64,000 bases of DNA, from positions 744,001 to 808,000 of the forward strand of contig NZ_CP117812.1 of NCBI RefSeq assembly GCF_028728065.1, written 5' to 3'. The translations under genes and the position numbers were made by a program. Under the pieces are notes generated by a model. The model did no database searches and had not been told where the DNA came from. It saw only the letters and a list, made by a program, of their open reading frames with translations. This document shows, one piece after another, positions 1-64,000 of the stretch. This DNA comes from Lentisphaera profundi. Its GTDB lineage: Bacteria; Verrucomicrobiota; Lentisphaeria; Lentisphaerales; Lentisphaeraceae. The stretch's first letter is position 1; each line of letters opens with the position of its first letter.

Positions 1-1
1 A

Positions 2-1027
2 CTAAGTCGTGTTCAGTTGTCTGAGCGTACTCAATTACAGAATTCAACCATGTCATATATTATCCGAGATTTTATTAATCGTGGAGTCGTGGTAGAAGGT
101 GAAAAACTCGAGGGCGGGGCTGGCTATAAGAAGCAGACATCGCTTGTAGTTAATCCTGGATTGGGTTGGGTTATTGGCATAGTTGTGCAAAATGTTTATG
201 CTGAGTTAGTTAAAGTAGATTATGCAGGTGAGATTATTGACTCATGTAATTTTGAGGTAGATCCAGATATTACGACTTTACCTGCGTATCTTAAAAATCG
301 TTTAGAAAATTGGTTTAAAGAACGAGGCTGTCCACCTGGACCTCTCAAAGGAATATGTTTGGGCTTGCCTGCAATTGTGGATCATAGTTCAGGAAGTATA
401 AAAAGCTCCTCGTTTTTTAATGTTCAGAATTATCCTATTGCGGCTGAGATGAAAAGTCTTTTTCCAGGTGCTGAAATCATGATTGATAATGATGCGAGGC
501 AGGCAGCTATGGCCGAATTAGTGCACAAAGATACCGATTCGGGTAATTTTTTATTTTATTATATGAACTATCAAAAAGTAAGTAAGGGAGTTAAGCCTTG
601 TAGCTTTAGTTCCGTGATGTTTGTGAATGGCCAAATGCTCAATGGAGCCAATTCGTCGGCAGGTGAACTGTCTGGAGTCTTGAAACCGCATGATCCACCT
701 TTCCTTTCTTTAGAGGAATGGGACTTGCTGCAAGACCCTGATGGTGAATTGAGTCCAAGTTTAATGAGTTTAGGTTTATGGGTGTTGCCTTGGTTAGAAG
801 CCTTGAGTTGTTATTCTGATCCAGAAAGTGTGGTTATGGGTGGTGCTTTGAATTGGCAAAATAAGAAACTCTTTAAGATGATTAATGAGTATTTAGCGAA
901 TCGCCTGCAGACACTAGGTAAGAACCCAATAGAAGTGCGTCGAGCCAACTCTCCTGTGCAGAGTGTTGCTTATGGTGCAGCGAGTTCTCTCTTAGATCAC
1001 TTATCAAAAGAACTTATACAAGCTTAA
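2..1027 (+). CDS. ROK-family transcriptional regulator / sugar-kinase-like protein (5' partial)
   Basis: The reading frame is open from the first bases of the window, so the true start lies upstream. The first residues look like the end of a ROK winged helix-turn-helix (LSRVQLSERTQL..., then INRGVVVEG). They are followed by the actin-like ATPase fold: a first strand near VVNPGLGWVIGI, a VDHSSG segment, the DNDARQAAMAE motif typical of ROK proteins, and a GGALN segment near the C-terminus. The usual ROK zinc-binding cysteine cluster is absent; the matching region reads GELSGVLKPHDPP. By family it would sense a sugar and repress transport or catabolic genes. Loss of the zinc site suggests a regulator rather than an active glucokinase. 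Its targets cannot be seen here. Confidence 0.8.
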   Translation, partial: LSRVQLSERTQLQNSTMSYIIRDFINRGVVVEGEKLEGGAGYKKQTSLVVNPGLGWVIGIVVQNVYAELVKVDYAGEIIDSCNFEVDPDITTLPAYLKNRLENWFKERGCPPGPLKGICLGLPAIVDHSSGSIKSSSFFNVQNYPIAAEMKSLFPGAEIMIDNDARQAAMAELVHKDTDSGNFLFYYMNYQKVSKGVKPCSFSSVMFVNGQMLNGANSSAGELSGVLKPHDPPFLSLEEWDLLQDPDGELSPSLMSLGLWVLPWLEALSCYSDPESVVMGGALNWQNKKLFKMINEYLANRLQTLGKNPIEVRRANSPVQSVAYGAASSLLDHLSKELIQA

Positions 1028-1179
1028 GAACTAAGCGTTGAAGTTTGTGGTACTCAGTTGCAATAGCGCTGTGATTCATTTTACTATTTATAATAGAACT
1101 ACTCATACTTGATTGAGGCAGTGATGTAATAATTCTTGCTCTGAACTCATACTTCATAAATCTTATCTCTTTAGGCATA

Positions 1180-1208
1180 AAAAAAGACCGCAAGAAGCGG
1201 CCTTTTTA
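1180..1208 (-). terminator. Intrinsic terminator, downstream of the small minus-strand gene
   Basis: Inverted repeat of about 11 bp (AAAAAGACCGC / GCGGCCTTTTT) with a 5-base loop, flanked by A and T runs. The one A-C mismatch on the plus strand becomes a T-G wobble on the minus strand. This favours use by the minus-strand gene ending at 1230, though it may act both ways. Confidence 0.75.
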
Positions 1209-1229
1209 AAATTCATAAGTTAGATCAAC

Positions 1230-1520
1230 TTAGAATTGTGCAATCACGTTGTTGATTTGACCAACGAGTTTGTCAGAAGCTTTCTGTTCGAGAAGGTTTG
1301 CTTCTTCGCAACGGATGTTCTTTTTGAAAACTGTAGTGATTTGATCGCCATCAAAGTTTTGGACAAATAATCTCCAAAGCTTTCTGCTTTCTGTTTCGCC
1401 ATTGTTACGAAGGCTTTTTTTAGCGCGGCGGCTTACATAGTTGAGCGTAATAGAAAGTCTGCCAGCGGCAAATTTTTCTTGTATCTCGGCCCAAGTTAGT
1501 CCTGAGGGAAGTTGTTCCAT
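1230..1520 (-). CDS. Small conserved-looking protein of unknown function
   Basis: A protein of 96 residues, mostly helical and charged, with no signal peptide or membrane segment. The frame extends four codons further upstream to a TTG, but GGAG lies six bases before the ATG whose first base is 1520, so that start is preferred. A clear terminator follows. I do not recognise a family. The segment GLTWAEIQEKFAAGRLSITL could form a short helix-turn-helix-like pair, but this is weak. It is transcribed alone, away from the ROK regulator. Having both a ribosome-binding site and a terminator argues it is real. Confidence 0.6.
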   Translation of the reverse strand: MEQLPSGLTWAEIQEKFAAGRLSITLNYVSRRAKKSLRNNGETESRKLWRLFVQNFDGDQITTVFKKNIRCEEANLLEQKASDKLVGQINNVIAQF

Positions 1521-1593
1521 CATTCTCTCCAACTTTGTTAGTTAATAATATTTCGGAATCGTCAGTATAAATAGCTTTTGCTTATAAACAAGC

Positions 1594-2625
1594 TTAGTTG
1601 AGTTCTTTTTTTATGCTAGTGAGTAATTTATGCATATTGTAAGCATTAGAAAAGTTCGGTTCTAGGGTGTTGTCATTTTTGCGTATGGCATTGATGAAGC
1701 TACGCCAGATATTAGGGCCTTGCGGGCAATCGACTTCAGACCAGAGGCCGTTCTGACGATCGGGGCCAGTACAGATCCTAAGGCTTGGTTCGCCATCCTT
1801 GATTTTGAGTGAGAGTCCACCTTTGTCACCATAGACGCGTAGTCTTAGTGAGTTGACTTCTCCAGTTGCCCAGCGACTTAAGTGAAATGAGCCAAGTGCG
1901 CCCCCTTTCATTTCGGCCATGATAACGGCAGAATCACTGGCGTCTAATTGAGTGTCGCCCAGGCGGTTTCCGGGAACATCTTTACGAAAAGATCTTTTAC
2001 AGGCTTCGATTTTACTTATATCTCCAGCGATAAATGAGACGCAGTCAAGTAGTGTCAGACCTAAATCATCAATCACACCATGGCCGCCAAATTTTTGGGT
2101 CATTCGCCAGAGTAAAGACTCGGAAGTTTTCCAGTTGCCCTGAGTTTGTGTACTGAGCCAAGATTGTAGGTAACTGGCTTCAATATGCATAATTTTTCCT
2201 AAGCGACCAGATTTGACTAAGTTTGCCGCTTTGTGTACTTCTGGAATGCCTCGAGTTTCATAAGAGACTAGATTGATGATGCCGGCTTCATGAGCTAAGC
2301 GCGACAGTTTAGCGGCATCCCTCGAGTTGTTGGTGAGTGGACGTTCACATAAAATGTGAATTTTGTACTGGATAGCTGATCGGCAAGCTTTGAGCTGAGC
2401 GTGAGGAGGGACCGCCACAATGAGAGCATCTGGTTTTTCTCTTGTGAGCATATCTTCTATGTTCGGGTAAAAGGTTTTGATGCCATGCCTAAGTGAAAAG
2501 TCTCTTGCTTTCTTGTGGGATATATCACAACAAGCACAGAGGTCTACACCGCGGATATTTTTGAGTTCTGTCGCATGTAAATCTGCAATGGCCCCAGTTC
2601 CAGTTATTGCTATACGAAGGCTCAT
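1594..2625 (-). CDS. Gfo/Idh/MocA-family NAD(P)-dependent oxidoreductase
   Basis: A 343-residue protein with an N-terminal Rossmann fold. The dinucleotide-binding glycine motif GTGAIA is at residues 9-14, and CERPLT (94-99) stands in for the family EKP motif, with Arg replacing the usual Lys. The C-terminal half matches the alpha/beta substrate domain: GGHGVIDDLGLTLLD contains the conserved glycine-aspartate region, followed by a beta-sheet with GSFHLSRWATGE. Members oxidise or reduce sugars, inositols and related alcohols. The substrate cannot be read from sequence. PVC bacteria carry many paralogues for polysaccharide breakdown. It appears monocistronic, with its start at the ATG following a run of A/T. 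Confidence 0.88.
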   Translation of the reverse strand: MSLRIAITGTGAIADLHATELKNIRGVDLCACCDISHKKARDFSLRHGIKTFYPNIEDMLTREKPDALIVAVPPHAQLKACRSAIQYKIHILCERPLTNNSRDAAKLSRLAHEAGIINLVSYETRGIPEVHKAANLVKSGRLGKIMHIEASYLQSWLSTQTQGNWKTSESLLWRMTQKFGGHGVIDDLGLTLLDCVSFIAGDISKIEACKRSFRKDVPGNRLGDTQLDASDSAVIMAEMKGGALGSFHLSRWATGEVNSLRLRVYGDKGGLSLKIKDGEPSLRICTGPDRQNGLWSEVDCPQGPNIWRSFINAIRKNDNTLEPNFSNAYNMHKLLTSIKKELN

Positions 2626-2713
2626 TGATAAGCGTCCTTAGTCTTGACAAAGAAGAGCTGCCAGTTAAATTGAGCGAGTTTTAAAATCATAATTTATAAG
2701 TGAGATCAATTTG

Positions 2714-3601
2714 ATGAAATTTTTGAGGAAGTTATTCCTAGTGTTTATATTGTCAGCCTGTTTTTTTGAAGTACAGGCGCAGGTTCAGTACGGTTTGTCA
2801 TTTGATCGTAAAAGATACCTTCAATACGAGAAAATCCAAGTGACCTTTACGGTGGTTAATAATTCAGGGACTCGCTTAGCTTTTGGCGCGAATGAAAGAA
2901 GTGGTAAATTAAAGCTCCTTGTCGTTGATCCAGAAAATCGCCTGATCCCTGCTTATGATGTAAAATTCAATCCGATGAATGGTTTGGTTTTGGCTGCGGG
3001 TGAGACCAAGTCTTTAGTGTTTAACATAAATGAACACTTTTCTTTGACGCGCTTAGGGGATTTTAAAGTGTCAGCGTCAATGACCCATCCGACTTTGACT
3101 GGCTTGGCTTTTGAGACGCCGCAAACGACTATCTCAGTTCAATCAGGGACGATGCTGAAGAAAAAAACCTTTGGTGTGGTCGATTTGGAAGATAGTAATA
3201 TGATACACGCTAGGAGTTATGAGATTATTGCTTTCAAAGAGGAAGAAGGGGATATTGTCTGCCTAAAAGTGTATGATAAGAAATGGGTTTATGCTCTTTT
3301 GCGTTTAGGGCCCTATGTGACGGGTGTTAAGGTTAACCATGATGTTGATACCTTCTCTAATATTCATACAATGATTCAAGTGAAACCTCGCGTATTTATT
3401 CATATGGTTTTTTCAGATACGGGTGCGATTAAACAGTTTATAGTCTATCGAGCAACATTCGAAAATGTTCCAATCATGACGCGAGATTCAAAACTCGGGA
3501 CGGTGCGGATTTTTGGTGGCGAAAAACTCGTTGAAGGTGAAGATTTCATTCGTGTAGGTAATACACTCGAGTTACGTAACGTGGATGCTGACCTTAATTA
3601 A
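2714..3601 (+). CDS. Exported protein of unknown function, all-beta
   Basis: About 295 residues. The start is taken at the ATG at 2714 rather than the in-frame TTG one codon earlier. The N-terminus has two lysine/arginine residues, a hydrophobic stretch, an LSAC lipobox-like site at about residue 16, and a possible signal-peptidase-I site (VQA) a few residues later, so it is either a lipoprotein or fully secreted. Residues ~25-140 (FDRKRYLQYEKIQVTFTVVN) resemble the Ig-like beta sandwiches found in alpha-2-macroglobulin-type extracellular proteins. The rest is beta-rich without a motif I can name. It ends two bases before mnmE and probably shares its transcript. Confidence 0.7.
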   Translation: MKFLRKLFLVFILSACFFEVQAQVQYGLSFDRKRYLQYEKIQVTFTVVNNSGTRLAFGANERSGKLKLLVVDPENRLIPAYDVKFNPMNGLVLAAGETKSLVFNINEHFSLTRLGDFKVSASMTHPTLTGLAFETPQTTISVQSGTMLKKKTFGVVDLEDSNMIHARSYEIIAFKEEEGDIVCLKVYDKKWVYALLRLGPYVTGVKVNHDVDTFSNIHTMIQVKPRVFIHMVFSDTGAIKQFIVYRATFENVPIMTRDSKLGTVRIFGGEKLVEGEDFIRVGNTLELRNVDADLN

Positions 3602-3602
3602 T

Positions 3603-4961
3603 ATGGATCATGATACAATTGCAGCGCTAGCAACCGCTCCCGGAGGGAGTATAGCGATCATTAGAGTTTCAGGTGAAGACGCACTTAGTATTGCCGGCAA
3701 GGTTTGGCGCGGTCAAAATGTTTTAGAGATCAATGAACGAAGATTAGTCTTGGGTCAAATGTTTGATCCAGAGACTGGTGAAGCCGGTGATCAAGCAATG
3801 GCAGTGTATATGAAAGGACCGCATACCTATACAGGTGAAGATGTGGTTGAATTTCAATGTCATGGTGGGAATTTCACAGCAAAGCATACCTTGATGTGTG
3901 CACTAAAGGCTGGTGCGCGTGCTGCGGAAGCGGGTGAATTCACCAAGCGAGCCTTTGTTAATGGCAAGTTGGATTTGACGCAAGCAGAAGCGGTAATGGA
4001 TGTGATAAGTGCTGGTTCTGAGAAAGCTATGCAAATAGCAGTTAATCAGCTAAATGGTCGTTTTGGTAACGAGATTCGCGGAATGTATGATCAGTTATCT
4101 GATTTATTGGCCGAATGTGAAGTTCGCATGGATTTTGTTGAAGAGGATTTGAATTGGACACCTTCTGAGATGATGAATAAGACTCTGAATCATTCAAGTA
4201 CATTAATGAAACGCTTACTCGAAGGTCGTAAAGATGGAGAAGTTTTACGAGATGGGGTGAAAGTTATTATTGGCGGTCCTCCAAATGCGGGGAAGTCTAG
4301 CTTGATGAATCACGTATTAGGTCGAGATAGAGCGATAGTTACTGATATAGCAGGAACCACTCGTGATACTCTGGAAGAGCATACAAGGATCCGTGGGATC
4401 CCTTTGAAAATCACTGACACTGCTGGTATTAGAGAGGCAGATGATATCGTAGAGAAGACGGGTATTGAGCGAAGTAAGCAGGCTTTAGGTGAAGCGCAGT
4501 TGATTCTTTGGTTGATGGATTTATCAAAGCCTTTGAATGAGCAGTTACCACCAAATGACTTTAAACTTGATGCACCACTTATTATTATTCTAAATAAAAG
4601 TGATATAGCCATCGATCAGGAATTGCCTTCTTTTTTTGAAGAGGCAAAAGCTTCTTCAGTTAGGATTTCAATCAAATCGGAAGATAATCTAGATCGCTTG
4701 TATGATTTGATCGAAGAAGCGGTGTGGCAGGAAGATCATCATCATATACCAGACGTTGCGGTGAATGCTCGTCATAGTGTTCTTTTAGAGCAGGCAGTTG
4801 AACAGATTGGAGACTGCCAGGCTTGTATAGATAGTGAAGCGTGGGAACTGGTTTCAGTGCACTTGCGCGGGGCTTTGGATCCCTTAGGAGAGATTCTAGG
4901 TTTAACACTAATGCCTGATATACTGCATACGATTTTTGGTCGTTACTGTATTGGCAAATAA
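3603..4961 (+). CDS. mnmE: tRNA U34 carboxymethylaminomethyl-modifying GTPase MnmE
   Basis: MnmE works with MnmG to install the (carboxymethyl)aminomethyl group on wobble uridine 34 of several tRNAs. This frame gives 452 residues, the normal family length, starting MDHDTIAALATAPGG. The N-terminal tetrahydrofolate-binding domain includes VSGEDAL and GEFTKRAFVNGKLDL. The G domain lies inside a helical domain: P-loop GGPPNAGKSS (224-233), TTRD switch region, DTAG (272-275) and NKSD (331-334). The chain ends in CIGK, the conserved C-terminal motif carrying the catalytic cysteine. It starts one base after the upstream exported-protein gene stops, and its own stop touches the stop of the convergent aminotransferase gene. 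Confidence 0.97.
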   Translation: MDHDTIAALATAPGGSIAIIRVSGEDALSIAGKVWRGQNVLEINERRLVLGQMFDPETGEAGDQAMAVYMKGPHTYTGEDVVEFQCHGGNFTAKHTLMCALKAGARAAEAGEFTKRAFVNGKLDLTQAEAVMDVISAGSEKAMQIAVNQLNGRFGNEIRGMYDQLSDLLAECEVRMDFVEEDLNWTPSEMMNKTLNHSSTLMKRLLEGRKDGEVLRDGVKVIIGGPPNAGKSSLMNHVLGRDRAIVTDIAGTTRDTLEEHTRIRGIPLKITDTAGIREADDIVEKTGIERSKQALGEAQLILWLMDLSKPLNEQLPPNDFKLDAPLIIILNKSDIAIDQELPSFFEEAKASSVRISIKSEDNLDRLYDLIEEAVWQEDHHHIPDVAVNARHSVLLEQAVEQIGDCQACIDSEAWELVSVHLRGALDPLGEILGLTLMPDILHTIFGRYCIGK

Positions 4962-6218
4962 TTAATTGTAGAGAGAATTGATTTCCTCTGCAATAATTTG
5001 TATACCTTTTTCAACAAGTGAGTCTTCACTCGAGTAGGTCATGCGTATGCATTCGTGCCTGTGAGGCCAGTTATCTTCTTTGAGTCCTGGGAAGAAGTGA
5101 TGGCCGGAAACGACGAGCACATTTTTATTTTTTAGGCGTTCATAGAGCTCTTGAGAGCTGATGGGGAGATTTTCAAACCATAGCCATAGGAACATGGCGC
5201 CTTCTGCTTTATGGATATGCCAAGGTATATCTGGAGGCAGGTGAGTGTGTAATAATTTGATGGCCTGAGTCGCTTTTTTTTGGTAGTATGGCTTAATGAC
5301 TTCTGAGCTGAGTTTTATGATATCTTGTGTTTTGATGAGATCTAAAGCTAGTTCTGCTCCAAAGCTACCTGGAGCTAAGCTCATTACTGAGTTCATAGAA
5401 GCTAAGGTGTTAATGATGGGTTTGTCAGCAATAACAATACCCGTTCTTGCGCCTGGCATTCCCAATTTAGATAAGCTTAGGCACATGACAAGAGATTTGT
5501 TCCAGCGGGATTCTATATCCGTGAAAATAATACCTGGGAAAGGTGCACCGTAAGCATTGTCAATAATGAGTGGTATATCGTGTTCTTTAGCAATTTCTTC
5601 TAGTTGTTTAATTTCGTCATCAGTAATGACATTGCCGGTGGGGTTAGTGGGGCGAGATACGCAGATTGCGGCGATGTCTTCATCGATCGCGAGATTATCA
5701 AAATCGACGTGATATTTAAAGGTGTGTTTGTCTATGTGTTCAATTTTAGGACGTCGAGAAGTGAAGACATCATCTTCAATGGCAGCGTCGCCATAGCCAA
5801 TGTATTCTGGAGTGATGGGGAAGAGGATTTTTTTTACTTGTCCGTTGCAGTCACTGCCACCAAAAATATTAAAGAGAGAAAAGAAAGCGCTTTGGCTACC
5901 AGGCGTAAGGGCAATGTTATCTTCGTCGATATCCCAGTCATATAAATTGTTGAGAAGCGCCGCTAGAGCCTGACGAAATTTCAAGTTTCCCTTTGGGCCA
6001 TCGTAGTCGCCTAGCATAGTCTCGAAATGAGATTCTGAATTTAGAAGAGCCGTCATACTTTTGCGTAAATAATTTTGAACTTCAGGAATGTGGCTGGGAT
6101 TGCCTCCACCCATCATGATCATGTCTTTATTTTCGCTTAATGCTTTACCTAATTCGTTCATGAGTTCGACGATGCCGATGTTAGAGGAGAATTTGTTGCC
6201 TAGGCGTGAAAGTTTCAT
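4962..6218 (-). CDS. avtA: Valine-pyruvate aminotransferase
   Basis: A PLP-dependent class I/II aminotransferase of 418 residues, close to Escherichia coli AvtA along its whole length. Shared features include MMGGGNPSHIPE near residue 37, DYDGPKG, LTPGSQSAFF, VSRPTNPTGNVIT, the IIDNAYGAPFPGI segment carrying Asp220 and Tyr223, and SLSKLG with the PLP lysine at 251. It transfers amino groups between valine and pyruvate to give 2-oxoisovalerate and alanine, in branched-chain amino acid metabolism. The stop codon directly abuts that of convergent mnmE with no intergenic base and no visible terminator, so the two transcripts probably overlap. Confidence 0.95.
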   Translation of the reverse strand: MKLSRLGNKFSSNIGIVELMNELGKALSENKDMIMMGGGNPSHIPEVQNYLRKSMTALLNSESHFETMLGDYDGPKGNLKFRQALAALLNNLYDWDIDEDNIALTPGSQSAFFSLFNIFGGSDCNGQVKKILFPITPEYIGYGDAAIEDDVFTSRRPKIEHIDKHTFKYHVDFDNLAIDEDIAAICVSRPTNPTGNVITDDEIKQLEEIAKEHDIPLIIDNAYGAPFPGIIFTDIESRWNKSLVMCLSLSKLGMPGARTGIVIADKPIINTLASMNSVMSLAPGSFGAELALDLIKTQDIIKLSSEVIKPYYQKKATQAIKLLHTHLPPDIPWHIHKAEGAMFLWLWFENLPISSQELYERLKNKNVLVVSGHHFFPGLKEDNWPHRHECIRMTYSSEDSLVEKGIQIIAEEINSLYN

Positions 6219-6286
6219 AGTAGTCTATATAGGGATATTTGAGTTAGAGATTTTTGCGGGTTTTCTAGTGTCATAAATGGCTAAAT

Positions 6287-6315
6287 AAAAAGGCCGGTTA
6301 GAAACCGGCCTTTTT
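6287..6315 (-). terminator. Intrinsic terminator of the repeat-domain lipoprotein gene
   Basis: Perfect inverted repeat AAAAAGGCCGGTT / AACCGGCCTTTTT (with AGA loop region) just downstream of the minus-strand gene ending at 6332. The A/T flanks mean it can also act on plus-strand transcripts. Confidence 0.85.
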
Positions 6316-6331
6316 AACAAGTGTTTAGCGT

Positions 6332-8758
6332 TTATTTTTTGCTATACGTCCAGGTGACTTCACTTGTTTTTACTTGGCTCAATTGATTCATGCTACCAAT
6401 ATGAGAAACCTCGATATATTCCATGCTTTCTTCAGGAGACGTTACTTGGAAGTTAGTATTCTGCTCACATACTTCCTCTCCTGCGATGACCGTGGCTTTA
6501 GCACTGAGAGTAAAAGAAGGGTAGCTCATGCGTAGGCTGGCCGTGTGAGAACCAATCTTCCAGCCATCATTACTTGGTGCAGGAACTTTGAAGCTGATAA
6601 ATTCATCTTGAACAGTAGGTTCTGCTAGTTCACCATTAAACATGACGTATCCACTTGGGTGCATTTCAGGGAAGATGCTTTTCCCAAGAGTTATATTACT
6701 TGGTCGTTTAAATTGGGTGAATGTGGCAGGACCCACGCTGAAGTTGTGCTTGGCTTTGCCTTCTTGAGCAAGAAGTTTAGTCGCAACAATTAATTGATTG
6801 TGTTTGACTTCAAAAGTTCTTTCTATTGCACAGCCAAAGTTAGCATTAGCACGACTAGTAAGGATTACTTTTCCGAGAGAGGCGGTGAGTTCAGCGGCAG
6901 GTGCGCCATCGAATTCATAGGCAGGAGGAAATTCTCTCTTAAGTAGCATGTGATTGAGCTCTACAGGAGCAATCCATACGCGTGATCCGCCGATATCATT
7001 CCAGTGATTAATTGTATCATCACGAGAAAAGCTCTGTCCAGCAATATCTTCGTTTACCCAAAGAGCGTTTTCTTTGCCGCCAGGTGTGCCTAGGTAAACA
7101 ACTCTTCCTACTTCAGGAGAAACAATGATTTCTAGTTCTTTACTAGCCAAACTTATGCAGTTTTTCCAACCCATGAAATCAGTGAATGTGATAGTCGCAT
7201 GGCCTTTTTCTAGCATGTCAGGTGCTTCTGTGTGGGTCATTGCAATTTTATCAAATTCTTTGATTTGACCTTTCAGGGGAGTGACATCTAAAACATTACG
7301 TTCAGCAGGACTGTTATATATAGTGCCTGGAATATTGTTTGTAGCTTTTTGGTGAGAGTAGTATTCGTTCTTCGTTTCAGAGATGACTTGTCCCTCATTA
7401 CTCGTAATGGTGAGAGTATTCGGTTTTGGGTTAAAGTCAGCGATTACTGTCTTTGGTTTATCAGCAATAATATCTACTTCAGCATTTTCAATTTGGGCAG
7501 TTTGGATATCTCCGGCCCAAAAGAAAGTTTCGCCATCTTTTACAGGAACGGTGATGTTGTCAATTGAATCACCCTTGTTGAGCCAGTAGGTGCCTAGGAG
7601 TTCTTGGCCATCGCCAGACTTCTTGATAACTTTGACAAGAACTTGTTCTACCCAATTAACATTAATTTCTTGATCAGAATCAAGGACGGTAGTGCCGGTA
7701 GCAGGAACAGCAAGGAAGCGAATACCTTTGATGTCTTCAGTAGGAGAGCTAACTGACCAAGTGACTTCAGAACCACGAGCGTGGAGTCCTGTGCCAGTGA
7801 TTTCGCCGTGTGCACTATTTATTTTAAGATCGAACTCTTTCTTCAAGAAAATAGCTTTTGCATCGACGCCACCATCAACAGCAATTGTGACGGGGTTTGT
7901 TTGTGAGAGCTCATCGCTAATGCCTTCCCACTTTACGAACTCATAGTTATCGTCTTTAGGAGTGGCCATTAGAGTGATTTCTTCGCCGTGATTCATCCAG
8001 CCTGCAGGAGATTCGACGCTGCCGTTGCCATTGGAAGTACTTTGGACGAGGAATTCATGTTCCCATACTAAAGAGATTTTTTTATTGTCATCTAATACAG
8101 CAGAACCTGTCTTCTCACGAGCGACCATACGTTCTGTTTCGTTAAGAGCCACAGGAGAGTTTACTGACCAGGCAACTTTTGAGCCACGGCCGTATGTACC
8201 AGAGCCTACGGGTTCACCGAATTTACTATCTATTTGAAGCTTTACGTTATTAGAAAGGAAGGCCGCTGCAATATTTCTTGGGCGATCCATCTTTATAGTA
8301 ATAGTATCACCAGTGATTTCAGCGCCTTCGGTATCACCGATCCATTCATTGAATGTGGCATTGTCATCGTTTTTAGCTTTGATTGTAACTGAGTCGCCAA
8401 CTTTGACCCATTTATTTTGTATAGAAACAGCGCCGTATCCCTCAGGATTGTCTGCTTTTACGTGGAGGGCAAATTGTTTTTCGTATTGAAGGTTGATTGA
8501 ACGGCTATCAGACATGTCCATTTCCACTGCTACATCAGGTTTAATGTGACGTGTAATTGCAGGGTTGTTTTTCCAGTCTTCACCGTAGCGTGCAGTTCTT
8601 TGCTCAGGAGTCAAGAAATTGACGTCTCTCACGTCGTAGACTTTAGTTGTAGGTATAGCGGCATTTTCAGCAGCTTTATTTTGTTGTTCAGCATTATTAC
8701 TTTGGCAAGCGCTAAGTGCTACCGCCACTAAAGCAGAAGTAAATGTACGTTTAATCAT
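6332..8758 (-). CDS. Large lipoprotein with divergent InlB-type beta repeats and a sugar-mutarotase-like C-terminal domain
   Basis: 808 residues. The signal sequence ends in the lipobox LSAC (Cys18), so it should be lipid-anchored. Residues ~85-460 contain several ~70-120-residue repeats. Each has a variation on the W-G-D or W-E-G signature of divergent InlB B-repeats (FNEWIGDTEGAE, YEFVKWEGISDE, FFWAGDIQTAQ), typical of extracellular beta modules. The C-terminal ~270 residues (around GSRVWIAPVELNH and the following strands) resemble the DUF4380/galactose-mutarotase-like beta-sandwich, suggesting carbohydrate contact. It is expressed alone and has its own terminator. Exact function is unknown; a cell-surface glycan-binding role is inferred. 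Confidence 0.75.
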   Translation of the reverse strand: MIKRTFTSALVAVALSACQSNNAEQQNKAAENAAIPTTKVYDVRDVNFLTPEQRTARYGEDWKNNPAITRHIKPDVAVEMDMSDSRSINLQYEKQFALHVKADNPEGYGAVSIQNKWVKVGDSVTIKAKNDDNATFNEWIGDTEGAEITGDTITIKMDRPRNIAAAFLSNNVKLQIDSKFGEPVGSGTYGRGSKVAWSVNSPVALNETERMVAREKTGSAVLDDNKKISLVWEHEFLVQSTSNGNGSVESPAGWMNHGEEITLMATPKDDNYEFVKWEGISDELSQTNPVTIAVDGGVDAKAIFLKKEFDLKINSAHGEITGTGLHARGSEVTWSVSSPTEDIKGIRFLAVPATGTTVLDSDQEINVNWVEQVLVKVIKKSGDGQELLGTYWLNKGDSIDNITVPVKDGETFFWAGDIQTAQIENAEVDIIADKPKTVIADFNPKPNTLTITSNEGQVISETKNEYYSHQKATNNIPGTIYNSPAERNVLDVTPLKGQIKEFDKIAMTHTEAPDMLEKGHATITFTDFMGWKNCISLASKELEIIVSPEVGRVVYLGTPGGKENALWVNEDIAGQSFSRDDTINHWNDIGGSRVWIAPVELNHMLLKREFPPAYEFDGAPAAELTASLGKVILTSRANANFGCAIERTFEVKHNQLIVATKLLAQEGKAKHNFSVGPATFTQFKRPSNITLGKSIFPEMHPSGYVMFNGELAEPTVQDEFISFKVPAPSNDGWKIGSHTASLRMSYPSFTLSAKATVIAGEEVCEQNTNFQVTSPEESMEYIEVSHIGSMNQLSQVKTSEVTWTYSKK

Positions 8759-8917
8759 CGAGTTACTACTCCACAGAGTTCATTATTGACACGTTCTTTT
8801 GATACAAATTGTATTTGATATAAATAAAATTTACCAGTCTGAGTATAAAATGCTATCTCTTTGTAAAAAAATCCGTGGCAGTATTATCATTTTTTTCACT
8901 AAGATGTATGATTTTGG

Positions 8918-9667
8918 ATGAATAAATCCCTTCCGAACAAAATTAAGCAAGAGTTTATGAAATTAAAAACTCGAGGCGGACGTCGCAAATCTGAGTATTT
9001 TCTTTGCGAGGGTAAGCGCTGTTGTGAAGAAGCCATGCAGTATGCAAAGGGCGATATCTTTTGTCATGTAGTGCTCGATGAATCTGATCTAAAAGATGAA
9101 TATCAGCATGAATATGTACTATTAGATAAAGAGATTGCGGAGTTAAGTTTAACGGAAAATCCTCAAGGCGTGCTGTTGTTAATGCGACGACCAAGGCAGT
9201 ACGATTTATTGCCAAGTGACCTGAAGCCATTTGTACTAGTATTAGATGGTATAGCAGAGCCGGGGAATATGGGGACTATGCTACGAACCGCGCTATCTGT
9301 AGGTTTAAGTAAAATAGTATTGACTTCTGGGACTGTGGATCCTTATAATGCTAAAGCTGTGAGAGCTGGTATGGGCGCTCAGTTTAGATTGGATTTTGTC
9401 TTTGTAGATTCTTTGGCGTCTTTAGCCGAATCGTTTGCTCATAATAAATTTTGGCTTACGAGTCCGCGAGCTGAGATTTCTCTCTATGATAAGGATTTTG
9501 ATTTATCAGAAAGTTTTTTAGTCTTTGGTGAAGAAGGAGATGGGATTAAAGATTTTTCTATGGGAGAAAGGGTGACGATACCGATGCCAGGTGAAACGGA
9601 GTCATTAAATGTAGCTCAAGCGGCAACGCTCTTTTTGTTTGAAGGAGTGCGCCGTAAATTGGTTTGA
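8918..9667 (+). CDS. SpoU/TrmH-family RNA 2'-O-methyltransferase
   Basis: 249 residues with a small N-terminal RNA-binding domain and a C-terminal SPOUT knot. Motif 1 is LVLDGIAEPGNMGTMLRTA (catalytic-site Asn117 and Arg123). Motif 2 is around DPYNAKAVRAGMGA (141-154). Motif 3 is VFGEEGDGI (202-210) plus IPMPGETESLNVAQAA (221-236). These methylate ribose 2'-OH groups of rRNA or tRNA using S-adenosylmethionine. The domain order matches the RlmB/TsnR-like rRNA branch, but the target nucleotide cannot be told. It is divergent from the large lipoprotein gene, sharing a ~160-bp upstream region. Confidence 0.92.
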   Translation: MNKSLPNKIKQEFMKLKTRGGRRKSEYFLCEGKRCCEEAMQYAKGDIFCHVVLDESDLKDEYQHEYVLLDKEIAELSLTENPQGVLLLMRRPRQYDLLPSDLKPFVLVLDGIAEPGNMGTMLRTALSVGLSKIVLTSGTVDPYNAKAVRAGMGAQFRLDFVFVDSLASLAESFAHNKFWLTSPRAEISLYDKDFDLSESFLVFGEEGDGIKDFSMGERVTIPMPGETESLNVAQAATLFLFEGVRRKLV

Positions 9668-9681
9668 GCGAAGGCTAAGAA

Positions 9682-10545
9682 TTACTTATCCTTGTTTACC
9701 ATATCAGTTACTAATTGTTGGATCTCGCTTTCTGTGATTTGAGCTGAGAGGCGTAGTTGAGGCGCCGTATTTAAGAATTTAATACTTTGACGCATTTCTT
9801 TGGGAATAGGGCTGAAACCAATAAGGGTGCGTAGCATATTTTCAGTACTATTACATGCTTCGATATTATTGAAATCCCCTGTTAAATCGATTTCTAATGA
9901 TTCTTTTAAAGTCGCTTTTCCTGAGAGCTTTTTAATATCTTTGAGCTGAGGGGGTAAGAGCTCACTCTGTATTATTAGTAAAGACAGAGCATGAGAAAAA
10001 TCAATTTGTGAGGCTAAAGGTCTGATCGCAGTTTCCCGCTTACTGAGGGTCGCTAATAATTCATTTTGTTGACCGATGAGGATTATACGTGGACTGACTT
10101 GAGTACAAAAACGACTTTCTTCTTTTCGGGAGATACGGAAGATATTTTTGTTTTCAAAAAGGAGGCGCTCTCCGCTGAATTTAGCTGATTTGTTGATTAG
10201 GAACTGTTCGTAGTACTCATCGAGATTAATCGCTTCGTTAAGAGTTAGGATATACATTTCATTCGCACTAAGAGAGACGGTGATCTTATCAAAATTCTCA
10301 AATGTGATTTGCAATTCTTTCAGAATTTTGAATTCTTTGTTTTTTCCTATCTTAAGCGCTAGAAAATCCCTCGCACTAGGAGCATTAATTAAACTTTTGA
10401 GATTGAAATTCACAAGGCCAAAAGCTTTAGGATCGATAAAATCCTGGGCATGGACTTTTTTTATAGTTTCAATTTTGTTGTTCTCTTTGCAAGAGAAAAA
10501 AAGGATCGGGCTAATGGCGAGTAGAATAAGTGGGTAAAGTTTCAT
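9682..10545 (-). CDS. Putative lipoprotein of unknown function
   Basis: 287 residues from the ATG at 10545; the longer frame adds an unlikely isoleucine-rich leader. A hydrophobic signal ends FFSC, an imperfect lipobox (Cys ~19). The mature part reads as an alpha/beta protein with repeated patterns such as VNFNLKSLINAPSARDFLALK and FENFDKITVSLSANEMYIL. This is reminiscent of PVC-group proteins of unknown function that begin with a predicted export signal and then describe 'threshold' domains. I cannot assign a family. It ends 14 bases from the SpoU methyltransferase stop, tail to tail. Confidence 0.65.
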   Translation of the reverse strand: MKLYPLILLAISPILFFSCKENNKIETIKKVHAQDFIDPKAFGLVNFNLKSLINAPSARDFLALKIGKNKEFKILKELQITFENFDKITVSLSANEMYILTLNEAINLDEYYEQFLINKSAKFSGERLLFENKNIFRISRKEESRFCTQVSPRIILIGQQNELLATLSKRETAIRPLASQIDFSHALSLLIIQSELLPPQLKDIKKLSGKATLKESLEIDLTGDFNNIEACNSTENMLRTLIGFSPIPKEMRQSIKFLNTAPQLRLSAQITESEIQQLVTDMVNKDK

Positions 10546-10652
10546 AGTAATAATAATAATGTTTAAATTGCGTGGCAAGCTAAGCTCTGTTTCGGCTAGC
10601 TACAAGGGATTTAGCCTTTACTTTAGTCGGAATTATTGAGAGGGCCTTATTA

Positions 10653-11477
10653 ATGTTAGCAGATCGTGATTATATAAAAAGTTCTAGTAAGGGGCATTGG
10701 CCTCTTATTAAAGTGCTTGTGGGCGTTTGTTTACTTATTAATATAGCGGTGTTTTTGTCTGACGGACGCTTATGGGAAGTATTTGCTCTTAGTGTGGATG
10801 GCTTGAAAGATTTTTCTGTATGGCAAGTTTTTACGAGTCTATTTTTAGCTTCTTCACCACAATTATTTTCTTTCATTTTTGATGTTTTAATTCTCTATTA
10901 TGCCGCCATGCGCTTAGAGGAAATGTCGGGGGAGCAAAAATTAAAAACCCTTTATAAGAAAATATTCATTTCTCTTGCCCTGATGATGCCAGTTTTATTG
11001 GTTCTATTTCCTTTTCAATATTTTTCATTTTTATCCGCTCTTATGTTAGGGACGGTGTGCACTTATGCGTGGAGCTTCTATGCAGTTAAAACGCGTTTTT
11101 ATATTTTCTTTATTTTGCCTTTAGATTTGTCAGGGAAAAATATTCTGTATCTCATCGGAGTGTATGCCTTATTAGTTGCATGGACGAATCAATGGGCCTT
11201 GTTAATTATATATGCTGTCATGGCTACCGTTGCGTATCAGCATTGTAAGCGTGGAGTGAAGAGGCAGAAGAAAATTAAAAAATCCCCGAAACAAGATAAA
11301 AAGAGAGTGAAACGCAATGAAATTCAAAAGGGATTTAAGCGCATCGTGAAAAAAGATCTTGCTGACCCTGAAATAGATGCGATCTTAGATAAGATTTTAG
11401 AGGGTGGAATGGAGAGTTTGAGTCCACAAGAAAAATTATTGTTAGAATCAAGGAGTTCTTTAAGTGAGAATGATTAA
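10653..11477 (+). CDS. Rhomboid-like membrane protein, probably proteolytically inactive, with DUF6576 tail
   Basis: 274 residues with about six membrane segments between ~20 and ~205, in the order and loop pattern of rhomboids (SVWQVFTSLFLAS..., a helix with AAMRLEEMSG). The C-terminus EIDAILDKILEGGMESLSPQEKLLLE matches the short DUF6576 module that follows rhomboid domains in many Bacteroidetes and PVC proteins. The catalytic G-x-S-G motif is not visible: the corresponding helix reads FLSALMLGTV. No catalytic histidine is evident in the last helix. It may be a pseudoprotease acting as a membrane chaperone or scaffold. Its end overlaps the next gene's start, suggesting an operon. Confidence 0.7.
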   Translation: MLADRDYIKSSSKGHWPLIKVLVGVCLLINIAVFLSDGRLWEVFALSVDGLKDFSVWQVFTSLFLASSPQLFSFIFDVLILYYAAMRLEEMSGEQKLKTLYKKIFISLALMMPVLLVLFPFQYFSFLSALMLGTVCTYAWSFYAVKTRFYIFFILPLDLSGKNILYLIGVYALLVAWTNQWALLIIYAVMATVAYQHCKRGVKRQKKIKKSPKQDKKRVKRNEIQKGFKRIVKKDLADPEIDAILDKILEGGMESLSPQEKLLLESRSSLSEND

Positions 11478-12156
11478 ATTTGCAGTGCTGTTGTTGAGTT
11501 TGTTTTTAGTAGGCTGTGCTGACTTACAGGATGCTATGCCTGGGATGAGTTATAGTGATAGAACGCTGCTTAAAGGTATTAAAGCTTGTGCCAGTTATAG
11601 TATGGATAAGGCTATTTCTGACGTGCAAGTAAAAAAAATTGGCGACATTTGTTGGGAAGCAAATGCGGACAATTTAAAAGATTTTGAATTGATCTTAAGC
11701 AAGCTAAAGAAAGAAGAGCAAATTATTGCACTTAAAGGCTTATTAAATCAGGCGATTACCCTTAGTATAAAAACGGAATCTCCGGTAGTGATGGGGAGCG
11801 TTGATACGCTAGTGGTGAAAGAAGATCCAGACTACTTGATGGAAAGTAGTTCAAATGCGATTTCCGCATATTATATGCAGAACATAGAGTTCAAAACGAC
11901 GATAGGAAAGGCAATTCAGGAAGCCTTGGACGAAAACGGAGCGCAAGGTATTTTTGATGAATTAGTGAAGCTCTATAATGAAATTCCCTACCAAGAAAAT
12001 GGAGTTGAATTGATTCTGAGCGAAGAATTGAGCAATTGTGTCTTTGTTTTAGTATCTAAACACATGGCTGAACACGAAGAGGAGTTAAGACGTAATCCAC
12101 TTCTGCGGTCAACACAAGTGTTGAAAAAGACTTTTGGTGACTATGATCCTATGTGA
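11470..12156 (+). CDS. Putative lipoprotein, weakly DUF4197-like
   Basis: 228 residues from the ATG at 11470, which overlaps the rhomboid-like gene by 8 bases; a GTG two codons earlier is also possible. The signal peptide ends in lipobox LVGC. The mature protein is helical. GIKACASYSMDKAI near the start, and the NAISAYYMQNIEFKTTIGKAI segment followed by a final 'FDELVKLYNEIP', follow the spacing of the DUF4197 lipoprotein family, whose role is unknown. The similarity is faint and should be checked by profile search. Overlap with the previous gene implies co-translation. Confidence 0.6.
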   Translation: MIKFAVLLLSLFLVGCADLQDAMPGMSYSDRTLLKGIKACASYSMDKAISDVQVKKIGDICWEANADNLKDFELILSKLKKEEQIIALKGLLNQAITLSIKTESPVVMGSVDTLVVKEDPDYLMESSSNAISAYYMQNIEFKTTIGKAIQEALDENGAQGIFDELVKLYNEIPYQENGVELILSEELSNCVFVLVSKHMAEHEEELRRNPLLRSTQVLKKTFGDYDPM

Positions 12157-12163
12157 TCAAGCA

Positions 12164-12182
12164 GCCCTTAAACCTTAAGGGC
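12164..12182. other. Short hairpin between convergent genes (possible weak terminator)
   Basis: GCCCTTAA / TTAAGGGC, 8 bp with a 3-base loop, sits between the lipoprotein gene and convergent rbgA. No T run follows on either strand, so it is at best a weak or Rho-assisted terminator. Confidence 0.35.
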
Positions 12183-12210
12183 GTTTAGGTCTTTAGGGCA
12201 ATGAGCGGGC

Positions 12211-13170
12211 TTAGCTTTCCTTGTCTTCTTCCGCGTCCATGTTGATTTTGGCATCAGGCCATAGGATGGTTACGTCACTCTTCGCTTGGGAGTCAGGGTG
12301 AATGTCTAGGGTCATCTTACCAAATTTCCCATCGGTATATTCACGTAAGATATATTCTTCAGTTTTACGGATGTCGGGCATATTTCCAGGAAGCTTATAG
12401 CCCATTTTAGCTGAAATAGTTTCCAGTATATGGTCGTAATCAGTGACGGGAAATTTCACGCCAAAACTCTTTAAGTGATTATAGTTTTCGTGTTTAAATA
12501 ATTGAGAAATTAGATAAGTAACTAAAAGGCTTTTGCCAATAAGGTCCTGTTTGACGGCATTGATTAGGCCGAGGCGAAGGCCACATTCCACTAAGGGGTT
12601 GCCAGGGGGCATAATGCCCGGAGTGTCTAAGAGCTCCATGTCGTCGGCTAAAGTAATCCACTGTTGCGAGCGTGTGACGCCAGGACGAGGTCCAGTACGT
12701 GTAGATTTTTTTCTATTGAGGGCATTGATTAATGAGGATTTTCCTACATTGGGAACTCCCACAATCATTAGGCGGATGGGGCGTAAAAGAGGGCGAGTAG
12801 CACCTTTTTTCTTACGGTCTTCTTTAATAAGCTTTCTTGCAGAATCAGTAATTTGTCTGAGTCCACGTCTTTTTAAAGTTTCGGTAATGACGTAATCGCA
12901 GTTTTCGTATTTTGACTTTAGGTATTCGGCCCATTCTAAAGTTTTTTCATCCTCAGCTAAATCGGCTTTGTTTAGTACGATTAAGATGGGTTTAGTGGAA
13001 GTGATTTTGATTAAGCCCTCGTTGAGAGACGAAATTGGTGTGCGGGCATCTGTGAGGATCACGACCACGTCAACAAGCTTAAGTTGTTTGCGAATGTCGC
13101 GAGTGGCTTTTAGCATGTGGCCAGGGTACCAGCCTACGCCTTTGACAAAGGAGAAGTCGAAGTTTATCAT
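12211..13170 (-). CDS. rbgA: Ribosome biogenesis GTPase RbgA/YlqF-like
   Basis: 319 residues with the circularly permuted GTPase order of the YlqF/RbgA group: NKAD (G4, residues 67-70) comes before the P-loop GVPNVGKSS (138-146) and DTPG (182-185). The N-terminal WYPGHMLKA block is the family signature preceding the G domain. RbgA assists late assembly of the 50S subunit. The C-terminal ~100 residues form the RNA-binding part. Its ATG overlaps the stop of the upstream gene (13167) in an ATGA arrangement, so it is translationally coupled to a gene of unknown function. Confidence 0.93.
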   Translation of the reverse strand: MINFDFSFVKGVGWYPGHMLKATRDIRKQLKLVDVVVILTDARTPISSLNEGLIKITSTKPILIVLNKADLAEDEKTLEWAEYLKSKYENCDYVITETLKRRGLRQITDSARKLIKEDRKKKGATRPLLRPIRLMIVGVPNVGKSSLINALNRKKSTRTGPRPGVTRSQQWITLADDMELLDTPGIMPPGNPLVECGLRLGLINAVKQDLIGKSLLVTYLISQLFKHENYNHLKSFGVKFPVTDYDHILETISAKMGYKLPGNMPDIRKTEEYILREYTDGKFGKMTLDIHPDSQAKSDVTILWPDAKINMDAEEDKES

Positions 13171-14405
13171 TTGAAAAATCCTTCTAGGCTTGGGAGTGGA
13201 AGACGTTCATCTTCGTGAGGGTTAAGGAAGACTTTGAATTTATCCTTGACGTGATTATCGAGCCAGCTGAGGAAATCAAAAATAGGATTTATATCCCAGT
13301 GAACTAAGCCCATGACATCCTTTTTGTCGACATGTGAAGGGTTGTAACATACACCTGGTTGAATGCCTTCTAAGATGAGTCCTTTGACTCCGTCCATTTC
13401 GCTTATTCTACGAACAATTTTTTTAAGTCTTCTAGAGATTAGAGGTGATTGCCAACAGAGTTCTTCGCTAACGAGTTCGCAGCAATAAGCTTGGGAGCTA
13501 GGGACAGCGAATGAATGATCTGGCCAGCTAAGGCCGCGATGGATATTAAGATAAAGATAAGCATTTTCCTCTGTAGTTTCAGAGAGATTTCTTTTTAAGC
13601 GTTCGAAATCAACTTCTTGACCAGCATTTTTGAAGGGGATATATAGTTTGCTATGATCGGGAATAGTGAGTTTATCATTTTCGTTGTTCCAGGCAATGTG
13701 CCATGTGAAACGGTAGTTGCGTTGAGCAGGTAAAAAATCTTCGCAACAGGCGAGAGGCTCACGAATAAATTCAAGACCATTTTTGTTTAAGTTGATTTTA
13801 TAAGATCCGCTCTCAGGGTGATAACCTAAGTTCTCTTCCCAGCGCCAGACGTCAAAGCCTGTGCCTACTTCAATATCGATACCATCTTTTCTATGGAAAA
13901 TGATTGCGATAGGGGGACGATGCCAATGGCCAATCATGAGTTCTTTGCCTTTCCAATCAGGAATGTCACGGGTGTAGGGTTCGCTACCTTCTGATTGATG
14001 CTGAGCAGGAGGGATTACCGTGAAAGCTACGTATTTACCTTTTAGGTTTAATGAGCCAACTGAAAAATGGCGATTAATGGTCGTACCTTTTCTGATGTTG
14101 ATATCTTGAGTAACACGAAGGAGGTTTTTGTGGTAACGGCAAGTTTGCATGAATTCACTCTCGCCTCCGTAAGGTAAGTAGCCTTCGCTTTCAACTACGG
14201 ATTGACCCGCTTTATGATATTCTTTCACTCTGCGAGTGATGCATTGGCTATCTTCGAGCCCGCTAATAGAGCTTCTGATATCAGTAATAACTGATTTATT
14301 TTCGATTTTGATTTCACTTGGTCCACCGCAGCTATCTACTGAGTGGTAAGCTTGCCAGTTTTTTTCAATGACGTATATGTTTTTATCTTCGTCTTTTTCG
14401 ATCAT
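13167..14405 (-). CDS. Cytosolic protein of unknown function
   Basis: 412 residues with no signal peptide or membrane segment. It is rich in beta-strand-like and aromatic segments: PPAQHQSEGSEPY, WRWEENLGYHPESGSYKINL, FTWHIAWNNENDKL, and near the end VKGLILEGIQPG and DINPIFDFLSWLDNHVKDKF. I do not recognise a family. Blocks of Trp and His, and a sequence ending with a glutamate-rich alpha/beta part, give an enzyme-like look such as a TIM-barrel glycosidase-related protein, but no catalytic motif can be named. It overlaps rbgA by 4 bases. The ATG follows an A/G-rich stretch (ACGGAAATAAAT). Confidence 0.6.
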   Translation of the reverse strand: MIEKDEDKNIYVIEKNWQAYHSVDSCGGPSEIKIENKSVITDIRSSISGLEDSQCITRRVKEYHKAGQSVVESEGYLPYGGESEFMQTCRYHKNLLRVTQDINIRKGTTINRHFSVGSLNLKGKYVAFTVIPPAQHQSEGSEPYTRDIPDWKGKELMIGHWHRPPIAIIFHRKDGIDIEVGTGFDVWRWEENLGYHPESGSYKINLNKNGLEFIREPLACCEDFLPAQRNYRFTWHIAWNNENDKLTIPDHSKLYIPFKNAGQEVDFERLKRNLSETTEENAYLYLNIHRGLSWPDHSFAVPSSQAYCCELVSEELCWQSPLISRRLKKIVRRISEMDGVKGLILEGIQPGVCYNPSHVDKKDVMGLVHWDINPIFDFLSWLDNHVKDKFKVFLNPHEDERLPLPSLEGFFK

Positions 14406-14650
14406 ATTTATTTCCGTTGCAACTGGATACGTTGCCTTGTTTGAAAGCGTTTTAATTTTTCGAATCTAAACCTTATTACTTATAGATGAAACTGCTTTGA
14501 TGATTTTTTCTTTATTTAAGCTAAATCCGTGATCTGCATTCGGCTTATAAGTCTATAAATGAAAAATCCTTAATAAAGTTTGCTCAAACATGAATGAGTC
14601 CTTGTTTAGGAGGAGCAAGAAGTTAATTTAGGGGACATAGGGAATGTTAT

Positions 14651-16129
14651 ATGAAATACGTACTAATTTATTTAATGAGTTTAATGGCGATCTTCGCCCA
14701 AGAAATCGAATCTATAGAAGTGGAACTCGATCAGAGTGTAGAACGTTCGAAGCTTTTACAGGGTTTAAAGAATAAAGGACCAGAAGCGGTGGTCTATCAT
14801 ATTGACTTAGATGGTGAGTCTGGAGAAGAGATGACCGGGCGCTTGGGGCGTGCTTTGGATGCGGCTAAAAGTAATTATGCCGATGCCTTGCTTATTGATT
14901 TAAGAAATATAGAAACAGATATCTCGCGAAGTCTTTCCCTTAATGAACAAATCTTGAGTTTTGCAGGACCAGTATTTATCTATGCCGAAGGAAAGATTAG
15001 CGGGGCGGCAAATTTATTTCTATTGTCTGGTGATAGGATTGTTTTACATGATCAGGCAGTCTTAGCCTATGCTGAGCCAAAGATGTTTAATGATAAAGAA
15101 CCCGATTTAGAACAACGAAAAGAGTTACGACTAATGTCTTTGAAGGCTTTTACGGAAACTGCACGAGCGCGCGGATATGATGAAGGCTTAGCGAAAAGCC
15201 TTGCTGATAGCCGTGTACCTTACAATAGGTCGGGGATTGCGCATAATGGAAATGAAGGGCGATTTTCAGTCTCCGCGCAACAATTGGCATTGGAAGAAAA
15301 TGGTAAAGTTATCTTAACAAAAGATATACTTAGTTCCTTTGATGATTTTAGAGCTTCTTATTTAGGAGAAGCTGAGGTCGTACGCTTTAAAGAGAGTTCA
15401 TCATACCTATTGGCAAAAAGCCTCATGCCATATTTACCTGCGATCTGGATTATTGTCATGCTTGCGGTGTTTATGGAAATGAATACACCTGGCTTCGGCG
15501 TAGGGGGCAGTATTGGCTCAGTAGGTTTGATATTTTGTTTATATCTCCAGTATCAGTTGGGGACAGCGGGGGTGTTAGATATTAGCTTAATTTTCATCGG
15601 TCTAGGGCTCTTAATAGTAGAAGTAGTGGTTTTGCCGGGTTTTGGTATTGCGGGAATTTTAGGGATTCCTGTTTTTGGTGCTGGTGTAGTGATGAGTTTT
15701 ATCGATTTTAGTGCTTTGCCGAAAAATGAGATCATTCGTAGTTCTTATCTCATGGATTCTTCAATGTATGCAATGTTTAACTTATCGGTCATTATTCTCG
15801 GGACCTTTGCGGGAACCCTAGTGATAATGTATTATTTGCCCAAAATGAAAGTGAGTAGCAGTATTGTATTAGTTGATGGTAACGAAGATATAAGTATGAA
15901 CTCAACTATCGGTATTGAACCTGAATTAGTTCAGGGGCAGGTGAGTGCGGCGGTTTTACTTCACAGCACCGGAGAAGTGATAAGTGATTTAAGGCCTGTG
16001 GGCTCAGCAAAGATCTGTAATGTTTATTTAGATGTGATTACTCATGGAGAAATGTTGGATCAAGGGACGAAAGTTAAAGTGACTGAGGTTGAAGGTAGTC
16101 GCGTAGTGGTCGAGGCTTTTGATGACTAA
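14651..16129 (+). CDS. NfeD-family membrane protein with degenerate ClpP-like protease domain
   Basis: 492 residues: signal peptide (1-16), ClpP/SppA-like domain (~40-200), several membrane helices (~257-380), and a C-terminal OB-fold domain (GQVSAAVLLHSTGEVIS...). This is the long NfeD architecture, usually found with stomatin-like proteins and linked to membrane-raft quality control. In active members the nucleophile is in a SAG motif. Here the aligned position reads S117-G118-A119-A120, and spacing to the conserved Asp128 puts glycine at the nucleophile position. The GG of the TPGG motif is also not seen. It is therefore likely a non-catalytic relative. The downstream lipoate ligase gene overlaps its end by 8 bases. 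Confidence 0.8.
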   Translation: MKYVLIYLMSLMAIFAQEIESIEVELDQSVERSKLLQGLKNKGPEAVVYHIDLDGESGEEMTGRLGRALDAAKSNYADALLIDLRNIETDISRSLSLNEQILSFAGPVFIYAEGKISGAANLFLLSGDRIVLHDQAVLAYAEPKMFNDKEPDLEQRKELRLMSLKAFTETARARGYDEGLAKSLADSRVPYNRSGIAHNGNEGRFSVSAQQLALEENGKVILTKDILSSFDDFRASYLGEAEVVRFKESSSYLLAKSLMPYLPAIWIIVMLAVFMEMNTPGFGVGGSIGSVGLIFCLYLQYQLGTAGVLDISLIFIGLGLLIVEVVVLPGFGIAGILGIPVFGAGVVMSFIDFSALPKNEIIRSSYLMDSSMYAMFNLSVIILGTFAGTLVIMYYLPKMKVSSSIVLVDGNEDISMNSTIGIEPELVQGQVSAAVLLHSTGEVISDLRPVGSAKICNVYLDVITHGEMLDQGTKVKVTEVEGSRVVVEAFDD

Positions 16130-16823
16130 AGAAAAATGGTTTTTATGGCAGGATGATCAGCATTCTCCCGCGCGAAATATGGCAATAGATGAAGCGCTTA
16201 TGGAGTCGGCTATAGATCTTCCTGGTCCACTTTTACGTTTATATGAGTGGTCGACTAATTCGATTTCCTTTGGTTATACGCAAAAATTTGAACGTATTCC
16301 TCAGGAAGGTTATGATTTAGTTCGTCGCCCGACTGGTGGAGGAATAGTCTATCACCAGCATCATTTTACTTATACAGTCGTGCTACCGCCAAAACACTGG
16401 ATAGTTAAAGAAACGAAGCCAGTTGAGAGTTATGCTTATTTAAATCGCTGTGTACAATCAGCTTTACAGAGTTTGAGTTTGACTTCTTCACTTGCTCAAG
16501 AAGAGATTCCAAAATCTGTAGATCGTGCAGGAATGGTCTGTTTTGTCACCCCGACACGTTATGATTTACTCTCTGATGAAAAGAAGATTGCAGGGTCGGC
16601 CCAACGACGGAGCAAGTTGGGTATGTTGCATCAAGGGTCGATTGAGTGTGAGGGACATGATTTTTTAAATGCAGCTGCTTTACGAGAGGTGATGCCATTA
16701 GGCTTTGAAAAGATCATTCCTTGTGAGTTTGAAGATTATTCACCTTTGGAGATGATAAAGCAACGAGTCGATGAACTCGAAAAAGATAAATACTTGAGCT
16801 CGAAATGGAATCAGAAACGCTAA
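16122..16823 (+). CDS. Lipoyl/octanoyl transferase-like protein (LipM/LplA family)
   Basis: 233 residues of the biotin/lipoate protein ligase fold. Visible motifs are RRPTGGG (68-74), a conserved Cys140 followed by F-x-x-P as in LipM octanoyltransferases, and KKIAGSAQRR (154-163) followed by HQGSI, where the lysine binds the acyl chain. The cysteine favours an octanoyl-ACP:protein transferase (LipM-like) over a lipoate ligase. It would charge the lipoyl domains of 2-oxoacid dehydrogenases. The start used is the ATG at 16122, overlapping the NfeD gene. It is followed by a tyrosine phosphatase gene at a TAATG junction. Confidence 0.82.
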   Translation: MTKEKWFLWQDDQHSPARNMAIDEALMESAIDLPGPLLRLYEWSTNSISFGYTQKFERIPQEGYDLVRRPTGGGIVYHQHHFTYTVVLPPKHWIVKETKPVESYAYLNRCVQSALQSLSLTSSLAQEEIPKSVDRAGMVCFVTPTRYDLLSDEKKIAGSAQRRSKLGMLHQGSIECEGHDFLNAAALREVMPLGFEKIIPCEFEDYSPLEMIKQRVDELEKDKYLSSKWNQKR

Positions 16824-17314
16824 TGAAAAAAGTGCTTTTTATATGCCTCGGAAATATTTGTCGATCACCGGCCGCGGAAGGGGTGTTTTTGTCGAAGTTA
16901 AGTGAGCGAAACTTAGAAGGTGAATTCTTGGTCGATTCGGCGGGTACAAGTGCTTACCATAGTGGAGCTCGTGCCGATGAACGAATGATAAGTCATGCAG
17001 AAAAACGCGGCTTCGATTTAGCATCGCGATCACGTAAGCTTCTTAGTGAAGATTTTGATAGATTTGATTATATTATTGCAATGGATTCAAGTAATTTGAA
17101 AAATATGCAACAAATTTGCGGGGAGCGCAAATGCCTGGCGCAAAGTTTATTGATGACTGATTTTTGTCGTGAGTTTGAGGATGCGCAGAGCATACCTGAC
17201 CCTTATTATGGCGGAGGTGAAGGGTTTGAGCGAGTGCTCGATCTTTTGGAAGACTCATGTGAAGGCTTAATTGAGTACCTTCTAAATAGTTGCTCAAATG
17301 AAGCTTATTCTTAA
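16823..17314 (+). CDS. Low-molecular-weight protein-tyrosine phosphatase
   Basis: 163 residues. The N-terminal signature VLFICLGNICRSP contains the C-X5-R-S loop (Cys8, Arg14, Ser15), and DPYYGG (126-131) supplies the general-acid aspartate. This is the classic low-molecular-weight phosphatase, which may dephosphorylate tyrosine kinases of polysaccharide export, or arginine phosphate in some bacteria. Only the fold and active site are readable. The ATG overlaps the previous stop (TAATG), making a three-gene operon with the NfeD-like and lipoyl-transferase genes. Its end overlaps the convergent MATE gene by 4 bases. Confidence 0.93.
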   Translation: MKKVLFICLGNICRSPAAEGVFLSKLSERNLEGEFLVDSAGTSAYHSGARADERMISHAEKRGFDLASRSRKLLSEDFDRFDYIIAMDSSNLKNMQQICGERKCLAQSLLMTDFCREFEDAQSIPDPYYGGGEGFERVLDLLEDSCEGLIEYLLNSCSNEAYS

Positions 17315-18690
17315 TTGAGGATTTTTTTAGTTTTCCAAATACCGGTTCTAAATCTTAGATAATATAAGATTCCTATGATGATGATTAAGGCAGTGAAGGT
17401 CAGCCATACTAGTATGGGATCTAGTGCAAATACATTGATTTCGATGTAAGCCAGTATGCAGGCACCCCAAAAAATGACAAAAGTTAAACATGTTGGGTAG
17501 ATAAGATCGCCTGCGCCTTTAAGTATACCTGCATAGACAAGGTGAATGGCATCAAAAGTCATATAGATGCAAGCAATACGCAGCATCGTACTGGCCATTC
17601 GGCTTGTTTCGTTTGCTTCACCATTAGTGAAAAGCATCGCAAGTTCAGGTGCAAAGATAAAAAAGATAGTCGCTAAAGTACCTGAATAAAGCATGGCGAT
17701 TTTTAAAGCGTTATAGCTCGTGCGTTCGGCCAGTTTCGTCTTGCCCATGCCAATATACTTGGCACTCAATGCGATTACCGCAATTTGGACTCCTGTCATA
17801 GGTAAGTAAGAAAGCAGTTCCCAGCTAAAGGTGATGGTGATTGCTGCAGCCGCGACGGGTCCCGCGGAGGCAAATATAAGGATGAAAAAATTAAAGCCTG
17901 AGAGTTGGAGTGTGAATTCAATTCCTGCGGGCAAGCCAAGTTTCATCAGGGATTTCATGATATCGGGGCAATAGCGGATACTAAGGTGTGTTTTGTGGCT
18001 TGTGCGGTATTTCTCACAAAAGTAGTAGTAAACTAAAATACACAAAACGATAAAAGATGAGATCACAGTTGCCCAGGCAGCGCCAACAATACCGAGTTCA
18101 GGAAGGCCCCATTTCCCAAAGATAAGTGCGTAAGTTAAAGGGATATTAACAAGTACTCCTAAAAGTGCGCTTTTCATGATGATGATGGGTTGTCCAATTC
18201 CCGAAAAGAAACTGGCTAAGACGCATCTGAGTAAAGTGATTATATGTGCAGCAACCAAGACTTGATAATACTGAGTTTCGAGTTGCAGTAAACGGCCTTC
18301 ATGACCACAGAAAGAGAAGAAGTCTTGAGCAAAGGGCAGCGTAAGGAAAAGCAAAGGAGCGAAAGCACAAGATAAAATAATTCCTTGACCAGCAGCCAAA
18401 GAGGCTTCTACAGGAGATTTTTTACCCGTGAATTGACCAGCTAAAGCATTGACTTGGGAAAGTAAACCAAAGAAAAGGGTGACAGAAAGAAAGGAAGTGA
18501 GGCCGCCTGAAAGGGCTGCAGCCATATCGATGGGTGATTTGCCCGCTAATAAGTAACGGTCGGTAAACATCAGTATAGTATCACTAGATTGGGTGATGAT
18601 AATGGGAGTGGCCTGTATAAGCACGGCCTTGATGCCCCCGGGACCTCGCCAGGATCTTTTTTGTGATTCAATAAAATTGTGGAATATCAT
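17311..18690 (-). CDS. MATE-family multidrug/sodium antiporter
   Basis: 459 residues with twelve predicted membrane helices and the two-fold repeat of MATE exporters. The N-terminal half has the TDRYLLAGKSP and GLLSQVNALAGQFTGKK blocks; SFFSGIGQPIIIMKSALLGVLVNIPLTYALIFG is a characteristic inner segment; the second half repeats the pattern. Such pumps expel cationic drugs or metabolites in exchange for Na+ or H+. Closest by character to NorM-type proteins. It stands alone on the minus strand, overlapping the phosphatase gene tail to tail. Confidence 0.92.
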   Translation of the reverse strand: MIFHNFIESQKRSWRGPGGIKAVLIQATPIIITQSSDTILMFTDRYLLAGKSPIDMAAALSGGLTSFLSVTLFFGLLSQVNALAGQFTGKKSPVEASLAAGQGIILSCAFAPLLFLTLPFAQDFFSFCGHEGRLLQLETQYYQVLVAAHIITLLRCVLASFFSGIGQPIIIMKSALLGVLVNIPLTYALIFGKWGLPELGIVGAAWATVISSFIVLCILVYYYFCEKYRTSHKTHLSIRYCPDIMKSLMKLGLPAGIEFTLQLSGFNFFILIFASAGPVAAAAITITFSWELLSYLPMTGVQIAVIALSAKYIGMGKTKLAERTSYNALKIAMLYSGTLATIFFIFAPELAMLFTNGEANETSRMASTMLRIACIYMTFDAIHLVYAGILKGAGDLIYPTCLTFVIFWGACILAYIEINVFALDPILVWLTFTALIIIIGILYYLRFRTGIWKTKKILN

Positions 18691-18830
18691 GGCCTTAAAG
18701 ATGCTTGAGCTTTACTAAAATAAAAAGCTTGATCTTGAATAAGGATGAAAGTTTTTCTATGAGATTTTTTTAAAGTAAGCTGAATTACTATTAGCTTAAT
18801 AGGGGTTTAATTTTTATTTGTGAGTTCAAT

Positions 18831-19959
18831 ATGAAATTAGTTTTTGCTTTTGATTCTTTTAAAGGGACGCTTTCGGCTAAGCGTTTATGTGAGTAATCGC
18901 TAGATTTCTTTGCTTGTCATGAACCTTCCTGGGATTGCTACGCAATGCCTTTGGCTGACGGAGGAGAAGATACCGCAGAGATTTTAGCAGATAACCTCAA
19001 TGGGCAAATTTTGTCAATGGGTGAAGTTCAGGGGCCATTGAAAACGATGCAGAGTGAGGGCGTTTATGTTGAGCTGTCGGAGGGACGAGCGGTAGTAGAA
19101 ATGGCCCAGGATTCGGGTTTGGCGCAATTGGGTTTGAATGGTAAAGATCCGATGAGTTCAAATACCTTTGGAACGGGGCAAGTTTTAGCTTATTTGATAG
19201 ATGCAGGTGTCAAGGAAATTTTATTAACCCTTGGGGGAAGCGCAAGTAGCGATGGTGGGACAGGTGCAGCAGGCGGCCTTGGGCTGGAAGTTTTTTGATA
19301 AAGCAGGTAAAGAATTTATACCCAGTGCGGGAACATTGCTCGAGATAGAATCTCTGGTGGCGCCGAAGGATATGGAATTATGGCCTAGGATTTCAGCCCT
19401 GTGTGATGTGCAGAATCCAATGACAGGAAAATCTGGCGCAGCCTATGTTTTTGGACCTCAAAAAGGCGCAAGTTCAGAGCAAGTCGTTTTGATCGATCGC
19501 GGACTGAGGCATTTAGCACATTTGTTTCGAACTCACTTGAAGAAAGATGTAGAAGCAGTGGCAGGATCTGGAGTGGCGGGAGCTTTCGGAGGGGGTGCGA
19601 TGGCAATGATGGGAGCGCAGTTAGTGCCTGGGATAGAAACCATCTTAGATTGGTGTGGGGCTGATGAAGTATTAAGTGGAGCAAATTATTTAGTGACAGG
19701 GGAGGGCTGTTTAGATTTAACGTCGTTTAATGGGAAGCTTGTAGGAGGCATTTGTGAACGCTATCAGAATAATTCTAATTTAAGTATATGTCTTATTGCT
19801 GGGGTCGCTAAGCTTGATTCAGCTTTCACTGAAGCTAAAGGTTTAGCTTATGTGGGAGAATGTCGGAAGCCCGGTCAAACTGAAACAGATGCTTTTGCTA
19901 AGGCAGAAGAAAATTTCCTTGAATCCTTGGATGATTTTTATAAATTCATCAAGATTTGA
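18831..19959 (+). pseudogene. Glycerate kinase (GlxK/GarK-type), disrupted by a stop codon and a frameshift
   Basis: Read through, it matches the glycerate 2-kinase family over ~376 residues: KLVFAFDSFKGTLSA at the start, then MPLADGGEDTAEI, LGGSASSDGGTGAAGGLGLEVF, GKEFIPSAG, and GAFGGGAMAMMGA. Two lesions break it. The first is an in-frame TAA at 18894-18896, just after 21 codons. The second is a T tract near 19290-19295 with six T, where five would join EVF to DKAGKEF. Glycerate kinases make 2-phosphoglycerate from glycerate. Either the gene is dead, or the sequence has errors, or expression is altered. It overlaps the end of rodA by 11 bases. Confidence 0.85.
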
Positions 19960-21397
19960 GTTCTGTTAGTTTATCAGCGGACTCAATCCCTTTTCTATGT
20001 ATATAAATACTTTGTAAAATTCCAATACAAATTAAAGCTGAGACAATTGATGAACCGCCATAACTTATGAAGGGGAGCGGGATTCCGATGAGTGGCGCTA
20101 CGCCCATAGCCATGCCGACATTTATGTAAGTGTGGTAGAGGAATAGTACGGCAATAGAGATGGCCATGTATTTGCCAAAGGGATTTTGTGCATAGCAGGC
20201 TATGCGCAGTGCGCTGACAAATAAGCCTAATTGTAGCAGGATGACAAGCGAGCCAATGATAAAACCTCCTTCTTCAGCAATGACAGCATAGAGGGAGTCT
20301 GTAGTCGATACGGTTTGTGGTAAAAAGCCGAGCCTGACTTGTGTGCTCTTGCCAATGCCTTTGCCTTTGAGGCCTCCGCTACCTATGCTTAGTATTGATT
20401 GTCGTGCGTGCCAACCTTCGGCTAGGTAAAACTGCTTTAAGCTGACAAAGGCCTTGGTGTTTGGGTAATATTCTTCTTTTGTTAGGGGGATTTCGTTTTT
20501 CTTGAGTTCATATAAAAAGCTTTTATCTGGCCTTGATGAGCTAAGAATTTTTGGTATTTTTTTATATTCGATGTTTTTCTGTAGTGCAGTCTTTTTGATC
20601 AAGATAAGTTCATCGATATATTTATATGGACTACGCATGAGTTCCATTTTTTCTAAACAATGAATGGGAAGTTCGTTTTTTTCGCCAAGTTTACGTGCAC
20701 GAGCAATCGCAATGGGGTGTGATACCGGATGGATAAAAACATCGATACGTTTTTTTTGGTGATCTTGGAGCATGAAATATAGAGCGGGAGTCATGATGGC
20801 GATGGCGATGATAGGGTAGATAATGTAGCGTTTTCGTATGCCTGCAACAAACAAAACTGCAATAGTAATCGGGATAAATGTGCTGGCTGAACCAAAGTCA
20901 GGTTGGAGCCCTACTAGGAATGCGGGGAAAAAGCCGATAAAAATAACAGGGATAACGTGCCAAAATTCACTGAGCTTACGGTGTGCCTGTGAAGCAAAAT
21001 AAGCGAGGGCTACAATCGTTGTAGGTTTTGCGATCTCAGCAGTCTGAAGTGTGATTGAGCCTACTTTGATCCAGCTTTTGGCTCCATTGATAGTTTGTCC
21101 AAATAATAAAACGGCAATAAGCATGAATATACCAAATAGGTATATCTGCCACCAGAAATGGCCGAGATAGTTGTAGTCGACGGCCGCTATAATGAGGCTT
21201 AGTATGGTGCCGATCAGGATCCATCGTATTTGTTTAGTACCATAATCTGCAAGGAAGCCTTGGACTTGTTCTCCGACTCCATGAATGTACGTAACGCTAA
21301 TAAAGAGCAATAATGCTGTGCATATAGTAAGGGTTAAGTCAAAACGACTTAGTCTTTTTACCCAAGCGGGTAAAGCGTTGAACTTTTGTCCACGCAT
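19949..21397 (-). CDS. rodA: Peptidoglycan glycosyltransferase RodA (SEDS family) with a ~100-residue insertion
   Basis: 482 residues, about 110 longer than usual. The SEDS core is clear: QPDFGSAS (~165-172), IGSGGLKGKGIGK (338-350), the TTDSLYAVIAEEGGF block with the likely catalytic aspartate at 367, and GIPLPFISYGGSS near the end. Between the periplasmic FIHP (221-224) and WHARQS (329-334) lies an extra ~100 residues that is charged and lysine-rich, in the large extracellular loop. RodA polymerises lipid II for side-wall growth, normally with a class B penicillin-binding protein. Its start follows waaF directly, in the same transcript. Confidence 0.9.
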   Translation of the reverse strand: MRGQKFNALPAWVKRLSRFDLTLTICTALLLFISVTYIHGVGEQVQGFLADYGTKQIRWILIGTILSLIIAAVDYNYLGHFWWQIYLFGIFMLIAVLLFGQTINGAKSWIKVGSITLQTAEIAKPTTIVALAYFASQAHRKLSEFWHVIPVIFIGFFPAFLVGLQPDFGSASTFIPITIAVLFVAGIRKRYIIYPIIAIAIMTPALYFMLQDHQKKRIDVFIHPVSHPIAIARARKLGEKNELPIHCLEKMELMRSPYKYIDELILIKKTALQKNIEYKKIPKILSSSRPDKSFLYELKKNEIPLTKEEYYPNTKAFVSLKQFYLAEGWHARQSILSIGSGGLKGKGIGKSTQVRLGFLPQTVSTTDSLYAVIAEEGGFIIGSLVILLQLGLFVSALRIACYAQNPFGKYMAISIAVLFLYHTYINVGMAMGVAPLIGIPLPFISYGGSSIVSALICIGILQSIYIHRKGIESADKLTELKS

Positions 21398-22477
21398 TTA
21401 GTCTAGACTTTGAAGTTCGTTGATGATCATCTCGGGGCTAGCTGAGCTAAGGCAGTGATACTGATTTTCTGTTAATGGGCAGATTTTCTTTAGGCATGGT
21501 GAACATTCAGGCTTTGTCCAGACTATTTTCCAGCGACCACCTAAGGGGCCAGTTGCGAATGGGTCTGTGGAGCCAAATATTGCTACGCCTTGAGCACGAA
21601 CACTAGCGGCAAGGTGCATTGCCCCGCTATCGTTAACGACGCAGAACTTAGAGCCAGAAAGGATATGCATAAGTTCAGGGATACTAGTTTTTCCGACTAA
21701 GTTGATCGCTTGTGGAGATAAGTCATGAACTTCTTTGCCGACGGTTTCCTCGCCGGGCGCTCCTAAGATAGCAACTTTTCCACCTTGCGCGATCCACCAG
21801 TTTGCGATCTCAGCATAATGACTTACGGGCCATTGTTTGGCGGGGCCAAAAGCTGCACCGGGCGCGATGTTCAGCCAAGTATTGGCTTCTGCTTGGTAGC
21901 CTAATTCGGCAAGTTTTTCCGAGTTGATTTGTGGCTTCGCGGGTTCGAAGTGATCGTTCCAGCCTTGTCCGCCACTTATATAGGCAAGTTCTAGGTATTC
22001 TTTAAGTTGATGGTTGGTGTCTTCTCCAGGACTTCGATAAAATCCTGGTAAGCGTCGATTGAGCATTAAGCTCCTTGCTCTGCCGCCGCGTCCAATTCTC
22101 AAAGGAATACCTTTAAGAAATAGGTCCATTGCAGATCCGAATGAGTTGGGGAAAATCACGGCAAAGCCGGGCTTAGCTTTTCGTATGAGTTCGGTCTCTC
22201 TCCGCTTCACGTGTTTATGATCAATTGCAATGACTTGGGTGACCCAGTCAAAGCTTTGCCAAAAGGAAGCTAAGTTTTTTTTACATAAGATGATAAAGGG
22301 AGCATTCGGGGGGAGGCTTTGCTTGATTTTGTAAATAGCAGGGAGAGTCATGACGGCATCCCCTAACCAGTTTACAGAGCGGATGATGGCGCCGCGTTGC
22401 CTAAGGTGATTTGGGATGGTTTGGTGGAGCTCTTGGGGTGCTTGTCCTATTTCAGCCTGGTAAAATTCTAACTTCAT
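21398..22477 (-). CDS. waaF: ADP-heptose:LPS heptosyltransferase, WaaF-like
   Basis: 359 residues of GT-B glycosyltransferase family 9. The N-terminal domain starts IIRSVNWLGDAVMTLPAI (WaaF signature), and the C-terminal domain has NIAPGAAFGPAKQWP, LVGKTSIPELMHIL, and VNDSGAMHLAASVRAQGVAIFGSTDP, the donor-binding region. It adds heptose to the inner core of lipopolysaccharide. The first ~25 residues precede the family start but have a reasonable ATG. Stop and start of rodA adjoin with no gap, linking LPS core and cell-shape genes. It is divergent from the gene pair starting at 22627. Confidence 0.92.
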   Translation of the reverse strand: MKLEFYQAEIGQAPQELHQTIPNHLRQRGAIIRSVNWLGDAVMTLPAIYKIKQSLPPNAPFIILCKKNLASFWQSFDWVTQVIAIDHKHVKRRETELIRKAKPGFAVIFPNSFGSAMDLFLKGIPLRIGRGGRARSLMLNRRLPGFYRSPGEDTNHQLKEYLELAYISGGQGWNDHFEPAKPQINSEKLAELGYQAEANTWLNIAPGAAFGPAKQWPVSHYAEIANWWIAQGGKVAILGAPGEETVGKEVHDLSPQAINLVGKTSIPELMHILSGSKFCVVNDSGAMHLAASVRAQGVAIFGSTDPFATGPLGGRWKIVWTKPECSPCLKKICPLTENQYHCLSSASPEMIINELQSLD

Positions 22478-22626
22478 AAAATCCTGTATAATTTTGTCAA
22501 ATATAGTTTGTTAGCTCTATATAACTAGAAAAAGGGAGAAAAATCTGTTTAAATTGAATAATAGTCATATAGAACTCTTGTACACAGTATAAGAATGTTT
22601 TACCTTCGGAGTATAGTTAAAAAATT

Positions 22627-22905
22627 ATGCGATGCGTTATGAGAAAAGTTTTAGGAAAACACGAAAAGCCAATGGCGTTTCAATTACAAGATGGGTTTGC
22701 AAGATACCTGTTTAGTATTGTGGCGACAATTTTGGCAGTTTTTCTAATTCACGTTCTCGTTAATAACGGCGTTGATATGTTTAACTTCATTGATATTAAT
22801 TCCGCCGGTTCCGGGGGATTGACACACGATGATGAAACGGTTGTATGGCTTCGCAGAGGCTTGTCAATACTCGCAGCATTTTATTGTTTTAAAAGAACCA
22901 GTTAG
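22627..22905 (+). CDS. Small predicted membrane protein, unknown function
   Basis: 92 residues with one or two hydrophobic segments (ARYLFSIVATILAVFLIHVLV around 26-46 and a short one near the end) joined by a DDE-containing loop. I do not recognise it. It begins at the ATG at 22627 (an alternative at 22639 is possible) and is followed by another membrane protein after 8 bases, with a good ribosome-binding site (TTAGGAGA) for the second. The two are probably an operon. Confidence 0.5.
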   Translation: MRCVMRKVLGKHEKPMAFQLQDGFARYLFSIVATILAVFLIHVLVNNGVDMFNFIDINSAGSGGLTHDDETVVWLRRGLSILAAFYCFKRTS

Positions 22906-22913
22906 GAGAAACC

Positions 22914-23780
22914 ATGGGCACACTACTACTACTTTATCTCGTATTCGGCACAGGCATGATATGGGGTTACACAAAATCTAAGCAAGATCCAAGAAAACCA
23001 ATTCCAAAACTCATCTCAATGGTTAGTGCCATTGCCATTGTAATGGTAGCTATTCTATCCCCTCTAATTAATGCAGGTCCTGATCGAGTGGAAATTGAAG
23101 ATCAGTACAGAAAATCTAGACTAAATAGCCTTGCGGCAGATTTAGCAACTAAGGTGACGGGAGCAGGTAAGGTTCTAGTGATCCATAGTTATGATACTAA
23201 TAACGAAAGAAGTAATCAGCATTTACAAAGATCTTTGTCCTACCTACAAGAAGGTTTTGCAGGTAAAGCCTCTATTCATAAATTCATCAACCCAGCGCCA
23301 CCAACAAAAAATCCTGACGAAATGGAAATGATGGAAGAAGTTACTGGTGAGCAACTCCAGGCAGTTTTAGAAGCTTATGCCGAATGTGATGTTGTCGTCT
23401 TTTTATCTTCTTTGCCTTATGGCCGCGATCAACTGAAAGATATGGAAGTTTTCTATATGCCTCCTAGCGAAAAAGACAAAGGTTATGTAGAAGAAGCTTT
23501 TCCAGACTTTGATGAGACGAAGTTACCTATAATTGGTGTTTCCGTAAGTTCTAGTGTGCGTGAATTGAAAGATTACATCAAAATGGGTAGGATCTCTGCT
23601 GCGATTGCTTGGAATCCATCTAAAGATTTCACTCAAGTAACGAATCCTCCAGACTCAGAAGTACTCAAGGAGTGGTTTGATCAGCGTTACCTACTTATTA
23701 ATTCTTCAAATGTTGATAGCCTAGATGCGGCACACGGCAAACTTTTTGTGGTACCTAAGCCAGCAAAAAAGAAAAAGTAA
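22914..23780 (+). CDS. Membrane-anchored protein of unknown function
   Basis: 288 residues. Two hydrophobic segments lie in the first ~55 residues (LLLLYLVFGTGMIWGY and ISAIAIVMVAILSPLI-like), then a soluble domain with alternating strands and helices (VLVIHSYDTNNER, CDVVVFLSSLPYGRD, LPIIGVSVSSS, RISAAIAWNP). The pattern of successive hydrophobic strands ending in short loops resembles Rossmann-like or substrate-binding folds such as those of GldG/ABC-associated proteins, but I cannot name a family. The start is supported by AGGAGAAACC. A strong terminator follows immediately. Confidence 0.6.
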   Translation: MGTLLLLYLVFGTGMIWGYTKSKQDPRKPIPKLISMVSAIAIVMVAILSPLINAGPDRVEIEDQYRKSRLNSLAADLATKVTGAGKVLVIHSYDTNNERSNQHLQRSLSYLQEGFAGKASIHKFINPAPPTKNPDEMEMMEEVTGEQLQAVLEAYAECDVVVFLSSLPYGRDQLKDMEVFYMPPSEKDKGYVEEAFPDFDETKLPIIGVSVSSSVRELKDYIKMGRISAAIAWNPSKDFTQVTNPPDSEVLKEWFDQRYLLINSSNVDSLDAAHGKLFVVPKPAKKKK

Positions 23781-23796
23781 GAAATAAATAATTTTT

Positions 23797-23831
23797 AAAA
23801 TCGCAGGCTTTGAGTCTGCGGTTTTTTTTTA
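23797..23831 (+). terminator. Intrinsic terminator after the unknown membrane-protein pair
   Basis: Stem CGCAG / CTGCG extended by A-T pairs, with a 9-base interior (GCTTTGAGT) and a run of nine T. It precedes the FadL-like gene start by 15 bases. Confidence 0.75.
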
Positions 23832-23845
23832 TCAAATGGTGTAAA

Positions 23846-25021
23846 ATGAAAAATATTTTTTATGCGGGAGTGATGATTTTTTTATCGGGCTCACTGTATG
23901 CAACAGTTGCTTTGTCTACGGGCACAAATCAAGCTGCTCTAGCAGGTGGTGGTGTGGCAGCACCCCAAGATTCCACATGGGTAAAATTAAATCCTGCAGC
24001 AATTGTGGGGATGGGCAATCGAGTCGACCTTAGTCTCGAGTACTTACGTCCACAAAATGAAGTTAAGATGGGCGGGGGCGGTCTTCCCAATGCAATAGAG
24101 AGTGAAATTGATGATACGGGGAACTTGTTTTTCCCCCATTTCTCTATGGTCGAACAGTTGGATAGTAAATCAGCATATGGTATAGCTTTGTTTGTTAATA
24201 GTGGCTATTCCTCTGATTATTCAGACTCCCGTTCCACTCCGGGTCAATTTGGGAATTACGATCGTAAATTAGAATACAATTCATATAAATTATCACTTGT
24301 TTACGCACACGAATTTAATAATGGTTGGCGTGTCGGTTTTGGCCCTAATTTGAGCTACGCACGAGTACGAACCGATATGCTAGCAACTGACGCGCCTCTC
24401 CGTCAAACTTCTGGCGATAATGAATGGGATGATAGTTTTGGTGCGGGCTTTCAGTTAGCCGTACATCGTCAGTGGGATCGCTTTGCTTTCGGTATGTCCT
24501 ATACATCTCGTGTGTGGCATTCAGAATTCGAGAAATATGATGATATCACATCTCACCCCTTAGATATGCCTAATATATTGCAGACGGGTATAGCCTTCAA
24601 GATAAAAGAAGATTTGACATGGACTTTTGATTGGCAGTATTTGAATTGGAGTTCTGTTAGTGCCTCGGGTGATAATGTGACAGATGGAGGTTTTGGATGG
24701 AGCAATCATAATATTTTCAAAACAGGCCTAATTTGGGAAGCTAATGAGCAGTGGACACTAAGAGGAGGTTATTCATGGGGAGAAGCTCCTATAGATAGTG
24801 AAGCAGCGTTTTCAAATGTTTTTGCTCCGATTATTATTGAGCATTATGCTTCCTGTGGTTTTTCCTATAGACTAGATGAGGAATGGGAAATTGGAGCAGC
24901 TTATATACATGGATTTGAGAATACTGTGACGGATAATGGAAGACAGATCCCTGCAGCAGAAGGAACCGAGGTTACTTCGTCGGTTGATATCGTTAGTGTA
25001 GGTTTAACTTATTACTTTTAA
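23846..25021 (+). CDS. FadL/OmpP1-family outer-membrane transport protein
   Basis: 391 residues with an N-terminal signal (MKNIFYAGVMIFLSGSLYA) and the FadL hallmark just after it: an alanine-rich hatch with GTNQAALAGGGVAAPQDSTWVKLNPAA, then a 14-stranded-barrel-like pattern of alternating residues ending in a C-terminal aromatic (LTYYF). Members import hydrophobic compounds such as long-chain fatty acids or aromatic hydrocarbons. The start chosen (23846) avoids a 12-residue upstream extension that overlaps the terminator. It stands 86 bases before purB, with no obvious shared function. Confidence 0.85.
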   Translation: MKNIFYAGVMIFLSGSLYATVALSTGTNQAALAGGGVAAPQDSTWVKLNPAAIVGMGNRVDLSLEYLRPQNEVKMGGGGLPNAIESEIDDTGNLFFPHFSMVEQLDSKSAYGIALFVNSGYSSDYSDSRSTPGQFGNYDRKLEYNSYKLSLVYAHEFNNGWRVGFGPNLSYARVRTDMLATDAPLRQTSGDNEWDDSFGAGFQLAVHRQWDRFAFGMSYTSRVWHSEFEKYDDITSHPLDMPNILQTGIAFKIKEDLTWTFDWQYLNWSSVSASGDNVTDGGFGWSNHNIFKTGLIWEANEQWTLRGGYSWGEAPIDSEAAFSNVFAPIIIEHYASCGFSYRLDEEWEIGAAYIHGFENTVTDNGRQIPAAEGTEVTSSVDIVSVGLTYYF

Positions 25022-25107
25022 GACTGTTAATTTATGTTCTAAGCGTTGTAGATTTTCTATTCATTCAAGCTAAGTTCCCAAAACATTTAAATTAATAAGG
25101 AAAAATT

Positions 25108-26532
25108 ATGTCTAAAGATAGATATGAGAATCCCTTGGTAGCACGCTACGCTAGTAAGGAAATGAGTTTTATTTGGTCTCCACAAAAGAAATTTTCTACT
25201 TGGCGTAAGCTATGGTTAGCTTTGGCTAAAGGTGAACAAGAACTTGATATGCCCATTACAGATGAGCAACTCAAGGATATGGAAGACAATTTAGAAAATA
25301 TTGATTTTGATTTAGCAGCAAAATACGAACGTGAACTTCGTCATGACGTAATGGCTCATGTCCATGCTTGGGGAGATCAGATTCCAAGTGCAAAGCCAAT
25401 TATTCACCTTGGTGCGACGAGTTGTTATGTAGGCGATAATACTGACCTCATTCAAATCCGTGAATCTCTTGAACTCGTAGAGAAAAAAGTTGTTAAGCTT
25501 ATCAATGTTTTAGCTAAGCAAGCTAAGAAATATAAAGATCTTCCTACTTTAGGTTTTACACACTTCCAGCCAGCTCAACTCACTACAGTGGGCAAACGTT
25601 GTACACTTTGGTTACAAGACTTCTTGATTGACTTAGAGGAGCTTCGTCATAGAATTGACACACTTCCTTTCCGTGGTGTGAAAGGTACTACTGGAACACA
25701 GGCAAGTTTCTTAGAATTGTTTGAAGGCGATCACGAAAAAGTAAAAACACTCAATGTTCGTGTGGCAGAATTGATGAATTTCGAAAAAGTTATTCCTGTC
25801 TCAGGTCAAACTTATACCCGTAAGATTGATTACCTTGTTCTTAGTCAATTATCGGCCATTGCTCAATCTACGGCTAAAATGGCGGGTGATATCCGTTTGC
25901 TTTCCAATTTGCAAGAAATTGAAGAGCCGTTTGAATCAAAGCAGATTGGTTCAAGTGCAATGCCCTATAAGCGCAATCCTATGCGTTCTGAGCGTATCTG
26001 TTCCATCGCTCGTTATGTTATGAGTTTGACAGAAAATGGTGCACATACTCACGCGAATCAGTGGTTTGAGAGAACTTTGGATGATTCTGCTAATCGTCGT
26101 CTATCGCTTCCAGAAGCCTTTTTAGGTGTGGATGTAATTTTGACCTTAGCGACAAATGTTATTGATGGTATGGCAGTGTGGCCACACGTGATCAATAAAA
26201 GAGTGATGACCTACTTACCGTTTATGGCAACAGAGAATATTATTATGGTTTGTGTTAAAGCTGGTGGTGATCGCCAAGATTTACATGAAGCCGTAAGAAT
26301 TCATTCTGTAGCGGCTGCACAAGTGATGAAAGAGGGTGGTGAAAATGACTTGTTAGAGCGTATTGCGGGCGATGATATTTTCGCGGCAGTGAAAGATAAG
26401 TTAGATACATTAACAAACCCATCTGATTACATTGGTCGTGCATCACATCAAGTTGATGAGTTTATTGACGACGTAGTCATTGCTGAAGTCGGCGAAGTCG
26501 AAGAAGTTAAGATGGATGACATCATTAACTAA
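25108..26532 (+). CDS. purB: Adenylosuccinate lyase
   Basis: 474 residues, the long form of PurB. Readable sites: HLGATSCYVGDNTDL (substrate-binding and catalytic region), THFQPAQLTTVGKR, and the fumarase-superfamily signature GSSAMPYKRNP near residue 290. It cleaves SAICAR and adenylosuccinate to release fumarate in purine synthesis. The start is the ATG after a purine-rich AATAAGGAAAAATT. It is followed by a large perfect hairpin that may end or attenuate the transcript. PurA, its neighbour step in AMP synthesis, is about 37 kb away in this window. Confidence 0.97.
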   Translation: MSKDRYENPLVARYASKEMSFIWSPQKKFSTWRKLWLALAKGEQELDMPITDEQLKDMEDNLENIDFDLAAKYERELRHDVMAHVHAWGDQIPSAKPIIHLGATSCYVGDNTDLIQIRESLELVEKKVVKLINVLAKQAKKYKDLPTLGFTHFQPAQLTTVGKRCTLWLQDFLIDLEELRHRIDTLPFRGVKGTTGTQASFLELFEGDHEKVKTLNVRVAELMNFEKVIPVSGQTYTRKIDYLVLSQLSAIAQSTAKMAGDIRLLSNLQEIEEPFESKQIGSSAMPYKRNPMRSERICSIARYVMSLTENGAHTHANQWFERTLDDSANRRLSLPEAFLGVDVILTLATNVIDGMAVWPHVINKRVMTYLPFMATENIIMVCVKAGGDRQDLHEAVRIHSVAAAQVMKEGGENDLLERIAGDDIFAAVKDKLDTLTNPSDYIGRASHQVDEFIDDVVIAEVGEVEEVKMDDIIN

Positions 26533-26541
26533 ATTTTTATT

Positions 26542-26572
26542 CAGCTGATTTGCGCCGAGCGCAAATCAGCTG
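26542..26572 (+). other. Perfect 14-bp inverted repeat with 3-base loop between purB and the CNNM gene
   Basis: CAGCTGATTTGCGC and its exact complement flank CGA. This is a very stable RNA hairpin, but the following T-poor sequence (TGGAGTTCTTTT) is not a classic terminator. It sits directly before the GGAG ribosome-binding site of the next gene, so it may protect the purB mRNA end, attenuate, or control translation. Confidence 0.6.
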
Positions 26573-26582
26573 TGGAGTTCTT

Positions 26583-27608
26583 TTGTTAAGCTTAGTTTTA
26601 CTCTCTTTATTAGTTGTCTGTTTATCGGCCTTGTCATCAATGTCTGAAGCTGCTTTTTTGTCAGTTTCTGATGTAGAAGTTGAAAAGAGTCAGATAGATA
26701 CTTTAAATAAGAAGGCGGCGTCAGCGCTGAAATCCCTTCACGAGAATTTGACTCATACCATTTCGGTATTGGTCATCCTCAATAATATTGCCAATATAGC
26801 AGGTTCACTTGTTATAGGTGCCGTAGCTGCCGATGTCTTAGATGATGTCTGGCAAGGTTTTTTTTCCGCAACATTGGTCTTAGTGATTATTATATGGGCT
26901 GAAATAATTCCCAAGACAATTGGTGAGCGTTACGATATTAAGGTGTGTTTAGTTATAGCTAGGCCACTCTATCTCACCTCGAAACTTCTTGGATGGTTAG
27001 CTCATATACTAAATTTTGTCGCTAAATTTTTTGTGCCTGCACACGAGCTGTCCAATACGACTGATGAAGCTGAGATTTTAATGTTGGCCAAAATTGGTGG
27101 AGCAGAAGGCGTGATCGATGAAGATGAATCCGAGATGATTGCCAATGTCTTCAAGCTAGATGATACTAAGGCATCGGATATCATGACACCTAGAGTCAAG
27201 ATGTTTTATTATTCTATTCACCAAACTTTAAAAGAAATAAAAGAAAGTCTGATCAGCTGTACTTATACACGGATCGTATTAGTCGGTGAAGGACCTGATG
27301 ACATTAAAGGCGTTGCACATAAAAATGAATTGCTTATCGCCATTATTAATGCTCAAGAAAATCAAACTTTAGAAAATTATATTCACAAAGTTCGCTTTGT
27401 TCCTGAACAGGCACCTGCGGATAAGCTCTTAAAAGATTTTCAAGATAACCGTAGGCATTTAGCTGTTGTCGTTGACGAATTCGGCGGCGTAGAAGGTGTT
27501 GTGACCTTAGAGGATGTGTTAGAGGTCTTGACGGGTGAAATTGTCGATGAGTATGATTCCGTCGTAGATTTACAGCAATCTGCAAGGCTCGATAATATCA
27601 GTAAATAG
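26583..27608 (+). CDS. CNNM (DUF21)/CBS-domain membrane protein, HlyC/CorC-like
   Basis: About 341 residues from a TTG at 26583, which has GGAG six bases before it. The upstream frame runs into the hairpin, so that extension is unlikely. The N-terminal DUF21 domain begins MLSLVLLSLL, then ALSSMSEAAFLSVS, and has about three or four helices. VDEDESEMIANVFKLDDTKASDIMTPRV introduces the CBS pair, which ends VVDEFGGVEGVVTLEDVLEVLTGEIVDEYD. Members carry Mg2+/Co2+ or other cations or modulate such transport. The extra C-terminal CorC transporter-associated domain is missing. Distinct tails mean the substrate is unknown. Confidence 0.86.
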   Translation: MLSLVLLSLLVVCLSALSSMSEAAFLSVSDVEVEKSQIDTLNKKAASALKSLHENLTHTISVLVILNNIANIAGSLVIGAVAADVLDDVWQGFFSATLVLVIIIWAEIIPKTIGERYDIKVCLVIARPLYLTSKLLGWLAHILNFVAKFFVPAHELSNTTDEAEILMLAKIGGAEGVIDEDESEMIANVFKLDDTKASDIMTPRVKMFYYSIHQTLKEIKESLISCTYTRIVLVGEGPDDIKGVAHKNELLIAIINAQENQTLENYIHKVRFVPEQAPADKLLKDFQDNRRHLAVVVDEFGGVEGVVTLEDVLEVLTGEIVDEYDSVVDLQQSARLDNISK

Positions 27609-27677
27609 CCCGTGTTAATCAATTTTAGAGCTATTTGATTTAGGCTTTGCAAAGACTTTTGATACTCATTCTTATCG

Positions 27678-27695
27678 AAAAGTGACAAAAGTGAC
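27678..27695 (+). promoter_or_regulatory. Tandem AAAAGTGAC operator repeats, unit 1
   Basis: Two exact adjacent copies of the nine-base repeat. They lie 10 bases before the -35-like TTGCGA at 27706. The same arrangement appears before the two following paralogues, which points to a shared activator or repressor. Confidence 0.65.
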
Positions 27696-27705
27696 AAATC
27701 AGAGC

Positions 27706-27734
27706 TTGCGAGATTTTTGTTTCTAGTTTAGTTT
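27706..27734 (+). promoter_or_regulatory. Predicted promoter of toroid unit 1
   Basis: TTGCGA (27706-27711), 17-base spacer, TAGTTT (27729-27734). The spacing is exactly 17 in all three units and the two elements are conserved in them. The -10 is a poor match to TATAAT, so an activator, presumably via the upstream repeats, may be needed. Confidence 0.5.
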
Positions 27735-27769
27735 AGATAAAATTTAATTAATCAAACTAAGAGAACTTT

Positions 27770-29413
27770 ATGTCTGATCAAGAAATACCGGAAGATCCGT
27801 TTGGAATCTTAAGCCCGGAAGAATTGATGGAAATTCAGGCGACTTACCGAAAGCAAAAACTCAAAGAGAATTTGATCGGACCTGTTATTTCTACCTGTAT
27901 GCACGTACTACTTATCTTTGGAGCTTCCTTTTTTACAGGTGAAACTAAAGAAGCCAATGCACAAGTAGAAGTAACCCAGAAAGCGGAAGAATTAGTAGAA
28001 GAGCCCCCGCCACCCCCACCACCCCCGCCACCTCCACCAGAGCCGGAATTGGTGACTGAGACGGATACAGTGGATCCAGAAGTTACCGAGACAGTAGAAG
28101 TAGAAGATTTATCTGCGGAAATTGAAGAAGTAAGTGATGAACCACCTGCTGCAGAAATCATGGATGATGTCGAAATGATGTCTGATGTAAAACCCTCAAC
28201 ATCTCCTTTAACGTCAGCAAAAATGTTTAGTGCGCGTTCACCAAATGCAAAAGCAACTGCCTTACGTAAGTATGGTGGATCTAAAGCGGCTCAACAGACT
28301 TTATTAAAAGCCTTGGATTGGCTTGCTAAAAATCAGAAACCAGATGGCTCTTGGGGTAATAGTGGGGTGACAGGCTTGGCTTTACTCGCTTATTTAGCTC
28401 ATGGTGAAACACCTAAGTCACAGCGTTATGGTAAAACAGTAGGTAAGGCCATTCAGTGGCTCTGTAGTAAAAGTCCTGGAGCAAACCTCGTTTATGCACC
28501 GAAATTTGATGACAAAGTTCGTATTGCTGGTATAGAGCAAGTAGCAGAAGAGGCCTTAGGCTTTTATGCAGCAGGCCCTGCAACAGGAACTGGAGATGTA
28601 AAAGTGTCTCATGGTTATCCCCATGCTATTAAAGTTTATGCTTTAGCGGAAGCTTACACCATGACCGGTAACTATAGTATAGAGCGTCCTCTTAAGGCTT
28701 TTGCAAAAATACTTATTAAGGGCCAGAAAAATGAAGGCGATTTTGACTATAACTATAAAAAAGGTCCACGTTGGGATAATTCGATTTCCTTTTGGAATTA
28801 TCAAGCTTTAAAAGCTTTGAAATCAACTGGTCTTGATTTTGATGGTCTTGACGCAGCAGTGGTAAAATCGGTGGCGCGAATGAAAGTTATGGCTAAATAT
28901 CACTTTCCTTATTCTGGTACATCGGCACCTAAAGGCGGCCGTGGTAATGCAGGTTTAGCGGCTGCAGGTGCTTTATGTCTTCAACTTTTAGGTGAGGCGA
29001 AAGGCGATTCTAATGTTGATAATATAATGGATCGTATACAAAAAGAAGGTATCGATCAATTAGGCTATGAAGAGTATAAGGGCCGGCATGGTATGTATGC
29101 TTGGTATTATCAAACTTTTGCTATGTTTCAGCATGGAGGCAAGCACTGGAGGGAATGGAATGCTAAATTTCAAAAAGTCCTAATGAAAAATCAACATCCA
29201 GAAGGCTATTGGGCACATGAGCTTTCTTGGGGTGGCGGAAAGAACTTAGGCAGTAAAGCTTACCAGACTTCTTTGTCGGCATTAATGCTCACAGTTTATT
29301 ATCGCTACCTGCCATCAACATCAGTGAAAAAATCATCAACTAAAAAATCTTCAACGCAGAAAAAGAAAGAAAAAGAAGCAAGTAGTGGTGAAGAGACCAT
29401 AGATATCTTCTAA
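27770..29413 (+). CDS. TonB-like membrane anchor fused to an alpha/alpha-toroid (squalene-cyclase-fold) domain, copy 1
   Basis: 547 residues. Cytoplasmic N-terminus (1-34), one membrane helix (~36-55, TCMHVLLIFGASFF), a linker with twelve consecutive prolines (79-90) and an acidic stretch, then a toroid-like region from ~170. In it, QW-type motifs appear: QKPDGSWG (189-196) and HPEGYW near the end, as in prenyltransferase/squalene-cyclase folds. The protonating DXDD motif is not seen, so enzymatic cyclisation is not supported. The topology resembles TonB with a globular periplasmic head. Residues 1-171 equal those of copy 2. Own promoter and terminator. Function unknown. Confidence 0.8.
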   Translation: MSDQEIPEDPFGILSPEELMEIQATYRKQKLKENLIGPVISTCMHVLLIFGASFFTGETKEANAQVEVTQKAEELVEEPPPPPPPPPPPPEPELVTETDTVDPEVTETVEVEDLSAEIEEVSDEPPAAEIMDDVEMMSDVKPSTSPLTSAKMFSARSPNAKATALRKYGGSKAAQQTLLKALDWLAKNQKPDGSWGNSGVTGLALLAYLAHGETPKSQRYGKTVGKAIQWLCSKSPGANLVYAPKFDDKVRIAGIEQVAEEALGFYAAGPATGTGDVKVSHGYPHAIKVYALAEAYTMTGNYSIERPLKAFAKILIKGQKNEGDFDYNYKKGPRWDNSISFWNYQALKALKSTGLDFDGLDAAVVKSVARMKVMAKYHFPYSGTSAPKGGRGNAGLAAAGALCLQLLGEAKGDSNVDNIMDRIQKEGIDQLGYEEYKGRHGMYAWYYQTFAMFQHGGKHWREWNAKFQKVLMKNQHPEGYWAHELSWGGGKNLGSKAYQTSLSALMLTVYYRYLPSTSVKKSSTKKSSTQKKKEKEASSGEETIDIF

Positions 29414-29433
29414 TTAGATCTAAGTCTGATACC

Positions 29434-29467
29434 AAAAAGCCTTTGCGAATCCCGCAAAGGCTTTTTT
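29434..29467 (+). terminator. Terminator of toroid unit 1
   Basis: AAAAAGCCTTTGCG / CGCAAAGGCTTTTT (14 bp) with a 5-base loop. Nearly the same hairpin follows copies 2 and 3. Confidence 0.85.
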
Positions 29468-29480
29468 GTAAGTTCGCAAT

Positions 29481-29498
29481 AAAAGTGACAAAAGTGAC
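29481..29498 (+). promoter_or_regulatory. Tandem AAAAGTGAC operator repeats, unit 2
   Basis: Two exact adjacent copies, 10 bases before TTGCGG at 29509, sitting just behind the terminator of copy 1. Confidence 0.65.
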
Positions 29499-29508
29499 AA
29501 GCCAGGGC

Positions 29509-29537
29509 TTGCGGGAGTTTTGTTTCTAGTTTAGTTT
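29509..29537 (+). promoter_or_regulatory. Predicted promoter of toroid unit 2
   Basis: TTGCGG (29509-29514), 17-base spacer, TAGTTT (29532-29537). Virtually identical to unit 1 from the operator to the start codon. Confidence 0.5.
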
Positions 29538-29572
29538 AGATAAAATTTAATTAATCAAACTAAGAGAACTTT

Positions 29573-31213
29573 ATGTCTGATCAAGAAATACCGGAAGATC
29601 CGTTTGGAATCTTAAGCCCGGAAGAATTGATGGAGATTCAGGCGACTTACCGAAAGCAAAAACTCAAAGAGAATTTGATCGGCCCTGTAATTTCTACATG
29701 TATGCACGTACTACTTATTTTTGGAGCTTCCTTTTTTACAGGTGAAACGAAAGAAGCCAATGCACAAGTAGAAGTAACCCAGAAAGCGGAAGAATTAGTA
29801 GAAGAGCCGCCACCACCCCCGCCGCCGCCACCACCCCCGCCAGAACCGGAATTGGTGACTGAGACGGATACAGTAGATCCAGAAGTTACAGAGACAGTAG
29901 AAGTAGAAGATTTATCTGCGGAAATTGAAGAAGTAAGTGATGAGCCACCTGCGGCAGAAATCATGGATGATGTCGAAATGATGTCTGATGTAAAACCTTC
30001 GACATCTCCTTTAACATCAGCAAAAATGTTTAGTGCGCGTTCACCAAATGCAAAAGCTACAGCCTTACGCAAGTATGGTGGATCTCAAGCTGCTCAGCAA
30101 AGTTTACTGAAAGCCTTGGATTGGCTTGCTAAAAACCAAAGTCCTGATGGTTCTTGGGGCGGTAGTGGAGTGACAGGTTTGGCTTTATTGGCGTATTTAG
30201 CTCATGGTGAAACACCAAAATCCCAGCGTTATGGTAAAACGGTAGGTAAAGCAATTCAGTGGCTCTGTAGTAAAAGTCCTGGTGCTAACCTCGTTTATTC
30301 TCCTAAACTGAATGATAAAGTTCGTATAGCAGGAATTGAGCAAGTGACTCAGGAAGCCTTAGGCTTTTATGCTGCTGGACCTGCATCAGGAACTGGAGAT
30401 GTGAAAGTTTCTCATGGTTATCCCCATGCGATTAAAGTTTACGCTTTAGCCGAAGCTTATACAATGACAGGTAATTATAGTATAGAACGTCCACTCAAGG
30501 CATTTGCAAAATTACTTATTAAAGGCCAAAAAAATGAAGGCGATTTTGACTATAACTACAAAAAAGGTCCTCGTTGGGATAACTCAATCGCATTTTGGAA
30601 TTACCAAGCTTTAAAAGCTTTGAAATCTACGGGTCTTGATTTTGATGGCCTTGACGCGGCAGTTGAAAAATCGATTCCTCGAATGAAGCTTATGGCTAAA
30701 TTTCAGTTTCCCTATTCTGGGACATCGACTCCAAAAGGTGGTCGAGGAAATGCAGGTTTAGCTGCTGCGGGAGCACTCTGTCTTCAGCTTTTAGGAGCAG
30801 CAAAAGGCGATAGTAATGTTGATAAAATTATGGATCGCATTCAAAAAGAAGGAGTGGCTCAATTAGATTGGGATAATTCTCCTAAGAAATGGGTGATGTA
30901 TGCTTGGTATTACCAAACTTTTGCAATGTTTCAACATGGTGGTAAGCATTGGAGAGATTGGAATGCTAAATTTCAAAAAGTACTCATGAAAAATCAGCAT
31001 CCAGAAGGTTATTGGGCACATGAATTAGCATGGTCTGGAGGTAAGAATACTCAAGGGAAAGCGTATCAAACAGCTTTAGCATCATTGATGTTAACGGTTT
31101 ATTATCGTTACTTACCTTCTACATCCGTTAAAAAATCAGCTACGAAATCAGCCACGCAGAAAAAGAAAGAAAAAGAAGCTAGTAGTGGTGAAGAGACTAT
31201 AGATATCTTCTAG
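29573..31213 (+). CDS. TonB-like anchor fused to alpha/alpha-toroid domain, copy 2
   Basis: 546 residues, same architecture as copy 1. The first 171 residues are identical to copy 1, including the twelve-proline run, but the proline codons differ between the two. That indicates selection on the protein, not just recent copying. The C-terminal third (PRMKLMAKFQFPYSGTSTP onward, WVMYAWYYQTFAM, WAHELAWSGGK) instead agrees with copy 3. The gene is therefore a mosaic. QSPDGSWGGSGV (189-200) and HPEGYW are its QW-like motifs. It has its own operator, promoter and terminator. Confidence 0.8.
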   Translation: MSDQEIPEDPFGILSPEELMEIQATYRKQKLKENLIGPVISTCMHVLLIFGASFFTGETKEANAQVEVTQKAEELVEEPPPPPPPPPPPPEPELVTETDTVDPEVTETVEVEDLSAEIEEVSDEPPAAEIMDDVEMMSDVKPSTSPLTSAKMFSARSPNAKATALRKYGGSQAAQQSLLKALDWLAKNQSPDGSWGGSGVTGLALLAYLAHGETPKSQRYGKTVGKAIQWLCSKSPGANLVYSPKLNDKVRIAGIEQVTQEALGFYAAGPASGTGDVKVSHGYPHAIKVYALAEAYTMTGNYSIERPLKAFAKLLIKGQKNEGDFDYNYKKGPRWDNSIAFWNYQALKALKSTGLDFDGLDAAVEKSIPRMKLMAKFQFPYSGTSTPKGGRGNAGLAAAGALCLQLLGAAKGDSNVDKIMDRIQKEGVAQLDWDNSPKKWVMYAWYYQTFAMFQHGGKHWRDWNAKFQKVLMKNQHPEGYWAHELAWSGGKNTQGKAYQTALASLMLTVYYRYLPSTSVKKSATKSATQKKKEKEASSGEETIDIF

Positions 31214-31232
31214 AAAAACTTATGTCTTAGAT

Positions 31233-31266
31233 AAAAAGCCTTTGCGGATTTCGCAAAGGCTTTTTT
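31233..31266 (+). terminator. Terminator of toroid unit 2
   Basis: AAAAAGCCTTTGCG / CGCAAAGGCTTTTT with a short loop, matching the unit 1 hairpin. Confidence 0.85.
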
Positions 31267-31301
31267 GTGTTTAAGCCTCTCCTATAAATGAAATATATGA
31301 C

Positions 31302-31328
31302 AAAAGTGACAAAAGTGACAAAAGTGAC
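31302..31328 (+). promoter_or_regulatory. Tandem AAAAGTGAC operator repeats, unit 3
   Basis: Three exact contiguous copies plus a half copy (TGAC at 31298). Nine bases separate them from TTGCGA at 31338. The extra copy makes this the strongest of the three arrays. Confidence 0.65.
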
Positions 31329-31337
31329 AAAAAAGGC

Positions 31338-31366
31338 TTGCGAAGTATGAGGTCTTAACTTAGGGT
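31338..31366 (+). promoter_or_regulatory. Predicted promoter of toroid unit 3
   Basis: TTGCGA (31338-31343), 17-base spacer, TAGGGT (31361-31366). The spacer sequence has diverged from units 1 and 2, while the spacing and both elements stay, which supports their function. Confidence 0.5.
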
Positions 31367-31396
31367 ATATCAAGCTAAGTAAAAAAGGAGCTTGAT

Positions 31397-33022
31397 ATGT
31401 CTGAGCAAAAACATCCAGAAGATTTGTATAGATTCATGAATTCAGAGGAATTATTAGAGCTTCAGGCGCATTACCAAAGGCAACAGCTCAAAGAAAATCT
31501 GATTGGGCCAGTCATTTCTACCTGTATGCACGTTTTACTAATTTTCGCAGCTACATTTTATAAGAGTGAGCCTCGACAAATAAATCCAAAAGTGGAAGTC
31601 ACTCGTACCATCGATAGAGTCTTAAAAGAGCCAGAGCCGATCCCCATCCCAAAAAAGCTTGAAGTGCCCGAAATCGAGAATGATCTTATTGAAAACCTTG
31701 AGCTACCGGTAGCCACAGATATAGAAGCGTTTTTACCCGTATTAAGAGAAGATTTTGCAGGGCCACCATCAGTAGAGATCATGGAGAAAGCGGAAGGGAT
31801 AGAGCCTATGAAGCCTTCTACGTCATCAGTGCAATCAGAAACGATGTCGAAGAGAAGATCATTTAAAGATAGACTTAATGCGATGCAAAAATATAAAGCT
31901 ACAGAAGCTTCTCAGGAAAGTTTATTAAGAGGCTTAGATTGGCTTGCGAAAAACCAAAGCCCTAATGGTTCTTGGGGTGGTAGTGGAGTAACGGGCTTGG
32001 CTTTATTGGCTTTTCTCGCACATGGTGAAACGCCGAAATCACAGCGTTATGGCAAAACTGTAAGTAAAGCGATTAAGTGGACCTGTAGTGAAAGTCCTGG
32101 TGCTAATCTTATTTCTCCATCCAAGTTAGATACCAAAACTCGTAGAGTCGGTATTGAACAAGTAAGCAAGGAAGTTCTTGGTTTTTATGCGGGAGGTCCA
32201 GTGGCGGGTACTGGTGATGTAGCGATTTCTCATGGCTATCCTCATGCGATAAAAGTTTACGCTCTAGCCGAAGCTTATACAATGACAGATAATTATAGCA
32301 TAGTAGCGCCATTAAAAGCATTTGCGAAAATACTTATTAATGGGCAGAAAGAAGAAGGTGATTTTGACTATAATTATAAGCAGGGACCACGTTGGGATAA
32401 TTCGATTTCTTTTTGGAATTACCAAGCGTTAAAAGCTTTGAAATCGACGAAGCTTGATATTGAGGGCCTTGATCAGGCTATAGAGAGAGCGATCCCACGG
32501 ATGAAACTGATGGCAAAATTTCAATTTCCCTATTCGGGGACATCAACTCCCCGAAGTGGTAGAGGAAATGCAGGGCTAGCGGCCGCAGGTGCACTTTGTC
32601 TTCAACTTTTAGGCGCAGCCAAAGGAGATAGTCATGTTGATAAAATCATGGATCGCATTCACGAAGAAGGCCTTGTTCACTTAGATTGGGTGAACGCTCC
32701 TAAAAAATGGGTGATGTATGCTTGGTATTACCAAACCTTTGCGATGTTTCAGCATGGTGGTAAGCATTGGAGAGACTGGAATGCTAAATTTCAAAAAGTA
32801 CTGATGAAGAATCAGCATTTAGAAGGTTATTGGGCACATGAATTAGCATGGTCAGGAGGCAAAGGTACTCAGGGGAAAGCCTATCAAACGGCAATGGCCT
32901 CTTTGATGCTTACAGTTTATTACCGTTATTCGCCCCCAAGTGCAGAGAAGAAGTCGGCTGTGAAACCAGGGAAGTTGGAAAAAAATACTGGCATGGAAGA
33001 TGAAACAATAGATATATTCTAA
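31397..33022 (+). CDS. TonB-like anchor fused to alpha/alpha-toroid domain, copy 3 (diverged linker)
   Basis: 541 residues. The membrane segment (TCMHVLLIFAATFY) and the toroid are kept, with QSPNGSWGGSGV and HLEGYW. The linker is changed: no polyproline run but a looser EPEPIPIPKKLEVPE, and the acidic part differs. The ribosome-binding site (AAAGGAG) is much stronger than in copies 1 and 2. The C-terminal third is nearly that of copy 2. Own terminator, shared with convergent sodN. Function unknown; a different partner from copies 1 and 2 is inferred from the changed linker. Confidence 0.78.
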   Translation: MSEQKHPEDLYRFMNSEELLELQAHYQRQQLKENLIGPVISTCMHVLLIFAATFYKSEPRQINPKVEVTRTIDRVLKEPEPIPIPKKLEVPEIENDLIENLELPVATDIEAFLPVLREDFAGPPSVEIMEKAEGIEPMKPSTSSVQSETMSKRRSFKDRLNAMQKYKATEASQESLLRGLDWLAKNQSPNGSWGGSGVTGLALLAFLAHGETPKSQRYGKTVSKAIKWTCSESPGANLISPSKLDTKTRRVGIEQVSKEVLGFYAGGPVAGTGDVAISHGYPHAIKVYALAEAYTMTDNYSIVAPLKAFAKILINGQKEEGDFDYNYKQGPRWDNSISFWNYQALKALKSTKLDIEGLDQAIERAIPRMKLMAKFQFPYSGTSTPRSGRGNAGLAAAGALCLQLLGAAKGDSHVDKIMDRIHEEGLVHLDWVNAPKKWVMYAWYYQTFAMFQHGGKHWRDWNAKFQKVLMKNQHLEGYWAHELAWSGGKGTQGKAYQTAMASLMLTVYYRYSPPSAEKKSAVKPGKLEKNTGMEDETIDIF

Positions 33023-33043
33023 TGTAACTTTTAATCGGAACAC

Positions 33044-33078
33044 AAAAAAGCCTTTGCGGATTCCGCAAAGGCTTTTTT
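33044..33078. terminator. Bidirectional terminator between toroid unit 3 and sodN
   Basis: AAAAAAGCCTTTGCGG / CCGCAAAGGCTTTTTT, 16 bp with a 3-base loop and A/T flanks on both sides; it can stop both convergent transcripts. Confidence 0.85.
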
Positions 33079-33089
33079 GTGTAGTCTAA

Positions 33090-33554
33090 TTAATGACTGT
33101 GTTCGAGGTGAACGTGGTAGAATGGGACGAGATCCATAATCGCTTTTGTGAGTGCAGTGGCGTATTTGCCGTCAGCATTTTGCTTGGCTTTCATAGCGGC
33201 AACGATAACGCTGTGATGTTTTACTAAGCGATCGGTGTAATCTTTTTGACTAGACTTCACTCGTTGAGTAAGGAAGTAATCGCTAATCGTAGTGATTACT
33301 TTTTGAGCATGAGCCTCTTTGTTGACAACCCAACGAGTCATTTGATTGGCCGATTGAGCGTCAGTTTTACCCGCTAATTCATTCATCATTTTAGTAGCTT
33401 TTTCAACTGTTTTTGCATCTTCAAGCATTTGGATTATACGTGCACCATCGTCATAAATTCCGCAGGGGACTTCGCAGTGAGCTTGAGCCGTTTGGCTTAG
33501 AGTTACAGTGGTAAAAGCAATAATGCCTGCCGTGAGTAGTTTTTTGACTAACAT
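33090..33554 (-). CDS. sodN: Nickel-containing superoxide dismutase with N-terminal export signal
   Basis: 154 residues. Residues 26-34 read HCEVPCGIY, the Ni-hook of NiSOD (consensus H-C-x-x-P-C-G-x-Y): nickel is held by the N-terminal amine and His1, Cys2 and Cys6 of the mature enzyme. Residues 1-25 form a typical Sec signal (lysines, hydrophobic core, then AQA), so cleavage after A25 would expose exactly that histidine. The remainder is the four-helix bundle. In well-studied cases a short pro-peptide is removed by SodX; none is seen here. It removes superoxide, here probably in the periplasm. A ribosome-binding site (AGGAG) fits this ATG. Confidence 0.93.
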   Translation of the reverse strand: MLVKKLLTAGIIAFTTVTLSQTAQAHCEVPCGIYDDGARIIQMLEDAKTVEKATKMMNELAGKTDAQSANQMTRWVVNKEAHAQKVITTISDYFLTQRVKSSQKDYTDRLVKHHSVIVAAMKAKQNADGKYATALTKAIMDLVPFYHVHLEHSH

Positions 33555-33660
33555 CGCAAATCTCCTATTTTAGTTGCGTTGGATATGTAATAAAGTTCAT
33601 TTTTGAAAATTAAAAAATTAAATTTTGTGATGTGACATATTAAATGGACTAATAATTGAA

Positions 33661-34659
33661 TTAATTAAGTCGTTTTTGGGCTTTTTTAATCTTTAATGCT
33701 TTAGGAGCATTGAGTTGTTGGCCGATGAGTTTTCCTTTCTGATATAAGCTTTGGTCTGCTTTGTAGCGATAGGAGACAGGGCGAGTACGAGGATTTAGTT
33801 TATCAAAAAAAGACTGTAAGGCAGGATTACGTAGGTGGATGAGTGAATTTTCACTTGCGTTTTTATTGGCTTTGAAGCGTTCCTGGAATCCTTCATAGAG
33901 TCCTAGCAAAAAAGATTCTCTGCGCTGACCGGCTTGTTTATTTTGGAACCATAATTCTTGGCCTTGGTGGTAAAGGAAATTATAGATATATTCAGCCGTA
34001 TCAAGATTTTGTACTTCACCATAGATTTCGAAAAAATAGAGTTTTTCAAGAGATGAATAATTCTTCAAAGCTTTTACATAAAAATAACGCGAGCAAATGT
34101 TGATAATTTGACTATGCCAGAGTGGGCAGCGTTTAAAACCTGAACCAATCGAGCGAAAAGAGAATTCATGCTTATGGGGAGTTAAATTGTATTTGTCGGT
34201 GAGTTCTTGAGCTTTACTAGCGGCAGTTTGAGCTTCATGAGAGTTACTGGATTTTGATAGAGCAAGAAGCTTATTGATTTTATCATTTAGAGACGATTGT
34301 TTTTGCGGACTTCGCATACTTGCTTCAGCGGAGATATTTAGTTCAGTACAGACGCGTTGGAAAGACTCACCATGAGCGCTTTCATTTTGTCCATCATAAA
34401 CTAAATCGGCAATCATGTGGGCTAATTCATGTTTGAAAATTAAAATCACCTGCGACCAAGGGAAGTGAATAAATATGTCTTCTGCTAAGCAGATTTCATT
34501 TTTTGAGTGTATCCACTTTCCGAGAGTTTTGGAAAGATCGGGAGAAATGCTGATAGTCGGACACTCGAGTGTGTAAACTTGGAGTGTTTGGGAGGCGCAT
34601 TGCCTGAGGCGCAGGTACCAGGCCCTGTATGAGTCTTGCTTATCATGTATATTTGACAT
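33661..34659 (-). CDS. SprT-like zinc metalloprotease domain fused to DUF2786
   Basis: 332 residues. The HELAH motif (77-81) with an early helix and strand pattern marks the SprT-like zincin fold. Residues ~125-160 (KINKLLALSKSSNSHEAQTAASKA) form the DUF2786 repeat, and the C-terminal half corresponds to the domain usually following it. SprT/SPRTN relatives act on proteins trapped on DNA; this fusion is phage- and plasmid-associated in other bacteria. It appears free-standing, and no phage genes surround it. Function is inferred from domains alone. Confidence 0.78.
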   Translation of the reverse strand: MSNIHDKQDSYRAWYLRLRQCASQTLQVYTLECPTISISPDLSKTLGKWIHSKNEICLAEDIFIHFPWSQVILIFKHELAHMIADLVYDGQNESAHGESFQRVCTELNISAEASMRSPQKQSSLNDKINKLLALSKSSNSHEAQTAASKAQELTDKYNLTPHKHEFSFRSIGSGFKRCPLWHSQIINICSRYFYVKALKNYSSLEKLYFFEIYGEVQNLDTAEYIYNFLYHQGQELWFQNKQAGQRRESFLLGLYEGFQERFKANKNASENSLIHLRNPALQSFFDKLNPRTRPVSYRYKADQSLYQKGKLIGQQLNAPKALKIKKAQKRLN

Positions 34660-34741
34660 AAAGAAAAAGTTTTTTGTGATTGTTCAAAATTAAAGCTCCG
34701 CTAATTTAAGCGAAAATAAAAAATATCAATAGGAAAGTACC

Positions 34742-35248
34742 ATGTTAAAAAAAGTTGAGCACGCCTTTGAAAGATTTCTTTTTGCCAGTCGTTGGCTTTT
34801 GGCGCCATTTTATATCGGTTTAGTCGTTGGCTTGGCCTTATTGCTTTTTAAATTTGCAAAAGAAGTCTGTCACCTGGTTACCATTGTAGGTAGTATCACA
34901 AAGCCCGATTTAATTATTTCGGTATTGACTCTGATTGATATATCATTGATTGCGAATCTTTTGGTGATTATCATATTCAGTGCCTATGAAAGTTTTGTTT
35001 CTAAAATTGATGTAGTGGTAGATGAAGATAAACCCGGCTGGATGGGGAAAGTGGGTTTTGGACAGTTGAAAATAAAACTGATTGGTTCAATTGTGGCAAT
35101 TTCATCAATTGAGTTATTAAAAGTTTTCATGCGCGAAGGAGCTTTAGACCCTGAAGAAGTTCGCTATAAAATTGCGATGCATATCACCTTTGTATTCTCT
35201 GGTCTAATGATGGCGATTATGGATTGGCTCTCATCAAAAAAGGATTAA
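34742..35248 (+). CDS. UPF0114 (YqhA-like) membrane protein
   Basis: 168 residues with about four membrane helices. The opening EHAFERFLFASRWLLAPFYIGLVVGL and VIIIFSAYESFVSKID blocks match the UPF0114/YqhA family, which has unknown function. The start is the ATG after GGAAAGTACC. It is the first of three tightly packed genes, ahead of a conserved unknown protein and thymidylate kinase, with only two bases to the next start. Confidence 0.88.
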   Translation: MLKKVEHAFERFLFASRWLLAPFYIGLVVGLALLLFKFAKEVCHLVTIVGSITKPDLIISVLTLIDISLIANLLVIIIFSAYESFVSKIDVVVDEDKPGWMGKVGFGQLKIKLIGSIVAISSIELLKVFMREGALDPEEVRYKIAMHITFVFSGLMMAIMDWLSSKKD

Positions 35249-35250
35249 TT

Positions 35251-35766
35251 ATGATTGAGACATTAAATAAATTTATGAAAGATAGTCAAGATCCTGCTTT
35301 AATAGAAACGTTTGAGAAGGCACCCTTCAGTAAAAGATTAGCTTTAAAACCTGCAAAAGCTGATTTAGTTCAAAAAGCAAAAGAAGTGATGTCAAAATCT
35401 AGCCTCTTGAAGAATTTGAAAGGAGCAAAGAAAGGTATGTTGGAATCGGCCTTTTATTTAGCCTGGGATTGTTTAGATGAAGGCCATGAGATTATCAGTA
35501 ATATTGCAGAACTTGATGCGAGTTATCTGCATTGTGTGATGCATCGAGTTGAAGGAGATATGCCTAACGCGTCCTATTGGTATAGGCGTTCAAGTGCTTG
35601 TGATTTACATGATGAATTAGCCAACTTAGTCGCAAATGTTATTCCAAGCTCCGCGGTGTTTTCGGATCCCGTTGAATATGGTAAAATGGAAAACAAAATG
35701 GGTTCAGAGTATAAAAAAGTTCGCCAGTATGAATTTGCTTTATATGTGAAGGAGATTGTCAAATAA
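35251..35766 (+). CDS. Conserved protein of unknown function (GHE/HRxEGD type)
   Basis: 171 residues from the ATG at 35251, preceded by AAAAAGGATTA. The LAWDCLDEGHEIISNI and YLHCVMHRVEGDMPNASYWYRR blocks match a widely spread bacterial family in which a histidine precedes a GD-x-x-N-A-x-Y-W-x-R-R pattern. It has no established role. The protein is helical and soluble. Sitting between a membrane protein and tmk, with one-base overlap to tmk, it is co-transcribed with nucleotide metabolism. Confidence 0.7.
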   Translation: MIETLNKFMKDSQDPALIETFEKAPFSKRLALKPAKADLVQKAKEVMSKSSLLKNLKGAKKGMLESAFYLAWDCLDEGHEIISNIAELDASYLHCVMHRVEGDMPNASYWYRRSSACDLHDELANLVANVIPSSAVFSDPVEYGKMENKMGSEYKKVRQYEFALYVKEIVK

Positions 35767-36398
35767 TGGATTGTTCACGTTTTATCGTCATCGAAGGAAG
35801 TGAAGGTGCAGGTAAAAGCACCGCCATCAAATTGATTAAAGAAATTTTGGAAAAACAAGGGCAAAAAGTAGTCTTGGCAAGAGAGCCAGGAGGCACGCCA
35901 ATGGCAGAAGATTTGCGCACGGTGGTAAAATCCGCTTCCTTAGAAGAAAAAGTTGATCCTAGAACAGAACTTTTGATTATGTACGCCGCTCGAGTGCAAT
36001 TGGTCGAGAATGTTATTAGGCCAGCCTTAGAAAGAGGTGAATGGCTTGTGTGCGATCGTTTCTTTTATTCAACCTGGGCTTATCAGGGTGGAGGTCGTGA
36101 ACTGGGTTTAGATTTAATAAAGCCCATTCACGATATTTGTTTAGCGGATATCAATCCAGGACTGACAATTTTCATGGACTTGGATCCTGAGTTGGGCTTA
36201 GAGCGTGCTCGAGGCCGTGGCGCCTTAGATCGTTTTGAGTTGGAACAAATTGATTTCTTTCACCGGACACGTGCCATGTATAGTCAGCTTTGCGAACAAC
36301 GCAAAGAGATGAGGAAACTTGATGCCTCACAAAGTATGGAAATGGTTCATCAGGATTTAACTAGTCTTGTACAGCCTTATGTTGAAGGACTGATTTAA
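35766..36398 (+). CDS. tmk: Thymidylate kinase
   Basis: 210 residues. P-loop EGSEGAGKST (10-19), AREPGGTP substrate region, and DRFFYSTWAYQGGGR, which holds the DR[YF] motif and the YQG base-binding part. The LID near RARGRGALDRFE supplies arginines. It phosphorylates dTMP to dTDP. Its ATG shares one base with the previous stop (TAATG). The chain ends in a final helix of the usual length for the family. Confidence 0.96.
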   Translation: MDCSRFIVIEGSEGAGKSTAIKLIKEILEKQGQKVVLAREPGGTPMAEDLRTVVKSASLEEKVDPRTELLIMYAARVQLVENVIRPALERGEWLVCDRFFYSTWAYQGGGRELGLDLIKPIHDICLADINPGLTIFMDLDPELGLERARGRGALDRFELEQIDFFHRTRAMYSQLCEQRKEMRKLDASQSMEMVHQDLTSLVQPYVEGLI

Positions 36399-36635
36399 GT
36401 CAAAGAGTATTTGTTCCGCTATTTCTTATGATTGGGGACGCCATTTTTTATTTACTTATTATAAAATTAAAAGAGGGCAGGGAGTTGATTTTTGATATAC
36501 AGGTACTTGGAGAGGATATTATGGGGAGTTGTCCTTGGGGATCAACTTGATTCGTTTATTTTACTAGCTTATAGTAAAATCTTATGCTTGAGGAAGTGTA
36601 TTGTTTTGAATTTCAAATTATAGCAGAGTGGATTT

Positions 36636-37358
36636 GTGGAGCGTTTTAAATACAATTATCATTTTCGTATCATTAGCTTTGCCTTGTGCTGGGTTTTTTC
36701 TTTATTAAGTCTATCTGCAAAGGAAGATCTTCAGTCCTGGAATCCTGTTCAGTTTAATTACAATATAGATGATACTTGGTCAGTTTCTATGCAATCTGAG
36801 TTGAGACTAGGTGGTGGTATTAACGAATATACTCAGCAAGTTCTAAAGCCAGGAGTGCATTATCGAATTGATGACGTATGGACAGTGTCCTTGGGTTACA
36901 AATATATCATCAAAAATCATGATGGTGATGAGCAAGACCTTTGGCAGGAATTAACCTATCACTGGGACTTGGGCAAACTCAAAGGAGCTCATCAATTTCG
37001 TATGGAAGAGCGTTTTCTTGATGATGTGGGGGGAGTTATTCCGAGAGCACGTTTTTTGAGTCATTTCTCTTATCCAATGGCTGAGACAGATTGGCATTAT
37101 GTAGGGTCCGGAGCTATTCGTTTTAATTTAGATGACAAAGGAGAGGGGCCTGTTGAAGGTTTTGAACAGACGCGCTTCTTTGCCGGCTTATCCCATCCAA
37201 TTGGTGAACGATCTAAAGTTGAATTTGGCTATCTATGGCGCTATGAACAGGAGCGAGAAGGTCCCAGTGTGAGTGACCACGCGATACATATTATGTGGGT
37301 GTTTAATTTTGGGCATGAAAGGGTTCCAAAACCTAAGCCAGCAAAACATTATCGTTAA
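36636..37358 (+). CDS. DUF2490-family outer-membrane beta-barrel protein
   Basis: 240 residues starting at GTG 36636. The N-terminal hydrophobic segment (FALCWVFSLLSLSA) is an export signal. The body alternates short beta strands (WSVSMQSELRLGGGINEYTQQ, WTVSLGYKYIIKNHDG, HQFRMEERFLDD) ending in a final strand HIMWVFNF. This is the DUF2490 pattern of barrels with unknown role. It stands alone, with 236 bases upstream (no gene visible, some inverted-repeat-like sequence) and no sign of an operon. Confidence 0.75.
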   Translation: MERFKYNYHFRIISFALCWVFSLLSLSAKEDLQSWNPVQFNYNIDDTWSVSMQSELRLGGGINEYTQQVLKPGVHYRIDDVWTVSLGYKYIIKNHDGDEQDLWQELTYHWDLGKLKGAHQFRMEERFLDDVGGVIPRARFLSHFSYPMAETDWHYVGSGAIRFNLDDKGEGPVEGFEQTRFFAGLSHPIGERSKVEFGYLWRYEQEREGPSVSDHAIHIMWVFNFGHERVPKPKPAKHYR

Positions 37359-37578
37359 TGTATTTGGATTTTTGTTGATTTAGCGGCGAAATCAATTTAA
37401 AAATACTAGCTTGTAATGAGCTATTGTAAGTAAAATCAGTTTTCATTGTATATGGATGACTTATTTGTCACCCCTTAGTTTATGACACAAATCTCTTAGT
37501 TCTTTGCTTAAAGAATTTGCTTTTTAGATAGATGAGTCAAGAATGTTTTAAGTTTAATTAATTCTATTGGAGAATGTA

Positions 37579-38016
37579 GTGAAAATATCTATTGCGTCGG
37601 ATCATGCAGGTTTTGAATTCAATGAAAAACTTAAAGATTACTTAGAATCTCAGGGGCATGAAATTAAGAGTTTTGGTTGTTCAAATTTAGATAGTTGTGA
37701 CTACCCAGATTTTGGTATTCCTGCAGCGAAAACTGTTTCTGATGGTGAAGCTGATCGTGCTATTTTAGTTTGTAATAATGGTATTGGTATGAGTATGCTA
37801 GCGAATAAACTCAATGGCGTTTTAGGTGCACTCGTCTATTCTGAAGAGACTGCGCGTATGACTCGTCAGCATCATGGATCAAATGTACTTTGTTTAGGTG
37901 CGGCTCAATTCAGTGAAGATGAATTGATGTCATTTATCAAAGTGTGGATGGAAACTGATTTCGAAGGTGGTCGTCACGGTCGTAGAATTGGTAAAGTCAC
38001 AGCTTTAGAGTCTTAG
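37579..38016 (+). CDS. rpiB: Ribose-5-phosphate isomerase B-like protein
   Basis: 145 residues from GTG at 37579 (GGAG six bases before); the longer TTG-start frame is unlikely. SDHAGF (7-12), VCNNGIGMSMLANK (64-77) and HHGSNVLCLGA are the RpiB signatures, but the usual C-G-T/S-G motif reads C65-N-N-G68, which is atypical. It interconverts ribulose- and ribose-5-phosphate or a related sugar. Its stop shares a base with the next gene's GTG (TAGTG), so it is co-translated with the ElyC-like gene. Confidence 0.88.
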   Translation: MKISIASDHAGFEFNEKLKDYLESQGHEIKSFGCSNLDSCDYPDFGIPAAKTVSDGEADRAILVCNNGIGMSMLANKLNGVLGALVYSEETARMTRQHHGSNVLCLGAAQFSEDELMSFIKVWMETDFEGGRHGRRIGKVTALES

Positions 38017-38759
38017 TGTTTTTTATAAAAAAAGCTGTCATTTTTTTTATTAACCCCCTCGTGTTATTTATCATAGCCCTTGGGGTTTCTTTTTATCTCT
38101 GGAAGAAGAAAGGCCAGAAGGATAAAGCTTACAAAATTGCTTTGTTGAGTTCAGTTTTTTTACTGCTGTTAAGTTTCCCTCCTATCAGTCATCTCATTGC
38201 AAGACCGCTTGAAATGCAGTATGCGCCAAGTTCGGATCATGATGACGCGGAATTCATTGCAGTCTTGGGTTCAGGGCATAGTTCTGAGTCGACTTGGCCA
38301 AATACAATAAAATTGAGCCGTACCGCGAGGTCGCGCTTAATGGAAGGATTGAGGCAAGCTCAATTGAATCCTCAAGCTAAATTCATTTTTTTTGGTTTTG
38401 GCATTAATGGCAAAGAAGCGCATGGTGAGATTATGAGTCAGGCTGCTGCGGAATTAGGCGTAGATCCCGAAAATATAATTTTTTCAATCGAACCTAGAGA
38501 CACCAATGAAGAAGCTTTGTTTGCGAAAGAAGTTTGCGGCGACCAAAAAATGTTGCTTGTTACAGATGCCACTCATACACCACGAGCGATGACTTTATTT
38601 AAAAGCCATGGCTTAAATGTTTTTGCCTGCCCCGCAAATTATGAATCTTATGGTGGCGCTTGGTTTGTGCCGATGCCGAGCGCAGAAGCCCTGGAGTTGA
38701 GTCGTAAATCAATTTATGAATATGTGGGTCTGATTTGGGTTAAGTTGAGAACTAAATAA
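38016..38759 (+). CDS. elyC: ElyC/YdcF-like DUF218 envelope protein
   Basis: 247 residues with two N-terminal membrane helices (about 1-55) and a DUF218 domain. VLGSGHSS (Rossmann-like nucleotide- or sugar-phosphate-binding start), RLMEGLRQAQLNP, FFGFGINGKEA, and LLVTDATHTPRAMTLFKSHGLN match Escherichia coli ElyC along their length. ElyC affects peptidoglycan and enterobacterial common antigen lipid carrier use. The GTG start overlaps rpiB by one base. The chemistry remains unknown in this family. Confidence 0.85.
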   Translation: MFFIKKAVIFFINPLVLFIIALGVSFYLWKKKGQKDKAYKIALLSSVFLLLLSFPPISHLIARPLEMQYAPSSDHDDAEFIAVLGSGHSSESTWPNTIKLSRTARSRLMEGLRQAQLNPQAKFIFFGFGINGKEAHGEIMSQAAAELGVDPENIIFSIEPRDTNEEALFAKEVCGDQKMLLVTDATHTPRAMTLFKSHGLNVFACPANYESYGGAWFVPMPSAEALELSRKSIYEYVGLIWVKLRTK

Positions 38760-38821
38760 TGTTTTAAGTTTGATTCTAGAAATATGGGCATAAGTTTGCC
38801 TTGATTAAATTTCAGGAGTAT

Positions 38822-39598
38822 ATGATGAATAGTGAATTTTGGCAGCAAATTCTACTTCAGGCAGAGAAGATGAAAAGCAATGAGCCGCGCTTAGCCAAGC
38901 TCGTAGATGAAGCCATTTTATCGAAGTCGAATTTAGCGGGAATTATTACGGTACGTTTAGCCGAACGCTTAGGTGAAAAACATTTAACGGCGCTTGATCT
39001 TGAGCAAATTTTCACAGACTTATATGAAGCGGATGAATTTTTAGCAGGTGCGGCAGAGATTGACCTTAAGGTGATTTGTGATCGTGACCCTGCGTGTAAT
39101 TGTTATGTAATTCCGCTCTTATACTATAAAGGTTTTCAAGCACTGCAAGCCTCGCGCTTGGCACATGTTTTATGGAAGCAAGGGCGAAAAAGTTTAGCTT
39201 TTCATATTCAGTCTCGCAATTCAGAAGCCTTTGGAGTCGATATTCACCCTGGCGCTCAATTTGGCACAGGTATTTTACTTGATCACGCCTCGTCTTTTGT
39301 CGCAGGTGAAACGGCGGTAGTAGGAAATGATGTTTCCATTTTACACGAAGTGACTTTAGGCGGTTCAGGTAAAGAATGTGGAGATCGCCATCCGAAAGTA
39401 GGCCATGGTGTCTTGATTGGTGCGGGAGCCAAATTATTAGGTAATATCAAGATTGGGGATGGAGCCAAGATTGGAGCTGGAAGTGTGGTGCTTGATGATG
39501 TTCCGGCTCATACTACGGTGGTAGGGGTACCTGCCAGGCCAGTAGGCAGACCTCAACATCAGAACCCTTCTAAGTACATGGATCATCATGTTGATTAA
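38822..39598 (+). CDS. cysE: Serine O-acetyltransferase
   Basis: 258 residues from ATG 38822 (AGGAG three bases before; a second ATG one codon later has better spacing). The N-terminal helical domain is followed by left-handed hexapeptide repeats from GVDIHPGAQFGTGILLDHA through VSILHEVTLGGSG and GDRHPKVGHGVLIGAGAKLLG to VGVPARPVG, all CysE hallmarks. It acetylates serine for cysteine synthesis. It follows elyC by 62 bases and may be transcribed with it. Confidence 0.95.
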   Translation: MMNSEFWQQILLQAEKMKSNEPRLAKLVDEAILSKSNLAGIITVRLAERLGEKHLTALDLEQIFTDLYEADEFLAGAAEIDLKVICDRDPACNCYVIPLLYYKGFQALQASRLAHVLWKQGRKSLAFHIQSRNSEAFGVDIHPGAQFGTGILLDHASSFVAGETAVVGNDVSILHEVTLGGSGKECGDRHPKVGHGVLIGAGAKLLGNIKIGDGAKIGAGSVVLDDVPAHTTVVGVPARPVGRPQHQNPSKYMDHHVD

Positions 39599-39629
39599 TC
39601 TGAGTCATAAAGGATAGTCAAAGAATTTT

Positions 39630-40692
<1,063 letters not shown>

Positions 40693-40768
40693 GCTTTTGC
40701 TTTAGCATTGAATTTTCGAACGCAGCTCATATTTTGAGTTGCGTTTTTTATTTAATAGAGGAATAGTA

Positions 40769-41032
40769 ATGAAAACTTTTGAAGGACTCTTTGAAGAGCT
40801 TAAGAAAAAAGCTGAAGCAGGCGATCCAAATTCTGGAACTGTTAAGGAACTCAATAAAGGAACACACTTTATTGGCAAGAAAATTGTTGAAGAGGCAGCT
40901 GAAGTATGGATGGCGGCTAAATTTGAAACTGATGATGATACAGCCTTAGAAATATCTCAACTTCTTTATCATCTTCAAGTGATGATGATTGATCAAAAAT
41001 TGACTTTAGAAGATGTTTACAAAAAGCTTTAG
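40769..41032 (+). CDS. hisE: Phosphoribosyl-ATP pyrophosphatase
   Basis: 87 residues from the ATG at 40769 (GAGGAATAGTA before it), ten codons inside the longer frame. The helical MazG-type fold is shown by [27 protein letters not shown] and [13 protein letters not shown]. The EISQLLYH form, rather than EAADLLYH, occurs in several phyla. It converts phosphoribosyl-ATP to phosphoribosyl-AMP in histidine synthesis. The other his genes are not in this window. Confidence 0.92.
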
Positions 41033-41038
41033 TTTGTG

Positions 41039-41061
41039 GCCGGTTTAAACCGGCTTTTTTT
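41039..41061 (+). terminator. hisE terminator, ending at the next start codon
   Basis: GCCGGTTTAAACCGGC palindrome followed by about eight T. The ATG of the CobW gene starts on the next base, leaving no room for a ribosome-binding site on a readthrough transcript other than inside the hairpin. Confidence 0.75.
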
Positions 41062-41988
41062 ATGCGTACACAAGATAAAAAAATTCCCATTACGATACTT
41101 ACTGGCTTCTTAGGAGCGGGTAAAACGAGCCTGTTAAATAAACTGATTAAGTCTAGTGATAAAAAACTGGCACTTATTATCAATGAATTTGGTGAGTTAG
41201 GGATAGATGGTGAACTCGTCTGTGAAGCTGAAAATCAGATACTTGAGCTTAATAATGGTTGTCTATGTTGCACTGTTCAGGGAGACCTGACAAAAATACT
41301 GCTCCAGTTATATGCCAAGAAAGATAGCTTTGAGCAAATTGTTATTGAAACAACAGGTTTAGCGAATCCCGCACCTGTGGCTGAATTAATTTACTTTGAT
41401 CCACTGATTAATTCAAAGTTTTACGTAGATGGGATTATTACCGTATTTGATACTCTGAATGCAGAGCATGTCTTATCTAGTCCAGAAGGACTGAGCCAGA
41501 TCGTTTATGCGGATAAAGTACTTTTAAGTAAGTTAGATAAATGCGATAACTTTGATCCGAGTCAACTTTCTGAAATTAATCCATTAGCAGTTTATGAGAG
41601 ATGCGATCATGGTGAGCTTGTGGATTTGAATGCGCTATTAAATTTAGGTGGCTTCAATGTTGATAATTTAAGCAGTGAAATCAAAACGCATCTGCATAGT
41701 CATATGGGCTCTGTTTCTCTCAGTGGAGAGGGAGAACTCAATAATGCATGCTTTCGTCAGTGGATCGGTTCAGTTTTGTTTGATATGAGTGATGTGGTCT
41801 ATAGGATGAAAGGCATTGTTAACTTAAGCGGCGTTGAAGGTAGTACTATTTTTCAGTCGGTTCATCGTTTATTTGAAGATGAAAAAGCTGAGAAAGATTA
41901 CGGAAATGAAAATCGCGTCGTATTTATAGGCGAAGGCTTAAATGAAGATGTGCTAAAAAAAGGTTTTTTTACTTGTTTTAAAGAATAA
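41062..41988 (+). CDS. CobW/COG0523-family GTPase (metallochaperone-like)
   Basis: 308 residues. GFLGAGKTS P-loop (15-23), CLCC metal-binding motif (67-70) within NNGCLCCTV, VIETTGLANP, and an SKLDK (G4-like) motif, then a C-terminal CobW_C domain ending near residue 300. COG0523 GTPases insert or traffic Zn, Co or Ni. Its metal cannot be inferred. The ATG directly follows the T run of a terminator, so the gene may be leaderless or depend on readthrough. The upstream in-frame codons offer no alternative. Confidence 0.9.
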   Translation: MRTQDKKIPITILTGFLGAGKTSLLNKLIKSSDKKLALIINEFGELGIDGELVCEAENQILELNNGCLCCTVQGDLTKILLQLYAKKDSFEQIVIETTGLANPAPVAELIYFDPLINSKFYVDGIITVFDTLNAEHVLSSPEGLSQIVYADKVLLSKLDKCDNFDPSQLSEINPLAVYERCDHGELVDLNALLNLGGFNVDNLSSEIKTHLHSHMGSVSLSGEGELNNACFRQWIGSVLFDMSDVVYRMKGIVNLSGVEGSTIFQSVHRLFEDEKAEKDYGNENRVVFIGEGLNEDVLKKGFFTCFKE

Positions 41989-42063
41989 AATGTAGTGAAA
42001 GTTTAATTGGGTTATATTGTTTTTTATATTTAAAAAGTTCTAACTATATCTGGAGAGATGCAA

Positions 42064-43461
42064 ATGAGTAATGTGACAGAACCTTTAAGTACAATGGAAA
42101 AGGCTCTTGAAGTTAATCTCGACAATCGAATTTATGGGACCTTTGCAGAAATTGGAGCTGGGCAAGAAGTCGTACGTTGGTTTTTTCAGGCGGGGGCATC
42201 AGCAGGGACAATAGCAAAAAGTATTTCTGCCTACGATATGGTGGTGAGTGATTCTATCTATGGTAAGTGTCAGCGTTATGTAGGTCAACAACGTTTGCAG
42301 GATATGCTTGATTATGAGTATGATTTAAATATAAAAAGACTCGAGTATGGTCGTGGCGATAGTACGTGCTTCTTTTCTTTTGCAGATACCGTGTCAGCAC
42401 GAAATTTTTCAGGAACAAATAAATGCCACGGTTGGTTAGGGATTAAATTCCAGTCACGACCCGGCGATGACTTTAGTCAAATTATTATCCATGTTAATTT
42501 AAAAGATAAAACCAACTCTTTACAGCAAGAGGCCTTGGGCATTGTTGGGGTGAATTTAATTCACGCGGCATTTCATTTAGCGCACAGAACAGATGATTTA
42601 TTAGAATCACTTTTAGATAATCTGAGTAGAGATCGCATTGAAATTGATATGGTTGAATTCAAAGGTATTGAATTTCGCCGTGTAGACAATCGCTTAATGT
42701 TATTGCACCTCGTGAAATTAGGTTTGAGTGATGCGGCGATGTTTGGCCCGGATAAGTCAGTGCTCTTGCCTTCTTCGGTCTTTTATAAAAAATCAGTTGT
42801 TGTAGAAAGAGGGAGTTTTCGCCCCGTTTGTAATGTCAATATAGATATTATGGAAACAGCGCTAGAGCAGTTTTCAGAAGATATAAAAGTTGATCGCGAT
42901 GAGATTATTCCGATCATGGAAATCACTATGAATAATCTGATGCAAGATTGTGGTAGTATTGATTTACATGATTTTCTTGCACGAGCCGATATGTTAGCGG
43001 CTTCTGGCTACAAAGTTTTAATATCAAATTATAAAGAATATTACCGTTTAGGGCACTATTTGCGCATGAATACCAATCGCCCAGTGGCTATAGCAATGGG
43101 GGCATCTAGCTTGATAGAACTCTTTAATTATGAGTATTATCAAAATTTAGAAGGTGGAATACTCGAGGCTATGGGGCGTTTGTTTAAGCATCAAATATGT
43201 CTTTATGTTTATCCATGGCTCTATAAGAAAGAGTTGATTACCGTAGAGACTTTCAAAGTCGAGCCCCGTTTACAATTGCTCTTTGATTTTATTAAGCAGC
43301 ATGGAAAACTGAAGGATATCACCAGCTATAACCCAGATTTTTTACCGGTTTATTCTCGTAAGGTTCTGAAAAAAATTGCCAATGGTGAAGCAGGTTGGGA
43401 AGACGATGTTCCGGAAGCGGTAGCGGAAGTCATTAAAAAACGAAAGTATTTTCTGAGTTAA
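42064..43461 (+). CDS. Widely conserved protein of unknown function
   Basis: 465 residues; the start is the ATG at 42064 with GGAG eight bases before, rather than 42058. Opening motifs LDNRIYGTFAEIGAGQEVVRWFF and SAYDMVVSDSIYGKCQRYV, later HGWLGIKFQ, NLIHAAFHL, DMVEFKGIEF, and VERGSFRP are shared by a large bacterial family that many annotations label loosely (as a nucleotidyltransferase or receptor). I do not know a verified function. No signal peptide. It precedes the efflux operon by about 100 bases but has no clear connection to it. Confidence 0.75.
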   Translation: MSNVTEPLSTMEKALEVNLDNRIYGTFAEIGAGQEVVRWFFQAGASAGTIAKSISAYDMVVSDSIYGKCQRYVGQQRLQDMLDYEYDLNIKRLEYGRGDSTCFFSFADTVSARNFSGTNKCHGWLGIKFQSRPGDDFSQIIIHVNLKDKTNSLQQEALGIVGVNLIHAAFHLAHRTDDLLESLLDNLSRDRIEIDMVEFKGIEFRRVDNRLMLLHLVKLGLSDAAMFGPDKSVLLPSSVFYKKSVVVERGSFRPVCNVNIDIMETALEQFSEDIKVDRDEIIPIMEITMNNLMQDCGSIDLHDFLARADMLAASGYKVLISNYKEYYRLGHYLRMNTNRPVAIAMGASSLIELFNYEYYQNLEGGILEAMGRLFKHQICLYVYPWLYKKELITVETFKVEPRLQLLFDFIKQHGKLKDITSYNPDFLPVYSRKVLKKIANGEAGWEDDVPEAVAEVIKKRKYFLS

Positions 43462-43558
43462 TTTTTCTTTACTTATGAACACAACTGGACGTGCATAACT
43501 GGGATAAGTGAATAAAAGACGTATTTTTAAAGTATTATTAGGAATAATAGGATTTTGT

Positions 43559-44953
43559 ATGAGAAAATATTTTTACAGCATTTTTTTTGCACTGGCTCTG
43601 AGCTCGTGTAGTTCTTGGGATGCTTTAGATAAAGAAGAGATGGACGATGCACCCGTGGATGAAAATGTCCAAGCACGTTGGCTAGGGGAAGGTAAAGAAA
43701 AAACTGAGATTGGAGAAGATTGGTGGCATGCCTTTGGTGACCCTGAGCTTGATCGCCTCATTAAAAAAGCGGCAATCGATAGTTTTGATTTAACATTAGC
43801 ACGAAATCGTGTGCTCCTTGCGCAGAAAGAATTGTCTTTAGCTCAATCTGAAGGGCAAATTTCAGGAGAGCTAAACCTTTCACAAGATTTTAACCGAGTC
43901 AATCGTGATAGTGGTACTAATAAAGAAGCCATTGCAGGTGGATCCTTAAGTTGGCAGGCGGATATTTGGGGCCGGATCTCTAGTCTTTCTGCAGGTGCTT
44001 TAGCGGAGTATCAAGCAACTCAGGCAGATTATGATGCTGTCGTCTTACAGATGGTCTATCAGGTAGCAGTCGCTTACTTTAGCTTGCGTGAATATGATGA
44101 ATTGATCACTTTGCATAATGATGCGCTGATGATTTCAGATAAATTGTACCTTTACTATAAAGTTCGTTACGAAAGTGGTTTAGAAAGTGATGAATTATTT
44201 CTCGCACAGGAAGCTGAGAATTTAAGACTCAAAGCGAATGTAAAAGATTTAGAGCGTTTACGTCATTTACAACAAAATACACTTGCGACGCTGATGGGGG
44301 AGATTCCTGGAAGTTTTAAACTGAAGCCGAAAAATTTATCTACCGCAGTGTCTTTTGTGAAGCAACCTGATGTATTGAATGCCAACTTATTAGAACGTCG
44401 ACCAGATTTGGTAGCAGCCGAGCTCCGTATAAAAAGTGCATGGAATTATAAAGAAGCGGCTAGAGCGGCACATTTACCCGACGTTTCAGTGACTTTGACG
44501 GGGGCAACTGACTCGAGTTCAATCTCTGGCTTGTTTAGTGACTGGGTAGTAGGGATAATGCCGAGTATTAATTTTCCTATATTGGATCCCACTCTTGATT
44601 CACAAGAAGCAATAGCTCGAGTCAAACTTAAGAATGCCGAAGATGTCTACCGAAAAACGGTTTCAACTGCCATTGGCGAAGTTCAGAATGCGATTATAAA
44701 TTTACAGAAGTATGAAGAACGCCGCTTATTAGAATTGCAAAGGCTTGAACGTTTACTAAAAGCTCAAGAAAAGTCTCAAGTACGTTTGGAAAATGGACTT
44801 ATTACCCAGTTAGAATTACTTCAATACCAAAGAGAAGTACTGGCGTCTCGTGAAGATGTACTCAATTTAAAAATGCTATTACTTAGCGAAACAATAACTT
44901 TATATAACGCCCTTGGAGGACCATGGAAAATATCTCAAAATCAAGAAGACTAA
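43559..44953 (+). CDS. RND efflux outer-membrane factor lipoprotein (TolC/NodT family)
   Basis: 464 residues from ATG 43559, 17 codons inside the longer frame. Signal ends in lipobox LSSC (Cys ~17). TolC-type repeats follow: DWWHAFGDPELDRLIKKA, LARNRVLLAQKELSL, RRPDLVAAELRIKSAWNYKEAARAAHLPDVSVT. This forms the outer-membrane exit duct. It is the first gene of a three-gene operon and overlaps the adaptor gene by 31 bases. The lipid anchor is typical of OprM-like members. Confidence 0.9.
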   Translation: MRKYFYSIFFALALSSCSSWDALDKEEMDDAPVDENVQARWLGEGKEKTEIGEDWWHAFGDPELDRLIKKAAIDSFDLTLARNRVLLAQKELSLAQSEGQISGELNLSQDFNRVNRDSGTNKEAIAGGSLSWQADIWGRISSLSAGALAEYQATQADYDAVVLQMVYQVAVAYFSLREYDELITLHNDALMISDKLYLYYKVRYESGLESDELFLAQEAENLRLKANVKDLERLRHLQQNTLATLMGEIPGSFKLKPKNLSTAVSFVKQPDVLNANLLERRPDLVAAELRIKSAWNYKEAARAAHLPDVSVTLTGATDSSSISGLFSDWVVGIMPSINFPILDPTLDSQEAIARVKLKNAEDVYRKTVSTAIGEVQNAIINLQKYEERRLLELQRLERLLKAQEKSQVRLENGLITQLELLQYQREVLASREDVLNLKMLLLSETITLYNALGGPWKISQNQED

Positions 44954-46173
44954 TTCTATTAGGCTTAATCGTATTATTATTTTCATGTGCGGAAGAAAAA
45001 GTACAAAAATCAGCACCGATACCAAAAGTTGTTTATGAAGAAGCGCGCGCGATGTCAGTGACACCAACGACGGTACTAGTGGGTCGAGTTAGATCATTTT
45101 CTTCAGTAGATTTACGTGCGCGTGTAGAAGGGGTATTGGAATCACGTCATTTTGAAACGGGAACAGCCGTTAAAAAAGGTGACTTGCTGTATACAATTGA
45201 AAAAGATACCTATGAGATTAATTTAAAACGTACACAAGCAGAATTAGAGAGTGCACAAGCTCGTTTCACTTTAGCTCAAAGTATTTTTGTGCGAATGAAA
45301 AATTTGAATGATAAAAAAGCCATTGCCAAACAAGATTTTGATAAATCAATTGGAGAAAGAGATGCAGCAGCAGCGGCTTTTCATCTTGCTGAAGCTCAGC
45401 ATGACGAAGCAAAGTTACATTTAGAATGGTGTGAAATAAAATCCCCAATAGACGGAGTTCCCGGAGCACGTAGGTATGATACCGGTAATCTTATTTCACC
45501 AAGTTCAGGTGTGTTGGTTAATGTTATTTCTACAAAAACAATGGAAGTTGATTTTGATGTTTCAGAACAGCGCCTCGTCGGTTTTCAAAGGCAATATGCG
45601 GCAAAAAATGTTCGCCGAACAATTTTTGATCGGATCAAAGCAGAGCTGTCTCTACCGGATAAAAGTATTTACGAACATGAAGGTAAAATATCTTATTTTG
45701 ATAACAGAATAAATAAATCCACGGGAACGATTAAAGCAACAACCCATTTCGCGAATCCTGAAGGCTTATTGAAAGATGGGATGTTTGTGAAAGTGCACCT
45801 TACTTATGTTCCCCCAGCTCAAGATAAAATGCTTGAAGGCGAAAAGAAAAAAGAAAAACGTATTGTTATCACTCAATCTGCAGTCATGCAAGATCAGGCA
45901 GGTCACTATGTCATTGCTATTTCTGATGATAATAAAGCACAAGTGAAAAGAGTTGAATTTAAAGAATCCTTTGAAGAGTACTTTGTGATTACGTCAGGTT
46001 TGAAAGAAGGGGATAAAGTTATTACTCTCGGTTTACAGACGGTTATCCCTGGCAATGCAGTAGAAGGCATACCTGCAGAAGTTGATGTTCCAGTTGCTAT
46101 TGAGAATGTAGAGGAAATCAAGCCGGAAAAAGAAAAGCAAGACTCAGCAGCTGAAAAGTCTGTTAAGGAATAA
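44923..46173 (+). CDS. RND efflux periplasmic adaptor (membrane fusion protein)
   Basis: 416 residues. Signal with lipobox-like LLFSC (Cys ~22), then the AcrA/MexA pattern: VGRVRSFSSVDLRARVEGVLE (lipoyl/barrel-sandwich half), coiled hairpin (LESAQARFTLAQ...), and the second half. The start has GGAGGACC directly before it, inside the preceding gene. It links the pump and outer-membrane duct. The C-terminal tail is unusually acidic and lysine-rich (EEIKPEKEKQDSAAEKSVKE), which is an addition to the usual fold. Confidence 0.92.
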   Translation: MENISKSRRLILLGLIVLLFSCAEEKVQKSAPIPKVVYEEARAMSVTPTTVLVGRVRSFSSVDLRARVEGVLESRHFETGTAVKKGDLLYTIEKDTYEINLKRTQAELESAQARFTLAQSIFVRMKNLNDKKAIAKQDFDKSIGERDAAAAAFHLAEAQHDEAKLHLEWCEIKSPIDGVPGARRYDTGNLISPSSGVLVNVISTKTMEVDFDVSEQRLVGFQRQYAAKNVRRTIFDRIKAELSLPDKSIYEHEGKISYFDNRINKSTGTIKATTHFANPEGLLKDGMFVKVHLTYVPPAQDKMLEGEKKKEKRIVITQSAVMQDQAGHYVIAISDDNKAQVKRVEFKESFEEYFVITSGLKEGDKVITLGLQTVIPGNAVEGIPAEVDVPVAIENVEEIKPEKEKQDSAAEKSVKE

Positions 46174-46178
46174 GATAA

Positions 46179-49100
46179 ATGGCTGATCATTTTTTCATTA
46201 GGCGACCTCGTTTTGCCTTTGTTATTTCAATTATCATTTTAATTGCGGGAACAATTGCATTACTCAACCTTCCAGTTGCGCAATTCCCAGAAATTACACC
46301 TCCGCAAGTATCGGTTACGGCGAGTTATCCTGGCGCTGATTCACAAACACTTATTGATACAGTTATTACACCTCTAGAATCAGAGATTAACGGCGTAGAA
46401 AATATGCTCTATATCTCCTCTAAGGCCAGTAACGATGGGAAGGTTACGATAACAGTTACATTTGACGTGTCCTCTGATACCGATATTAATACAGTTAACG
46501 TACAGAATCGTGTGTCTGCGGCTTCAGCAAAACTTCCTGTCGAAGTAACAAGGCAGGGGGTTATTGTAAGACAAAAAAGTACCTCGATGCTAGTGGTAGT
46601 GAACTTACTTTCACCAGAAAAAACTTATGATGGTTTATTTCTATCTAATTATGCAACGATCAATATTAAAGATAGGCTACTACGTCTATCTGGTGTAGGG
46701 GATATCGTACTTTTTGGTGGTCAAGATTATGCGATGCGTATTTGGTTAGATCCAGATCGTATGACGGGTTTAAATATGTCACCTCAAGAAGTGCTGACAG
46801 CAATTCAAGAGCAGAATGTTCAGGTGGCGGCGGGTATAATTGGTGGAGCACCAAGCAAAAGTACACAGAAGTTTCAATATACAGTTCAGACCCAAGGTCG
46901 CTTGAGTGAACCTGATGAGTTTGGAGCAATCATTGTAAGAGCGAATCAGGATGGTTCTTTTGTAAGAGTTAGAGATGTTGCAGAAATTGAATTGGGAGCG
47001 ATTAATTATGACTCCACGTCAAAGCTTAATGGTCAGCCTGGATTAGTGATGCCGATCTACCAATTGCCATCTGCAAATGGTATTGCTGTGGCCGATGCTG
47101 TGCGTGCGGAAATGGATAAAATAGCCGAGAGCTTCCCCGATGATCTTGAGTATAATATTCTTTATGATACCACGAAGTTTATTAAAGCGTCAATTAGTGA
47201 AGTAGTAGAGACTTTATTAGTTGCCGTAATATTGGTGATATTAGTTGTGTACCTCTTTTTACAAGATGTACGCTCTACGATTATTCCTTCACTCACAATT
47301 CCCGTTTCTCTCATTGGGACATTTGCCTTTTTAATGGTCTTAGGTTATACCCTAAATACAGTGACACTCTTTGGTTTAATTTTGGCTATCGGTATTGTGG
47401 TTGATGATGCCATTGTTGTACTGGAAAATGTACAGCGCTTGATGGACGAAGAGGGCTTAGATCCTCGAGCCGCAACTCAGAAAGCGATGAAGCAAGTTAC
47501 AGGGCCAATTGTCGCGACAACTCTCGTACTATTAGCTGTATTTGTACCCGTGGCATTTTTGCCGGGTATAACCGGCACTTTGTATCGTCAGTTTGCCGTT
47601 ACTATTTCTGTGGCAGTCTGTATATCATCCTTAAACGCTTTGACCCTAAGTCCAGCCTTATGCTCTTCCTTTTTAAGGCCTTCCGACAAAACTAAAAAAG
47701 TTAATTTTATCTTTAGGAAATTTAATAATTTAGTTGCTTGGAGTACAGATAAATATGTCGGCTTTGTCGCGCTTTCAATCAAGCGAATTATCATTACAAT
47801 GTTGTGTTTTTGTGCGATGTTATTTTTGACTTACAAATTTTATGATGAAACTCCAACGGGTTTTATTCCCGACGAAGATCAAGGTAATTTTTTAGTTGAT
47901 ATACAATTGCCGCCAGGAGCGTCATTAGAGCGAACTTCACGAGTTGTTGATGAGATCGAACTGATGATTTCTCAAATACCGGGAGTAGAAGCGGTGATGA
48001 CTATTAATGGTTATGGTATGATTAATGGCGCCAATTCTTCTAATGCGGGCTTTATGATTGTGACCCTAGATGATTGGTCTGCGCGCACAGATGCGATGCT
48101 TCATGTTAAATCTATTCTTGCTCAAGCTCATCAAAAGATGCTTGGGATACCTGAGGCGCGCTCATTTCCTTTTGAAATGCCAGCAATTCCTGGCTTAGGT
48201 GCAAGTAATGGCTTTGAGTTTATTTTACAGGATACTTTGGGGCGAGAAGCTAAGGATATGGCAGAAATATCACGTGCCTTGATTGTCGCGGCAAATCAAC
48301 GTCCAGAAATATCACGAGTCAATACATTCTTCACCGCAAATACGCCTCAGATTTTTATTGATTTAGATAGAGAGAAAGCTCATGACTTAAATGTGCCTAT
48401 GAATGAAGTTTTTAGTGCTTTACAGGTCTATTTGGGAGGAGCCTATGTCAATGACTTTAATAAATTCGGTAAGAGTTATCAAGTGAAATTACAGGCTCAA
48501 GTTGATTTTCGTTCTGAACCAGAAGACCTAGATAAAATCTATGTCAAATCACGTACGGGCGAAATGGTCCCATTAAATGTATTAGTAAATGTGGAATCGA
48601 TTGTCGGGCCCGATATTATTAATCGTTATAACTTATTTAATTCTATTACTTATAATGGTGGGGCTGCACCTGGTTATAGCTCAGGTCAAGCTATGGATGC
48701 CATGGAAGAGGTCGCACGAGAAGTGCTTCCGCCGGGTTATGCTTATGATTGGACGGGAATGTCTTATCAAGAAAAAGTAGCATCGGGTAATGTCGCATTG
48801 ATTTTTATTCTAGCGGTAGTTTTCATCTATCTTTTCTTAGTAGCTCAATACGAAAGTTGGTTTACTCCGATTTCGGTGTTGCTCTCTGTTCCAGTAGCGA
48901 TGTTTGGTGCCCTAGGCTTGAACTGGATAATGAAGATGGACAATAATATTTATTCACAAGTGGGTATAGTGTTGCTCTTTGGTTTAGCTTCGAAGACGGC
49001 AATTCTCATTGTAGAATTTGCCAAAGAAAAGCGCGAAGCAGGCGAGACAATTTTGGATGCAGCCATTATGGCGGCACGTTTAAGGTTTCGAGCTGTATTA

Positions 49101-49304
49101 ATGACGGCGATATCCTTTATTTTAGGGGTAATTCCTCTTGTTATCGCCACGGGAGCCGGATCATCGAGTCGTCGTTCACTTGGTGTGATTGTATTTGGCG
49201 GGATGACTTTAGCTGCAATTTTAGGAACCTTACTTATCCCTGGTTTTTATTACTTTATTCAAAATACACGTGAATGGTTGAAGTCTAAGATATCATCTAA
49301 ATAG
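46179..49304 (+). CDS. RND multidrug efflux pump permease (AcrB/MexB, HAE1 type)
   Basis: 1041 residues, normal AcrB length. Start [15 protein letters not shown], then [24 protein letters not shown]; two porter-domain blocks flank the membrane parts; TM4 holds [15 protein letters not shown] with the proton-relay aspartates; [19 protein letters not shown] and ending helices complete TM10-12. It exports hydrophobic or amphiphilic compounds using proton flow. It follows the adaptor by 5 bases. No local TetR or two-component regulator is present. Confidence 0.95.
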
Positions 49305-49321
49305 CCATATATCTATACAAT

Positions 49322-49357
49322 AAAAAAGCTCGAGTTAATCAACTCGAGCTTTTTTTG
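49322..49357. terminator. Bidirectional terminator between the efflux operon and dapA
   Basis: AAAAAAGCTCGAGTT / AACTCGAGCTTTTTT, 15 bp with loop AATC and T runs on both strands. Confidence 0.9.
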
Positions 49358-49378
49358 TGGGTAGAATTTAAACTAGAA

Positions 49379-50254
49379 CTAAATTTTTATTCCAGCATTT
49401 TGTGCAGAAGCATATAAAACCTCACGTGCACCCTCAGTAATAGGACAAAGGGGGAGTCTGAATGTTTCAGTTCCATAGCCTAAGGTAGCCATCATTGTTT
49501 TGACAGGAATAGGATTGGACTCGATAAACATATCATTCATAAGCTTGTAATACTTTTGGTGAATCTCAAGTGCTTGCGAGAACTGTCCAGCATTAGCTAA
49601 ACGACAGAGTTCAGTCATTTCGGCAGGTAAAATGTTTGATAATACACTGATTACGCCACTTGCTCCCACTGACATCATTGGAAGTGTAAGTGAGTCATCA
49701 CCTGAGACGATTTGGATATCACAAGCTTGTTTGATTTGACTTATGCGATCAACGCAACCACCAGCTTCTTTAACTGCGACTACTTGTGGAATGGTATTCA
49801 TGCGAACAATTGTATCAATATCTAAAGAGATAGCTGAGCGACCAGGGACATTATAAAGAATGATAGGCATATCTGCGCTATCCGCAATGGCTTTTATGTG
49901 TAGATAAAGACCTTCTTGTGTAGGCTTGTTGTAGTAGGGCGTAACTTGTAAGCTTGCGTCAGCGCCGTCTTTATGGGCTTGCTTAGTTAGTTCAATCGCT
50001 TCTTTAGTACAGTTAGCTCCAGTACCAGCAACGACTTTACAGCGGCCAGCAGCCGTTTTGACAGCAAAGCGAATAACGTCGCTGTGGTCTGCATAACCTA
50101 AAGTGGGTGATTCTCCAGTTGTTCCTACCGCTACGATACCATCGATACCAGCGGAAATTTGATCATTAATAATGCGCTCGAATGCTTCGTAGTCTACATT
50201 ACCTTCAGAATCAAAGGGAGTGATGAGTGCTGTATAGCATCCTTTGATAGTCAT
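49379..50254 (-). CDS. dapA: 4-hydroxy-tetrahydrodipicolinate synthase
   Basis: 291 residues of the TIM-barrel aldolase family. GTTGESPTL (44-52, Thr-Thr-Gly), YYNKPTQEGL, YNVPGR with Tyr134 and Arg139, and the Schiff-base lysine at 162 in VAVKEAGG. It condenses pyruvate with aspartate semialdehyde to start lysine and diaminopimelate synthesis. It is the last gene of a run with the polyprenyl synthase (35 bases upstream) and glgC. The strong terminator follows. Confidence 0.96.
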   Translation of the reverse strand: MTIKGCYTALITPFDSEGNVDYEAFERIINDQISAGIDGIVAVGTTGESPTLGYADHSDVIRFAVKTAAGRCKVVAGTGANCTKEAIELTKQAHKDGADASLQVTPYYNKPTQEGLYLHIKAIADSADMPIILYNVPGRSAISLDIDTIVRMNTIPQVVAVKEAGGCVDRISQIKQACDIQIVSGDDSLTLPMMSVGASGVISVLSNILPAEMTELCRLANAGQFSQALEIHQKYYKLMNDMFIESNPIPVKTMMATLGYGTETFRLPLCPITEGAREVLYASAQNAGIKI

Positions 50255-50289
50255 ATTTTACTCCATAATGGATTTTTTAATTTCAATGA

Positions 50290-51372
50290 TTAAAAGGTTC
50301 TCTTAATCATGAAATGTGCAAGTTCTTTTAAGCGTTCTTTTGCAGGAGAATTAGGAAGTTCAGCTAAATGTATTTCAGCTTGTTGTACATAATTATCCAT
50401 CATCGCTTGGGTTTTTGTGAGTGCACCACAAGTTTTGATGATTTCGGCGGCTTGATTTAGCTGCTCAGTGTTAATGGAATTAGAGCCTAATAAGTCTAGG
50501 ATGAACTTTTTGTCTTGGCCAGAAGCTAAGTGTAAAGTTTCAACTATTAGCAAGGTGACTTTTCGAGCAGCAATATCGCTGCCGACGGGTTTTCCAAGTT
50601 CTTTTTCATCTGCAAAAATCCCGAGGATATCATCTTGGAGTTGAAAAGCTAAGCCAGCATTATAAGCAAATTGGCCTGCATGATGCACGAGTTCATGGTC
50701 AAAGCTATTGAGTTCTAAGCCTACCACGATTCCTGCTTGCGCAGAAAATTCTAATAGACAAGCTGTTTTCATTTCGAGCATCTGAAGGATTTCTTCAGGG
50801 GCAATTGAATCAATTTCACGATGTTCGAATTCAACATCAATGGCTTCTCCACCTAATAATACAGGATAAACATGAGAGAGTAGGCGATCAATGATTGCCA
50901 ATGCACAGTCACTGTTGAGATCTTTGCCAGCTTGCTCGGTAATGAGTCGAAGAGCCCAGGCTTGCTGTAAGTCACCAGTGAGTATGGCCATGGAAAGGCC
51001 AAAATGATCTGCACTTGCACCTTCACTACCATGTTCATTTCGAGCGAAATCTGCTAGGGCAGTGTGGCTTGTGGGCAAGCCGCGACGAGTGGCATCACGA
51101 TCAATTATATCATCATGGACAAGGGTCCATGTATGAAAAATTTCTGCTGCTGATGCAACTGAGATCGCTAATTCTGCTTTGTCGGAGACAAGTGCGGCAG
51201 ACCATAAGCAAAGGGCTGGGCGGAGGCGTTTGCCTCCACTTTTTGTGTACGATGACATTTCTTTGCCGAGCCAAGAAGGACTTACGGACTTGGGAAAAGG
51301 ATGTGCTAATAAATAAGAATCAATCTGACAGGCAATAGCAGACAAGTCAGATTTAAAATCTTTATATTCCAT
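50290..51372 (-). CDS. Polyprenyl (farnesyl/geranylgeranyl) diphosphate synthase
   Basis: 360 residues. GGKRLRPAL substrate region; first aspartate-rich motif DDIID (87-91); second motif QLQDDILG (245-251). These are trans-isoprenyl diphosphate synthase signatures. The residues before the first motif (HTWTLVH) include an aromatic Trp five positions upstream, which in this family usually limits the product to short chains such as C15-C20. The N-terminus is long by about 20 residues. It is 12 bases from the glgC stop. Confidence 0.9.
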   Translation of the reverse strand: MEYKDFKSDLSAIACQIDSYLLAHPFPKSVSPSWLGKEMSSYTKSGGKRLRPALCLWSAALVSDKAELAISVASAAEIFHTWTLVHDDIIDRDATRRGLPTSHTALADFARNEHGSEGASADHFGLSMAILTGDLQQAWALRLITEQAGKDLNSDCALAIIDRLLSHVYPVLLGGEAIDVEFEHREIDSIAPEEILQMLEMKTACLLEFSAQAGIVVGLELNSFDHELVHHAGQFAYNAGLAFQLQDDILGIFADEKELGKPVGSDIAARKVTLLIVETLHLASGQDKKFILDLLGSNSINTEQLNQAAEIIKTCGALTKTQAMMDNYVQQAEIHLAELPNSPAKERLKELAHFMIKRTF

Positions 51373-51384
51373 GTAGAGAGGAGC

Positions 51385-52683
51385 CTAAATTGTTAATACT
51401 GTAGTTTTAGTATCCTTACTAACACGGGAGTGATTTTTTTCAATAACTGTTAACCAAGTTCCTTCTTCTTCGCAGAGGTCTTCAACGTGGTAACGACTTT
51501 CGTCGCTTTGGCGATCATAGCCGATGACTGTGCCTGGAGGGAGAATGACGTGTTTGTCAACGATTGCATTTCGTATCTTACAGTTTTCAAAAATCTCAAC
51601 TGAATTGAGGATGATACTGTTCTCAACACTAGAGAAAGAGTGGACTCGAACTTCAGATGAGAGTATGGACTCCTTGACGGAACTTCCAGAAATGATGCAA
51701 CCATCGCAAATGATTGAGTTGGTTGCGTGACCTACTCGCGTCCTTCCATCGGGATGCTGTTCATCATGAATGAATTTGGCAGGAGGAAGAGGTGAGTTAT
51801 AGGTGTGTATGGGCCATCCCGCACCATAGAGGTCGAGTTGTGGGTCAGCTTCTTTGAGATCCATATTAGAATCGTAGTAAGATTTGAGTGTGCCTACGTC
51901 ACGCCAGTAATTATCCTTACTTATATCAGAGCCAGGGATTTTATTTTCAAAGAAATTGTAAGCGTAAAGACGCCCACTTTCTACCGCTGGTGGAAGGATG
52001 TCATGACCAAAGTCGTGGTGAGAATCGGTGTTTTTCGAGTCGGCTTTAAGGACTTTATAGAGCCATTTTGAATCAAACACATAATTGCCCATAGAAGCGA
52101 GGCAGTAGCCAGGCATGCCAGGTATTTCGCTTGGATGTTCAGGTTTTTCTTGGAAGCCAGTGATTTTCCAATCTTTGTCAACTTGGATTATACCAAATCT
52201 AGAGCCTTCATCTATGGGTATGGGAAGGGCGGCAATAGTCGCAAGTGCATCGCGTTTTGCGTGGAACTTTGCCATTTGAGATATATCCATCTTGTAAATG
52301 TGATCACCGCCAAATACGGCAACTAAGTCTGGAGTAAAATCCTGTAGGAGGTGAATATTTTGCCAGATCGCATCTGCAGTGCCTTCGTACCAACGTTTAT
52401 CTCCTCCTTGCATTTGTGCAGGTACAGGAACGACGAATTGGCCTTTCATTAATGATGACATATTCCAGCCATTAATAATATGTTCACTCATGCTTTGAGA
52501 TCTGAATTGCGTTAGAACAAATAGAGAGTGAATGCCACTATTAACGAAATTTGATAAAACGAAGTCGATGATTCTATATTTTCCGCCAAATGGAACAGCA
52601 GGTTTTGCTCGTTTAGTAGTTAGTGGTGATAGGCGTGTTCCTTCTCCGCCCGCTAAGATCATTCCAAGAATTGACTTACGCAT
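51385..52683 (-). CDS. glgC: Glucose-1-phosphate adenylyltransferase
   Basis: 432 residues from the ATG at 52683 (GGGAGTCATA before it); a TTG four codons earlier is less likely. MILAGGEGTRLSPLTTKRAKPAVPFGG is the ADP-glucose pyrophosphorylase start, YEGTADAIWQN and FQEKPEHP lie in the catalytic half, and the C-terminus is a left-handed beta-helix (KIRNAIVDKHVILPPG). It activates glucose-1-phosphate for glycogen. It is grouped on the minus strand with an isoprenoid and a lysine gene; the reason is not evident. Confidence 0.95.
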   Translation of the reverse strand: MRKSILGMILAGGEGTRLSPLTTKRAKPAVPFGGKYRIIDFVLSNFVNSGIHSLFVLTQFRSQSMSEHIINGWNMSSLMKGQFVVPVPAQMQGGDKRWYEGTADAIWQNIHLLQDFTPDLVAVFGGDHIYKMDISQMAKFHAKRDALATIAALPIPIDEGSRFGIIQVDKDWKITGFQEKPEHPSEIPGMPGYCLASMGNYVFDSKWLYKVLKADSKNTDSHHDFGHDILPPAVESGRLYAYNFFENKIPGSDISKDNYWRDVGTLKSYYDSNMDLKEADPQLDLYGAGWPIHTYNSPLPPAKFIHDEQHPDGRTRVGHATNSIICDGCIISGSSVKESILSSEVRVHSFSSVENSIILNSVEIFENCKIRNAIVDKHVILPPGTVIGYDRQSDESRYHVEDLCEEEGTWLTVIEKNHSRVSKDTKTTVLTI

Positions 52684-52838
52684 TATGACTCCCAATCTGT
52701 TTCTAATATTTATTTACCAGTGTTAAACTATCGTGGTAATAAAATTATAAAATCATTTTTTAAGGCCTAAGTAGGCACAAAAAGGTCATAAAAATGGGTA
52801 TTAACGGGATTTTAACCTAAACTTGCTGCGATTGAAAA

Positions 52839-53288
52839 TTAATTAACTAAAATCTTAATAACGAGTTTTGTGAGTTCTTCATCAGCAATGAGGGGTGCAT
52901 GAGCATCTTCGGGGAAGAAAATGGCGGCTTTGTCAGCATAAACTTCAATATATTGTACAGATTTGTCTGCATAGAACATGATGTCATTTTCATCGGAATA
53001 CGACTGTAGAATAGTGTCGCATTCTGAGTTGGCTTTCCATTTGATTGAATCTTTTCCTTTGAGACAAATTTGTACATCAATGTATTTTTTATGAGCTTCT
53101 AGATTGGCCTTGTCGGCTTTCCTGCCGTGGAGTGTTTCTTTGATGGCAAAGATTTCTTCTCCATCGATAATAGTTTTGCCGTGTTCGAGTTCTTGTAGAT
53201 TTGTAGATGAAATCCATTTTGCCGCGATCGCAAAGCGAGGGTTAAGGCAGGCGTAGTTCTCTATTTCATCGAAAGTACATAAAATCAT
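52839..53288 (-). CDS. YhcH/YjgK/YiaL-family (DUF386) protein
   Basis: 149 residues of the cupin-like DUF386 family. LEAHKKYIDVQICLKG and FFPEDAHAPLI carry its conserved histidines and acidic residues, likely metal-binding. Relatives work near sialic-acid or N-acyl-mannosamine and beta-galactoside metabolism, probably as anomerases. No such genes are adjacent. It reads as a single gene with a start at ATG 53288; ~155 bases separate it from glgC. Confidence 0.85.
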   Translation of the reverse strand: MILCTFDEIENYACLNPRFAIAAKWISSTNLQELEHGKTIIDGEEIFAIKETLHGRKADKANLEAHKKYIDVQICLKGKDSIKWKANSECDTILQSYSDENDIMFYADKSVQYIEVYADKAAIFFPEDAHAPLIADEELTKLVIKILVN

Positions 53289-53566
53289 CAGATATTTCCC
53301 AGTTTATTTTTTTTAATAAGTTTATGGAGTATTTATACATAATCAATCAAAGCTGATTATATAGATTCTAATTACGTAGATTTAAGTACTAATCTCCATT
53401 AACTTCCCCTAGGTATGAGGACTTTGAGCGGGAGCTTTCGATGGGTTTATATATAGGTGTTTTTCGACAAGAACTTTTAATCCAGTGGCTATGGTTGTAA
53501 AAAACGAAAAATCTTTTACTTTCCAGCGGTTAAATTTTTAACAGCTTAAAAAACTAAATCATTATT

Positions 53567-54595
53567 ATGCGCCCATTTACAATTATTGTCATCGCTATGT
53601 TTATCGCTATTTTGATAGGAGCTAATCAGCTCTATAAAAATACTTCAGATGCAAAAAAGAACATCATCTACAAAGCTTTATTGTGGACATTACTCTCTTT
53701 TACAGTCGGCCTTATATATATGGGAGCCATGACAGTGTCGACTAGGTCTGGAATGGCTTTTCCTGATTGGCCAACTTCTGATGGTGTTTTATGGCCTTCG
53801 CTGAATTATTTCATGAGTGAAACCGATCGTTTTTATGAACATGTGCATCGCCTATTGGGTGAGTTCGTAGGTTTTTTAGCGATCATGATACTGTTGTTTT
53901 CGCGTCACTTTGAGAAAGAACGTAATTTTAAGCTCTCCTTAATTATTTTCATCATGGTATGCGTGCAGGGAGGCTTAGGCGGTTTGACAGTGTCTCAGAA
54001 TACTCTTTGGTTGACAACGGTCTTGCACGGAGTTTTCGCTCAGCTTTGTTTAGCGGCCATGTGTTACCTTGTTTTGAAAAACACAAAGCTTTATAATGAT
54101 AAGCTTCCAGAGGAAGGGTTTTCTCCGAAGCTTAAGGGCTTAGCGAAGTTCACTTTAGGTGCGGTTCTTGTGCAGCTTCTCCTTGGAGCCATTTTTCGAA
54201 ATAAAGCAAAGGTATTTGATTTTAGTGATAAGGGTAAGGTGATCTATAAAGAATTAGTAGAGGGCAATGCTGGTTGGTTATTCTCACATATGACTTTTGC
54301 TTTGCCGGTGGCGATCTTACTTTTCACCCTAGGCGTTGTCATTATGAAATTTAAAAACTTAAGTAAAGCCTATAAATTTTTTGGCATGGCGTTCCACTTG
54401 TTAGTGACGATGCAGATTTTGTTAGGTGTAGTTGCTTTTTTTACTGTTTATAATAGAGAGGAGGGTAAGTTTGGTTTTGCAGAAACGGTACTTACTTCTG
54501 GTCACGTGGTGAATGGCGCCTTGATTTTGGCATTGACCTTCACCGCATACAAACTTTTATCTGCGAAAGTAAATACAGGGCCTAATCATGGGTAG
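53567..54595 (+). CDS. ctaA: COX15/CtaA-type heme A synthase
   Basis: 342 residues with eight membrane helices in a two-fold pattern. Heme-binding histidines lie in EHVHRLLGEFVGF, VLHGVFAQ, FSHMTFA and SGHVVNGAL. STRSGMAFPDWPTSDG is the loop found after the first helix in this family. It oxidises heme O to heme A for cytochrome c or quinol oxidase. First gene of a four-gene cluster; the upstream 278 bases hold no gene that I can see. The cyoE start overlaps its last codons. Confidence 0.9.
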   Translation: MRPFTIIVIAMFIAILIGANQLYKNTSDAKKNIIYKALLWTLLSFTVGLIYMGAMTVSTRSGMAFPDWPTSDGVLWPSLNYFMSETDRFYEHVHRLLGEFVGFLAIMILLFSRHFEKERNFKLSLIIFIMVCVQGGLGGLTVSQNTLWLTTVLHGVFAQLCLAAMCYLVLKNTKLYNDKLPEEGFSPKLKGLAKFTLGAVLVQLLLGAIFRNKAKVFDFSDKGKVIYKELVEGNAGWLFSHMTFALPVAILLFTLGVVIMKFKNLSKAYKFFGMAFHLLVTMQILLGVVAFFTVYNREEGKFGFAETVLTSGHVVNGALILALTFTAYKLLSAKVNTGPNHG

Positions 54596-55487
54596 AGTTA
54601 AAGATTTTTTAGAATTAACCAAACCTCGCCTAAGTGCAATGGCGGTTTTTTCTGGTAGTGCCGGCTATGTAATGGCTAGAGATCCCAATATTAGTTTTGC
54701 AATGGAAAACTATGTGGAGTTATTGTGGTTAACTATCGGTCTTAGTTTTGTCGGTGGAGCCTCAAATATCGTGAATCAGGCAGTGGAGCATAAGTTAGAC
54801 GGCTTAATGGATCGTACTGCGGATCGTCCAATTCCATCCGGACGTGTCAAAATGGGGGAAGCCTTAGTTTTTGGACATGTGTGTCTCGCCATTGGCTTAG
54901 CCGTACTCTTTTACTTTTTTAGACATGAAGTGGCTTATCTCGCCTTATTTACCTATGTGACTTATGTTTTTATGTACACGCCTATGAAGACTCGAACAGC
55001 GCTCAATACAATTGCAGGAGCCTTCCCCGGAGCCTTCCCGATTTTGACGGGGTGGATTGCTCATAGTAATAACGATTTTCATACGATTCCTAATACGGAA
55101 TGGTTTGGTTTTTTCCCATTCGCGATTGTTTTTGTGTGGCAGTTACCGCATTTCTTTTCTATCGCATGGATTTACAAAGATGATTATAAAAGAGCGGGGT
55201 ACAAAATGATGTCGCTATATGATGAGACTGGAAAGCAAGCTGTTATCCTTATTTTTGTGGGGACGCTAGGTTTGATGGCGGTTTCGTTAATGCCTTATAT
55301 GTACAAAATGAGTAATGGTTGGTATTTTATATCAGTGTGTATTCTCAATGCGGGTTTATTGTGTTCCTCAGTGATGTTGCTCGCCAATCGTAATCGCTTT
55401 ATGAAGCAGTATTTTTATGCTTCAATTATTTATTTGCCTTTGATTGTTTTGGCACTTATCTTTTTTCCTCAAACGACTACCCCCTGA
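54588..55487 (+). CDS. cyoE: Protoheme IX farnesyltransferase
   Basis: 299 residues, UbiA superfamily with nine helices. ASNIVNQAVEHKLDGLMDRTADRPIPSGR contains the N-x-x-x-D and polyprenyl-binding motifs; YTPMKTRTALNTIAGAFPGAFPI matches the second. It converts heme B to heme O by adding a farnesyl group, the step before CtaA. Overlaps ctaA by 8 bases, so translation is likely coupled. The oxidase subunit genes are not in this window. Confidence 0.95.
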   Translation: MGRVKDFLELTKPRLSAMAVFSGSAGYVMARDPNISFAMENYVELLWLTIGLSFVGGASNIVNQAVEHKLDGLMDRTADRPIPSGRVKMGEALVFGHVCLAIGLAVLFYFFRHEVAYLALFTYVTYVFMYTPMKTRTALNTIAGAFPGAFPILTGWIAHSNNDFHTIPNTEWFGFFPFAIVFVWQLPHFFSIAWIYKDDYKRAGYKMMSLYDETGKQAVILIFVGTLGLMAVSLMPYMYKMSNGWYFISVCILNAGLLCSSVMLLANRNRFMKQYFYASIIYLPLIVLALIFFPQTTTP

Positions 55488-55501
55488 ATCGGAGAACTAT
55501 T

Positions 55502-55969
55502 TTGGATTTACCTTTAATCAATGCGTGTTTGAACTTTATTAGTGCGACTTTGTTAGTTTGTGGTTTTGTCGCAATCAAAAAGAAAAACAAAGAGCTACAT
55601 AAGAAATTGATGATCTCGGCTTTTTGTACGTCGGCTCTTTTTCTTTCTTCCTACCTTTATTACCATTTTACTGCGGGTCATTTACTCTTTCAGGGAGTAG
55701 GGACGGTGAAGACTATTTACTTTATTATCTTAATTCCTCATATTTTATTGGCCATGATCATGTTGCCAATGATTCTAATGACCTTCTTTTTTATCTTTCG
55801 TGGTCAGGTTATTAGCCACAAAAAAATAGCTCGCTTCACCTTTCCCGTATGGTTATATGTATCGGTGACCGGAGTTATTCTTTATTTATATATGTATCAA
55901 CTGTACCCTGAACATTTGAAGAAAGTTGAACCTAAGCCCAGTCCAGTAGAGGAGTCTGTAGCCCAATGA
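55502..55969 (+). CDS. DUF420 membrane protein linked to cytochrome oxidase assembly
   Basis: 155 residues with about four helices: a short N-terminal part, KKLMISAFCTSALFLSSYLYYHF (matching DUF420/YozB), then FIILIPHILLAMIMLPMILMT and a final helix. The start is a TTG at 55502 with GGAG seven bases upstream. In other bacteria DUF420 (CtaM-like) genes lie beside cytochrome oxidase and heme-synthesis genes and are needed for oxidase function. It overlaps the next gene by 4 bases. Confidence 0.85.
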   Translation: MDLPLINACLNFISATLLVCGFVAIKKKNKELHKKLMISAFCTSALFLSSYLYYHFTAGHLLFQGVGTVKTIYFIILIPHILLAMIMLPMILMTFFFIFRGQVISHKKIARFTFPVWLYVSVTGVILYLYMYQLYPEHLKKVEPKPSPVEESVAQ

Positions 55970-57102
55970 TTGAAATTACCCTGTTAGGACGAGGAAGTAC
56001 TCATCTAATAAAACTTGGACCTAAAGAAAAAATGAAAGTCCATGGCTTGCGTTATGTTAAGCCTGGAGATAGAGACTTTTTAAAAAACTTACCTAAGCAT
56101 TTACCTGAAAAAACTTTAGTTTTGTACGGAGCGGATTCACCCCTGATTCCCGCTGTTTTACGAGCCCAGGCTCCTGAGATGAAGATCGATGTTTATACCA
56201 ATGAATTACACGATAAGCGCATAGCAGAAAAAAAGTTTGACCGAGAGCATGAGATCAACATCATTACGGGTGCGGATATTGAGGCTTGGGATACTTATGA
56301 CATGATCGTTTTTGCCCCGACAAAATATTTTGATCGCATGCTTTTCTTTGATGCTATCGAAAGATTGAATTTGCTTTATGCAAAAGGGACGGAGTTGATC
56401 ATTATTGTTCCTCAAGAGCGCTTAAAAGATTTTCGTAAAAAGATGGACCAGGATTTACGTGGGTTGAAGACAATCTCTAGTACGCGTTCAAATACTGTGT
56501 TTAGAACTGTTCTTCGTGGAGATGAGGCAAAGAATACATGGTCAGACCGTGTGGCCAATGTGGCAGTGTCCACGATGAATGCTGAATACACGATGCGAAC
56601 TCGACCAGGTGTCTTTAGTCATGGCCGAGCTGATACCGGTGGTGTCGCTTTGTCGGAGGCTGTTGATGTGACTGCGGGTGAAGATATTTTAGATTTAGGT
56701 TGTGGAGCAGGTTTGATTGGTTTAGCGCTGGCGAAGAGGCAGTTGAATGAAAGGCCAGATCATGGTGGTTCAGTAGTTTTGGTCGATTCTAATATTCGTT
56801 CAATTGAATGCTGTAAAGAGAATATTAAACTTAACGATTTTAAAAATTGTGAAGCGATTGCGAGTGACCTTTACGAAACAGAGAAAAGATTTGATCTTGT
56901 CGTCGGTAATCCGCCTTATTTTGCAGGACAAAGAGTTGGTGAGTACTTTATTCAGACGGCTATGAAATATCTCAACCCTACTGGGCGCTTAGCTATTGTA
57001 TCAAAGCACGGTGAGCAGCTGGCGGAAGTCGCAGAAGAGTTTGGTTTCAAGACTGAGACCATAAAACGAAAAGGTTATGATATTAGCCTTTGTACTCGTT
57101 AA
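55966..57102 (+). CDS. RsmC/RlmG-like class I SAM-dependent RNA methyltransferase
   Basis: 378 residues of two tandem methyltransferase-like domains. The C-terminal one is active-looking: ILDLGCGAGLIGLAL (SAM motif I) and VVGNPPYFAGQ (motif IV, N-P-P-Y, used for exocyclic amine methylation). The N-terminal domain lacks these, as in RsmC and RlmG, which modify guanine N2 of 16S or 23S rRNA. The exact target is uncertain. It is the last of the heme cluster by overlap, but its function is separate. Confidence 0.88.
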   Translation: MIEITLLGRGSTHLIKLGPKEKMKVHGLRYVKPGDRDFLKNLPKHLPEKTLVLYGADSPLIPAVLRAQAPEMKIDVYTNELHDKRIAEKKFDREHEINIITGADIEAWDTYDMIVFAPTKYFDRMLFFDAIERLNLLYAKGTELIIIVPQERLKDFRKKMDQDLRGLKTISSTRSNTVFRTVLRGDEAKNTWSDRVANVAVSTMNAEYTMRTRPGVFSHGRADTGGVALSEAVDVTAGEDILDLGCGAGLIGLALAKRQLNERPDHGGSVVLVDSNIRSIECCKENIKLNDFKNCEAIASDLYETEKRFDLVVGNPPYFAGQRVGEYFIQTAMKYLNPTGRLAIVSKHGEQLAEVAEEFGFKTETIKRKGYDISLCTR

Positions 57103-57232
57103 TTTTCTGGAGTGTGTATAATTGGCGACTTGTAAGCTTTTTGTAAAAAATTGGTGAAGCTTACTTATTAGGCCTTTAAGTATTTCTAGCGAGCCTTAGG
57201 CTATTAGCTTAATCAAAATAGGAGTATGAGTT

Positions 57233-57469
57233 ATGGAAAATGAGAATAAGTCGTCAAAATCAAAAGTAATTGCGGCCTTATTGGCTTTTTTCTTCGGAGC
57301 TTTAGGAGTGCATAATTTCTACTTGGGTCATACCAAAAACGGTATTATTCAATTAGTTTTAAGTTTGTTAGTTGTAACAGCAATTATTAGCTGGGTATGG
57401 GCTGTTGTCGATTTTATTAAAATTTTGACCGATAAGCTTGATGACTCACAAGGCTTAGCTTTAGCTTAA
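57233..57469 (+). CDS. TM2-domain membrane protein
   Basis: 78 residues with two membrane segments and the TM2 core: KVIAALLAFFFGALGVHNFYLGHTKNGIIQLVLSL, carrying G-x-H-x-F-Y-L-G, then AIISWVWAVVDFIKIL. The role of bacterial TM2 proteins is unknown. The start follows AATAGGAGTATGAGTT. A terminator is next, so it is a single gene. Confidence 0.9.
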   Translation: MENENKSSKSKVIAALLAFFFGALGVHNFYLGHTKNGIIQLVLSLLVVTAIISWVWAVVDFIKILTDKLDDSQGLALA

Positions 57470-57492
57470 TTTTCAGACAGTATTGTTTCTTT

Positions 57493-57520
57493 AGCCCTTC
57501 GTGATGGAGGGCTTTTTTTT
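57493..57520. terminator. Terminator after the TM2 gene, shared with the convergent YiiX-like gene
   Basis: AGCCCTTC / GGAGGGCT (one G-T pair) with loop GTGAT and eight T. The minus-strand gene ends at 57523 so the hairpin could serve it also, though its T run lies mainly on the plus strand. Confidence 0.7.
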
Positions 57521-57522
57521 GT

Positions 57523-58140
57523 TTAAATTACTTTTATTTCGATTTCTTGACTTAGTTGTGCTTGGAGCAAAAGCTCTAAACAGCCTTTTTCGGAAAAGTC
57601 CCGAGGGGTGAATTCGTTAGAGAGTTTACCGCCCTTACTGTTGCATTCGAGCAATCCCATTCTTTGGTAGGCTTCTGCAATTAATTCACTGCAAAATAAA
57701 CTCGATAAGTCTTCTTCCTTGTTGTCGCCAAAAGGGCCGTCATAGGCGGCTTTAATTATTTCCCAAGTACTTTCTTCAAAAGGGCGACCTTTGATCTCTT
57801 TCCTAAAAGCACTTAATCCATCGAGCATCGTTTGGCATCGTTCTGCATTGAGCTTCCTATAGGAAATGTCTCCGGGGTATGTTTCAATGGTATGACTCAG
57901 TACATTGATTTGAACACCCGGGTTTTCTTTTTTGAGGAAAAAGTCTTTAGCCTTAGTGGATGGGGTGGCTTGATAGATTAATGCTATGTCGGGATTTTTA
58001 ACTTTGACAACCATGCCTACGTGGGACCATCTGCATAGGCTGCCAAGTTTGATGCCTGCACTGAGGATTCCCGGTCCGGAGAATAAAATAATATCGCCAG
58101 TGTCTAACAGACCGCGATGCTTGTGGTAGTCGTTTTTCAT
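57523..58140 (-). CDS. YiiX/YaeF-like permuted NlpC/P60 papain-fold protein
   Basis: 205 residues. LDTGDIILFSGPG and WSHVGMVVKV with His40 come before SSLFCSELIAEAYQ with Cys150: the permuted order typical of YiiX-type enzymes, where histidine precedes cysteine. These act on amide or thioester bonds such as lipid acyl groups or peptides. No signal peptide is evident, so it is cytosolic unless anchored. Family known for unclear substrates. Start ATG 58140. Confidence 0.82.
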   Translation of the reverse strand: MKNDYHKHRGLLDTGDIILFSGPGILSAGIKLGSLCRWSHVGMVVKVKNPDIALIYQATPSTKAKDFFLKKENPGVQINVLSHTIETYPGDISYRKLNAERCQTMLDGLSAFRKEIKGRPFEESTWEIIKAAYDGPFGDNKEEDLSSLFCSELIAEAYQRMGLLECNSKGGKLSNEFTPRDFSEKGCLELLLQAQLSQEIEIKVI

Positions 58141-58430
58141 AAAACCTCATTTTATATACAATGATTAAGCTTATTCATCTTAAAATTTATCCAAGGCCGA
58201 TTTTGTAAGAAAGGCTGATTGAGTAGTGCTTTTTTGTGGTCATCGAGATTATTTTTGTGCGTAAGCTCAAGAATCTCAATAAGATGTGACGCGTCATTTT
58301 ATAGGAGCTTTTTGAGTTCAAAATATGCTTTTAGTGATGATGAAAAAGGCAAAATAAAAAAAGTTCTTTTTTCTTTAAAAAAGTAGTTGCAGAAGGGCGC
58401 ATGCGCTGTACTATCAAGGGCATACAAAAC

Positions 58431-58503
58431 GGCGGGATAGCTCAGTTGGTAGAGCAGGGGACTGAAAATCCCTGTGTCCCGGGTTCGAGCCCCGGTCCTG
58501 CCA
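58431..58503 (+). tRNA. tRNA-Phe (anticodon GAA)
   Basis: Full cloverleaf: acceptor GGCGGGA / TCCTGCC (one G-U pair), D arm GCTC / GAGC, anticodon stem GGGGA / TCCCT with one weak pair and loop CTGAAAA giving anticodon GAA, T arm CCGGG / CCCGG with TTCGAGC. The 3' CCA is not encoded. A strong terminator follows after three bases. Confidence 0.97.
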
Positions 58504-58506
58504 CTT

Positions 58507-58540
58507 AAAAAAAGATTCAGTGAAAACTGAATCTTTTTTT
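58507..58540 (+). terminator. tRNA-Phe terminator
   Basis: AAAAAAAGATTCAGT / ACTGAATCTTTTTTT, 15 bp around loop GAAA. Confidence 0.9.
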
Positions 58541-58608
58541 GTGCTTAGGCGAGATGCATTGTTGTTCCGGACTATTGATTTGAATTCAGCTACCATTGGG
58601 GCCCCTAA

Positions 58609-58843
58609 TGGTAGGGAACTTAAGGAATATTGACAGGTATTTGAGCTCGAAGAGCTTAGGAATGTAGCCATGGACGTAAGTCCGTGGTGTTTGAATAACA
58701 GCATCGTGCGTGCCGAAAGTACGCTGCAGAGCGTTTCCTTCATGCCTTCGGCATTTATATCATTTTTTTTTAACAATACCCACCGGATAAATCCGGTGGC
58801 TACCATACTGCATACCTTCGGCATGTACTTAAGTTCCCTACCA
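58609..58843. repeat. REPIN/MITE-like element with terminal inverted repeats and nested palindromes
   Basis: TGGTAGGGAACTTAAG (58609-58624) has an exact inverted copy at 58828-58843. Just inside, GTAGCCA (58664-58670) and TGGCTAC (58797-58803) face each other. Each half bears its own palindromes: CCATGGAC-GTAA-GTCCGTGG (58668-58687), ATGCC-TTC-GGCAT (58742-58754), CCACCGGAT-AA-ATCCGGTGG (58780-58799) and a GC-rich one near 58811. The flanking left palindrome runs CCATTGGGGCCCCTAATGG. No open frame fits. This resembles a pair of REP sequences in inverted orientation, as mobilised by RAYT (REP-associated transposase), located right behind a tRNA gene. Confidence 0.6.
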
Positions 58844-59018
58844 TCATTGGGGCGCCTCTGTTATTATATAGAGCTTCTCACTAGTTTGGAGGAGCGCTCT
58901 AGTATGAAGGATGGCGCCGGCTGAAGTTGGAGGAGGCTGTTAACTTAGTGGGTGTACGGCCGTGTAGGAAAGACCAGCCTATATTATTGCCGCATTAAAA
59001 GTAATTTTCATGGGTACA

Positions 59019-59050
59019 AAAAAAGCGCCCTTGTAGGACACTTTTTTTAA
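59019..59050 (-). terminator. Terminator of the cyclophilin gene
   Basis: On the minus strand AAAAAAAGTGTCC / GGGCGCTTTTTTT with loop TACAA, allowing G-U pairs. The remaining 58844-59018 holds no gene that I can see. Confidence 0.75.
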
Positions 59051-59065
59051 TGTGTTTGAAAGATT

Positions 59066-59860
59066 TTATTTCTTGAGGCGAATGGAGATGATTTTGATCT
59101 CGCTCTCGGGTTTACTGCCGGCGCCTACTTTTGTGTTTCCGATTTTTTCGATGGTGTCTTCGCCGCTGATAACTTTGCCGAATACGGTGTGTTTGCCATC
59201 TAAGTGAGGTGTGTCCCCTAGGTTGATGAAGAATTGTGAGCCGTTGGTATTGGGGCCAGAGTTGGCCATGGCGAGGCAGGCTTTTTCTGCTTTGATACTT
59301 TCGAGTGAGTTATCGTATTTGTAGCCAATATTTTCGTAGGCTTCTTGAAGGTTCATTTTTTCAATAATAGCTAAAAATTCAGCTTGCTTAGCTTTAAATG
59401 TTTCTTGTGAGTTGATGCCCAATTTTTGGTATATAGGCATGATAGCTGCCTGCATCGATTGTTGAGGACCTAATTTTGAGTTGGGCTTTCCTTTTGGGAA
59501 AGCGAGTTCTTTATCGAGGCCAAGTTGCTTGGCATTGATTTCGTCTTTGAATTTATAGCCAGGATCACCAGTGCCAGTTCCTAGAGGGCAGCCACCTTGG
59601 ATCATAAAGCCTTTGATGACGCGGTGGAAAATGAGTCCATCGTAGTAAGGTTTAGTGACCATCTCGCCTGTTGCGGGATCTTTAAATTCTTTTGTTCCTT
59701 CTGCTAAACCAATGAAATTTTTAACTGTTTCGGGTGCGGCTTTTGGGTAAAGTTCGACTTCGAAATCGCCGAGACTAGTTTTTACTTGGACAATGGGCTT
59801 AGTGGATTCTGCAAAGAGATTGAAGCAGAAAAAGAGGGCGATTAGGCTTAGTTTTTTCAT
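59066..59860 (-). CDS. Exported cyclophilin-type peptidyl-prolyl isomerase with an ~80-residue insertion
   Basis: 264 residues from ATG 59860. Signal peptide MKKLSLIALFFCFNLFA. Cyclophilin motifs: FHRVIKGFMIQGG (78-90, active-site arginine), then GSQFFINLGDTPHLDGKHTVFGKV (207-230). Between DEINAK (106-111) and CLAMANSGPNTNG (195-207) sits an extra ~80 residues that are helical and charged. It isomerises proline bonds in exported proteins. Last gene of a minus-strand run after an unknown protein; own terminator. Confidence 0.88.
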   Translation of the reverse strand: MKKLSLIALFFCFNLFAESTKPIVQVKTSLGDFEVELYPKAAPETVKNFIGLAEGTKEFKDPATGEMVTKPYYDGLIFHRVIKGFMIQGGCPLGTGTGDPGYKFKDEINAKQLGLDKELAFPKGKPNSKLGPQQSMQAAIMPIYQKLGINSQETFKAKQAEFLAIIEKMNLQEAYENIGYKYDNSLESIKAEKACLAMANSGPNTNGSQFFINLGDTPHLDGKHTVFGKVISGEDTIEKIGNTKVGAGSKPESEIKIISIRLKK

Positions 59861-59897
59861 AAGGTTCACTTATTTGTTTTAGTTTGAATGGATAAAA

Positions 59898-60272
59898 TTA
59901 CAGATTTTTTAGAAGATTCAATAGTTCCTGAGGTGAACTTAAGGATTTTGAAGAGAGTAAAGCTCTTAGGCCTTTAGGAGTTTTTAGTCCTATATAGCTC
60001 TGTGCATTAATATAGGATAGACCTTTATCTTCGGGGTATAGTTCAATGAGTTTATCGGTGATTATGAGTTCTCCTTGAGTCAGGACGTCGGAGCAAGGAG
60101 CAATCTCAGGTGTATAGATAAATTCCATGTATTTATCTTTGGGAGCGTAGTAGAGTTGGGCGGACAGTTCAAGATTATCATTACCGGTAAGTTCAGCTTC
60201 GTGATAGCAATCACATAGATCATTAGTTTGAGCCAGTATTGTTTTGGCCTTGGAGATAAATTCTAGACTCAT
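59898..60272 (-). CDS. Small cytosolic protein of unknown function
   Basis: 124 residues, alpha/beta, with paired Cys near residue 20-22 (LCDCYHE) and another in PEIAPCSDV. GLKTPKGLRALLSS near the end faintly recalls SufE-type ends, but the C-x-S-x-V-W motif of SufE is not present, so I do not assign it. It overlaps the deacylase gene by 4 bases (ATGA) and shares its transcript. Confidence 0.6.
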   Translation of the reverse strand: MSLEFISKAKTILAQTNDLCDCYHEAELTGNDNLELSAQLYYAPKDKYMEFIYTPEIAPCSDVLTQGELIITDKLIELYPEDKGLSYINAQSYIGLKTPKGLRALLSSKSLSSPQELLNLLKNL

Positions 60273-61393
60273 GAGCAGAGGATGGTCTTTATGATATTAT
60301 AGGCTTTCTCTAATTCATCTAAAGGAACGTACTCATCTTTGGAGTGGGCTTTATTGATTGAGCCAGGGCCGAAAACTAAGGCAGGGATGGCGCTCGCGCT
60401 ATAAAATGGTGCATGTGTTCCAAAAGCAGCATTAGTGAATAAAAGTTGATGGTTATGGCAAGTGCAGGCATCTTTAAGCTTTTTAGCAATGGGGCTGTTT
60501 TGTTCGATATGAAAGCCATTAGAGCAAACGTGCGGGGAGGAAAGTGTGGCGCCTGGGATTTTTGAAACGAGCTTAGTTATTTCATCTATTACTTCTTCGG
60601 GATTCTCCCCCGGGATTAACCTGCGATCAATTTCGATGGAAGCAGATGGAGGGATGGTGTTGACTGTTGTGCCGCCCTTGATGAGTCCAACACTTAAACT
60701 TGGAGAGCCAAGTACGGGGTGTTTTTTTATTTGAATTTGTTTATGATACTCTTCTAAGAGTAGGGAAATTCGTGAAATATCATAGATGGCATTGTGGCCC
60801 AATTCAGGAGTGGAGGAGTGACAGGCTAGTCCTTTTGTGCTGATATTGAAGCGGAGGACGCCTTTGTGAGCGTGGAGAGCTTTGAGTTCCGTGGGTTCGC
60901 CTATTATTGCGAAATCGGCAGATATGCCGTCTTTTGCCACTTCCGCAATGCCGCCGAAAGAGAACTCTTCGTCGCTACAGCCAATGATTAAAATATTTTT
61001 ACTGATTTGATTTTTGCTTTTGAGTAGTTCTTCAACGGCAGCAATGTAGATGGCCATATTCGATTTTGTATCGCAAGAGCCACGGCCAAAAAGGCGATTA
61101 TCTTTAATGTTTGGATCAAAGGCTTTTATGCTCATTTCTAAATGTGACACTGTATCTAAGTGAGCGTCGAGGGCGACGGTTTCGGTTTTTCCTAGATCGA
61201 GAAAGGCAGCGAAAGAGGGGTGTTGAGGATTTTTGGTATATTTCTTTATGGAAAATCCCAATTGACTTAGATTGGAGCAAAGGAAATCGACGATGGAGGC
61301 TTCGCTATAGATGGGGTCGCTTGTTTTTTGTCCAAAAGAATTGACGGAGGGTATGGCTACGAGTTCTCGTAGAAGGGAAGTTGCTGGGTGCAT
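60269..61393 (-). CDS. M20-family amidohydrolase (ArgE/DapE-like)
   Basis: 374 residues with the di-zinc M20 sites: His78 and Asp80 in DAHLD, Asp108 in GRGSCDTKSNMA, Glu142/Glu143 in SDEE, GEPTELKALHAHKG, and a final HSKDEYV histidine. The lid domain with CHSSTPELGHNAI follows. By similarity it deacylates N-acetylornithine or N-succinyl-diaminopimelate; sequence alone does not decide. dapA elsewhere in the window makes a DapE-like role possible but not shown. Six bases separate it from the response regulator. Confidence 0.85.
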   Translation of the reverse strand: MHPATSLLRELVAIPSVNSFGQKTSDPIYSEASIVDFLCSNLSQLGFSIKKYTKNPQHPSFAAFLDLGKTETVALDAHLDTVSHLEMSIKAFDPNIKDNRLFGRGSCDTKSNMAIYIAAVEELLKSKNQISKNILIIGCSDEEFSFGGIAEVAKDGISADFAIIGEPTELKALHAHKGVLRFNISTKGLACHSSTPELGHNAIYDISRISLLLEEYHKQIQIKKHPVLGSPSLSVGLIKGGTTVNTIPPSASIEIDRRLIPGENPEEVIDEITKLVSKIPGATLSSPHVCSNGFHIEQNSPIAKKLKDACTCHNHQLLFTNAAFGTHAPFYSASAIPALVFGPGSINKAHSKDEYVPLDELEKAYNIIKTILCS

Positions 61394-61399
61394 GAGTGC

Positions 61400-61750
61400 T
61401 TATAGTATTTTGTTGATTAAATCAATGAGTTCATTGAATTGGAAAGGTTTACTTAGGTAGTGAGTGTCTGACTCAGGGTCTTCCTGTAGGCGAGCCATAC
61501 CTGCAGAGGCAGAGATGATGATGGCTTTGCTCAGAGGTACGATTTTACGTATTTCTTTAAGGAGTTCTATACCGTTCATTTCAGGCATCACTAAATCGGA
61601 TATGATTAAGTCAAATTCATTGGGATCAAAGGATTTGAGCGCCTGGACGGGAGAGCTGAAGGCAGTGATTTTAAAATGATTTTTTTCTAGGATCATTTTT
61701 GTGAGTTTTAAGACGGTGGGTTCGTCGTCGACTAGTAAGATTGAGTGCAA
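61400..61750 (-). CDS. Stand-alone response-regulator receiver domain
   Basis: 116 residues, CheY-like. Acidic pocket DDE (8-10), phosphoacceptor Asp52 in IISDLVMPEMNG, Ser80 switch, and Lys101 in SKPF. No output domain. No histidine kinase gene is nearby, so its partner is unknown. It is first in the minus-strand run with the M20 deacylase. Confidence 0.93.
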   Translation of the reverse strand: MHSILLVDDEPTVLKLTKMILEKNHFKITAFSSPVQALKSFDPNEFDLIISDLVMPEMNGIELLKEIRKIVPLSKAIIISASAGMARLQEDPESDTHYLSKPFQFNELIDLINKIL

Positions 61751-62010
61751 AATTAGCTCCTTGTCATTGTACTTAAGTTACTTCACTGAATTTGATAAGT
61801 AAATGTCATTAAGCTAGGTATAGGTGATAATCATTAGCTTAATTAGTGCGAAGACTTAGGCTTCATCTAATTTATACAGTTATGTATGTCAGTTTAACAA
61901 TATTTTAAGTGAATAAAGAAAGATAGATCTAAGGAAAAATATTGGTTTGTCAGTCTTTGATAAGCGATGTATGTTTCGGGGTTTGTAATATTTTTAAGAT
62001 AAATAACTAG

Positions 62011-63300
<1,290 letters not shown>

Positions 63301-63312
63301 TTCAACTTGGGT

Positions 63313-64000
63313 ATGGAATTAAGCGTACCCAAGCACATTGCCATTATTATGGATGGCAATGGACGATGGGCCGCAGAACGCGGCCTTGATCGTATTCAGG
63401 GACACACTGAAGGTGTCTCGGCCGTTTTAAGGACTGTAGACGCTTGCTTGCAAAAAGGGGTTAAGTATTTAACCCTTTATACTTTTAGTACAGAGAATTG
63501 GAAGAGATCAGAAGAAGAGGTCTCGGCCTTAATGATGCTTTTGGGTGAAGCCCTGAGTAAATATCTTCCCGATTTCATGGAGAAGGGCATTAAGCTTACT
63601 ACGATAGGTGATGTTGCGGCATTGCCCAAATCGGTGTATGCGAAGCTTGAGGATGTACGAATAAAGACTCAAGATAATGATCAAATAGTTTTTAATTTAG
63701 CACTTAACTACGGCGGCCGTGATGAGCTGGTGCGGACTTGCCGTCGGGTGATAGATGCAGGACTGAAAGCGGATGAGCTTACAGAAGAGGTTTTTGAGTC
63801 CCATTTAGATTCAGCTGGAATGCCAGATCCAGAATTATTGATTCGCACCAGTGGAGAAATGCGTCTTAGTAATTTTCTATTGTGGCAAGTCTCCTATAGT
63901 GAATTTGTATGTATACCAGAATTTTGGCCTGAATTTGGGCCTGAATTATTAGAAAAAGCTTTAGTAGATTTCAATAACAGAGAACGTAGATTTGGGGGCC
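63313..64000 (+). CDS. uppS: Undecaprenyl diphosphate synthase (3' truncated by window end)
   Basis: The frame runs to the last base without a stop; about 229 of ~240 residues are visible. MDGNGRWA (13-20) holds catalytic Asp14; STENWKRS; LNYGGRDEL; RTSGEMRLSNFLLWQ and FWPEFG complete the cis-prenyltransferase signatures. It makes the C55 lipid carrier for cell-wall and surface polymers. Twelve bases after purA and likely in its transcript. Confidence 0.95.
   Translation, partial: MELSVPKHIAIIMDGNGRWAAERGLDRIQGHTEGVSAVLRTVDACLQKGVKYLTLYTFSTENWKRSEEEVSALMMLLGEALSKYLPDFMEKGIKLTTIGDVAALPKSVYAKLEDVRIKTQDNDQIVFNLALNYGGRDELVRTCRRVIDAGLKADELTEEVFESHLDSAGMPDPELLIRTSGEMRLSNFLLWQVSYSEFVCIPEFWPEFGPELLEKALVDFNNRERRFGG

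Follow-up and report, generated by a model that had tools for sequence, protein, structure and literature searches.

Three paralogous genes and their flanking repeats

The window, a 64-kb stretch of the Lentisphaera profundi genome (G000:C2:744001-808000; two contigs, 5.46 Mb), contains three paralogous open reading frames of 547, 546 and 541 amino acids on the + strand, as an earlier sequence-only reading had reported (541-547 residues). That reading regarded each gene as part of a complete operator-promoter-gene-terminator cassette. Operator repeats, genes and hairpins were recovered for all three copies, whereas the expected position showed no sigma-70-like promoter, so this part of the cassette is unconfirmed. 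The elements are as follows.

27678..27698, + strand: putative operator of copy 1, 9-bp perfect tandem repeat AAAAGTGAC, 2.3 units
27770..29413, + strand: candidate toroid transducer gene copy 1, 547 aa (ORF list, alignment)
29434..29468, + strand: terminator hairpin of copy 1, GCAAAGGC and a T run (fold z-score -7.7)
29481..29500, + strand: putative operator of copy 2, tandem repeat AAAAGTGAC, 2.2 units
29573..31213, + strand: candidate toroid transducer gene copy 2, 546 aa (the copy modelled by AlphaFold2)
31233..31265, + strand: terminator hairpin of copy 2, GCAAAGGC and a T run (fold z-score -5.2)
31298..31332, + strand: putative operator of copy 3, tandem repeat AAAAGTGAC, 3.9 (nearly 4) units
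31397..33022, + strand: candidate toroid transducer gene copy 3, 541 aa (ORF list, alignment)
33044..33079, + strand: terminator hairpin of copy 3, GCAAAGGC and a T run (fold z-score -7.6)

The repeat, also written GTGACAAAAGTGACA, was searched across the 5.46-Mb genome with at most one mismatch. The array was found before the three toroid genes and at only one further site (one mismatch), 46 bp upstream of a gene for a secreted 368-aa toroid protein. Moreover, RTGACAAAARTGACA lies upstream of the orthologous toroid genes in two sister species and before nothing else in 219 loci. Because of this restriction to toroid genes and its presence before orthologues, the 9-bp tandem operator is not a product of chance.

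A fourth paralogue (C2:458226-459791) lacks the operator array, and the four copies are dispersed in the genome. Two toroid genes are present in sister species where L. profundi has three. Two other genomes (G004 and G005) carry many copies each, and some two dozen were counted in a marine MAG of the Lentisphaeraceae. Copies 2 and 3 share 69% protein identity and copies 1 and 2 share 92%. Specifically, copies 1 and 2 encode the same residues 1-165, although this part of the genes has 24 synonymous differences; beyond residue 165 the two proteins differ at 44 positions. This pattern is as expected if the motor-facing end were kept constant while the heads diverged; partial gene conversion could have contributed.

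Architecture of the encoded proteins

The following parts were delimited in the three proteins.

27878..27934, + strand: copy 1, membrane helix with GPxxSxxxH, residues 37-45 (alignment, AlphaFold2)
29681..29737, + strand: copy 2, membrane helix with GPVISTCMH, residues 37-45 (alignment, conservation)
31505..31561, + strand: copy 3, membrane helix with GPxxSxxxH (alignment)
29744..30022, + strand: copy 2, disordered proline-rich linker, residues 58-150 (AlphaFold2)
29768..29782, + strand: copy 2, D-box-like strand VEVTQ, residues 66-70 (alternating; full published D-box pattern absent)
28241..29314, + strand: copy 1, predicted toroid head, residues ~158-515 (AlphaFold2, Foldseek)
30044..31117, + strand: copy 2, predicted toroid head, residues 158-515 (AlphaFold2, Foldseek, conservation)
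31862..32935, + strand: copy 3, predicted toroid head (by alignment to copy 2)
29387..29410, + strand: copy 1, C-terminal tail GEETIDIF
31187..31210, + strand: copy 2, C-terminal tail GEETIDIF
32996..33019, + strand: copy 3, C-terminal tail EDETIDIF

An AlphaFold2 model of copy 2, built with 30 relatives, comprised a helix (16-54), a disordered segment (58-150) and a toroid (158-232 and 282-515), mostly with pLDDT values of 80-97, and supports the proposed order of cytoplasmic tail, single membrane helix, long linker and toroid. The TonB-like topology was borne out by the helix, in which G37, P38, S41 and H45 were invariant in 30/30 aligned relatives (29-92% identity to the query). The entropy of these four positions was zero, versus up to 2.5-2.8 bits at neighbouring helix positions (30 sequences). 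By motif, S41 and H45 of copy 2 correspond to TonB S16 and H20. In cryo-EM structures of TonB/TolA, the Ser-x3-His pair, whose His is essential, touches conserved Ser and Trp residues of ExbB/TolQ (PMC12215075). The full SHLS motif was not found, since Leu occurred at His+7 in 56/94 sequences and Ser was not among the common residues at His+11.

An alternating hydrophobic/hydrophilic strand follows the helix in 53/98 members, compared with 20 in shuffled sequences (maximum 32), and nearly always lies 22 or 23 residues after the His. This is approximately the position of the TonB D-box, whose offset from the His in E. coli is 25 when counted from published residue numbers (PMC10907165). The strict D-box pattern was matched by 17/98 members, with 7 expected. 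Additionally, the linker recurs within the genus in an anti-sigma/vWA/YfbK protein (61% identity over the linker), possibly as a trace of head swapping.

The structural model supports an alpha/alpha toroid with a terpene-cyclase-like fold as the head. In a Foldseek search against the PDB, AprG was the best match (E=6e-6), followed by squalene-hopene cyclases, and a profile search found the QW repeats of the latter. The sequence-only reading had suggested such a toroid with QW-type motifs. The DxDD protonating motif, noted there as not evident, was present in only 9/127 toroid sequences and DDxxD in 2/127, and no thioester motif was found; terpene cyclase or thioester activity of the head was rejected because nearly all members lack these motifs. 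Pfam and NCBIfam matches were far below their cut-offs (18.5 bits against 26.2 for Pfam), and structure prediction, one of the checks that the sequence-only reading had proposed, returned a toroid. None of the three proteins matched a vWA domain, and the TonB/TolA C-terminal fold was absent from them, the C-terminal region being predicted as toroid. The inner helices, set apart from the outer ones by alternation and not by coordinates, were the more conserved (1.03 vs 1.78 bits, p=2e-7), with invariant residues including Y290, E294, Q345, K348, Y446 and Y447. Such conservation of the inner helices hints that the toroid cavity may hold a ligand or partner.

The proteins end in an acidic stretch followed by alternating hydrophobic residues, as did 97/109 distinct tails in the family (17 in shuffles), for example, EETIDIF, EEGLDLID, DDDLGLDL and DDVVVDVI. 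The same EETIDIF end occurs on a secreted L. profundi toroid that has no membrane anchor (L025:6165-7166). Judged from these patterns, the tail is likely a docking peptide acting via beta-strand addition.

The ExbB-ExbD-ExbD operon in relatives

In agreement with the sequence-only reading, no exbB or exbD gene was found within the 64-kb window. A scan of 84,980 genomes yielded 230 relatives, of which 80 were kept, and the survey of flanking genes that the same reading had recommended located ExbB-ExbD-ExbD upstream of the toroid in approximately 30 loci. The operon runs on a single strand in the order TPR (900-1500 aa), c7 (~250 aa), ExbB, ExbD, ExbD and toroid. All six genes were present in ~30 loci of Lentisphaeria and Kiritimatiellae with gaps of mostly 13-173 bp, and members elsewhere in the phylum have a matching order. 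The series ends with the toroid gene, downstream of which no gene is conserved, and SxxxH was kept in 40/45 ExbD-adjacent toroids. The c7 protein was predicted to consist of an SH3-like barrel and TPR helices; its fold matches were to generic TPR proteins only (best E 0.001).

L. profundi has the orthologous motor operon without a toroid gene on its other contig (L030:1317-6767), and its ExbB (G000:C1:1782146-1782883) matched the operonic ExbB of relatives with E=4e-78. This arrangement suggests that the motor would act in trans and that the toroids moved and multiplied. The operonic ExbB keeps Ser62 and Pro211. In L. profundi, an Ala takes the place of the Trp with which E. coli ExbB partners the Ser/His pair, and relatives that keep the Trp have it at +5 from the conserved Ser, not +4. 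A canonical TonB partner was also considered and rejected: the genome has a TonB_C gene and a TonB_2-type (TolA-like) gene, but these belong to a second and a third ExbBD cluster that are distinct from this operon.

Co-occurrence with the toroid was scored for one member of the ExbB subfamily per genome at a set threshold, and the relatedness of the genomes inflates the following p-values. Among 40 relatives, 23 had both the subfamily and a toroid, two had only the toroid, none had only the ExbB and 15 had neither (p=3e-9). Across 241 genomes of the phylum, the corresponding numbers were 90, 27, 9 and 115 (p=1e-30), the 27 being toroid-bearing genomes without this ExbB subfamily at the threshold used. 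Prepilin genes were also checked as neighbours and dismissed (16/32 toroid loci against 9/20 controls).

A proposed toroid-headed transducer and its relation to known systems

We consider the three proteins to be force transducers of the TonB/TolA kind, driven by the proton motive force and bearing a new C-terminal head, with a probability of about three in four. Docking, force, partner and regulation by the operator are the parts that we infer, and both sequence and synteny give good support to coupling with the motor. The membrane helix would dock through S41/H45 on the side of the ExbB pentamer, the short strand just outside the membrane would be taken by ExbD, and the proline-rich linker would cross the periplasm. 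The toroid and its beta-strand-like tail would then grip a partner in the outer membrane, the wall or the soluble periplasm, which the motor would pull; the outer-membrane or cell-wall partner envisaged by the sequence-only reading is one possible form. The same reading held so large a periplasmic head to be unusual for energy coupling, which now appears too cautious, because the invariant SxxxH and the operon order ExbB-ExbD-ExbD-toroid in homologues make energy coupling the best-supported part of the explanation. In most of the phylum, the motor operon carries its own toroid gene. In Lentisphaera, one motor in trans may serve several toroids, of which three would be controlled by an operator of their own.

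The fold shared with squalene-hopene cyclase and the sugar enzyme AprG, together with inner-helix residues that are invariant as in an active site, could instead indicate a membrane-anchored periplasmic enzyme (for instance, a terpene cyclase or a sugar-active toroid enzyme) with an anchor that only looks like that of TonB. We regard this as unlikely, given the rarity of the catalytic motifs and the low family scores described above; such an enzyme would also leave the invariant Ser and His in the helix and the place in the ExbBD operon unexplained. The proteins could also form a structural tether or scaffold in the envelope, with toroids that bind each other or the wall and a motor operon that is a neighbour by history only; the dispersal of the copies in Lentisphaera accords with such a role. 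So does genus g54, where tandem toroids lack both SxxxH and an adjacent ExbD; G203 toroids lack the same two features, so some family members do something else. The strong co-occurrence with one ExbB subfamily and the retention of SxxxH after dispersal in Lentisphaeraceae speak against a tether, which seems to us improbable.

A narrower form of the transducer explanation, in which polysaccharide uptake at sulfatase loci would be the specific task, draws on copies that adjoin sulfatases, GH95 or PSD/DUF1552 pairs. The sequence-only reading had likewise listed sulfatases among the flanking genes to be surveyed. They were not enriched near toroids (4.7 per 100 kb vs 7.4 in 20 control regions), and PSD/DUF1552 pairs exceeded the controls, which came from other genomes, only about twofold. 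We therefore reject the sulfatase link and give this specialization little credence.

Beyond the three genes, it is fairly probable that a further, phylum-wide class of transducers exists in Verrucomicrobiota (including Lentisphaeria and Kiritimatiellia). Its members would grip with a toroid head, belong to a six-gene operon of their own and use a beta-strand tail as docking peptide, and in Lentisphaeraceae one motor would drive multiplied heads. Few known transducers carry energy to the outer membrane: TonB, TolA and, since 2025, vWA proteins. If the proposal is true, a toroid head in the same slot throughout a phylum would mean that such motors accept interchangeable heads, and it may explain transport or envelope work beyond that covered by TonB receptors. 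It would also define a specific motor-transducer pair in the cultured species Lentisphaera marina and Oligosphaera ethanolica.

With TonB and TolA, the toroid system shares the Ser-x3-His motor-docking pair, the proline-rich linker and a gene position after exbB-exbD, and about half its members have an alternating strand after the membrane helix, roughly where TonB has its D-box. Unlike them, it lacks the TonB/TolA C-terminal fold and the final Ser of SHLS, and its operon has two different ExbD genes and additional genes for TPR and SH3/TPR proteins. AprG and the squalene-hopene cyclase family (including the single-toroid 8pak/8paj) have the toroid fold and QxxxGxW repeats in common with the proteins, which differ from them in having a single membrane anchor, a long periplasmic linker, no DxDD and scores below the family cut-offs. 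A close parallel comes from a 2025 study (Mol Biol Evol, PMC12204202) of vWA-headed transducers with an SHLS motif in PVC bacteria; their genes occupy the same place in the operon, following those for TPR, tolQ-like and two tolR-like proteins. This gene order is found in the relatives of the toroid genes and not at the window locus. The words toroid, terpene, cyclase and prenyl are absent from the text of that study, and neither a toroid transducer nor an ExbD paired with a prenyltransferase toroid was found in the open-access papers searched, a scope that leaves out most subscription journals and preprints. Considering these reports, the kind of transducer is known, and the toroid head and the phylum-wide family appear to be new. 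Both protein types have an SxxxH helix, a disordered linker and a big non-TonB head, which is a vWA domain in the one and a predicted alpha/alpha toroid in the other.

Secreted toroids and a shared linker

Two secreted toroids are encoded in the same genome as the three window toroids, and the linker recurs in a third protein:
L026:5746-6852 (contig C1), secreted toroid protein, 368 aa
L025:6165-7166 (contig C2), secreted toroid without membrane anchor
L023:4983-7505 (contig C2; minus strand), vWA and YfbK_C membrane protein

The 9-bp operator repeat of the window toroids also lies 46 bp 5' of the 368-aa toroid gene, which points to a small toroid regulon. The anchorless toroid ends in EETIDIF, as do copies 1 and 2 of the window toroids. 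The linker motif DEPPAAE...KPSTSPLxSxKxFSARS was found in the vWA/YfbK_C protein (linker identity, 61%), whose gene adjoins an ECF-sigma-like gene.

Other toroid loci

In genus g54 (L167, L168, L169 and L172, from single-contig genomes of 2.7-3.2 Mb), toroid genes stand in tandem, the motor-docking Ser-x3-His motif is gone from the helix, and no ExbD gene adjoins them. Dispersed toroid genes at L100, L101, L109, L110 and L066 are immediately adjacent to same-strand PSD/DUF1588-1592 and DUF1552 gene pairs. Another toroid gene adjoins:
L074:8778-12418, five tandem prepilin-like (N_methyl) genes

Neighbours in the window

23810-25021, FadL/OmpP1-type outer-membrane protein, third gene before the toroids
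33090-33554 (minus strand), nickel superoxide dismutase, directly 3' of the toroids and convergent

The FadL/OmpP1-type gene keeps its upstream position in two sister species, and its product is a possible toroid partner.
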